Positions 1 to 34,215 of a stretch of 34,215 nucleotides of DNA are shown in pieces. The first letter of the stretch is position 1. Each line of letters starts with the position of its first letter. This stretch comes from a virus, in the IMG/VR virus record IMGVR_UViG_3300028394_000016, positions 1 through 34,215 of that record. One strand, written 5' to 3'. The notes under the pieces are model-generated. The model was not told where the DNA came from. It did not search any database and saw only the letters and a list, made by a program, of their open reading frames with translations. Position numbers and translations under genes: made by a program.

Positions 1-127
1 TTGGTTTAGCATATTTTGTGTATATGGCATATCTCATAGAGTCCATCAAGTGATCTCGAAACTTCACAGGTTCATCAAGTGTGTTACCATCGCTATCGGT
101 TTTCCACTTGTAGTTTTTAATCTCATC
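1..127. repeat. 127-bp contig-end direct repeat (first copy)
   Basis: Bases 1-127 are identical to bases 34089-34215, read base by base. The repeat lies inside the reading frame of the large terminase gene, and joining the two ends restores one open frame. This shows a circular or circularly permuted molecule of 34,088 bp. The length 127 equals a k-mer size commonly used by short-read assemblers, so it is most likely the overlap left by the assembler and not a biological terminal repeat (inference). Confidence 0.95.
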
Positions 128-1117
128 AAGCAAATCTAAAGATTCTGATTTGATGTGTATAGGAAATGACTTAACCTTATTAATTCCTGCATAAACATCC
201 TTAACAGCAGACTTTAAGTTAAACCCAGCTTTATTTACCTCAGATATGGTTTTAGGTTCAGCAGGATCGGCAAATATCTCAGAATTTCTATCTAAGCCTA
301 GTGACCTCATCCTATCAATTAGTAAAGCCGTCGACATTTTTGTATCGTAGATTAATTGGTCGACAAACAACTCGCCATCAAAGTTTTTAACTCGCACAAG
401 TGCTGTTTGATTGTTAAATCCAAAGTCAAGTCCGTAAAACACATCTCCGCCATCAGGAAAGTTGCGTCTTCGCTTCCAATGAGTATAAATGGTCGCTTGG
501 GATATTGCTCTCTCACCTAAACCATAAACTCGCCAATATTCATGGTCGGCTGATTTAAGCCTCTCAATCTCGTCCACAATACCTTTCTCTAAAAATGGAT
601 TGTCTTTGTAGGTAGTGATGGTAAAGTCAGCATCTTCTCTCGGAACGACCTTATCATAAATCCAGGAGTAGTAATCTGAAGGATTATAGTCAATTACTAT
701 CTTTTCGGTTGTACGAAGGGACAACTGCATCCAAGATTCATAGTTTACTTCATTTGCCTCGTTTATAAACAGATAATTACGCTTTCGCCCTCTAATCTTC
801 TGCGGTTGGTCAGTAGAAACAAACTCTACGACATTGCCGCCCAAAAAGTAGATGTTATCGGTCTTATTGTGCTTCTCTTCGCTATAAAGCCCATATTTAG
901 ACAGAATTTCGACAAAGTCACGCATTACCGATCCTTTGATAGATGGTAATGAACTACGACATATTGTCAGCGTCTTTCCTTTCTCTTGTAATAACTTTAC
1001 GATAAACCAGGTAATTACATTGTAGGTCTTACCAGATCTTGTTCCACCTTGCATGATGGATATTCTCTTGTTAGAGTTTTGGAGGACTTCGAATACTACG
1101 TTTGTGGTAACGTTCAT
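1..1117 (-). CDS. terL: Terminase large subunit (TerL), 5' part; gene continues across the contig join
   Basis: This is the ATPase and nuclease that pumps DNA into the procapsid and cuts the concatemer. I translated it by hand: the start ATG is at 1117, and 372 codons lie in this copy. Across the circular join six more codons and a TAG follow at 34069-34088, giving 378 aa. The Walker A motif GGTRSGKT is at residues 24-31, and the Walker B with its catalytic acid (LFINEANE, E120) is at 116-123. The RNase H-like nuclease has the expected acids D231 (YGLDFGF), D284 (FADPAE) and D359 (DHLMDSMRY). The length is slightly short for PBSX-type large terminases. It lies 183 nt downstream of terS. No Shine-Dalgarno sequence is seen before the ATG; the leader is T/A-rich. 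Identification rests on complete motif sets. Confidence 0.96.
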   Translation of the reverse strand, partial: MNVTTNVVFEVLQNSNKRISIMQGGTRSGKTYNVITWFIVKLLQEKGKTLTICRSSLPSIKGSVMRDFVEILSKYGLYSEEKHNKTDNIYFLGGNVVEFVSTDQPQKIRGRKRNYLFINEANEVNYESWMQLSLRTTEKIVIDYNPSDYYSWIYDKVVPREDADFTITTYKDNPFLEKGIVDEIERLKSADHEYWRVYGLGERAISQATIYTHWKRRRNFPDGGDVFYGLDFGFNNQTALVRVKNFDGELFVDQLIYDTKMSTALLIDRMRSLGLDRNSEIFADPAEPKTISEVNKAGFNLKSAVKDVYAGINKVKSFPIHIKSESLDLLDEIKNYKWKTDSDGNTLDEPVKFRDHLMDSMRYAIYTKYAKP

Positions 1118-1300
1118 AGAAAAAATTTTAAAAAATAGGTCTGAAGTTTACTAATAGAAAACTTTTGGTTTTATAGGAAGGTAGGGTTTTGCTATTTTAA
1201 AGCCCATTTAAGCCTTCAAATTCCAAAATGGATACATAGTACTACAAATAGGGTTAAATGCCGTAGAATCGCCTTAAAATGCGAAATAGAGGCATTGTAG
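1118..1300. other. terS-terL gap, no gene
   Basis: This 183-nt stretch separates two co-oriented packaging genes, an unusually large gap for this tightly packed operon. I see no convincing open frame, terminator or promoter. A TTTG followed by TAG occurs on the minus strand near 1245-1250, but it lacks the TA of a -7 box and is far from the terL start. A packaging site could lie here, but nothing in the sequence demonstrates it. Confidence 0.4.
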
Positions 1301-1861
1301 CTACTCTTCATAGTTGCCATCTTCATTAATATCCAATAATTCCCCTGAATCATGGTTGTAAAGTGGTATTTCATCACTTTCCCCAGCTTTGTACGCAGGA
1401 ACAATCATTGCAGGTTCAACTTGTGTATCAAAATTCACAATACCATCATTTTGCGGTAAGCTCTTATGCTCATCTCCATCTATCTGTTTCATAACATCTC
1501 CAATTTGGTTCGGTTTTATAACATTGACTGTGATCTGCTTAACGACATCTCCTTCATGAGCAACCTCAGTCTTCTCAATATACCCTCTTCTCTTACCTCT
1601 AGTCTTCAGTAAGAACATTGTAGCTAAGGTATCGCCCCTAGCAATCCTCTCCATCAGTTTTTGTTCGCCAAAGTCAAGCATTATCTCCTCAGGCTCGATT
1701 TCAGCCAATCTCTTAGCAAAGTCAGCATCATCCTTCAACCAAGTCTTATACTGCGTCCTACCGACTCCAGAAGCCTCACATGATATAGTGATATTGCCGA
1801 AGTTCTCCTTATAAGCTATGATAAAAGCCTCTTTTGCTATTTCTTTGAATTGTGCGTTCAT
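1301..1861 (-). CDS. terS: Terminase small subunit (TerS)
   Basis: The 186-aa protein probably recognises the packaging site and delivers DNA to TerL. Residues 5-45 form a helix-turn-helix-like region (a block around AFIIAYKENFGNITISC, then GVGRTQYKTWLKDD), as in homeodomain-like small terminases. The central part with LMERIARGDTLATMFLLKTR and the following RRGYIEK resembles the conserved core of many phage TerS proteins. The C-terminal 80 residues are acidic and probably mediate contacts with TerL. The gene lies immediately upstream of terL on the same strand and is the first gene of the late operon. The start ATG at 1861 is preceded by AAAAGG and an A/T-rich stretch. Family assignment is by pattern and position. 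Confidence 0.85.
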   Translation of the reverse strand: MNAQFKEIAKEAFIIAYKENFGNITISCEASGVGRTQYKTWLKDDADFAKRLAEIEPEEIMLDFGEQKLMERIARGDTLATMFLLKTRGKRRGYIEKTEVAHEGDVVKQITVNVIKPNQIGDVMKQIDGDEHKSLPQNDGIVNFDTQVEPAMIVPAYKAGESDEIPLYNHDSGELLDINEDGNYEE

Positions 1862-1985
1862 ATTATACCTTTTGGTGTGTCAAATGTTTAAAAATGTTAA
1901 AATCATTGTTTTATATCAGAATTTTGAGGGGCACAAGGGGTGTACATTTTAGATCGTGCGAATAAACAAGGTAGGGGGTCGTATA

Positions 1986-2181
1986 CGGTCAATAGATACC
2001 CCAAAAATCGGTTATCTAATGTTAACCCTAGTACTTTGTTGACTAATTTTCTGAGGGGCTGTAATTGGCTTAAAATATCGGTTATTGTCATCGGTTTATT
2101 TCGGTTAGTGTGTCCGCTAAATTAAGGGATATAATTTAATGATTGGAAAGGGACTGAAACGGCAAAAGTAAAAAACGGTTA
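1986..2181 (+). repeat. CGGTTA direct repeats next to terS
   Basis: The hexamer CGGTTA occurs on the plus strand at 2009-2014, 2079-2084, 2102-2107 and 2176-2181. Near matches are CGGTTTA at 2092-2098 and CGGTC at 1986-1990. All copies are in the same orientation. Spacing is irregular (23, 70, 13, 10 and 74 nt between starts), grouped as singles and a tight cluster of three. Repeated short sites just upstream of terS fit a small-terminase binding region (cosB or pac type). An origin-binding iteron set is the alternative. Confidence 0.5.
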
Positions 2182-2185
2182 CAGT

Positions 2186-2340
2186 ATTATATTAATACAT
2201 ACTTACTACTATAATAGTATATTAATATAGTAATATAATATTACTACTATAATATTGTATTATTAATATAATATTAAATTACTAATTGAACAATGAATAA
2301 TTATATACTTAATACTATTATATAAACGTTAACAATACTT
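2186..2340. other. Extremely AT-rich tract with a direct repeat
   Basis: About 155 bases are nearly free of G and C and consist of TAAT/TATA/TACT words. A 14-mer TTACTACTATAATA is present twice (2203-2216 and 2241-2254), starts 38 nt apart. Between and after the copies are self-complementary ATTAATAT stretches. Such a tract would melt easily and is typical of an unwinding element at an origin or of a divergent promoter region. The function is inferred. Confidence 0.45.
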
Positions 2341-2426
2341 TAACAAATAACTTATAAATATTTACAATTGTTTGCAATTGTTTACATATCTTTAGGTCCT
2401 ATTAATAACAAATAAAACTACAAAAC

Positions 2427-2543
2427 ATGGAAACACTTAGCACAATTTTACAAGTATTTCAGCTTGTATTGTTTACCCTATTTATGGGTAATGTCGGTAA
2501 CTTAATCATTCACCTATTAATTGACAAAGATGCAAACAATTAG
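2427..2543 (+). CDS. Small membrane protein (38 aa)
   Basis: Translation from the ATG at 2427 gives 38 residues. A single hydrophobic helix covers roughly residues 6-32 (containing LVLFTLFMGNVGNLIIHLL), followed by a short polar tail DKDANN. It is preceded by the A-rich leader ACTACAAAAC. It is the first gene of the rightward early block and overlaps the next small gene by 14 nt. I do not recognise a family. Early single-span phage peptides can affect superinfection or host membranes, but nothing here decides that. Confidence 0.5.
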   Translation: METLSTILQVFQLVLFTLFMGNVGNLIIHLLIDKDANN

Positions 2544-2637
2544 CCTATTTGAGCTTATTAGCTTATTCATTGGTTCAATCTTACTTTATACATTAGCCAA
2601 AACAATTTGGGAGGAACTAACACAAAACAAAAAATAA
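2530..2637 (+). CDS. Small membrane protein (35 aa)
   Basis: An ATG at 2530, inside the end of the previous small gene, opens a 35-residue frame ending at a TAA at 2635-2637. Residues 5-23 (SLFELISLFIGSILLYTLA) form one membrane-spanning segment, followed by a charged amphipathic tail ending EELTQNKK. The 14-nt overlap and the shared single-span design suggest the two short proteins are translated together. No family is recognised. Confidence 0.5.
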   Translation: MQTISLFELISLFIGSILLYTLAKTIWEELTQNKK

Positions 2638-2664
2638 TCTTTAACACTACAAAACACAAACACA

Positions 2665-3576
2665 ATGAGAACTAAATTCACAAACTCGGAACTTTCACAC
2701 ATTTGGGCTAATCAAACCCAATCACATGGCAAGGGCTCTAATATGTTTTTTGAACATGATACTATATACAGTTATGGTTATCACTTTAAGATAGCTCAAC
2801 ATGTAACTAACAAAGACGGTCAAAAGTGTATATTTTTAAACTCTCGTAGCTATTCAAATAGCACAAACAAACAGCAAAGTTTGGTTTGGAGAGCTATCCC
2901 TCAAAATGTACAATTTTATAGGGTTGTATCATTTATAAATAATAACGGTTTTGAAAAATTAACACATAAAGAAAATCTAACCCACTACATAAACGAGGCC
3001 GAAAAATTACAACAGTTGACAATTAAAGCTAATAAATTAAAAATGGGCTATTTGAACCAATTAGACAGTCAAATAGATATTTTTAATAAATACGTTTTAT
3101 TTTTTGATTTGCAAGATTTAGAACAGTTTACCTCTGAAAGTTTGCACGGATTATCCTTAAAAGAAAGATATGAGACATTGACAAGATGGGTAACAATGTA
3201 CACTAATAGCGAGGAGCTTATAAAATGGCAAATAAAAGACAAAGAAAAACAAAGACAAGCCGAAATAAAAGCTAAAGAGGAGGCAAAGGAAAAAATTGAA
3301 CTATTTAGACAGTTTAAAATATCGTCAATTTATGCAAATATTGGTCATTATTTATTAAGATTTAACAAAGAAACGGATAATATTGAGACAAGCGGAGGAG
3401 TAAAAATATCAAAAGACTTGTTTTTGTCAGCTTATCAACGTCTAATTAATAACGAGCTTTTAAGAGGTCAGCACGTGGATAGATATACATTTAACGGAGT
3501 AGATGGCGATATCGTATCGGTAGGCTGTCATAAGATACCCATGACTGAAATAAATAGTATTGTGGCTGTTTTGTAG
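2665..3576 (+). CDS. Early phage protein of unknown function (303 aa)
   Basis: The N-terminal third contains HIWANQTQ, a SNMFFEHDTIYSYG block and a RSYSNSTNKQQSLVWRAIP segment. I associate this layout with a recurrent phage protein family of unknown function in which an HxWANQ start, a YSYG hairpin and a C-terminal GCHKI motif recur; here GCHKI is near residue 290. The middle (about 95-230) is helical with a Lys/Glu-rich coiled coil around 195-225. A terminator follows 37 nt after the stop codon. The start is preceded by an A/C-rich leader with no Shine-Dalgarno. The C-terminal CH motif could bind metal or DNA, but this is speculative. Confidence 0.8.
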   Translation: MRTKFTNSELSHIWANQTQSHGKGSNMFFEHDTIYSYGYHFKIAQHVTNKDGQKCIFLNSRSYSNSTNKQQSLVWRAIPQNVQFYRVVSFINNNGFEKLTHKENLTHYINEAEKLQQLTIKANKLKMGYLNQLDSQIDIFNKYVLFFDLQDLEQFTSESLHGLSLKERYETLTRWVTMYTNSEELIKWQIKDKEKQRQAEIKAKEEAKEKIELFRQFKISSIYANIGHYLLRFNKETDNIETSGGVKISKDLFLSAYQRLINNELLRGQHVDRYTFNGVDGDIVSVGCHKIPMTEINSIVAVL

Positions 3577-3612
3577 GGTTGACTGACGAGCTGTTAAATT
3601 CAGCGAAATAAG

Positions 3613-3637
3613 AGCCCATTAAATTGGGCTTTTATAT
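3613..3637 (+). terminator. Rho-independent terminator after the 303-aa gene
   Basis: The arms AGCCCA (3613-3618) and TGGGCT (3625-3630) form a perfect 6-bp stem around a 6-nt loop, followed at once by TTTATATT. It lies between the 303-aa gene and the 75-aa gene. It may end the 2427-3576 transcript or only attenuate it. Confidence 0.7.
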
Positions 3638-3655
3638 TAACCAAAACAAAAGATA

Positions 3656-3883
3656 ATGTTTACACGCATCAACAACGACATAAACGGAAACCCTCGTTTT
3701 GTTGTTCATTACTTACAATTAGCCGACAGTTACCAAAGAGCTCTTTATTTAGGGCGTCAATTAGGTGGACGTAAATTCCATAACAAACAATATGGAGGAG
3801 GGATAGCGTTTCAATCTTATAATACAGAATATTTAGCCGAAAAGATTAAACAAATTAAAGAGGCGGAATATTTAGCAAAATAA
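3656..3883 (+). CDS. Small conserved-type protein (75 aa), unknown function
   Basis: The sequence reads as one small alpha/beta domain: NDINGNPRFVVHYL, then an amphipathic helix, then GGRKFHNKQYGGGIAFQSYN, then a C-terminal helix. The NGNPRxVVH and KQYGGGIxFQSYN blocks resemble small unannotated proteins of Bacteroidota phages and mobile elements, from memory only. The glycine-rich basic loop could contact nucleic acid. The leader ACCAAAACAAAAGATA is very similar to that of the gene at 11566. It stands between a terminator and a long non-coding region, so it may be monocistronic. Confidence 0.75.
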   Translation: MFTRINNDINGNPRFVVHYLQLADSYQRALYLGRQLGGRKFHNKQYGGGIAFQSYNTEYLAEKIKQIKEAEYLAK

Positions 3884-4046
3884 GACGTTTAAAGACACTT
3901 TCTTTGTGATTGGTATGTCTATACTAATTTAAAAAGATAAGCGAAATTTAAGCCTATTAAGTGCCTTAAAAAGCATTTTAGCTATTCTTTGCCCTTTGTA
4001 TATTGGCAAAAGCTAGTTAAATGTGCAACTATAAACCAGTTGCAGG

Positions 4047-4139
4047 CAAAAACCTGCCAAAAACCCTATGCAAAAACCCCACAAAAACCCCACAAAAATC
4101 TTTTACAAAAACCTAACAAAAATTTGGTGGGACAAAAAC
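4047..4139 (+). repeat. Eight phased CAAAAA tracts (iteron-like or curved DNA)
   Basis: CAAAAA followed mostly by pyrimidines starts at 4047, 4058, 4071, 4082, 4093, 4106, 4117 and 4133. The steps are 11, 13, 11, 11, 13, 11 and 16 nt, close to the helical repeat. A5 tracts in helical phase are the established signature of intrinsic DNA bending. The tract directly precedes a promoter, and its last copy falls between that promoter's -33 and -7 boxes. It could be a curvature/UP-type activator, protein-binding iterons, or part of an origin. Confidence 0.7.
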
Positions 4140-4152
4140 TTTTATATATTTT
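4123..4152 (+). promoter_or_regulatory. Promoter for the gene at 4184 (Bacteroidota type)
   Basis: TTTG at 4123-4126 and TATATTTT at 4145-4152 are separated by 18 nt, close to the Bacteroidota consensus TTTG/TAnnTTTG. Between them is CAAAAACTT. The end of the -7 box is 32 nt before the ATG, and a leader AACAAAAAACCTA follows. The same three elements occur before the gene at 5508, which strengthens both calls. Confidence 0.6.
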
Positions 4153-4183
4153 TAAACATTAATACAAACAAAAAACCTAAAAC

Positions 4184-4444
4184 ATGAACACAAAATTCCA
4201 CTTATTACTTGAACGAAGTGAGTACACATCGGACAATGACATTACAAAATTAGAACCATTGTTACAAGAGTTTGCTAAATCAGAAGGCGTAAAAACCTTT
4301 TTTAAATCAGACATAGTATCAATCAATGATGCTAATGATTACATGAAAGAAGAACTTTGGATTGAAAACAATAAGTACAATGGCGAAGACGTTACATTTA
4401 TTCACTGGTACAACGAACAATTTTATATCATACAAACAAACTAA
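4184..4444 (+). CDS. Hypothetical protein (86 aa)
   Basis: This is the first gene of the replication operon, 31 nt after its promoter. The protein is acidic and looks like a small mixed alpha/beta fold ending EDVTFIHWYNEQFYIIQTN. I see no signal peptide or membrane segment. It may be a regulatory or host-takeover protein because of its early position, but I do not recognise a family. Confidence 0.7.
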   Translation: MNTKFHLLLERSEYTSDNDITKLEPLLQEFAKSEGVKTFFKSDIVSINDANDYMKEELWIENNKYNGEDVTFIHWYNEQFYIIQTN

Positions 4445-4448
4445 ACAA

Positions 4449-4808
4449 ATGAAACCACTTAAATCACAAATCAAAATCGATGCTATCAAAATGATTGAAG
4501 CGTCAACAGAATCAATTTTTGCTGCTTTACATGAAAAATATATGACTGTTGGAGGTGATATTTCGCCAATTCAGCAATATCAGTTAGAAGAAGCACAAGA
4601 ACTTTTAGTTCAAATTATTACAAAACAAGTATTTCAAAACATTGACCTAAGTAAAGTTAATTTACAAGAACTTAATAGAGATGAGTTAATGGAACTAGCT
4701 TATGAACTAGATTGGAACGGTAGCTGGGACGCTGACGAGGAAGGTCAAGAGCCTATGACTAAAGATGATTTGATAGAAGCCATTAGCAATATGATAAACG
4801 AATTATAA
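4449..4808 (+). CDS. Hypothetical acidic protein (119 aa)
   Basis: The frame is open from 4362, but the ATG at 4449 is chosen because it lies 4 nt after the previous stop codon and has an A-rich leader; the upstream ATG would overlap the previous gene by 83 nt. The protein is helical and acidic. Its C-terminal part (LNRDELMELAYELD, then MTKDDLIEAISNMINEL) resembles a SAP-like helix-extended loop-helix of the kind found in DNA-associated proteins, a weak resemblance. The next gene, a DNA methyltransferase, starts immediately after the stop codon, so the two are probably co-translated. Confidence 0.75.
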   Translation: MKPLKSQIKIDAIKMIEASTESIFAALHEKYMTVGGDISPIQQYQLEEAQELLVQIITKQVFQNIDLSKVNLQELNRDELMELAYELDWNGSWDADEEGQEPMTKDDLIEAISNMINEL

Positions 4809-5426
4809 ATGAAAGTATTAGAGCTGTTTGCAGGAAGCAGGTCTATTGGCAAAGTAGCTGATAGACTTGCTTTTGACGTTTACTCAAGCGACATTGAGCA
4901 ATTCGGTGGCATAGATTACGTTACCGACATCCTGGATTTTGACCCAACAAAAATCCCTTTTAAGCCAGACATCATTTGGGCATCTTGTCCATGTACTGCG
5001 TTTAGCGTGGCTGCCATTGGTAAAAACTGGACTAAGGTCGGAGATAATTATATCCCCAAAAACCCCAGAGCTGAATTTGGTTTAAAACTAGTCCAAAAAA
5101 CCCTTGAAATAATTGAGCATTTTAACCCCACCTATTTTTTTATAGAAAATCCTAGAGGGATGCTTAGAAAGATGCCTATAATGGCGGATCTTCCAAGACA
5201 AGGCGTAACATATTGTCAATATGGAGATACAAGGATGAAGCCCACAGACATCTGGACTAACAGTACAAAATGGATTCCAAGACCAATGTGTAAAAATGGC
5301 GACCCATGTCATGTAGCTGCTCCCAGAGGATCAAAAACTGGCACACAAGGACTTAAAGGTTCATACGATAGAAGTAAAATACCAGAAGACCTATGTTATG
5401 AGATACTAAAGTCATGTATCATTTAA
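4809..5426 (+). CDS. DNA (cytosine-5) methyltransferase, solo, compact
   Basis: It transfers a methyl group from S-adenosylmethionine to cytosine C5 in DNA. At 205 aa it is compact but carries the core motifs in order: motif I LFAGSRSIG at 6-14, the catalytic Pro-Cys (SCPCTAFS, C62), motif VI ENP at 113-115, and a Q-Y-G-x-x-R block at 137-142 in the place of motif VIII. The target-recognition region must be small (about 145-190) and contains a Cys/His-rich patch CKNGDPCH at 161-168. No restriction endonuclease is adjacent, so it most likely protects the phage genome against host restriction or marks it. It begins directly at the stop of the previous gene. Confidence 0.88.
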   Translation: MKVLELFAGSRSIGKVADRLAFDVYSSDIEQFGGIDYVTDILDFDPTKIPFKPDIIWASCPCTAFSVAAIGKNWTKVGDNYIPKNPRAEFGLKLVQKTLEIIEHFNPTYFFIENPRGMLRKMPIMADLPRQGVTYCQYGDTRMKPTDIWTNSTKWIPRPMCKNGDPCHVAAPRGSKTGTQGLKGSYDRSKIPEDLCYEILKSCII

Positions 5427-5445
5427 CAAAATATTAGCAAAAAAC

Positions 5446-5477
5446 TTTGAAAGATATCCAAAAACTTCCTAATTTTA
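5446..5477 (+). promoter_or_regulatory. Promoter for the gene at 5508 (Bacteroidota type)
   Basis: TTTG at 5446-5449 and TAATTTTA at 5470-5477 are separated by 20 nt. CAAAAACTT lies between them at 5459-5467. The -7 box ends 31 nt before the ATG, and the leader contains AACAAAAAACCTA directly before the start codon. The layout copies that at 4123-4184. Confidence 0.6.
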
Positions 5478-5507
5478 CAAAACAATTATAAACAAAACAA
5501 AAAACCT

Positions 5508-5702
5508 ATGAAATTTGAATTTGTACAAGAGACAGATCAGTTATTAAATGACACGATCTATTTTACTAAGCAAGATGGCGTATTCGTTAGTGGAAGCATT
5601 AGCACAAAAAAAGATATAGCTTATGCTATATATCAAAAACTTTCCGAAGGATTGCCCCTTAGAACAACAGAAATATTAGAAACAAAAACCCTACAAGAGT
5701 AA
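5508..5702 (+). CDS. Hypothetical protein (64 aa)
   Basis: A small acidic protein begins with a beta-rich MKFEFVQETDQ segment and ends in an amphipathic helix followed by a polar tail. It is the first gene after a second early promoter and heads a run of four small genes leading to the DnaA-like protein. I recognise no family, and it has no membrane segment or signal peptide. Confidence 0.65.
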   Translation: MKFEFVQETDQLLNDTIYFTKQDGVFVSGSISTKKDIAYAIYQKLSEGLPLRTTEILETKTLQE

Positions 5703-5713
5703 AAACAAAAAAA

Positions 5714-5944
5714 ATGCTAAAACTAACCCTAGAACAAAAAAAGAAAGGTATCAAAGAAGAGTTTACCTACGTTAACAGTAACGGAAGAATGTCAAAACAA
5801 TACACCTACAAAGGGATGTATATTACTTGGGATAATCAAATCCTACATGGCAAATGGTATTACTGGAGAGCTAGTTATTACGGATCTTTAGATGCAGCGA
5901 TTTCAGGAATAGATAGGCACATTAATCACTTTAAAACCAAATAA
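5714..5944 (+). CDS. Hypothetical protein (76 aa)
   Basis: A basic, aromatic-rich small protein. Residues 1-15 are Lys-rich, followed by a Tyr/Trp-rich beta region (YKGMYITWDNQILHGKWYYW) and a C-terminal helix with His and Lys. The charge and aromatic content would fit nucleic-acid contact, but no known fold is evident. The gene starts 11 nt after the previous stop with a purely A-rich leader. Confidence 0.65.
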   Translation: MLKLTLEQKKKGIKEEFTYVNSNGRMSKQYTYKGMYITWDNQILHGKWYYWRASYYGSLDAAISGIDRHINHFKTK

Positions 5945-5948
5945 ACAA

Positions 5949-6146
5949 ATGTTAGAAATTAAAGATCACAAAAGCCTTTTTAAATATGGCGACATGAAAA
6001 AAATCATGGAAATCACTGGCTACAGTCGTTATGTTATTGAAACTAGACTAAAGAACAATGACTACGAGATGACAGAGTTGATAAAAACCTTTTACGACAA
6101 AAAACTTGAACTACTTAAAAACCAAATATGGGAGCATCAGAAATAA
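5949..6146 (+). CDS. Putative helix-turn-helix protein (65 aa)
   Basis: Residues 10-40 read as a helix-turn-helix: KYGDMKKIMEITGYSRYVIE followed by TRLKNND. The pattern of kkI-x2-xTGYS-x3-V resembles small phage regulators that use a short HTH. The C-terminal helix (TFYDKKLELLKNQIWEHQ) may dimerise. The last 19 nt overlap the start of the DnaA-like gene, so the two are likely translated together. DNA binding is inferred. Confidence 0.65.
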   Translation: MLEIKDHKSLFKYGDMKKIMEITGYSRYVIETRLKNNDYEMTELIKTFYDKKLELLKNQIWEHQK

Positions 6147-6502
6147 GCTATTACGTTATGCCAGGACTAAAACAAACAGAAGTAAGATTTGACCAAGTTA
6201 TTAAAACGGTATGTGAAGTCATGAATATTGATAGATATAAGTTACTTACGCCAAACAGGAGTAAAAACTTGGTTTTTGGTAGAAATATGTGTTATTTTAT
6301 TTTTAGACGTTATTTTTCGATGACACTAAAAGAAATAGCACAAGCTTTTGGCAGAGATCACACTACTGTTATTCATGGACTTGTAACATTCCAAAATGAC
6401 ATAGAATGTATCAAGTTTTATAAATCTCAGTTCTTAGACGTACAACAAACATTAGGATTACACACAAACAACAAAAAACTCAATATTTTAACAACAAACT
6501 AA
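6128..6502 (+). CDS. Stand-alone DnaA domain IV protein (DNA-binding domain only)
   Basis: The 124-aa protein matches domain IV of the replication initiator DnaA, the part that binds DnaA boxes. The signature is nearly complete: RNMCYFIFRRYFSMTLKEIA (52-71), then AFGRDHTTVIH (73-83), which is the DnaA signature loop and recognition helix. The preceding helix with VMNIDRYKLLTPNR matches the start of domain IV. The AAA+ domain and domains I and II are absent. It could recognise a phage origin, compete with host DnaA, or repress transcription at DnaA boxes. The ATG at 6128 overlaps the previous gene by 19 nt; an in-frame ATG at 6158 is an alternative and would leave domain IV intact. Confidence 0.85.
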   Translation: MGASEISYYVMPGLKQTEVRFDQVIKTVCEVMNIDRYKLLTPNRSKNLVFGRNMCYFIFRRYFSMTLKEIAQAFGRDHTTVIHGLVTFQNDIECIKFYKSQFLDVQQTLGLHTNNKKLNILTTN

Positions 6503-6507
6503 ACATT

Positions 6508-6705
6508 ATGCTATCATCATTCGCAGAGTTAGACGAAACAGACAAAAGACTATTTGTCGCTAAAATCATCCACAACATTAATTACAGCCAATCAAGTTTT
6601 GAGACTGTTATGGCACTTGTTAAGATGTGGGATGAATACCCAAGAAGACAAGCCACTTTTTTTACCAAATTAAACCAAATAACAAATGGAATTGCAAACA
6701 ACTAA
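6508..6705 (+). CDS. Hypothetical protein (65 aa)
   Basis: A small all-helical protein (helices around 7-24, 28-45 and 47-60) that overlaps the start of the next gene by 20 nt. It lies between the DnaA-like and recombination-type genes. There are no catalytic motifs and no membrane segment. Family unknown; it may be an accessory factor for its neighbours. Confidence 0.65.
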   Translation: MLSSFAELDETDKRLFVAKIIHNINYSQSSFETVMALVKMWDEYPRRQATFFTKLNQITNGIANN

Positions 6706-7363
6706 CACACAGATTCAAGCACCTAGTTACCAGATGGTCAACAAGGACTCAATGCTATCCTTATCGAACGAGCTTAAACGCTTTGTAAAGGATGCACACT
6801 TAGTATCTAACATTAAAGGAAAGGACTATTGTAACGTAGAAGCCTGGCAGATGGCAGGAGCTTCATTAGGATTATTTCCTATCATTACAAGCGTACAAGA
6901 CTTATCTAGCGAGAATGAGCTTAAATACATGGCTACTTGCGAAGTTAGATCGTACCAAGACAATAAGTTGGTATCAGTAGGTATCGCAATATGCTCTAAC
7001 AAAGAGGGTAGCAAAAAATTCTTTGATGAGTATGCTATCTTATCTATGGCACAAACTAGAGCAGTAGGTAAAGCTTTCCGTAATCAGTTAGCTTGGTTGA
7101 TGAAAGCTGCTGGATTCGAGGCGACACCTGCTGAAGAGATGGATTTTGTACATGAAGAGCCAAAAAAACCCTCAAAGCCAGTACAAACAGTTGTAGCTGA
7201 GATTATTGAAGAAGCTTTTGATAGAGATTCTATAATGATGGATGTTGCTAAATGTACTAAGCTAAAACAATTAACAGATGTTTACTTTACATACAAGCAA
7301 ACATTTGATGCTGATGAAACATTGATGAAGGTATTAAAAATGAAAAAAGAAAACCTAAAATAA
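6686..7363 (+). CDS. Possible ssDNA-annealing/recombination-type protein (225 aa)
   Basis: The core (about 25-155) contains KDYCNVEAWQMAGASLGLFP and a DEYAILSMAQTRAVGKAFRN block followed by AAGFEATPAEEM. The SMAQTRAxGKAxR and GFEATPAEEM blocks recur in phage proteins of many hosts that sit in recombination or replication modules. The arrangement is reminiscent of Rad52/Sak-type annealing proteins, but I cannot assign it to a defined superfamily by reading alone. The C-terminal 70 residues are a charged linker and a helical tail. The gene overlaps its upstream neighbour by 20 nt and precedes the next by a single base. Confidence 0.6.
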   Translation: MELQTTNTQIQAPSYQMVNKDSMLSLSNELKRFVKDAHLVSNIKGKDYCNVEAWQMAGASLGLFPIITSVQDLSSENELKYMATCEVRSYQDNKLVSVGIAICSNKEGSKKFFDEYAILSMAQTRAVGKAFRNQLAWLMKAAGFEATPAEEMDFVHEEPKKPSKPVQTVVAEIIEEAFDRDSIMMDVAKCTKLKQLTDVYFTYKQTFDADETLMKVLKMKKENLK

Positions 7364-7364
7364 A

Positions 7365-7829
7365 ATGAACCTAACATTATTACCAAAAGTAGAACTAAGT
7401 TCTATAGAACCAAACAAATTTGCCATTGAGTTAATCAAAACGCAGATAGTAAATCACTTTACAGAAACTGGTGAGTCACCATTAGAACTCCTCGTTAAGT
7501 CAGAGGCTGTTGTACAGCTTTTAGAAGGCATTAGAGCTGATTTAAAGGAGTTAGTACTAGATGAGCTTAGTAAGTATCCTGGAGGCAAGGCTGAGGTCTT
7601 AGGAAGCGAAATGGCTAAGTTTGAATCAGGAGTCAAGTACATCTATGACCAAGATTATACTTGGGGCAAGATGAATGAGCAATTAGAATCAATAAGATTT
7701 GCTATTAAGGAAAGGGAAAGGATGCTAAGAACCTTACCTACTGCTATGGTTGATCCTGAAACTGGGGAGATGGTACACCCAGCTCCTAGAATTAGTACAA
7801 CAACCTTTAAGATTAATTTAAAGAAGTAA
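7365..7829 (+). CDS. Conserved-type phage protein (154 aa), unknown function
   Basis: The protein is helical in the first 70 residues and contains KAEVLGSEMAKFESGVKYIY, a DYTWGKMNEQLESIRFAIKERE helix, and the C-terminal block DPETGEMVHPAPRISTTTF. The DPETGE..PAPR.STT ending recurs in small phage proteins next to recombination genes, from memory. It is encoded immediately after the annealing-type protein and is probably its functional partner. No catalytic residues are evident. A large stem-loop follows the gene. Confidence 0.7.
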   Translation: MNLTLLPKVELSSIEPNKFAIELIKTQIVNHFTETGESPLELLVKSEAVVQLLEGIRADLKELVLDELSKYPGGKAEVLGSEMAKFESGVKYIYDQDYTWGKMNEQLESIRFAIKERERMLRTLPTAMVDPETGEMVHPAPRISTTTFKINLKK

Positions 7830-7838
7830 AAATCCCCT

Positions 7839-7897
7839 ACCACCTCAAGATACCAATATTTATAACCTGATAGTAATTTATATAAACTTGGGGTGGT
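7839..7897 (+). other. Long stem-loop after the 154-aa gene, possible terminator
   Basis: The arms ACCACCTCAAG (7839-7849) and CTTGGGGTGGT (7887-7897) pair over 11 bp with one G-T wobble. The 37-nt loop contains a further TTTATA/TATAAA pair. TATTTTAAA follows, a modest T-run. It may terminate the operon or protect the upstream mRNA; the long loop makes it atypical for a terminator. Confidence 0.5.
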
Positions 7898-7909
7898 TAT
7901 TTTAAACTT

Positions 7910-7981
7910 ATGATAATCATTTTAACTATAGCACTTTGGGAATTAGGTAAGACCTTGTTCTATAAACTTATAAACAAATAA
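7910..7981 (+). CDS. Possible 23-aa membrane peptide
   Basis: An ATG at 7910 opens a frame of 23 codons (MIILTIALWELGKTLFYKLI then NK) ending three bases before the next ATG. One short hydrophobic helix with a basic end. It is supported only by its position in an otherwise gene-free gap and tight spacing to the next gene. It could equally be leader sequence. Confidence 0.3.
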   Translation: MIIILTIALWELGKTLFYKLINK

Positions 7982-7984
7982 AAC

Positions 7985-8197
7985 ATGATGGAGCTTTCAG
8001 GACTGGAGAATAATGTACCAGTAAGGATGATTTATATAGATGACAAAAGCGAAGTATTATTCAAATCAATGGCTAGAGCTTCAAGATATACCAATATAAC
8101 CCAAGACGCAATAAAAAAATCTCTTAGTCCTTTATTAAAGATGAGATTTAAGCACAACGATAGGGATGTTATTTTTAGGATAGTTAAGGATAAATAG
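7985..8197 (+). CDS. Putative DNA-binding NUMOD1-like protein (70 aa)
   Basis: The central FKSMARASRYTNITQDAIKK segment followed by SLSPLLK resembles the NUMOD1-type helix-turn-helix (pattern S-x-x-x-A-S-R-x-x-x-I-x-x-x-x-I) usually found in homing endonucleases and small phage regulators. Around it are short beta strands (RMIYIDD and DVIFRIV). No nuclease domain is present. It directly precedes the replication organizer region. A second in-frame ATG at 7988 is possible. DNA binding is inferred. Confidence 0.6.
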   Translation: MMELSGLENNVPVRMIYIDDKSEVLFKSMARASRYTNITQDAIKKSLSPLLKMRFKHNDRDVIFRIVKDK

Positions 8198-8205
8198 TAT
8201 ATTTG
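8198..8205 (+). promoter_or_regulatory. Perfect -7 box TATATTTG upstream of the replication organizer
   Basis: TATATTTG matches TAnnTTTG exactly and begins right after the stop codon of the 70-aa gene. No TTTG is found at the expected -33 distance, so the promoter is unproven. It would place a start site near 8211 and leave a structured leader of about 85 nt before the replication organizer. Confidence 0.35.
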
Positions 8206-8237
8206 TCTTGAGTGTCGGATACTCATTAAGAACTTAT

Positions 8238-8288
8238 TGCCCTTGATATGAACCCCCAATCCGACTGGGGGGAATTTGATAGGGCACT
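8238..8288 (+). other. Two-tier stem-loop in front of the replication organizer
   Basis: An inner hairpin CCCCCA/TGGGGG with a 7-nt loop is enclosed by a symmetric 9 x 9 internal loop and an outer stem TGCCCT/AGGGCA. The outer stem is followed by CTTTTATTTTATG. It may be a terminator for upstream transcription, or a translational control element for the gene starting at 8297. It also overlaps an alternative TTG start at 8276, which argues against that start. Confidence 0.55.
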
Positions 8289-8296
8289 TTTATTTT

Positions 8297-8941
8297 ATGA
8301 ATACAGGAATGATTGTTAAGAGCAGATCGGCTGAGAAGTACACTGCCATCGACAACGAGATTATTAGGAATGTCGAGTTAACACTAGAGGAGAGAGGATT
8401 ATTAATTTATTTGCTTAGTATGAGGCATGATTGGGTAGTTTATAAAACTAACTTACATGAACGATTAGGTTGCACCAAAGGTCAACTAGACAGAGTTTTT
8501 AAGGGATTACAAACCAAGAACTATATCTTATCTGTAAAGGTCATAAATGAGCTTGGAAGGTTTACAGGATGGAATCATGTAGTATATGATACACCAGCAA
8601 TCCGAGATGATAAATCACCGAGTTCTATAAATGCCGAAGTCGGTGAAAGTGCTCCTATAAGTAATACTAATACAATTAATACTAAATTAAATATTAAGAA
8701 AACTAAGTTTATAAGACCAACAGCTAATGAGATAGACTTATATGCCAAAGAAATAGGCTTTTTAACTCTTGATGCTTCTTACTTCTTAGACCATTATGAT
8801 TCTAATGGTTGGTTAATAGGTAAAAACCCCATGAAAGATTGGAAGGCTACTGTAAGAACTTGGAAAAGGAATAGTTCCAAATTTAATCAGCAATCTGATG
8901 TACCTACAAACAAAATCACTACACAAATTAAACTTAAATGA
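8297..8941 (+). CDS. Replication organizer / HTH replication protein (214 aa)
   Basis: Probably recognises the phage origin and brings in the helicase encoded next. Residues 5-85 form a winged helix-turn-helix: KSRSAEKYTAIDNEIIRN, then TLEERGLLIYLLSMRHDWVV, then LHERLGCTKGQLDRVFKGLQ. A polar linker (about 100-145) leads to a DnaD-like C-terminal module with GWLIGKNPMKDWKATVRTW. This two-part layout is typical of phage replisome organizers. The ATG at 8297 is chosen over a TTG at 8276 that lies in a stable hairpin; an ATG at 8309 is also possible. The stop codon overlaps the helicase start (ATGA), indicating coupled translation. Confidence 0.85.
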   Translation: MNTGMIVKSRSAEKYTAIDNEIIRNVELTLEERGLLIYLLSMRHDWVVYKTNLHERLGCTKGQLDRVFKGLQTKNYILSVKVINELGRFTGWNHVVYDTPAIRDDKSPSSINAEVGESAPISNTNTINTKLNIKKTKFIRPTANEIDLYAKEIGFLTLDASYFLDHYDSNGWLIGKNPMKDWKATVRTWKRNSSKFNQQSDVPTNKITTQIKLK

Positions 8942-10275
8942 TTGCTATAAACCTACCAAAAGCTTTAGATATTGAATCTAACATACTTGGTGCTTTGCTT
9001 TTAGATAAAAGGACTATACCATTGGTTATAGGTCATCTAAAAACTGAGATATTTTACGATCTGAAGCACCAAAAAATCTTTAACGCTATAAAAGAGATGT
9101 ACGATACTAACGTGTCTATAGACCTTTCTACTGTAGCTCAAAAACTTTCGCAAGACAAGGAAATGCAAGATATTGGTGGAGCTTATTACCTATCAAAGTT
9201 AACTGATAATGTAATTTCTAGCCATCATATTAACACTCATATTGAGATTGTTATAGAAATGTATAAGAAGCGTGAAGCTTATAAAGTACTTAGAATAGCT
9301 GAGAATCAATGTCTTGACAATGATAGTCAAGCTATAGATTTACTTTCTGACTTAAATAGTCAACTTATAGGTTTACTAGAATATGGAAATCTATATGAGA
9401 AAAGCATAACTGATGTAGTTATGGCTATAAACTATGCTCGTGATAAGGCACAAAATGGTGAGTTATTAGGCTTTAATACTGGATTTCAAGAGCTAAACAA
9501 AACCATAGCAGGATGGTGTAAACCTGACCTATGTATTATAGCTGCAAGACCTGGAGCTGGTAAGACTGCAATGATGCTTTCTAGTGTTTATCACTTAGCT
9601 ATTTTAAATAACGTTCCTACGGCTATTTTTAGCCTTGAAATGAGCTCCGAGCAGTTAGTTGAAAGGTTAGAGTCAATAACGAGTCAAGTGCCCTTAAAAA
9701 GCCTTAGAACGAACAATTTGAATGATTACGAAAGAAAGGTACTTTTAAAGACAGATGACAAGATAATCACAGCACCCATCTACATAGAAGATACTGGAGG
9801 AATCAGTATCTCACAACTCAGAGCTAAGGCTACCATTTTGAAGCAGAAGTATGGCATTAAGATTATTTTCTTAGATTATCTTCAGTTAATGAGTGGACAA
9901 GGTAAGGCTAACCAGAACCGAGAGCAAGAGGTTAGTAATATAAGCCGAAGCCTTAAAGCCTTAGCCAAAGAGTTGGAAGTGCCTATTATTGCTTTATCAC
10001 AGTTATCTAGAAAGGTAGAAGAACGAGCTGACAAGCTACCAATGTTGTCTGATCTTAGAGAATCTGGTAGTATTGAGCAAGATGCTGACATTGTTATTAT
10101 GCTTATGAGACCATCTTACTACGAGATGAAAGATTCTGTAGAAATAGGTGGTAAGCAGTACAATCCTGATGACCTTGTTATCGTTAAGGTAGAGAAGAAT
10201 AGACATGGACGTACTGGTAACTTAGCTGTAAGATTTATTGGAGAAACAACCACATTTGAAGACTATAAACATTAA
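8938..10275 (+). CDS. dnaB: Replicative DNA helicase, DnaB family
   Basis: A hexameric 5'-3' helicase that unwinds the phage replication fork. The 445-aa protein has the full DnaB layout: N-terminal helical domain (about 8-110), linker, and RecA-like domain from about 178. The Walker A is ARPGAGKT at 203-210 and the Walker B is IIFLDY at 309-314. A SLEMSSEQL block is at 232-240 and LSQLSRKVEERADKLPML at 353-370. The KVEKNRHGRTG segment (417-427) supplies the conserved arginine finger region. It overlaps the replication organizer by 4 nt. No primase is encoded, so host primase is presumably used. Confidence 0.96.
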   Translation: MIAINLPKALDIESNILGALLLDKRTIPLVIGHLKTEIFYDLKHQKIFNAIKEMYDTNVSIDLSTVAQKLSQDKEMQDIGGAYYLSKLTDNVISSHHINTHIEIVIEMYKKREAYKVLRIAENQCLDNDSQAIDLLSDLNSQLIGLLEYGNLYEKSITDVVMAINYARDKAQNGELLGFNTGFQELNKTIAGWCKPDLCIIAARPGAGKTAMMLSSVYHLAILNNVPTAIFSLEMSSEQLVERLESITSQVPLKSLRTNNLNDYERKVLLKTDDKIITAPIYIEDTGGISISQLRAKATILKQKYGIKIIFLDYLQLMSGQGKANQNREQEVSNISRSLKALAKELEVPIIALSQLSRKVEERADKLPMLSDLRESGSIEQDADIVIMLMRPSYYEMKDSVEIGGKQYNPDDLVIVKVEKNRHGRTGNLAVRFIGETTTFEDYKH

Positions 10276-10278
10276 AAC

Positions 10279-10497
10279 ATGAATGACAACTACCAAAAAT
10301 TTACTGAAGTGGAATTAAAAGAAGGTGAAGACCTAAACATTGAGAACATGAAGCAGCGTATTATTACAAGAGCATGGTATGATACTGCTAGATTCCATGA
10401 CTTAAATGACATAGCAGTTGGTATAGGTATAGGTACAAAAACCCTTTACTTTTACGCTAAGAAACTAAAACTACCTAGAAGAAGTGGACTTAAATAG
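10279..10497 (+). CDS. Putative HTH protein (72 aa)
   Basis: The C-terminal half (FHDLNDIAVGIGIGTKTLYF then YAKKLKLPRR) has the form of a helix-turn-helix with a basic tail. The N-terminal part is acidic. It starts 4 nt after dnaB and overlaps the next gene by 14 nt, so it is part of the same operon. DNA binding is likely but the role is unknown. Confidence 0.6.
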   Translation: MNDNYQKFTEVELKEGEDLNIENMKQRIITRAWYDTARFHDLNDIAVGIGIGTKTLYFYAKKLKLPRRSGLK

Positions 10498-10855
10498 AAA
10501 CTATAAGAATACTCGTAAGTTCGACATAGAACAAGCTAAGGCTTCGGATGGCACTTATCAAGCATTGTTATTATTTGCTAGGAACACAAAAATCTTGGTC
10601 ATCCAACAGCCAAAAGCCCTAAAGCAGAAGTATATGTGGCTTGAATATGAGAATAATGGTAAGCCTAGTGGCATAGCAGATACAAGAGTAGAGTTCTTTG
10701 CTATCAACTTTGACCTTAAAGATAGGATCTACTTTATTAGAGCAGAAATGCTAAGAACAAAAGCAAGAAGGTACTTTAAATGGGGTAAAACTAAGATAGT
10801 TGAAGGTGTAAGATATATAAAAGTTCCGACCACAGAGATAATACGTTTCGATTAA
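10484..10855 (+). CDS. Hypothetical protein (123 aa), GTG start
   Basis: The frame opens with GTG at 10484, overlapping the previous gene by 14 nt; the next in-frame ATG would remove about 50 residues. It looks like a beta-rich basic protein with DLKDRIYFIRAEMLRTKARR and a C-terminal GVRYIKVPTTEIIRFD strand pair. It has no recognised domain. Its position between dnaB and a VRR-NUC nuclease suggests a role in DNA metabolism. Confidence 0.65.
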   Translation: MDLNRNYKNTRKFDIEQAKASDGTYQALLLFARNTKILVIQQPKALKQKYMWLEYENNGKPSGIADTRVEFFAINFDLKDRIYFIRAEMLRTKARRYFKWGKTKIVEGVRYIKVPTTEIIRFD

Positions 10856-10874
10856 ATATTGTAATTTCGTTTAT

Positions 10875-11255
10875 ATGACATACAAGACAGCAAGTGACTT
10901 AACCAAAATGATGCTAGAATATTTAGATAATCTAGGATATGAGGTATGGAGGAATAATAACCTAGCAGTTAAGGGTAGGTCTTTTATTGGTAAGAAAGGA
11001 TTGCCTGATATTATTGGTTATCATAAGAACTATGGTCAGTTTATTGCTTGTGAGATTAAAGCTATTGGTGATCGTTTAAGTGTATCTCAGATGAGTTTTT
11101 TAACACACTTAGGTATGTGTGGTGGCACATCAATAGTATGTCAACAAATATCAGACGGAACAATTAACTTAACAATATTTTTAGACAATGGCGAAAGCAA
11201 AATCAGCATCTGGAACGAGTACGAAGGTGAATTTCGGAACGAGAAAGAAGGGTAA
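10875..11255 (+). CDS. VRR-NUC domain nuclease (PD-(D/E)XK fold)
   Basis: A small DNA nuclease, 126 aa, essentially one VRR-NUC domain. The catalytic pattern is visible: GLPDIIGYH with D45, then ACEIKAIGDRLS with E60 and K62, then Q72 in SQMSFL. An N-terminal helix and VWRNNNLAVKGR precede it. VRR-NUC enzymes process branched or flap DNA, so this is likely a Holliday-junction or flap nuclease used in replication, recombination or packaging clean-up. A 43-codon gene is nested across its 3' end in another frame. Confidence 0.88.
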   Translation: MTYKTASDLTKMMLEYLDNLGYEVWRNNNLAVKGRSFIGKKGLPDIIGYHKNYGQFIACEIKAIGDRLSVSQMSFLTHLGMCGGTSIVCQQISDGTINLTIFLDNGESKISIWNEYEGEFRNEKEG

Positions 11256-11319
11256 GGCAAAGAAATCATATAATAAACACAGTTCAAGACCAAAAGCATA
11301 TAGAGGTCAAGGACGCTAA
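11188..11319 (+). CDS. Small very basic protein (43 aa), overlapping the nuclease gene
   Basis: An ATG at 11188 lies inside the VRR-NUC gene and the frame runs 64 nt beyond its stop codon to a TAA at 11317-11319. The protein is rich in Lys/Arg and Gly/Ser, with KVNFGTRKKGKAKKSYN and ending RPKAYRGQGR. I recall the same KVNFG..KKGKA..RP..YRGQGR layout in small phage proteins of Bacteroidota, which supports it as a real gene. It has almost no acidic residues. Likely nucleic-acid binding. Confidence 0.72.
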   Translation: MAKAKSASGTSTKVNFGTRKKGKAKKSYNKHSSRPKAYRGQGR

Positions 11320-11328
11320 AAAACAATT

Positions 11329-11541
11329 ATGGAAAATTTAGAGTTAGAAAACAAATCAGAAAATGTAACCAAGACAACTAAACAAGACGTTAAAGTTACT
11401 GTAGTACCTAAAGAAGGCAAGTTTGTAACTGCTGAAACTATTAAGTTAGTAGAAGACATCTTAAACGATGGTACTATTGATATTAAGTGGAGAGCACAAC
11501 TTAAAGAGCAAGTAAGAAAATACAAAGGATCACAAGAATAG
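11329..11541 (+). CDS. Hypothetical protein (70 aa)
   Basis: The N-terminal 25 residues are Glu/Lys/Thr-rich and probably disordered. The C-terminal part (FVTAETIKLVEDILNDGTID then KWRAQLKEQVRKY) is two helices. It starts 9 nt after the previous gene. No family is recognised and there is no membrane segment. Confidence 0.65.
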   Translation: MENLELENKSENVTKTTKQDVKVTVVPKEGKFVTAETIKLVEDILNDGTIDIKWRAQLKEQVRKYKGSQE

Positions 11542-11565
11542 TTTATAAACCAAAACAAAAATAAC

Positions 11566-11820
11566 ATGGCAACACAAAAAGAGAACTTCTTAGGAAGATG
11601 TTTCACACTTAGATCAGCTTACGGATCATTTAGAAAGGTATCATTTGGTCCAGAGGACTTAAAGAAACTTAATGAGTTCGCAGCTACTAACAAAGGATGG
11701 TGTTCTATCCTTATCAAAGACAAAAAGAACGCAGGACCTGAACAAAGTGATTTCTATTGTGAAATGGACACATTTAAAGCAGGTGATTTTAAAGGAACAG
11801 GTAAAAATCTACCATTTTAA
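11566..11820 (+). CDS. Hypothetical protein (84 aa) with SSB-like C-terminal tip
   Basis: Small beta-rich protein with FTLRSAYGSFRKVSFGPEDL, then GWCSILIKDKKNAGP, then DFYCEMDTFK, and a final TGKNLPF. The last residues LPF resemble the hydrophobic tip (typically IPF) by which single-stranded-DNA-binding proteins recruit partners. No clear OB-fold pattern is provable by eye, and the expected acidic run before the tip is missing. The leader ACCAAAACAAAAATAAC is almost the same as that at 3656. Confidence 0.65.
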   Translation: MATQKENFLGRCFTLRSAYGSFRKVSFGPEDLKKLNEFAATNKGWCSILIKDKKNAGPEQSDFYCEMDTFKAGDFKGTGKNLPF

Positions 11821-11822
11821 TT

Positions 11823-12011
11823 ATGAATAAGAATATTTATAAAGAAATTATTATAAACCTATTACTATTATTAGTAGGTTTGTATCTACCATTTGCATTT
11901 ATTATTAATAAGTACAATCCATTGGGTTGGGAATGGTACGAAAGACTTTCATACGTTATAGCAGTTGTAAGCACTATAGGATATGCTTCATCTATGTATA
12001 ACAAAAAGTAA
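11823..12011 (+). CDS. Two-span small membrane protein (62 aa)
   Basis: Two hydrophobic segments (about 9-29, IIINLLLLLVGLYLPFAFII, and 42-56, LSYVIAVVSTIGYAS) are separated by a polar aromatic loop NKYNPLGWEWYER and flanked by Lys residues. It is the last gene of the plus-strand block, just before a terminator. Its topology would allow a holin-like or membrane-remodelling role, but a lysis cassette already exists on the other strand. Unassigned. Confidence 0.7.
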   Translation: MNKNIYKEIIINLLLLLVGLYLPFAFIINKYNPLGWEWYERLSYVIAVVSTIGYASSMYNKK

Positions 12012-12037
12012 TATGTTTTGTTTGTAGTTTAATAAGT

Positions 12038-12066
12038 ACACCCTGCTATTCTTAGTGGGGTGTTTT
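12038..12066 (+). terminator. Terminator of the early block
   Basis: The arms ACACCCT (12038-12044) and GGGGTGT (12057-12063) pair over 7 bp with one wobble and are followed by TTTT. It lies 27 nt after the last plus-strand gene and ends the rightward transcript. Confidence 0.8.
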
Positions 12067-12072
12067 CGTAAT

Positions 12073-12101
12073 AAAAAACCCCCAGATTTTACCTGAGGGT
12101 T
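12073..12101 (-). terminator. Terminator for the minus-strand 90-aa gene
   Basis: Read on the minus strand, AACCCTCAG (12101-12093) and CTGGGGGTT (12085-12077) pair over 9 bp with one G-T wobble and a 7-nt loop, and a T-run follows. With the plus-strand terminator just to the left it separates two convergent transcripts. Confidence 0.8.
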
Positions 12102-12146
12102 AACCAAAACTACACACAATCACACACCACACATGAGAGCTATTTT

Positions 12147-12419
12147 TCAGTTCTGTTTATTAGAACTATCATAAAATTTAGTCAATACAGACCCATAAAG
12201 GGTTGCTTGATACCTTCCAACAAAACTATCTACTGATTCATTCACATAGAAATAATCTTCATTAGCCATATATACAAAACATCTATCGCTATTTTCATCA
12301 TCAGCAGTTACACTCGCCACCTGATAAATATTGATATAGGCATCTGATTCTTCTGAGTTGTCTTGGAACTCATAGCTTTCATCTTCCTCTTCGGTCAGTT
12401 GTATGATGTGCATTAACAT
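12147..12419 (-). CDS. Acidic FlbD-like small protein (90 aa)
   Basis: The protein carries about 19 Asp/Glu and only about 4 Lys/Arg. An acidic insertion (TEEEDESYEFQDNSEESD) is followed by INIYQVASVTAD, RCFVYMANEDYFYVNESVDS and a helix. The order I-N-x-x-x-V-x-x-V, then a beta hairpin, then V-x-E-S-V resembles the small beta fold of FlbD-like proteins. It forms its own transcription unit between terminators on both sides, away from all other minus-strand genes. Acidic small proteins in such positions are sometimes DNA mimics, but this is only a possibility. The start may also be the second ATG at 12413. Confidence 0.65.
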   Translation of the reverse strand: MLMHIIQLTEEEDESYEFQDNSEESDAYINIYQVASVTADDENSDRCFVYMANEDYFYVNESVDSFVGRYQATLYGSVLTKFYDSSNKQN

Positions 12420-12540
12420 TTGTGATACTATTTTTAAGTACAGTAAGTCGTAATTCCTTTACAATTAACTCAAGTCTAGCTTCTAGGTGAGTCTTTTCTT
12501 TCATTAATTGGTTGATCTTAACGTCTGTGTCTCTGTTCAT
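12379..12540 (-). CDS. Possible coiled-coil peptide (53 aa)
   Basis: An ATG at 12540 opens a 53-codon frame ending in TGA at 12381-12379, overlapping the 90-aa gene by 41 nt in another frame. Residues 6-33 (VKINQLMKEKTHLEARLELI and on) form a coiled coil; the tail is basic. A TAnnTTTG box lies only 2 nt upstream of the ATG, which would make this gene leaderless, so it may instead be part of the leader of the 90-aa gene. Confidence 0.35.
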   Translation of the reverse strand: MNRDTDVKINQLMKEKTHLEARLELIVKELRLTVLKNSITNVNAHHTTDRRGR

Positions 12541-12541
12541 A

Positions 12542-12549
12542 CAAATTTA
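12542..12549 (-). promoter_or_regulatory. TAAATTTG -7 box for the 12147-12540 unit
   Basis: On the minus strand TAAATTTG reads from 12549 to 12542 and is followed by TATGAAC. It is a perfect TAnnTTTG match in the only upstream gap of this isolated unit. Only TTTC, at a slightly short spacing, stands in for a -33 box. Confidence 0.4.
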
Positions 12550-12570
12550 CGATTTAATTGATATTGAAAT

Positions 12571-12617
12571 AAAAAGTGCATACCTTATTGATAATCAATA
12601 CGATACACACTTTCTTT
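12571..12617. terminator. Bidirectional terminator at the end of the late operon
   Basis: AAAGTG (12573-12578) pairs with CACTTT (12608-12613), enclosing a perfect TATTGAT-A-ATCAATA palindrome (12586-12600). The minus strand continues with TTTTTATTT and the plus strand with CTTTTATTT, so it can act in both directions. It lies 22-60 nt beyond the last late gene and insulates it from the 12147-12540 unit. Confidence 0.65.
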
Positions 12618-12634
12618 TATTTACTAAACTATAG

Positions 12635-13339
12635 TTACTTCTTAGGTAACCTAATAATCTTACTGCCTAGTGGCATTGGTACAAATATAGCAACTCTTCC
12701 GCCATCTAAAACCACTCCACAACCCAATGTTGGTCTTTTGGGGAAAGGTCGTGAATATTCCATAGCATAAGCATCAATATCTATACCACACCCTACATTC
12801 ATGCCAAATATCATATCCTTGTCAGATGCACTATAAAGAACACCTCCAAAGCTATGTATATGACCTATTACTGTTGATTGTCGAGCATCTCTTGCTCTAT
12901 TGATTGCACCTGCTTGTCCTGATGATCCTGTACCATGAGTGTACAGAACACTATCTATTTCCCATTCTAAAGCCCATTTCCAGCCTTTAGGGGCATCCCA
13001 AGCTTGTTCATAGGATTTAATAAATCTCTCTGGTAAACCGCTTGTTTGAGCCTTTCTTTTGTGAAGGGCTGAGTGGTTACCAATACATACTTTAACAATG
13101 GGGAAAGTCTTGTACCATTTGTACATAGCCTCTTGGGCTAAATCTGCTTCTCTACCTGCTCCATGTCCGTCAGGTTTAGATTCGTGATAACTGATGGCAT
13201 GATTGTCAACTTCATCTCCAATATGTACAACCTCAGAACATTGAAACTTATTCGCTACTTCATAGCAAAAAGCTTTATATCCAGGATGACAGAATGGTTC
13301 GTGAGTGTCGCCTATTACTAGGACGTTTTTCTTGCTCAT
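12635..13339 (-). CDS. Calcineurin-like metallophosphoesterase
   Basis: A dinuclear-metal phosphatase or nuclease of 234 aa. The metal-binding signature is complete: GDTHEP (D11, H13), GDEVDNH (D42), GNHSALHKRK (N88, H89), THG (H135) and GHIHS (H160, H162). Such enzymes hydrolyse phosphomono- or diesters; phage copies are often DNA-repair or RNA end-processing enzymes, but the substrate cannot be read from the sequence. It is the last gene of the late operon, after the endolysin, which is an odd place for a metabolic enzyme. Not secreted: no signal peptide. Confidence 0.9.
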   Translation of the reverse strand: MSKKNVLVIGDTHEPFCHPGYKAFCYEVANKFQCSEVVHIGDEVDNHAISYHESKPDGHGAGREADLAQEAMYKWYKTFPIVKVCIGNHSALHKRKAQTSGLPERFIKSYEQAWDAPKGWKWALEWEIDSVLYTHGTGSSGQAGAINRARDARQSTVIGHIHSFGGVLYSASDKDMIFGMNVGCGIDIDAYAMEYSRPFPKRPTLGCGVVLDGGRVAIFVPMPLGSKIIRLPKK

Positions 13340-13357
13340 TATGTGTTGTTTTGGTGT

Positions 13358-13807
13358 TTAGTTTTTGTGGTTAGAATAAACAGTCTTATTGTTTACTTTT
13401 AAAGCATCTAATACTTGCCTTCTATTCTTTCCCAAATTGTAACTTACATGAACCCATCCGTAATTAAACTCATTAATAAGCTGATCAAACTCTAGCTCGT
13501 TCTTTATGTATTCAAAAATCTGCTTATTAGTAACTCCACCCATATCATCCATATCTATATCTGCCGCTTTGCCCTCGCAATGTTGTGAACGTAAACTTCC
13601 AGAAATGTAATGATTGAGAACCTTGCTTCTGTAGCCACTAGATATATTAATAGGACCAAACTTAATTCTGATTGGTTCTAATACTCTTTCGCAAAGTATC
13701 TTGATATTTTCTATGTGTTCAGGTGTTGGTTCGTTAGACACACCATGTCTTTTAGCTGATTCGCTACGAGTAAATTCCGCTAGATTAAAGTGTGCTGTAA
13801 TTTGCAT
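13358..13807 (-). CDS. Endolysin, M15-type peptidase
   Basis: Cleaves peptide cross-bridges or stem peptides of the host cell wall at lysis. The 149-aa protein is one Peptidase_M15 (DD-/LD-carboxypeptidase-like) domain. The zinc ligands and catalytic region are visible: ISSGYRS (55-61), SQHCEGKAADID (74-85, with H76 and D83) and WVHVSY (H120). The N-terminal FNLAEFTRSESAKRHG is the usual start of this family. It has no signal sequence, so it depends on a holin, and two holin-like genes lie directly upstream. Confidence 0.92.
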   Translation of the reverse strand: MQITAHFNLAEFTRSESAKRHGVSNEPTPEHIENIKILCERVLEPIRIKFGPINISSGYRSKVLNHYISGSLRSQHCEGKAADIDMDDMGGVTNKQIFEYIKNELEFDQLINEFNYGWVHVSYNLGKNRRQVLDALKVNNKTVYSNHKN

Positions 13808-13818
13808 GATGTGCTAAA

Positions 13819-14013
13819 TTATAACTTTTTCTTGTAGTGCCTTTTAACGAAAGAAAACATCTGCATTCCTAACCAAGCTATAGTCATCAAATAAACTATT
13901 GTTTGTAAGAATGGATTAAAGTTTACAAAGCCAAATATGTTAAGCCAAGATACGGCTGTAAAAGTGATTCCTACTGGAGTTAAATCTGTATTCAATTCGT
14001 TAAATTGTGACAT
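13819..14013 (-). CDS. Holin-like membrane protein (64 aa)
   Basis: Two membrane segments (about 15-31 with VGITFTAVSWLNIFGFV and 35-54 with PFLQTIVYLMTIAWLGMQMF) and a Lys-rich C-terminus (KRHYKKKL) give a class II holin topology. It is placed directly before the endolysin, 11 nt away. Holin function is inferred from topology and position; which of the two neighbouring two-span proteins is the holin and which an antiholin is not decidable. Confidence 0.7.
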   Translation of the reverse strand: MSQFNELNTDLTPVGITFTAVSWLNIFGFVNFNPFLQTIVYLMTIAWLGMQMFSFVKRHYKKKL

Positions 14014-14015
14014 TG

Positions 14016-14216
14016 TTATTTCTTATTAAAAATTGTTGTTACTATACTAGCTGATAACAAAGTTGCAGAATACATCAATAGTGAATCAAAAGCCACTTGA
14101 GGTATTAACGTACAAAATATACCAATTATTGCACATAACAACGCTAATAAACCAGCGACTCTTTTAGAGCTTACTTCACCACTACCTGAAAACATATCCT
14201 TTATAAACTTTATCAT
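14016..14216 (-). CDS. Holin-like membrane protein 2 (66 aa)
   Basis: An N-terminal amphipathic helix (MIKFIKDMF), a SGSGEVSSKRVAG turn, and two hydrophobic segments (22-41 and about 45-62) ending in FNKK. Stop and start overlap the spanin-like gene upstream by one base (TAATG), and the next gene follows after 2 nt, so this is one lysis cassette. A holin or antiholin is likely; a phage-type membrane protein of unknown function is the alternative. Confidence 0.65.
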   Translation of the reverse strand: MIKFIKDMFSGSGEVSSKRVAGLLALLCAIIGIFCTLIPQVAFDSLLMYSATLLSASIVTTIFNKK

Positions 14217-14791
14217 TACTTACTTATTTTAAAATATATACCTGCTCCAAATCTTATTTGACCATTTAAACCTAAATCAACGTTAAGCCCAATTAGAGCC
14301 TTATTTTTGACGTTAAGTACGATTCCAGGACTTAGTACCTCCAAGCCATTAGACTCGCTTAAATCGCCTCTAAAGCCCAAATAAAGGGTATTATTAGCTT
14401 TAGCTTCCTTAGTGATGGTAGTAAGTATGGTTTTTTCGGTTATTTTAGCCTCAAATCTCCTTGATTGGATCTTATTTTGGCTTATAGTGTCGCTTATGAC
14501 AAAGGTATTAGAATCTACGTTAATCGTATCAGAATACGCATAAATACGCATATAATCAGATATTATGCGTATAGTATCATGTACCAAAAAACGTACAGAA
14601 TCATGTACAGAATCTATAATGACATAAGGTATATCTCTCCCTTGTTTCCATTTTGTGGTCACTTTGGTTTGATATACCGTATCAGTCTTTATAGACTCTA
14701 TAGTAGTACTTGAGCTATGGCATGACTCGTATAGCCATACCATAGCAAAAAAAGCAAGAATAATAATTAAATAATTCTTAATAGCAGTCAT
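14216..14791 (-). CDS. Spanin-like membrane-anchored protein (191 aa)
   Basis: An N-terminal membrane segment (7-21, LIIILAFFAMVWLYE) is followed by SC, which could be a relaxed lipobox, and then by a periplasmic region. Residues 30-115 are charged and repetitive with DSVHDSVRFLVHDTIR-type beta or coiled elements. The C-terminus (GLRGDLS... to GAGIYFKISK) looks like beta strands of outer-membrane type with a terminal aromatic. In the lysis cassette this suggests a protein connecting inner and outer membranes (i-spanin or unimolecular spanin). It overlaps both neighbours by one base. The role is inferred from context. Confidence 0.55.
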   Translation of the reverse strand: MTAIKNYLIIILAFFAMVWLYESCHSSSTTIESIKTDTVYQTKVTTKWKQGRDIPYVIIDSVHDSVRFLVHDTIRIISDYMRIYAYSDTINVDSNTFVISDTISQNKIQSRRFEAKITEKTILTTITKEAKANNTLYLGFRGDLSESNGLEVLSPGIVLNVKNKALIGLNVDLGLNGQIRFGAGIYFKISK

Positions 14792-15075
14792 TATTCAGCT
14801 ATAAGAGTCAAATTTAACTTAACAGCTGCCCAATTATAAATCCAAGTGTTAGCATCAGGGGTAGCTGACCACTCTTGATAGTCTGCACCATTGATGTCTA
14901 AATTAGCAGTAATTAGGTTTTCGTAGCTTACTGATTCCTCATTTACTATTTCTTTTTGTAGTTCATAGTAAAGGGTTGCACTTGTTGTGAAATCATCTGC
15001 AATACCTCTTAATGTGAAGTTTGATGCAGTTTGTGGTTCTCCGTTGAACCAAGTTGTAATCGGTTGAATTTTCAT
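14791..15075 (-). CDS. Small phage protein following the tail fibre (94 aa)
   Basis: Beta-rich protein with GEPQTASNFTLRGIADDFTT, then ATLYYELQKEIV and a C-terminal block ending WIYNWAAVKLNLTLIAE. Its composition resembles small structural or fibre-associated proteins. Placed between the large tail fibre and the lysis cassette. The leader contains three AAAAT units directly before the start. No firm family. Confidence 0.7.
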   Translation of the reverse strand: MKIQPITTWFNGEPQTASNFTLRGIADDFTTSATLYYELQKEIVNEESVSYENLITANLDINGADYQEWSATPDANTWIYNWAAVKLNLTLIAE

Positions 15076-15091
15076 TTTATTTTATTTTATT

Positions 15092-18000
15092 TTAGAATGT
15101 TGTTAATAATGCTCTTACCCAAGTATTTGTTGCAGTACATACATAAATTGCAGTTCCATCTATTCTTATTTCCCCTAATGTTCCTGTTGATGTTGATGTA
15201 GCAGGAGCAGTATTTAATGCTGATAATCTATATTGAGTTGAAGTAACCGTACTTGCAGATGTTATTGCTCCTGTACCATCAACTATAAATACTTCAGTTG
15301 AACCATTGTTTGTTCTTACATCTAATAATCTAAAAGCTGAATTACTTGTTCTTGTAGTAAACCCATAAAACAAAGTGTTGTTAAATGAAGCATTAGTATT
15401 TTTAAGTACAAATACCGTAGAACCTTGGTCAGTACCTGTTGCTTGTAAAACACCACCTGCGTTTATAATATCAACTTTAATACCTGAAGCAGCAGTTGAT
15501 TGCCCTATTGCAACTTGTCCACTTACCGCAAGTCCATTAGTAGGTGCAGCAGTTGATGCACTATATCCAATAGCAGCGTTTCCGTTGACTTGAAAACGGC
15601 TACCTATTGTTGTTGTGCCAATTCCCAAATTTGCACTATTATCAAGTGTCATTGCTTGAGTAAATGATATTGTTGTACCTGCTCCACCTGCAGCTGCAAC
15701 ATACCAAGAATGTACACCTGCTCTTTGTTGATACCTAGAAGCTAAATCAGAAGTAGCTTTATATCTAAAAGATAAAGCTGATGCTTCATAAAAATTGTAA
15801 CCTATGTTAATATATGATTTTAAACCATCATCTCCACAATCAATAGTTCCATAATTCTGCCAATCAATATATTTTATATTAAAAGCTCCCCAAGAATATG
15901 ATGTAGTTGTATAAGATATATTATCATTTACTATTAATTTGCCTGATGAATTAATACTAATTCTATTAGCTGAATTTGTAGCAAAGTTTAAAGTATTGGC
16001 AGCACTTAAATACATACCATTAGTAGGTATTGTGGCACTTGTTGGAATAAAAGATGCACCCGTTACTATACCACTAAAAGTCTTTGCTCCCGCAAATGTT
16101 TGTGTTCCTGTTGTAACCACACCACCAAAAGAAGCAGATGCAGGTTCTAGGTTTAATGCTGAACCTGTTAATGTAGCAGCATTAGCATTTGGACTTGAAC
16201 CAATAGCAGACAATGTAATAGAACCTCCACCACCGCCACTATATTGAGGAATATTTAAAGTATTTCCTACAAGCGTCGCCGCCCCCGAACTTCCTGTAGT
16301 TGTTAAAGTTAAAGCACCCTGATAAGTATTTGTATCTAAAGCAAACGTACCACTAGCAGTCATTTTAACAAAAGATGCTGAAGCATAACTTAAAGCTGCT
16401 AAAGATGTTAAGTTTGTTGCTAATGGCTGACCACCTAATCCACTTAATGTATAGTTAGGTACATTTAAAACACCTGTAGTATTACTATAAGTAGATGCAC
16501 CACTACTTCCTGTAGTAGTTAAGCTAATAGATGCACGAGCCAAAGCATCTGTATATTGTGTAATTGTTGAAGCTATTGTAAAAGAAGGATAAGTTCCACT
16601 AACTGATATTCCTGTACCAGCCGTTAAAGAAACAGTTTGATCTGGAGCAGAGTTAGTAATTACACCTGTTGTATTGTTGTAGCTTATTCCTGTACCTGCA
16701 CTTAAAGCCGTTAAAGCAATAAATGCACTTGGATTAGATGCTAAATAATATGTACTATTGTCATAGCTTATAGTTGTTCCACTAATTTTAACAAAGCCAG
16801 TACCACTTAAAGCAGTTTGCTTATTGTTAAATACTGACCAATCACTTGAACTTAACTTACCAGTATTTGAAGCCGAAGCAATAGGTAAATTAAAAGTATG
16901 AGTAGCCGTTGCACTTGAAATATTAAAATCCGTACCACTTGTTCCTGTTCCAAAGAATTGCACTTGTGCAGTCAATCCATTTAAAGCAGTAAGTCCTGTG
17001 GTAAAAGTTGTTATAACCTCACATAAATGACTATTTTCAGTATGTAAAGTGATTGTCCTTCCACTATTAGTTACATAAACCCTAATTGCTAATCTATCAG
17101 TTATAGTCAATGTAGTTAAAGGTACTGCCAATGCCGTTGTATATAGATCAATTGCAGTTCCATTAGTTATTCCTTCTGGTGCAGCTGAACTACTTGCTAT
17201 CAAAGTAAATGTAGTTCCGTTATATTTATAAAGTTCAACATAAAAAGATGGACTACCACCACCAGAATTTGCACTAAAGTACATTTCAAAGTTCCAATTA
17301 CCAGCTGGTATTTCTAATAAAGCTGGATCATTTGCATCGGTAATAAATTGTGCAATATATCCATTAGAACTTATAGTAAAATCAGTTCCAGCACCTTCAA
17401 TTGGCACTTTATTCATTTCATAATAAGTATTTCCTACAAACGTACCTTGATTTACACTTCCGTTTAAATAATATGCCACCGAACTACCTCCACCACTAGA
17501 TGTTGGAAAGTTAGCTAAAGTTCCATCTCCACGCACATATTGAGAAGCAACACCTGCTCCTGTTACTGATAGTGTCCCATTAGCCGTTAAAGGGCTATTT
17601 GAGACAGTAAACGCACTTGGCATAGATAATCCTACCGAAGTAAGTCCTGTGTCTGTATCAGTCCCATTTACCCAAGAAGTACCATTGTATTTTAATACTT
17701 GACCATTTGAAGGAGTTGTTATTGTTACATCTCCTAATTGAGTCAAGTTATAATCGCCTTCAGTAGCTACTACCACACCTGTTCTACCAAATACACTTGT
17801 AACGGCATCTGTATTTATATCTGTCCAACTTGCAGTTATTGTTCCACCATCTTGTTGATTAAGAGTTAATGTTTTTGTAGTTGTGCCAGTAACCGCAGCA
17901 CTTAATAAACTTCTATTATAAGCAGTATTCCAAGTTGATTGACTTGCATCAGTAGGCAAAGAATACCCAGCAGAAAAACCTAAAGCTAATGTGCCACTTG

Positions 18001-18871
18001 TTGTTATTGGGCTATTGGTTACACTAAATCCTGTTGGTGCAGATAAACCTACTGAAGTTACAGTACCAGAATTAGTTGCAATTGTCCACGATCTGTCAGC
18101 AGTTAAATCGTATGTAGTACCATTTATTGTTAATGTTCTTGCATTGGTTACTGGAGTATATCCTAAAGCCGTTGTAACCATACCGCTTGTAATACCTGTA
18201 ATATATCCACTTGGATTTGTGCTTAAATAAAAATCTCCTGTATTGTTGTTAGCAGCCGTTCCAAAAGTTCTAAAAGCTAGAACATCAGTTCCTATGGCTA
18301 ACCCTAAAGCACTTCTTGCTGCACTTGCAGTTGAAGCACTTGTGCCACCATTTGCAATAGGTAAAGTTCCTGTTACATTAGTAGTCAAAGAAACACTTGA
18401 TAAGTAACCTGAAGGGTTAGTAGCGTTATATGGAGTAAACCCTAAAGCACCTGTTACATCAGCAGAAAGTAGGCTAATTGCCCCTGTTCTTGTATTGAAT
18501 GATGTTACCCCACCTTGATATTGTGGTACATTTAAAACGCCTGTAGAGCTGTTATATGTTGCAGCACCGTTAGTACCAGTAGTTGTTAAGCTTATGGAAC
18601 TCCTAGCTCTTGCATTCGTAAAATAAAGGTTAGTATTCTCAGTAACTAATGAAGTGTTATAATCACCATTTAAAGCTAAAATAGCACCAGTCCTACCAAA
18701 TACAGAAGAAACTGTAGAAGGTAAAGGGTAAGCCCCAGCAGGTGATTCAATAGTAATTATTTCATTAGTAGTATTAACATCAACAACAGAAGTTGTAACA
18801 TTTATATCTATAACATTATTTGTAACTACTATATCTATATTTTGTTCATTAGATGTTACTGTTGTACTCAT
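15092..18871 (-). CDS. Large tail fibre / receptor-binding protein (1259 aa)
   Basis: The protein is almost entirely beta, Ser/Thr/Gly-rich, and built from repeated modules: SVFGRTGxxxxxxGDY at about 56 and again near 350; TSVGLSAPTGFSVTNSPITT-type blocks twice; and ISLTTTGxxGAxTYxxxTGVLNVPxY blocks several times. An Asn/Thr/Val-rich N-terminus (NIDIVVTNNVIDINVTTSVV) probably trimerises or attaches to the tail. The C-terminus ends GTLGEIRIDGTAIYVCTATN and is likely the receptor-contact region. It is the largest gene of the genome. Shared modules with the 690-aa gene suggest recombination. No intramolecular chaperone is recognised. Confidence 0.9.
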   Translation of the reverse strand: MSTTVTSNEQNIDIVVTNNVIDINVTTSVVDVNTTNEIITIESPAGAYPLPSTVSSVFGRTGAILALNGDYNTSLVTENTNLYFTNARARSSISLTTTGTNGAATYNSSTGVLNVPQYQGGVTSFNTRTGAISLLSADVTGALGFTPYNATNPSGYLSSVSLTTNVTGTLPIANGGTSASTASAARSALGLAIGTDVLAFRTFGTAANNNTGDFYLSTNPSGYITGITSGMVTTALGYTPVTNARTLTINGTTYDLTADRSWTIATNSGTVTSVGLSAPTGFSVTNSPITTSGTLALGFSAGYSLPTDASQSTWNTAYNRSLLSAAVTGTTTKTLTLNQQDGGTITASWTDINTDAVTSVFGRTGVVVATEGDYNLTQLGDVTITTPSNGQVLKYNGTSWVNGTDTDTGLTSVGLSMPSAFTVSNSPLTANGTLSVTGAGVASQYVRGDGTLANFPTSSGGGSSVAYYLNGSVNQGTFVGNTYYEMNKVPIEGAGTDFTISSNGYIAQFITDANDPALLEIPAGNWNFEMYFSANSGGGSPSFYVELYKYNGTTFTLIASSSAAPEGITNGTAIDLYTTALAVPLTTLTITDRLAIRVYVTNSGRTITLHTENSHLCEVITTFTTGLTALNGLTAQVQFFGTGTSGTDFNISSATATHTFNLPIASASNTGKLSSSDWSVFNNKQTALSGTGFVKISGTTISYDNSTYYLASNPSAFIALTALSAGTGISYNNTTGVITNSAPDQTVSLTAGTGISVSGTYPSFTIASTITQYTDALARASISLTTTGSSGASTYSNTTGVLNVPNYTLSGLGGQPLATNLTSLAALSYASASFVKMTASGTFALDTNTYQGALTLTTTGSSGAATLVGNTLNIPQYSGGGGGSITLSAIGSSPNANAATLTGSALNLEPASASFGGVVTTGTQTFAGAKTFSGIVTGASFIPTSATIPTNGMYLSAANTLNFATNSANRISINSSGKLIVNDNISYTTTSYSWGAFNIKYIDWQNYGTIDCGDDGLKSYINIGYNFYEASALSFRYKATSDLASRYQQRAGVHSWYVAAAGGAGTTISFTQAMTLDNSANLGIGTTTIGSRFQVNGNAAIGYSASTAAPTNGLAVSGQVAIGQSTAASGIKVDIINAGGVLQATGTDQGSTVFVLKNTNASFNNTLFYGFTTRTSNSAFRLLDVRTNNGSTEVFIVDGTGAITSASTVTSTQYRLSALNTAPATSTSTGTLGEIRIDGTAIYVCTATNTWVRALLTTF

Positions 18872-19239
18872 TATATCTTGGTTATGTCTTCGTAAACAAT
18901 AAAGTTACCCCAAATGTATGTCTTCTCATTCCCATTAGGGAACAATACTGTCATATCATACACATAAGTCCCTGCGGCTATTGTTATTTTATAATTAATT
19001 GTAATCTGATTGTTATTTACACCACCAACTGTGATTGCCCCATTGGTTTCAGTCAAAGTAAGTTCAGCAGTTGTGCTGTTAGGTTTCTTACGGATTTGAA
19101 TTTTTACATCTGCACCTACTAAACTAATAGGCACAAGGTTGGCAGTTAGGGTTAAAACCTGACTCCAAGTATCATTTTGCCATATCTGTATGTTGTAATT
19201 TGCTGGTCTAAAATCAGCATTTGTTTGAGCACAAGCCAT
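18871..19239 (-). CDS. Small tail/baseplate structural protein (122 aa)
   Basis: A beta-sandwich-like sequence: NYNIQIWQNDTWSQVLTLTA, DVKIQIRKKPNSTTAELTLT, NNQITINYKITIAAGTYVYD, then a final GNEKTYIWGNFIVYEDITKI. The order resembles the N-terminal attachment domain of phage baseplate upper proteins (BppU type), a resemblance by pattern only. Encoded between two fibre genes, it may attach the large fibre. Overlaps the fibre gene by one base (TAATG). Confidence 0.65.
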   Translation of the reverse strand: MACAQTNADFRPANYNIQIWQNDTWSQVLTLTANLVPISLVGADVKIQIRKKPNSTTAELTLTETNGAITVGGVNNNQITINYKITIAAGTYVYDMTVLFPNGNEKTYIWGNFIVYEDITKI

Positions 19240-19254
19240 TATCTTATATTTTTA

Positions 19255-19262
19255 CAAATTTA
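19255..19262 (-). promoter_or_regulatory. TAAATTTG box with TTTGTAAAAATA, before the 122-aa gene
   Basis: On the minus strand TAAATTTG reads 19262-19255 and continues as GTAAAAATATAAG to the ATG at 19239, leaving 15 nt between box and start codon. The same TTTGTAmAAAw string appears before the genes at 28351, 29749 and 34030. No clear -33 box. Confidence 0.45.
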
Positions 19263-19284
19263 CTTAATTATTCTTTCCCTTATT

Positions 19285-19306
19285 TTGCCCTATTTATTAA
19301 GGGCAA
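19285..19306 (-). other. Hairpin around the stop codon of the 121-aa gene
   Basis: TTGCCCT (minus, 19306-19300) and AGGGCAA (19291-19285) pair perfectly over 7 bp, and the 8-nt loop carries the TAA stop codon at 19299-19297. No T-run follows on the minus strand, so it is more likely a mRNA-stabilising or attenuating structure than a terminator. Confidence 0.5.
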
Positions 19307-19662
19307 GAACCATCTCCCATCTCTATTGTTATACTAGGATAATATCCATTAGTAATTTGACCTCCAAAAGTCCTACTTGAACCAGCCGTTTGAATACAAT
19401 TTACATTCAATTTAGTATCAGTTACTTTTACATAATCACCACTAGCTGTATTATATGAAACAACAATAGTATAAGTACCTAATTGGTTTGTTATACCATT
19501 TGCACTATTTCCAGCAGTTACAGGAAATGTTACATCAGTAATTGCAACTCCATTAACAGTTACATTAGTAATGTTAGCAGTAGTGGTATTATTATTAATA
19601 TCTACCCCTGTTTCTGTTCTGCCTTGTGCAGACATCATTATCCCTTGTTTTACTAATTTCAT
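19297..19662 (-). CDS. Small structural protein, Ig-like (121 aa)
   Basis: A short N-terminal amphipathic piece (MKLVKQGIMMSAQGRTETG) is followed by a beta sandwich rich in Thr, Val and Asn (NITNVTVNGVAITDVTFPVT and YTIVVSYNTASGDYVKVTDT), ending in GYYPSITIEMGDGSCP. A Cys near 89 and one near 120 could pair. Between the two fibre genes it is probably a fibre-associated or baseplate decoration protein. No family assigned. Confidence 0.6.
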   Translation of the reverse strand: MKLVKQGIMMSAQGRTETGVDINNNTTTANITNVTVNGVAITDVTFPVTAGNSANGITNQLGTYTIVVSYNTASGDYVKVTDTKLNVNCIQTAGSSRTFGGQITNGYYPSITIEMGDGSCP

Positions 19663-21734
19663 TATACTACTATATTACCTATTATATACCATTCATTAGT
19701 TGCTCTCTTAATCAAAGTTAACCCTGTATATCTATTAGCTATTGTGTATGCACTATCCTTACTCACTATTGTAACACCACTTGCAACCGCTATTGAAGTA
19801 ACACCTGCTCCATATTGCATAACAGTTATTTCAGTTCCAATAGGAAAAGCTACACTTGCATTAGTAGGAATAGTTACTGTATTAGCACTACCTACATTCA
19901 TTTCAATAATTTTACTTGCATCACTTAATACTAAAGTATAGCTGCTTGTTTGAGTATTGTAAACATTATAGTTTGTCAATAACCCTTGTACTAAAGCAGT
20001 AGAATTAAAAGTAACTGCATTACTTAATTGTACTGCACCTGTTACTCTTAATGATGAACCACTATTGTCAACTAATACATCACCAGCACCACTTGAACCT
20101 TTAAAGTTAAAGAAGTTAGCATAAGCCATAGATATAGAACCATTAACTTGTAACTTATATCCTGAACCTAAATCTGTTTGAGTTCCAATTAATAAACTAC
20201 CTGTTGGTGTTATTCTTGCTCTTTCAGTTGCAGTTGAATCACCACTTGCACCTGCAGTACCAAATATTAATTGTGATGTACCATTTGCTCCTGAACCAAT
20301 AACCTTAACAAATGCCTGTGATGTTCCACTAAAACTGTTTGCCGTTTCTAAAAGTAAACCAACAGTACCACCTGCTGCTTCGCTTCTAAATTTAACATCA
20401 AAATCACCACCATTTCTTACATCTAATTTATTAGAAGGGCTATTTGTTCCGATTCCAACATTACCATCACTTGATATCCTCATTCTTTCGCTAACATTTC
20501 CAGCACCATTAAATGTATAAAACCCTAATGATATATCATTGTCCGCAGGATATATTGCTCTAATTGCTGCAACAGGAATCGTACTTGAATCATTTACAGC
20601 CCAATTTATACCCCAATTATACTTTGTATTTGTTTTATTATCAAGTGTTAAATATGTAGTATCTGATGACAATGCTTTAGAAATACTTAATAACGATATA
20701 GGATTTGTCGTTCCTATTCCAACTCTATTATTTGTACTATCTACATATAAAGTATTTGTATCTATTGTTAAATCCCCACTAAAAGTAGCACTTGTACCAT
20801 TTAAAGCACCTGTTAAAGTACCACCACCTAAAGGTAAATAACTTGTATTATCATAAATTATTGTAGTACCTGTAGCCTTTACAAAGCCTGTTCCATTTAA
20901 TTGTGTTTGCGGTGTTAAATTACCAGCATTCCAAATCTTATTTCCGTTAATAGTTGCTAAATCATTACTTGGAACTTGTAAATTTATTCTATCTTGTGAA
21001 ACTCCTGCTCCATCGTTTGTAACATATAATTCTAAAACTTGTGCTTCTGCACCTGTTGTAGTCTCTGCATATAATCTTAATCCACTTGTATCACCACTTC
21101 CACCAAATGGATCATTTGGGAATCTTAATCCTTTAGTATAATCACTAATACTTGAAGCTTCCTTTAGCACAATTTGACCTGTCATTATTCCACCTGCTAA
21201 AGCTAAGTAAGTGCCCGACACCGCAGATATAGCAGAAGAACCGAATACCGCTAAAGTACCATCCCCTTTAATATAATCCGTAGCTGCACCTGCACCTGTT
21301 AAAGTTAAAGTTCCTGTACTTGTAACTGGTGATCCAGATACCGAGAAAGCAGCAGGAGCAGAAAGACCAACCGAAGTTACTGTACCACTTCCACCACCAG
21401 CTTTTTGCCATACAGTTCCAGAGTAAATAACTGTGTTACCAGCAAGAAAAACAATACCATTCCAAGTACCACCTGTGCTTACTAAGTAATAATCACCAGC
21501 AGTTCCTACACCATCAGCAATAGTTGGTGTGTTAGTAGCTGCATTCCAAGTTCCTTTATAAGAAGAACCCATAGTTGGTAACTGAGCAGATGGCACTTTA
21601 CCATCTGAACCCAAAGTAGCTACACCATTAGCAGCACCTAAAGGAACAGAACTAACTACTCCAGCACTTGCCGTTAATGCACCTGTTAATGTCTTTACCT
21701 TTAAATCTCCAGTTATTTGTAATTGATTACTCAT
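19662..21734 (-). CDS. Tail fibre protein 2 (690 aa)
   Basis: The N-terminus (MSNQLQITGDLKVKTLTGAL) and a GVATLGSDGKVPSAQLP segment are typical of phage tail fibres. A module TSVGLSAPAAFSVSGSPVTS, then TGAGAATDYIKGDGTLA, also occurs in the 1259-aa fibre. The middle has NRVGIGTTNPISLLSI and later GNVGIGTNSPSNKLDV, head-domain repeats found in fibre shafts. The C-terminus ends in a small beta domain (about 600-690, with VTIPTNASVAFPIGTEITVM). Likely a second adhesin or the shaft base to which the other fibre binds. Confidence 0.88.
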   Translation of the reverse strand: MSNQLQITGDLKVKTLTGALTASAGVVSSVPLGAANGVATLGSDGKVPSAQLPTMGSSYKGTWNAATNTPTIADGVGTAGDYYLVSTGGTWNGIVFLAGNTVIYSGTVWQKAGGGSGTVTSVGLSAPAAFSVSGSPVTSTGTLTLTGAGAATDYIKGDGTLAVFGSSAISAVSGTYLALAGGIMTGQIVLKEASSISDYTKGLRFPNDPFGGSGDTSGLRLYAETTTGAEAQVLELYVTNDGAGVSQDRINLQVPSNDLATINGNKIWNAGNLTPQTQLNGTGFVKATGTTIIYDNTSYLPLGGGTLTGALNGTSATFSGDLTIDTNTLYVDSTNNRVGIGTTNPISLLSISKALSSDTTYLTLDNKTNTKYNWGINWAVNDSSTIPVAAIRAIYPADNDISLGFYTFNGAGNVSERMRISSDGNVGIGTNSPSNKLDVRNGGDFDVKFRSEAAGGTVGLLLETANSFSGTSQAFVKVIGSGANGTSQLIFGTAGASGDSTATERARITPTGSLLIGTQTDLGSGYKLQVNGSISMAYANFFNFKGSSGAGDVLVDNSGSSLRVTGAVQLSNAVTFNSTALVQGLLTNYNVYNTQTSSYTLVLSDASKIIEMNVGSANTVTIPTNASVAFPIGTEITVMQYGAGVTSIAVASGVTIVSKDSAYTIANRYTGLTLIKRATNEWYIIGNIVV

Positions 21735-21744
21735 GTCTTAATTT

Positions 21745-22455
21745 CTATTTAAAAATTGCTCTAATAAACTCATCAGCAGCCAATGCTCTAGCCGTTGCAA
21801 AGGTAAGTACTCCTGTAGATGCGTTAAAGGTTACATTCTCATCTGTAGGTACACCAGAGGTAGCTATACTTCTAACCTCTATACCACCTCTTGAAACACT
21901 CACACAAACCTTACCAATAGCACCTGCAAAGGTTACAGTTGTTTCACCACCTGTAGCAGTATAGTCAAACATTACTACGTTAGAACCTGTGACAACCACG
22001 CCTGTTGGAGTTACTTGAGTTCCTGATATTGTATAAGCTCCTGTACCTTGTAAAGACACGCTATATGTTGATGCTCCCTCAACAGGACCAGACATTTCTA
22101 AACTAACAATATTCACTAGACCAGTAAATACACTATAACCTAATGTTCCTGTACCATCACCATTATCATTGTTTATCTGAAACTTAACTAGTATTTGTTC
22201 CTTTAATCTAAGCTTAGTAAGCAAGGTTAAATAAGAATAATCTGTAAGAGCTATAAACCCATCAGCAGATATGTTCCAATTAATTTGAGAGCCTAAATAC
22301 TCTTTAAATGAGCTTGAATTAGTTGTAGTAACTTCTACCTGATCTACGCTTGTGCTAAATGTACAGTTTGTAGCAGCAGCAAAAGGTACACCAACATTTG
22401 TTGAAGTATTATACTGAAAAAGAAGTATGTTAGTTCCGTTTATTACTGATGGCAT
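21745..22455 (-). CDS. Tail-tube-like protein, second paralog (236 aa)
   Basis: The first 150 residues align with the 144-aa tail tube protein at 27317: both have NGTN-[LI]-[VL]-[VL] at the start, a conserved Cys in a beta strand (TNCTFSTS versus TSCSLSVS), and a C-terminal block ASTYSVSLQGTGAY versus ATYSVSFTGTGAL. The remaining 85 residues form an Ig-like extension (FDYTATGGETTVTFAGAIGK and on). It sits between the tail tip and the fibres instead of in the tube position, so it may be a distal tail or hub ring adapted from the tube protein. Confidence 0.75.
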   Translation of the reverse strand: MPSVINGTNILLFQYNTSTNVGVPFAAATNCTFSTSVDQVEVTTTNSSSFKEYLGSQINWNISADGFIALTDYSYLTLLTKLRLKEQILVKFQINNDNGDGTGTLGYSVFTGLVNIVSLEMSGPVEGASTYSVSLQGTGAYTISGTQVTPTGVVVTGSNVVMFDYTATGGETTVTFAGAIGKVCVSVSRGGIEVRSIATSGVPTDENVTFNASTGVLTFATARALAADEFIRAIFK

Positions 22456-24404
22456 TATTTCCTAGTATTTAAGTTTTTAAATATGTCTATATCTATAGTT
22501 GTTCCGTTGTAGTTTATCTTCTTTAGTACTGACTCTTGTACTGCTTGTTTCAAATCCCATTTAAAGGATTTTAGTAAATATGTGTAAGTATTAACCGTAT
22601 CATAAGAATATGTAAACTTACTATCCAACCAATATCCTATGCTTTTGAATTGACCTTCTAATACTGTTTGAGTTTGTACTTGGTCTATACCAATATCTTG
22701 AGCAACTAAAGTAAATAACTCTGTGCTACCTGATGTATTTCTGCCGAATTGATTAGCAAAACCACCACTATTTTCTGTTGTATACATACCCACATAAGAT
22801 GATGCTGTTACTTCATAAGGGTTATTTGCCACTCTAGAATTTGAATCTGTATTTCTGAATACTTCATTATACATAAAGCCTAAAGCAAAGTTATCAGTTT
22901 GTGTTGGTTTAAACTCGGAATTAATACTACCTATTTCCCTATATGCGTCATAAGCATATATTTGAGATGTTGGACCAACATTCTGTATTAAAAAATATGA
23001 AACTATTAACTGAGGACTTGCACCTGTGCTTAAAGGTCTTAATATTGTTACTGATATTGTACCATCAATAGGAACTATAACTTGTTTTGGAAATCCAATA
23101 GGAAAACCTCCTAGTGTATAGGATGTAGTTGTAAATGTTCCAGTATTATCTAAATAATAAGTTGTTAAACCATCATCTGATGTAATTCTAACAAAATATC
23201 TTTCAGTACAATTATATGGAGCACCTGACCATAAAATATTCAAATAATCACCAGTTTTAACTATACTACTAACAGACCTAAATGATCTATTTGTTTCTCC
23301 TGATATTGTTGTAGTATCAGAAGTTAATAATCCACCGTAAACAGGGTCTTCTTTTGTTCCTATCATACCTGTTTCTACCCATGCATCAGCATTGTTAGTA
23401 CTTGACCATGATAAAAACCATCCATTTGTTATTATTTGCTTTACATTATATATTGGACTAAACTGAGTATAAGACTTTTGTGCTCTATTAAATGTAACCA
23501 TTAAAGATTGCCCAATCTGCTTATAGTTATTAGTACTATCTATAGCAACCGTAGTTGTATTGCCAACTGTTTGTGTAGACTGGTATGTTCCTGCACTATT
23601 ATAAACATAATAATCAATAGTAGCTTCTCTAGTCAAAGCACCATAAGCAGTTAAATACCACTTATCTTCTTTGTAGAAACATTCCCATCCAAACCTATTA
23701 CATAAATATTCTAATATATCATAGTAGTTTAAATACTCACCATATTGCTCCATCAAGTAGTTCTTCTTTAAATACATATTTTCTATGTTTCTAGAAGTTA
23801 CATTTGCTGTTTTATAATACTCATTAACCCATAAATTTAAAGTAAACTCTGTTTTAGCAAAGCAATCAATAAGTAAATCTTTTACACTAACTTGTTCATC
23901 AGAATTAAATCCTATTCCATTTGTTAAATTAAAATAGTATTTCTTGTTCTTAGTTCTAGCTAAACCATCAACAAAAGTCAATGACAAGCTATTTAAAGAC
24001 ACAGGAGAATATTGAACACTATCTACAGGTATAAAAAATCCTCTCCATATAATGGTATTCCATGTATAAGAGCCATTATAAGTTCCCTTTGTAATAACTA
24101 CCATAAAGTCGTTATCATCAGCCGTAAAGAAGTCTTGTAACAAATTAGCATAGTTAGTGCTAGGTTGAAATTCGTTCTTTACAATATTTAAAGTAGCTCT
24201 TGTAGCTAGTATTGGTGTATAAGCATTACCCTCAGTATCTATGGTTTCTATAACAAAAGGACTATTAGAACCAGTTAAAGGAAATACAGTTGCACTAGAA
24301 TAGCCGTCTTTGTAAATCTGAGCCCTATAGACGGTGTTTGTTGCATCTGGTATAGCATACACATCATCAAATATAATCTCGTATTTTGGGTTTATAAATG
24401 CCAT
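22455..24404 (-). CDS. Tail tip / baseplate hub protein (649 aa)
   Basis: A large protein directly downstream of the tape measure and upstream of fibres, the position of distal tail/hub proteins. The N-terminal 130 residues read as a distal-tail-type domain (FINPKYEIIFDDVYAIPDAT, then a beta region). The middle contains a YDILEYLCNRFGWECFYKED block at about 228-247 with an FxxEDKWYL strand, then a Tyr/Thr-rich beta domain. I see no lytic or peptidase motif. Overlaps both neighbours by one base. A tail-tip role is from position and layout. Confidence 0.75.
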   Translation of the reverse strand: MAFINPKYEIIFDDVYAIPDATNTVYRAQIYKDGYSSATVFPLTGSNSPFVIETIDTEGNAYTPILATRATLNIVKNEFQPSTNYANLLQDFFTADDNDFMVVITKGTYNGSYTWNTIIWRGFFIPVDSVQYSPVSLNSLSLTFVDGLARTKNKKYYFNLTNGIGFNSDEQVSVKDLLIDCFAKTEFTLNLWVNEYYKTANVTSRNIENMYLKKNYLMEQYGEYLNYYDILEYLCNRFGWECFYKEDKWYLTAYGALTREATIDYYVYNSAGTYQSTQTVGNTTTVAIDSTNNYKQIGQSLMVTFNRAQKSYTQFSPIYNVKQIITNGWFLSWSSTNNADAWVETGMIGTKEDPVYGGLLTSDTTTISGETNRSFRSVSSIVKTGDYLNILWSGAPYNCTERYFVRITSDDGLTTYYLDNTGTFTTTSYTLGGFPIGFPKQVIVPIDGTISVTILRPLSTGASPQLIVSYFLIQNVGPTSQIYAYDAYREIGSINSEFKPTQTDNFALGFMYNEVFRNTDSNSRVANNPYEVTASSYVGMYTTENSGGFANQFGRNTSGSTELFTLVAQDIGIDQVQTQTVLEGQFKSIGYWLDSKFTYSYDTVNTYTYLLKSFKWDLKQAVQESVLKKINYNGTTIDIDIFKNLNTRK

Positions 24405-26611
24405 TAGAACGTATTATTATTGTTTCTACCTGCTTTGTTCATTAATATTAATAAGTCATTACCGCTTATTCTTGCTTCTAAAGTTCCACCTCCACTACCC
24501 ATAAGTGATTTAAGCTTATCTAAAGGAGCTACAACCTCTGGGTTGTGACTAGCACCAGGATATTCTCCCATAAGACCCATTGTAGGACCTGAGATAATAC
24601 CACCGTTAGCAAATTCTTTAGGCTTACTAGATAATTTAGATTTTAAAAATGCTCCTGCTGCAATAGCTGCAATACCTGCACCTAAAGCTAATTTCCATTT
24701 TAAAGGATTTTTTAATGATTCAATAGCTAAACCTGCTAATGCCGCATAAGCGACAAGGGCTTTACCTAATTGCATTAAACTATCTGCTAAAATTAATCCA
24801 AGACCACTTAAAACATCTACTTTTTCACCTGCTAAAGCTTTACCTAATGATTCTGCTAAATAAAATATAGAATTATTAACAAGGTCAATAACCATTTTAT
24901 TAATATCATTTACAGTAGTTGCCCATGTAACTTCATACTCTTTTACAACTTCTTGAGAACCAGCTATTGCTGCATCAGCTCTTCTTATAGCATCATCAAT
25001 TTTATCAAATTGTTCTGCCGTAAATCCGCCTATTGAAGCTAAATCATATAATGCTGCCTTATATTCTTCTAATATTTTAATTCTATCGGCATTATTTGTT
25101 TTGCTAGATAAGTTTGCAATTTTCATTGCAACATCTGATTGTATTTTTAATGAATCTAAGGAATTTTGTAATTCTCTATTATTTATAATTTCAACTTCTC
25201 TTGCAAGTTTTTCTTTTTCAGTTAGCTCTTTTCTTAATAAACCTTCTTTTATATTATATGTTTGTCTATATAAGTCAGCTATTGTATTTTGATAAAATGT
25301 TTCTTCAATTATACCTTGTTCATGCCAAGCTATTAAATCAGCCATAGCTTTTTGTAATAATTCTACTTTTTTAACATCATTACCTTCTGCATAAGCTAAT
25401 TGATTATCTAAGTTTTGCTTAAATAATTTTTGTTCTTCTTGTACAGCATTAATAAAATCTTTTGCATAAGTGTCTTTAGGTTTTGACTCTTTTTTACCAC
25501 CACCACTTACAGGAATAATTCCAGCTGTTGCAATTTTTTGTAATTCTAATATTTTGCTTTTTACTTTTTCTACAGCAGTAGCAGCATTTAGAACAACTTG
25601 TTCTTGATTCATCCATTGTCTATCTGCTTCATTTGTATATGTTTTTGTTGCTAATGAAGTTACGTCAATCTCCTTGCTTAATGATTGATAACTTAAAAGT
25701 CCATCTTTTGCTACACCTTCTGAAGCTTTAGCTGTTTTTTTAGCTTGTCCAGCTAATTCTTTTTCTTTATCTAATATCTTTACTAATGCAACATAATCAT
25801 CTTTATAAGCAGCGATAAGAGCTTGATTAAGCATTGCTTCTGTAACCTTATTAATTGCTTCTTCTGATTTTCCTGTTTTTATCGTATTCTCATCTAATTT
25901 AATACCATAATCTTTTAATACCTTATTTACCTCACTTATAGCATTTTTTCTTTGAGCATCTGTTGAGTTTGCATCTCTTGCTATTTTTACATAATTTGTA
26001 AGTAATAATTCATTAGCATAATAATCATTTTTAGTATTTGATAATGCTTTGTTTAAGTCATCTTGAGATTGCTTTAATTCATTGGTAGTTTTTTTGGCTT
26101 TAAACATACCTAAGTCCCAAGCGGTAATTAAGGCTATAATAGCAGAAACTCCCAAGTATATAGGTCCTGTCGCAGCAGCAAATCCACCTACCAAAGCAGG
26201 AAGGTTATTTTGAATACCTCTAAATCCAAATGGTAAATCTTGTAGAACTAATGCTAAATTAGTCCATTGCATATTATTTTTTTTCAATGAACCAGTTGCA
26301 GCGTCTAGTCCAGATGGTGTAGGCATTGAAGCTGTCATTTTCTTGAAACTGGCACTTGCTGGATCAATACCATTTGCAACTAATGATTGAAAATCTTTTT
26401 CCATTTTTTTAGCCGCAGCACCTGCTTGTTGTGATGCAGGACCAAATAACTTAATTGCAGCTTCTAAGTTTTTAGCATTCTTTTGTATATTGGTAGCAAT
26501 CTTTTGGAACTCTTTATCAGTACCATTAAATTCACCAATCATCTGATATAAAGCATCATTAACCCCTTGAAAATCGAGGTTTAATTTTAAGTCTACTTGA
26601 TTATCTGCCAT
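24404..26611 (-). CDS. Tail tape measure protein (735 aa)
   Basis: Sets tail length and passes through the tube during DNA injection. The 735-aa protein is largely helical with long coiled-coil stretches (about 1-90, 175-300, 370-540) and a hydrophobic segment around 140-170 (LVGGFAAATGPIYLGVSAII). A second hydrophobic, Ala/Gly-rich region lies at about 590-660. The WTNLALVLQDLPFGFRGIQN block is common to tape measures of related phages. Its length predicts a tail of roughly 110 nm by the usual 0.15 nm per residue rule. It follows the chaperone gene. Confidence 0.92.
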   Translation of the reverse strand: MADNQVDLKLNLDFQGVNDALYQMIGEFNGTDKEFQKIATNIQKNAKNLEAAIKLFGPASQQAGAAAKKMEKDFQSLVANGIDPASASFKKMTASMPTPSGLDAATGSLKKNNMQWTNLALVLQDLPFGFRGIQNNLPALVGGFAAATGPIYLGVSAIIALITAWDLGMFKAKKTTNELKQSQDDLNKALSNTKNDYYANELLLTNYVKIARDANSTDAQRKNAISEVNKVLKDYGIKLDENTIKTGKSEEAINKVTEAMLNQALIAAYKDDYVALVKILDKEKELAGQAKKTAKASEGVAKDGLLSYQSLSKEIDVTSLATKTYTNEADRQWMNQEQVVLNAATAVEKVKSKILELQKIATAGIIPVSGGGKKESKPKDTYAKDFINAVQEEQKLFKQNLDNQLAYAEGNDVKKVELLQKAMADLIAWHEQGIIEETFYQNTIADLYRQTYNIKEGLLRKELTEKEKLAREVEIINNRELQNSLDSLKIQSDVAMKIANLSSKTNNADRIKILEEYKAALYDLASIGGFTAEQFDKIDDAIRRADAAIAGSQEVVKEYEVTWATTVNDINKMVIDLVNNSIFYLAESLGKALAGEKVDVLSGLGLILADSLMQLGKALVAYAALAGLAIESLKNPLKWKLALGAGIAAIAAGAFLKSKLSSKPKEFANGGIISGPTMGLMGEYPGASHNPEVVAPLDKLKSLMGSGGGTLEARISGNDLLILMNKAGRNNNNTF

Positions 26612-26615
26612 TATG

Positions 26616-26930
26616 CTATTTCTTTATATTATCGTATTTTTTTAAGACCTCTTGAAGTTCCTCAGGTGTCATTACCCTCTGCTTTACAAAGTTACGATTA
26701 TCGCAGTCAAGTGGTAAAAGCTCATGTGGCTTTATCTTTTTACCTTTTGGTAGTTTTATATTTAACAAGATTGTAGTTTGCCATCTTGCTCTTAACCACT
26801 TTTGTTCTTCTTTATGACGGTAGCCATACCAAACAAAATCTAACTCAGCCATCGTCATATCCCAAAACAAATGGGGAAGCACTTGGCACTCCCCCATTGT
26901 ATATCTTTCAATATCAATCCACTCTAATTT
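26616..26930 (-). CDS. Tail assembly chaperone T domain, translated by -1 frameshift
   Basis: This frame is joined to the upstream chaperone by a -1 ribosomal slip. Translated from the slip site, it continues KLEWIDIERYTMGECQVLPH and on, giving 104 residues; the first ATG in the frame (26897) lies inside this continuous sequence, so independent initiation is unnecessary. The LEWIDIERY-x-MGECQ-x-L-x-P layout matches the gpT part of phage gpG-gpT fusions. It is not expected to be made alone. The fusion would be about 226 aa. The tape measure begins 5 nt beyond the stop. Confidence 0.88.
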   Translation of the reverse strand, partial: KLEWIDIERYTMGECQVLPHLFWDMTMAELDFVWYGYRHKEEQKWLRARWQTTILLNIKLPKGKKIKPHELLPLDCDNRNFVKQRVMTPEELQEVLKKYDNIKK

Positions 26931-27295
26931 TTTTTTACAGCGTCTTTTGCAGCTTTCTTATTAGTAGGTTGTTCAACACCACTATTCATACTTTCAGCAA
27001 GAGCAGCCATAACATCTTGAAACTTCTTACTTCCTAATCCGCCCATGTCATCAATCCAGTCACATACTTCTATGTCCGTAAAGCTTGGAGTTATCCCTTG
27101 ACTATACAATGGATATTCTGCTGCTGATTTAAGCAAGTTAGTAATCGCATCTAAAGATTGATTACCTGATAATGCTTCTGATATATCTGATGGTCCAATT
27201 CCTTGTAGTTGACAAAATCTTTTTAAAGACCATGTACAAAACCTCATAGGTATCTTAGTCCCATCGCTTAGGGATAGTTCAAAATGTCCTCTCAT
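26924..27295 (-). CDS. Tail assembly chaperone G (123 aa, unshifted form)
   Basis: Coats the tape measure during tail assembly. Sequence: beta N-terminus MRGHFELSLSDGTKIPMRF, then SLKRFCQLQGIGPSDISEAL and a helical middle, with FTDIEVCDWIDDMGG, and a Lys/Ala-rich end AAKDAVKKN. The gene lies between the tail tube and tape measure, the expected place for gpG. The last codons are read from the A9 slippery tract; most ribosomes would stop at the TAG at 26926-26924, a few would continue into the T frame. Confidence 0.9.
   Translation of the reverse strand: MRGHFELSLSDGTKIPMRFCTWSLKRFCQLQGIGPSDISEALSGNQSLDAITNLLKSAAEYPLYSQGITPSFTDIEVCDWIDDMGGLGSKKFQDVMAALAESMNSGVEQPTNKKAAKDAVKKN
26928..26936 (-). 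promoter_or_regulatory. Programmed -1 frameshift site (A9 run)
   Basis: On the minus strand the end of the chaperone gene reads GT, nine A, TTAG. In frame it is GTA AAA AAA AAT TAG. The A-AAA-AAA heptamer is an ideal -1 slippery sequence, and the -1 frame after it runs without a stop through the T domain. A downstream stimulatory hairpin is not obvious. Confidence 0.85.
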
Positions 27296-27316
27296 ATTTT
27301 GGTGTTTTTGGTGTTA

Positions 27317-27751
27317 TTATGCGTTAGTAGCCTGAGTCAATGCTCCTGTTCCTGTAAACGAAACTGAATATGTTGCTGGAGATTCCATATCAGCAGTAAC
27401 ATCTAAACTTTCTATAAATGCAAGACCAGACCAAACTAAATCACCTACTATTGGAGTTGCACCAGTAACTGTAGTAAATTTAACCGTAACTGCTGTTCTA
27501 GCAGCTAATGCAGTAAAAATATCTCCTACAATATATGTTGCACCTGTTGGGTCAACTGTAGCAAGACCATCTGTAGTCAAAGACCAAGACTTTACACCAC
27601 CAATATGGTCAGACCATCCTTGACTATTTTTAGTTGTTGAATCTGGTAAGTCAACGCTTACTGATAAAGAACATGATGTAGAATGAGCTACTACTTCACT
27701 TCCTACTAGAACTACTAGGTTTGTACCGTTAAAAATTCCTGTTGTTGGCAT
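27317..27751 (-). CDS. Major tail (tube) protein (144 aa)
   Basis: Forms the hollow tail tube. Short beta-rich protein: MPTTGIFNGTNLVVLVGSEV, then STSCSLSVSVDLPDSTTKN, a TTDGLATV strand, and a C-terminal TADMESPATYSVSFTGTGAL. The layout matches the tube/major tail protein family (TP901-1 type), and its position between the tail terminator and chaperones is standard. It is paralogous to the 236-aa protein at 21745. Leader: repeated AAAAT units and no Shine-Dalgarno. Confidence 0.88.
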   Translation of the reverse strand: MPTTGIFNGTNLVVLVGSEVVAHSTSCSLSVSVDLPDSTTKNSQGWSDHIGGVKSWSLTTDGLATVDPTGATYIVGDIFTALAARTAVTVKFTTVTGATPIVGDLVWSGLAFIESLDVTADMESPATYSVSFTGTGALTQATNA

Positions 27752-27770
27752 TTTATTTTATTTTAATTTT

Positions 27771-28199
27771 TTATAATATTTGAGTTACAAAGTGATCCAT
27801 TGTAATTACCCTTCTAAAAATATAAGCTTCATCTACATAATCAAATGTAGCAATATTACTTGTCATCTTACGAGTAACTATTTTAAAGTCAGGAGAAGCA
27901 CTTGGGTAATTCGGCACATTAACGCCTATGATCACTAACAATTCGTTAGCCCACTGGTCTACCGACTTCTGCCCTACTTCACCTGACTTAAAAGTCCTGT
28001 ACACAACATCAAATTGAATAGTAACATCAAAGTTATAACTCTGTTTGTCGCTATTTTCTGCTGTTGTTTGGCTGCTTATAAGCAAGAACGGAGGCTCTAC
28101 AGTATCAGGTGCAATAGTATCGTAAACACCCAAAGAAAAACTTTGAGATGCTAACTTATCTACATAAGCCTTTCGTATAGCGTATCCGCAATCTTTCAT
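27771..28199 (-). CDS. Tail terminator / completion protein (142 aa)
   Basis: Caps the tail tube and joins it to the head. The sequence is one alpha/beta domain: MKDCGYAIRKAYVDKLAS, then APDTVEPPFLLISSQTTAEN, then SYNFDVTIQFDVVYRTF and a C-terminal ATFDYVDEAYIFRRVITMDH. This beta-alpha organisation and the location directly before the tube gene fit the gpU/DUF3168-type tail terminators. It overlaps the 50-aa gene by one base (TAATG). Confidence 0.75.
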   Translation of the reverse strand: MKDCGYAIRKAYVDKLASQSFSLGVYDTIAPDTVEPPFLLISSQTTAENSDKQSYNFDVTIQFDVVYRTFKSGEVGQKSVDQWANELLVIIGVNVPNYPSASPDFKIVTRKMTSNIATFDYVDEAYIFRRVITMDHFVTQIL

Positions 28200-28351
28200 T
28201 AAGCTTCCGTTTCTACTTTTTCTTCCTCAGGATTTTGCTCTTGAGCAAGTTTTGATAAGAACTGAGTTAAAGGTAATCCAAATTTAGTTGGCATTTCTTG
28301 AATGAAAGCGTCTAATTGTTTTACCTGCTCTTCGTTTAATGTAATTGTCAT
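28199..28351 (-). CDS. Small acidic protein (50 aa)
   Basis: An ATG at 28351 opens a 50-codon frame that ends in the TAATG overlap with the tail terminator gene. Sequence: MTITLNEEQVKQLDAFIQEM, a FGLPLTQFLSKLAQEQ helix and an acidic tail ending VETEA. The one-base coupling to its neighbour and a candidate promoter 15 nt before it support a real gene. Function unknown; perhaps a head-tail joining accessory. Confidence 0.7.
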   Translation of the reverse strand: MTITLNEEQVKQLDAFIQEMPTKFGLPLTQFLSKLAQEQNPEEEKVETEA

Positions 28352-28366
28352 GGTATTGATTTTGTA

Positions 28367-28374
28367 CAAATTTA
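28367..28374 (-). promoter_or_regulatory. TAAATTTG box with TTTGTACAAAAT, before the 50-aa gene
   Basis: On the minus strand TAAATTTG reads 28374-28367, followed by TACAAAATCAATACC and the ATG at 28351, a 15-nt gap. It is a perfect TAnnTTTG in the 44-nt gap after the gp10-like gene. No TTTG at -33. Confidence 0.45.
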
Positions 28375-28395
28375 GTGAAATAAATTTATATGATT

Positions 28396-28884
28396 TTACT
28401 TAACCTTGAAGCTATTTAATCTTTTTATCAATGATGCATATTTCTCATCAAACGTATTAAAGAAGAACGGTCTATTCTTCATATTGTAATTTCTTAATCC
28501 TGAACCTATAAATTGAGATGCTAAACCATCTAATGGCTTTCTAGTACTAAATTTATATCTTGGTATTCTAAATCCTCTACCTGTGCCAAATTCTACATAA
28601 GGAGCATATTTAACAGTTTTGCTACCCATTGAAAACATAGCATATCCATTTTGATAAGGCGTAGAAGATATACTTCTAGATAAATTTCCTGTTCTTTCGT
28701 AGGGCTTTTTAGATTTAGATTTAAGTCTAGGCAAATTACCAGCTTTTGCAGTAGCTTCTACCTCCATAGCCTTTACAGCCTTATCAACCTCTTGTATTGC
28801 ATAAGCTTTATACAATTCAGCAGTCTGCTTAAACTTGTTTTGAATTGCATTCAAAGCTTTAGTATCTACTGTAAATGTTGCCAT
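28396..28884 (-). CDS. HK97 gp10-like head/tail completion protein (162 aa)
   Basis: The KYAPYVEFGTGRGF segment (about 92-105) and the preceding RTGNLSRSISSTP are hallmarks of the HK97 gp10 family of neck/tail-completion proteins. The N-terminal half is a long helix (ALNAIQNKFKQTAELYKAYA and on) followed by a basic patch KSKSKKPYERTG. The C-terminal part contains NRPFFFNTFDEKY. One-base overlap with the head-tail joining gene upstream. Confidence 0.88.
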   Translation of the reverse strand: MATFTVDTKALNAIQNKFKQTAELYKAYAIQEVDKAVKAMEVEATAKAGNLPRLKSKSKKPYERTGNLSRSISSTPYQNGYAMFSMGSKTVKYAPYVEFGTGRGFRIPRYKFSTRKPLDGLASQFIGSGLRNYNMKNRPFFFNTFDEKYASLIKRLNSFKVK

Positions 28885-29204
28885 TATTTAAGTGTTGAGC
28901 AGCCTATTAAATAGTATTTATTACGATCACTTTCGTTTATGATAGAATTTATCATATATAATCTACTTTGGAAGCTGATTACCAACTTCTTATCAAACAC
29001 CTTAGATGTAGTATATCTTATTCTGAATGTAATATCTGTAGCAAAACCATCAGTTCCTGCTAAGTTAGTTCTTGTATCAGTATCTGTTACAATCTCAGCC
29101 CAACAAGTATAATAGTCAGCTAGTGTGTTAACAAAACCACCTGCAAGATCAGATACACCTGTCTTACTTTTAAAAGTAATCCTATTTTGCATTCTACCTA
29201 TCAT
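28884..29204 (-). CDS. Head-tail joining protein, SPP1 gp16-type (106 aa)
   Basis: Short beta-barrel protein: MIGRMQNRITFKSKTGVSD, GGFVNTLADYYTCWAEIV, TDITFRIRYTTSK and a final YLIGCSTLK. The order (RI-x-F, W-A-E-I, F-x-I-R-Y) matches the phage head-tail joining (stopper) family. Located between gp6-like and gp10-like genes as expected. One-base overlaps on both sides. Confidence 0.88.
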   Translation of the reverse strand: MIGRMQNRITFKSKTGVSDLAGGFVNTLADYYTCWAEIVTDTDTRTNLAGTDGFATDITFRIRYTTSKVFDKKLVISFQSRLYMINSIINESDRNKYYLIGCSTLK

Positions 29205-29749
29205 TATAAGAATATGTTTATGCGTTTAAATGGCTTCATAAGCTCGTATGCGGTCGTTAAATTTGGAGATGGTCTACCAGCATCAACAGATGATTCTCTG
29301 TACTCGTATAAGTCTGAAACTAGCTTTAAAGTGGCAGTCTTTAATGTACTAGGTACACAGTCATATCCACAGTTATATGTAAACCTATATTCCATGCCAG
29401 GATAATTAATTGTAAATACTTTCCTAACAGTTGTTCCTATTACCTCATAAGCACCATCTTCTATTTGTACCCAAGCATTAGCTGAAAAATACTCTACATT
29501 AAGAATATTTGTTATTGGAGCATAAGGTAGCTCAATTAAATCATCCACATAAGCTACAACTTGCAAAGTTCTTTCAGTCATAGCAATACCTGCATATTGT
29601 TCAAGTCTAACTCTTGCTGATGTAATTAATGACTCAATAAGGTCATCATCTTCACTAAAGTCTACTCTTAAATAGTTCTTAGCCTCAGCTAATGTAATAG
29701 GGTTAGTTACCTCTTCTGAAATTATTGTTATATCTCTTACTATTTGCAT
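29204..29749 (-). CDS. Head-tail connector, gp6-like (181 aa)
   Basis: The first ring between portal and tail. NPITLAEAKNYLRVDFSEDD then DLIESLITSARVRLEQYAGI is the well-known start of gp6-like connectors, with the helix hairpin at about 20-58. A beta region with ELPYAPITNILNVEYF and a C-terminal helix KTATLKLVSDLYEYRE follow. An out-of-frame ATG lies at 29756; the 29749 start gives the full domain. Confidence 0.9.
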   Translation of the reverse strand: MQIVRDITIISEEVTNPITLAEAKNYLRVDFSEDDDLIESLITSARVRLEQYAGIAMTERTLQVVAYVDDLIELPYAPITNILNVEYFSANAWVQIEDGAYEVIGTTVRKVFTINYPGMEYRFTYNCGYDCVPSTLKTATLKLVSDLYEYRESSVDAGRPSPNLTTAYELMKPFKRINIFL

Positions 29750-29764
29750 TTGCCATTATTTGTA

Positions 29765-29772
29765 CAAAAATA
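29765..29772 (-). promoter_or_regulatory. TATTTTTG box with TTTGTACAAATA, downstream of the capsid terminator
   Basis: On the minus strand TATTTTTG reads 29772-29765 and continues TACAAATAATGGC to the connector start at 29749, a 15-nt gap. It lies about 20 nt beyond the strong terminator after the capsid gene, so it could restart transcription of the connector and tail genes. No TTTG at -33; the best is TTTT. Confidence 0.5.
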
Positions 29773-29791
29773 ACTAAAATATAGCGGACAT

Positions 29792-29820
29792 AAAAAAGGA
29801 GGCAGTTTGCGGCTGCCCCC
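29792..29820 (-). terminator. Terminator after the major capsid gene
   Basis: On the minus strand GGGGGCAG (29820-29813) and CTGCCTCC (29805-29798) pair over 8 bp with one wobble around CCGCAAA, followed by TTTTTT. It lies 24 nt after the capsid stop codon. Terminators at this place typically limit read-through so that capsid mRNA is more abundant than that of downstream genes. Confidence 0.9.
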
Positions 29821-29843
29821 TTGTATTTTAGATTAATCTAAGA

Positions 29844-31010
29844 TTAAGCTATGTTACCAAAATCACCGTATACGAATGCACCACTATAGTAGATAGGGAA
29901 TGCAATACGAGCTTCAACTCTTACAGTAATCAAGTTCTTTTGGAAGTTATCGCTATCCATTTCAGAGAACTGAACAGAGATACCTTGATTTTGCATGATT
30001 TGAGCACCCATTGACCAGTCACCTACTAAGAACTTATCAGCAGCGATTGCTGTAGATTGGAACACTGGAATACCTGCAATAGTTAAAGTACCATCAGTTG
30101 TAACAACTGTAGAACCTGGAAGACTATAAGCAGCATTTGTATTCTTAGTATTCATGATAGCAGCCCAATCAGTTGGGTTGATCAAGATACCATTAGCAGA
30201 ATAATCAGCAGTGTATACTTGTGCAATAGCTTGTACTAATTGCTCAACGTCTACAGTAGCAGCACCAGTTGCAGCAGAAGCTACACCAGTAATACCTTGT
30301 AAGTTAGGAGCAGTACCATTACCATTCAATAATTGAGCATCTTCAGCTAATAAATACTTCTCTAACAAACGAGCTTGTAAGAAAGAAGTCATTGCAGGAA
30401 CATCATCCAACATTTGACGAGAGATTCTTACGAAACCAGCGATGTACTGTGCAGGAGCATCAGTCATTGTGATATCAAAATCGATTTGAGCTTTAGCAGA
30501 ACCTTGAGTTTGAGGAGCTGCATCACCTTCGCCACCTGTTTCTTTAGGGAAAGTAAATAAACCTGTAGATAAATTACCTACTGGTAATAAACTTCTGATA
30601 TGCACTTTACGAGAAGGTAGAGCATATACTTGTGGAGCATATTCTCTTTGTAAACCACCAGTTAAGTTAACTGCTTCTGTCATGTTTCCTACTGCCTTAG
30701 TGTCTAAGATAAAGCCAGAACGCTTCTGCTCACCACGACCTAATTTTGCGATGCTGTCAGCATTCTTATCGATTGCTTCAGCAAGGGATGCGTTGAACCC
30801 TTTTGATTGATTTTCATTCATTGTCTTACGATTGTTTTTTGCCTCTAATTTGTCAGCAGCATCTTTTACTACAGCAACTTGAGATTTTAATTCTTCTAAT
30901 TCTGTTTTTAAGCCATCTACCGCTACTGCGTTATCAGCTTTTAATGTTTCGATAGCACCGTTTACTTCGGTCTTAACGCCTTCGAAAGCACTTTTAATTT
31001 CTTCTACCAT
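29844..31010 (-). CDS. Major capsid protein, HK97 fold (388 aa)
   Basis: The N-terminal 100 residues are a helical delta (scaffold) domain (AIETLKADNAVAVDGLKTEL and on, through LEAKNNRKTMNENQ) that is expected to be cut off by the protease encoded upstream. The mature shell region starts around 100-110 and contains YIAGFVRISRQMLDDVPAMT, then LLAEDAQLLNGNGTAPNLQG, then ILINPTDWAAIMNTKNTNAA and a final RVEARIAFPIYYSGAFVYGD. These are typical HK97-type capsid blocks. One-base overlap with the protease gene. Confidence 0.95.
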   Translation of the reverse strand: MVEEIKSAFEGVKTEVNGAIETLKADNAVAVDGLKTELEELKSQVAVVKDAADKLEAKNNRKTMNENQSKGFNASLAEAIDKNADSIAKLGRGEQKRSGFILDTKAVGNMTEAVNLTGGLQREYAPQVYALPSRKVHIRSLLPVGNLSTGLFTFPKETGGEGDAAPQTQGSAKAQIDFDITMTDAPAQYIAGFVRISRQMLDDVPAMTSFLQARLLEKYLLAEDAQLLNGNGTAPNLQGITGVASAATGAATVDVEQLVQAIAQVYTADYSANGILINPTDWAAIMNTKNTNAAYSLPGSTVVTTDGTLTIAGIPVFQSTAIAADKFLVGDWSMGAQIMQNQGISVQFSEMDSDNFQKNLITVRVEARIAFPIYYSGAFVYGDFGNIA

Positions 31011-31774
31011 TAGTTGAAAATTTTAAATGATTTTAAATAATTGTTTACCTCGATTTCAATAGAAACCATCGGGTCTTCCTCTTCTTCCAATGCTTCTACT
31101 TCAGGTGTTTCTATTTCACCTTCCATAGATGGTTGCGGTTGTTGTTCAGGGTCGACTGATTCTTCGTCTTCCATTTCAGCAAGATATTGTTGTAATTGTT
31201 TAAGTTTAAGTTCTAACAGCTCAAATGTTTCGTCAGTAAAGTGACCGTTTCTTAAAGACTTAATAGTTTTACCCATCTCATCTACAAGAACAGACTTAAT
31301 CTGACTCTTCACTCCTACTGTTGGTGTATTTGCGTTTGCACCCCACAATACTGAACTACCCTCAAACAATTTAATTTCATTGATTTCGTTATAGCCTGAC
31401 TTCGCTTGTGACTTGATAGTCTGGAAGCCAATGCTATGTTCTGTGATATGACCTTCTTTATACAACTCGTAAGTATCGTTACCTAATGTTGTATTAGGCA
31501 TCTTTACTCTAGCCTTTAAACCAAATCCATCTTCCATCATCTCGAATGGTTTAGCAATTGGCTTTTCGGTTGAGTGGTTAAATAAATGCCAAATTCTATT
31601 TGTGGCATTAGGTCCGTTTTCCTTTAGGGTTTTAGTGAATGCACCTGGTACAATAACATCGCCATCGCTGTCGACATTACCAAACGCAGAATAGTAGACA
31701 GTTATTACTCTGCTACCATCCTCCATATCTACTGGAGCTCCACTTACCGCTTTTTTGTTATAAAAGTTACTCAT
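31010..31774 (-). CDS. Prohead protease, HK97 type (254 aa)
   Basis: A serine protease that processes scaffold and capsid during maturation. The catalytic residues are visible: His67 in LFNHSTEKPI and Ser114 in TEHSIGFQTI, with AFGNVDSDGDVIVPGAF at about 30-46 typical of the family. The protease domain ends near 160. The C-terminal 90 residues are Glu-rich (EDEESVDPEQQPQPSMEGE and on), probably a scaffold-like tail. The TAATG overlap places it in coupled translation with the capsid gene. Confidence 0.93.
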   Translation of the reverse strand: MSNFYNKKAVSGAPVDMEDGSRVITVYYSAFGNVDSDGDVIVPGAFTKTLKENGPNATNRIWHLFNHSTEKPIAKPFEMMEDGFGLKARVKMPNTTLGNDTYELYKEGHITEHSIGFQTIKSQAKSGYNEINEIKLFEGSSVLWGANANTPTVGVKSQIKSVLVDEMGKTIKSLRNGHFTDETFELLELKLKQLQQYLAEMEDEESVDPEQQPQPSMEGEIETPEVEALEEEEDPMVSIEIEVNNYLKSFKIFN

Positions 31775-31783
31775 ATTTTTTAT

Positions 31784-32623
31784 TTAAGCTATATAAACTG
31801 TGCAGCATCTACAGTTGCAGTTATTTACTGCTAACCCTGCTGCATCATGTGCATATTGCATTTCTATTAGTCCATAATCAGGAGTGTTCACTAGGAATGG
31901 TTGATTAACAGGGATTCTTACACCTTTGTTGTCAGGGTTCGTTTGTCTATCTAAATCCTTGTGCCATAATCTTGGCTTACCACTCTTAGCTGGATATTCA
32001 GCAGCTATCCATTGTTTAAATACTGGAACACCTGCTAACTTCACCGCACCCATAGCACCTGCACTTAATGCCTGATGGCTTTCAGTTCTTGCTATTAATA
32101 AACTCCTTGCGTTATTTATTTTTCCTTCTCTTAGAGTTTGTATTGCCAATGAATTAACTTCATTTTGTGACAATCCATTCTCACGACCAAACTTTATAAC
32201 ACTCGCTAATATACGAGCTATTTCGTTTTCAGTAGTATTCTCTATGCCATACATCTTAGGTCCACTAATCGCAACCCAGTATGATAACATAAAAGCTAAC
32301 CACTCATCCAAAATGTTTAAAGGGTCAAGGTCAATCTCTTCCGCTTTTTTATTCTTTTCAAACATCTGTTGATATCTCATAGCAGTATAACCGCCAGTTG
32401 ATTCATACAAAGTTCGTAAAATATTATTAATCTTATCGCCAGTAAAAAATCCTGCACGATTATTAGCCGTTTGTTCTACTCCTAATGCTTCAACCATTTG
32501 TGCAGCTTTATCAAAATCAGCTTGTAAAGCCTCTTTTATTTTAGGCTGAAACTCTCTAACTGATTTCCTTGCAATTTTTTGTTGCAAAGCAAATTGCTGT
32601 GATGGATAAAGTATTTTTGGCAT
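31784..32623 (-). CDS. Minor head protein, SPP1 gp7 / Mu F type (279 aa)
   Basis: Sits with the portal and helps DNA packaging or ejection. The N-terminal part is helical (FALQQKIARKSVREFQPKIK), and the middle has ARTESHQALSAGAMGAVKLA at about 178-197, the family hallmark region. The C-terminal block HDAAGLAVNNCNCRCCTVYI with the clustered Cys is typical (C-x-C-R-C). Between portal and protease, the usual location. The start ATG at 32623 abuts the portal stop codon. Confidence 0.9.
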   Translation of the reverse strand: MPKILYPSQQFALQQKIARKSVREFQPKIKEALQADFDKAAQMVEALGVEQTANNRAGFFTGDKINNILRTLYESTGGYTAMRYQQMFEKNKKAEEIDLDPLNILDEWLAFMLSYWVAISGPKMYGIENTTENEIARILASVIKFGRENGLSQNEVNSLAIQTLREGKINNARSLLIARTESHQALSAGAMGAVKLAGVPVFKQWIAAEYPAKSGKPRLWHKDLDRQTNPDNKGVRIPVNQPFLVNTPDYGLIEMQYAHDAAGLAVNNCNCRCCTVYIA

Positions 32624-34030
32624 CTATTTTACAGGAGGCAAATTATAATCACCTTGTTGTTGTGCATCTCTAGGGTCTTGTAACATTGTCAATTCATCAA
32701 TAGGCAAGTAACCTGCTGGTATAAAGATTTCGTTCATTACTTCATCTTCTACAGTATCATAACGCATAGCTGCTCTCTTCTCGTTTGGAGTAATCCACCA
32801 TGATTGAGAAAGAATAGCACTAAGCTCTTTCATGTCCTCTTGTAACTCTGGGAATACTGTTAAGTCAAAATCAATATAGTAACCTTGACCAATTTCTTTT
32901 GCAAAAAATCTATTGAACGCATCACGAAGAGCTACTAACTCAGGAAGGACTACTTGAGTCAACATTTCCTTTTTAGCTTCCTTCATGTTGTTATAAGTCT
33001 TGTTATCAGGGTCATTAAACAACGCAGAATTGACACCGTAAACATTACAAAGTTCTCTAAGTGTAATTTTCTCTGATTCTAACAACTGCAAGTCAACAGG
33101 ACTTAATCCCATATTAACCCATCCAAGTTTTGCACCTGCAACTAAAATCTGTCCTGCATTCTGTACAATCTTGTTCTTAGTTCCGTACTGATTGTAGAAA
33201 TCTTCTTTTAGTTTACCTGCTTGTTCTGGACCAAAATCATTTGATTCATCAGCATACAAGATACCTTTAGGTCCTTGATTCTGCAACATACCAACTGAAG
33301 TGTCTTTTGCATCGTTGCTACGCTGAACAGTTCTGTAAGCAGCTTGTAAAGGCGATAAGCCGTATAATTGATTACCGTTAGTGTCAAAGTAAGGGTTGAA
33401 GTATTTTAGATGGATTACGTCTTTCGCATCTAACTGATCCCACCCAACTAGCGTAAAAGAATAACCTTCAACCCCATTTATTGTACCATCAGAAATAATG
33501 GCAACGTATTGAGATGGGAGTGTAACAAGTTCCGCAACCTTACCAGACTCTAGTCTATTTGCCCAGATGTAAGTATTGCCTGTAATTAGTTTATAACCGA
33601 TTGCACTCTCGATAAATTCAGAGAATGATTGATATTCGTTTGGTTTTTCTAGTAAAGTGTTTAATTCGGAATCAGCAATTTCTGCAACTGCTTTTACACG
33701 AACTAACTCTGCTTTTGCTATGTCTGCTGTGCTTGTAGCATTGTCAAGCATTGCTTTGTATCTGTTAAGTTCTTTCTTGTTCTTTATTTGGTAAACATAG
33801 AAAGGAACAGTAGATACAGTTTTAGAAATACGTTTTATGATAGCATATACTTCACTATTGTTTTTATAGTCAAGTACAAATTTTTGCTGGTCTAATTCTG
33901 GGTAAAGTGTTCTACCAACTAATAAACCTCCTAAATCCGCAAATGGTTTGTTAATATTGTTGAAAGTCACCTTTGGTGCTGCCTTTTGTTTAAAAGGGTT
34001 AGCTGCCTTTAGTATGTCCGTTAAATTCAC
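32624..34030 (-). CDS. Portal protein, HK97 type (468 aa)
   Basis: A dodecameric ring through which DNA passes. Typical portal blocks are present: NSEVYAIIKRISKTVSTVPF near 60, LLEKPNEYQSFSEFIESAIG, KLITGNTYIWANR, DVIHLKYFNPYFD and GLSPLQAAYRTVQR. ITLRELCNVYGVNSALFNDP lies at about 330-350 and WITPNEKRAAMRYD near the C-terminus. The start codon is GTG (34030-34028). It follows terL by 38 nt, across the join. Length is normal for Phage_portal. Confidence 0.95.
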   Translation of the reverse strand: MNLTDILKAANPFKQKAAPKVTFNNINKPFADLGGLLVGRTLYPELDQQKFVLDYKNNSEVYAIIKRISKTVSTVPFYVYQIKNKKELNRYKAMLDNATSTADIAKAELVRVKAVAEIADSELNTLLEKPNEYQSFSEFIESAIGYKLITGNTYIWANRLESGKVAELVTLPSQYVAIISDGTINGVEGYSFTLVGWDQLDAKDVIHLKYFNPYFDTNGNQLYGLSPLQAAYRTVQRSNDAKDTSVGMLQNQGPKGILYADESNDFGPEQAGKLKEDFYNQYGTKNKIVQNAGQILVAGAKLGWVNMGLSPVDLQLLESEKITLRELCNVYGVNSALFNDPDNKTYNNMKEAKKEMLTQVVLPELVALRDAFNRFFAKEIGQGYYIDFDLTVFPELQEDMKELSAILSQSWWITPNEKRAAMRYDTVEDEVMNEIFIPAGYLPIDELTMLQDPRDAQQQGDYNLPPVK

Positions 34031-34047
34031 GCTATATATTATTTTTA

Positions 34048-34055
34048 CAAAAGTA
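34048..34055 (-). promoter_or_regulatory. TACTTTTG box with TTTGTAAAAATA, before the portal gene
   Basis: On the minus strand TACTTTTG reads 34055-34048 and is followed by TAAAAATAATATATAGC and the portal GTG start at 34030, a 17-nt gap. It matches TAnnTTTG and shares TTTGTAAAAATA with the box at 19255. No TTTG at -33. Confidence 0.45.
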
Positions 34056-34068
34056 ACAAATTTTTAGC

Positions 34069-34215
34069 CTATACTACCCACCCTCTTTTTGGTTTAGCAT
34101 ATTTTGTGTATATGGCATATCTCATAGAGTCCATCAAGTGATCTCGAAACTTCACAGGTTCATCAAGTGTGTTACCATCGCTATCGGTTTTCCACTTGTA
34201 GTTTTTAATCTCATC
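34069..34215 (-). CDS. terL: Terminase large subunit, 3' end (continuation of the gene at 1-1117)
   Basis: Bases 34089-34215 repeat bases 1-127; bases 34069-34088 add the last codons and the TAG stop at 34071-34069. Read across the join the protein ends YAKPKRGWVV. This entry is the same gene as the one at the window start and not a second copy. Confidence 0.93.
   Translation of the reverse strand, partial: DEIKNYKWKTDSDGNTLDEPVKFRDHLMDSMRYAIYTKYAKPKRGWVV
34089..34215. repeat. 127-bp contig-end direct repeat (second copy)
   Basis: Identical to bases 1-127. Trimming one copy gives a 34,088-bp circle in which terL is intact. Confidence 0.95.

Follow-up and report, generated by a model that had tools for sequence, protein, structure and literature searches.

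The gene at positions 6128 to 6502 of the DNA analysed here (a phage record of 34,215 nucleotides, IMGVR_UViG_3300028394_000016, hereafter the window) encodes a protein that is confirmed, by its sequence and predicted fold, as a DnaA domain IV standing without the AAA+ motor. Tentatively, and with less than even confidence, this protein is read as an early sequence-specific DNA-binding regulator endowed with a docking tail and comparable to GafY in its mode of action. The features on which the following sections draw are collected in Table 1.

Table 1. Position of the stand-alone domain IV gene, its parts and its neighbours in the window
Feature	Position	Strand	Basis or remark
Promoter element TAATTTTA, -7-like, conserved 5' of the operon to which the domain IV gene belongs	5470..5477	+	
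Conserved gene of 65 aa whose end overlaps the beginning of the domain IV gene	5949..6146	+	no Pfam match
Stand-alone DnaA domain IV protein gene	6128..6502	+	124 aa, ATG start
Coding sequence of the N-terminal tail ISYYVMPGLK (conserved; residues 6-15)	6143..6172	+	alignment with family B
Bac_DnaA_C (PF08299) domain	6191..6379	+	profile match
Recognition-helix signature RDHTTVIH, residues 76-83	6353..6376	+	alignments
Conserved 65-aa gene directly downstream, in 31 contigs	6508..6705	+	no family
Gene in the slot occupied by the ERF annealing protein in family B	6686..7363	+	position
Relative of the family B 139-aa gene that follows ERF	7365..7829	+	hhalign 90.6%, E 1.3e-6
DnaD/O-like, replication-initiation-like protein	8276..8941	+	likely initiator or loader
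DnaB replicative helicase	8938..10275	+	profile match

A DnaA domain IV without the AAA+ motor

Residues 22-84 of the protein match PF08299 with 66.4 bits for a cut-off of 31.5 (E 2.2e-18), and the Pfam search detected neither an AAA+ nor a DnaA N-terminal domain. The models of full-length DnaA remain far under threshold, TIGR00362 giving 62 bits for a cut-off of 343.9: the protein has in common with full-length DnaA the domain IV fold and the recognition residues, but not domains I-III, and by these profiles it lacks the AAA+/oligomerisation part of a DnaA replication initiator. The claim of a motor-less DnaA domain IV, made in the preliminary description, is thereby upheld by the Pfam score, the absence of AAA+ and the intact recognition residues. 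That description had also named a different fold among the results that would speak against it. With phage homologues as input, an AlphaFold2 model reaches a pLDDT of 75.6 overall and of about 79-92 per 10-residue block between residues 21 and 110, and its top Foldseek matches are 3PVP, 1J1V and other DnaA chains, with a TM of 0.83 on 1J1V, so that the structure prediction returned the fold of DnaA domain IV. The structure 1J1V, in which domain IV of the E. coli DnaA is bound to its box, is also the best solved relative of the protein.

In the alignment to the E. coli DnaA, R44 corresponds to R399, R60 to K415, D77 to D433, H78 to H434, T79 to T435, T80 to T436, and H83 to H439, and five of these residues (R44, D77, H78, T79, and H83) vary little or not at all among distant stand-alone homologues and the E. 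coli DnaA. On the E. coli side, K415, D433, H434, T436, and H439 count among the DNA contacts in the 1J1V structure. R399, T435, R442, and K443 have been described as DNA contacts (PMC9638019), the backbone-contact positions R442 and K443 being aligned with V86 and T87 of the window protein. Judged from these alignments, the protein carries the DNA-contacting residues by which domain IV is recognised; since the recognition residues are kept, it should read something near a DnaA box, a sequence close to this box being its predicted target.

The N-terminal tail is shared with a sister family of phages (family B, comprising L037 and its relatives), where it reads MSYWTVPSRK, the common pattern being S-Y-[YW]-x-x-P, and it was not seen in the aligned proteins of the Pelagibacter HTVC010P-type phages and of Cellulophaga phi19:3. 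With a pLDDT below 50 at residues 1-18 of the model, the tail is probably disordered, and it can be regarded as a candidate docking peptide. In one contig (L034:4307-4639), a deletion, or a misassembly, has joined the 65-aa gene lying upstream with that of domain IV, the tail and the first helix being lost.

Conservation and the early operon

The window is a closed phage genome of 34,088 bp with a terminal repeat of 127 bp (positions 1-127 recur at the far end), and the join is crossed by the related contig L002. The domain IV gene is matched in 34 viral contigs of the same family (L002-L035) at 67-100% identity, all aligned copies being intact except those of L032, truncated by the contig end, and L034, rearranged as mentioned above. 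This conservation, together with a dN/dS of 0.10-0.22 reflecting purifying selection, excludes a chance open reading frame.

The gene belongs to an early operon that it shares with a DnaD/O-like initiator gene, DnaB, and VRR-NUC, the DnaD/O-like product being probably the phage's initiator or loader. The promoter element of this operon, TAATTTTA, lies 26-30 nt before the operon start codon in the window's family; the -7 consensus of flavobacterial sigma-A reads TAnnTTTG (PMC9723704). As this element is flavobacterial-like, and as the window portal is closest to those of Cellulophaga phages, a Bacteroidota host is likely; no prophage relatives that could reveal the host were found, nor any Rfam RNA.

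In family B, the domain IV protein is 25% identical to that of the window, and its gene lies directly 5' of that of an ERF annealing protein (PF04404), which in several members is followed by the relative of the window's 7365-7829 gene; the 139-aa member of this latter pair of relatives shows a weak, sub-threshold Sipho_Gp157 match. The gene that occupies the ERF slot in the window was considered as an ERF homologue, an assignment that hhalign, Pfam and PDB profiles do not support, its own model being poor (pLDDT 51.9).

DnaA boxes in the two families

Neither TTATNCACA nor a perfect TTATCCACA box occurs in the closed genome, in agreement with the preliminary description, which had seen no perfect box and had taken this to make host DNA a possible target. 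The latter step does not follow from the counts. When compared with permuted words of identical letter content, the one-mismatch boxes of the window number 5 for a mean of 11.9, the fraction being 0.058, whereas the relative L035 has 8 for 7.4 expected and thus no deficit. Since the deficit is marginal in the window and missing in L035, it lends no support to host DNA as the target; box depletion as a mark of host targeting was likewise dismissed for the Pelagibacter and Cellulophaga phages, where it is absent. Besides, no DnaA-box cluster was found in the phage genomes compared, the window, L035, and the Pelagibacter and Cellulophaga phages among them, and no iteron array is present near the domain IV gene or in the initiator-like gene.

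Within the window's own family (family A), no conserved operator or box near the gene could be demonstrated. Box matches at +64 and +158 downstream were considered as operators and set aside, for they lie in coding DNA and vary with the codons: the +64 match reads TCATCCACA in the majority of members, and neither of the two persists as a full box in the window. In the window, the one-mismatch box TCATCCACA at 6566, within the gene directly downstream, is coding DNA and not specially conserved. Another candidate, ATATCCAAA, located just 5' of the operon's TAATTTTA, has two mismatches and varies among relatives, two-mismatch matches being common (130 in the window).

In family B, the short spacer between the domain IV and ERF genes contains TTATTCACA in 19 of the 23 contigs and TTTTCCACA in one. 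Their common arrangement has a TAnnTTTA element that begins about 9 nt behind the box and is separated by 26-27 nt from the start codon of ERF, and AT-rich DNA trails the box. Several members offer an alternative TAnnTTTA match starting 3 nt after the box, this motif being frequent (1.5 per kb). As the contigs are related, the spacer box counts as one observation, and, being a single box, it suits an operator better than an origin.

Relatives in other phages and in gene transfer agents

The preliminary description had seen a distinctive strategy in such a protein, a view that is not supported: stand-alone domain IV genes are already known from several groups of phages, and one family of them bears a name in PHROGs. 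In Pelagibacter phages, the gene follows an ERF-type annealing protein at a distance of a few genes, and the annotated genomes list a nuclease, an annealing protein, and the domain IV gene, with no helicase or polymerase. The gene of Cellulophaga phi19:3 shares its module with RecT and a COG1484 replication protein, and further carriers are a Microcystis phage, the Pseudanabaena phage Pam3, and another environmental group. The HTVC010P-type and phi19:3 genes resemble that of the window as stand-alone Bac_DnaA_C genes of early recombination/replication modules with a DHTT-like signature, whereas their proteins are about 16-30% identical to the window protein and have other neighbours. The PHROGs families 27829, 16091, and 34542 consist, like the window protein, of short phage DnaA domain IV proteins; 16091 and 34542 match the window protein weakly, while 27829, named 'DnaA-like replication initiation protein' with a function assigned by similarity, matches the sister families, weakly too. 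What the present case adds to these is the tail common to both families, the conserved position in front of an annealing-type gene, and the box of the sister family.

Matches in human-gut 'Bacteriophage sp.' records and in sampled genome collections were discarded, the ORFs read being full-length DnaA of about 414-556 aa. The phage-collection records MT838222, MT835860, MT835965, MT835859, MT839132, MT839073, and MT839682, all entered as 'Bacteriophage sp.', carry a full-length dnaA of bacterial chromosomes, and phage DnaA is therefore overcounted by domain searches of this collection; the matching Campylobacter and Salmonella phage records may likewise be chromosomal dnaA.

The relatives with a tested function come from gene transfer agents (GTA). 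The DnaA-like N-terminus of GafA is required for GTA promoter activation (PMC9638019). GafY, a DnaA domain IV homologue, is an activator of GTA promoters as well, and an action at oriC is argued against; once tied to copy-number changes, GafY was found to work via GTA genes (PMC9632790). In addition, GafY contacts RpoD (PMC11150451). Like the window protein, GafY from Caulobacter and the N-terminal domain of GafA from Rhodobacter are DnaA domain IV-like binders devoid of AAA+. They are part of a phage-like element and act through a partner (RpoD, GafZ, RNAP omega), whereas the window protein, compared with GafY by description, stems from a different phage lineage, its early operon being shared with genes for a helicase and in the annealing slot. 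No partner resembling GafZ was recognised, GafZ being known by description only, and the neighbours at 5949 and 6508 have no Pfam match. Phage genomes annotated with 'DnaA' because of this domain are read as carriers of an initiator, but GafA and GafY, the only relatives found with a tested function, activate transcription.

Possible roles of the protein

According to the regulator reading, domain IV would recognise a DnaA-box-like operator on the phage DNA while the tail would dock onto a partner, probably the transcription machinery. Occupancy of the operator would then most likely tune the transcription of the phage recombination/replication genes or trigger a later operon, the mode being modelled on GafY and GafA and the direction of regulation being one that we infer. 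The fold, the kept recognition residues, the selection, the genomic slot, and the sister-family box by a promoter-like element are seen directly. Regulation is favoured by the single box next to this element, the probable docking tail, and the lack of box clusters; besides, the tested relatives activate transcription, and the phage encodes an initiator-like protein and a DnaB of its own. On the other hand, the neighbours are recombination/replication genes rather than structural ones, and family A has no demonstrable operator.

It is because of these neighbours that a role at the origin has to be weighed, in which the protein would bind a phage site and its tail would bring the DnaD/O-like protein, the helicase, or the annealing protein for the start of replication. 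Such an origin marker, which is considered somewhat less likely than regulation, would fit the operon shared with the initiator-like gene, DnaB, and VRR-NUC, the position next to ERF in family B and near an ERF-type protein in Pelagibacter phages, whose listed genes include neither helicase nor polymerase, as well as the AT-rich DNA that follows the family B box and the AT-rich repeated region of the window (2180-2285). However, the phage genomes have neither a DnaA-box cluster nor an iteron array near the gene, the AAA+ part that serves oligomerisation and unwinding is missing, and the phage has another initiator candidate. A further proposal, that of a minimal replication-takeover factor that would either compete with the host DnaA at chromosomal boxes or, through its tail, steer replication proteins of the host or the phage to a phage site, is regarded as unlikely.

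Blocking of the host, where the protein would occupy the DnaA boxes of oriC, halt chromosome initiation, and free the machinery for the phage, is quite improbable: the kept recognition residues, the absence of AAA+, and the absence of TTATNCACA from the phage would suit it, but the near-box deficit is marginal and not common to L035, the sister phages have a box beside the gene that an anti-host titrator would not need, and GafY acts through GTA genes instead. Equally little probability is given to the reuse of the domain, with a changed specificity, in the annealing-protein module, for instance in guiding recombination. The position by annealing-type genes, conserved in unrelated phages, the change of R442/K443 to V86/T87, and the fusion of DnaA domain IV to TnpA-REP-like HuH proteins (PMC6006769) point in this direction, whereas the base-contacting residues are unchanged and a recombination role has no direct support. 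Of the preliminary reading, the motor-less domain IV beside a DnaD/O-like initiator and DnaB stands, its distinctiveness and its inference of host DNA do not, and control of transcription had not been considered. With its tail, its fixed slot, and a branch carrying a box by a promoter-like element, the gene constitutes a small testable system for deciding between these roles.

Other features of the genome

Positions 4809-5426 encode a C5 cytosine methylase of 205 aa. Its match to the Pfam profile, which has 324 positions, is confined to positions 33-116, and on this sequence comparison the methylase is possibly reduced or inactive. Between the divergent early and late units, a non-coding stretch (2180-2290) is AT-rich, repeated, and palindromic (TACTACTATAATAGTA...); it is AT-rich in all aligned relatives while its sequence varies, and it is a possible origin or unwinding region. 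Finally, a highly conserved non-coding block (1878-1940), located just 5' of the leftward late operon on the side of the terminase small subunit, contains minus-strand repeats (TTTTAACATT / TTTAAACATT) spaced by about 10 nt and is a possible late promoter or activator site.
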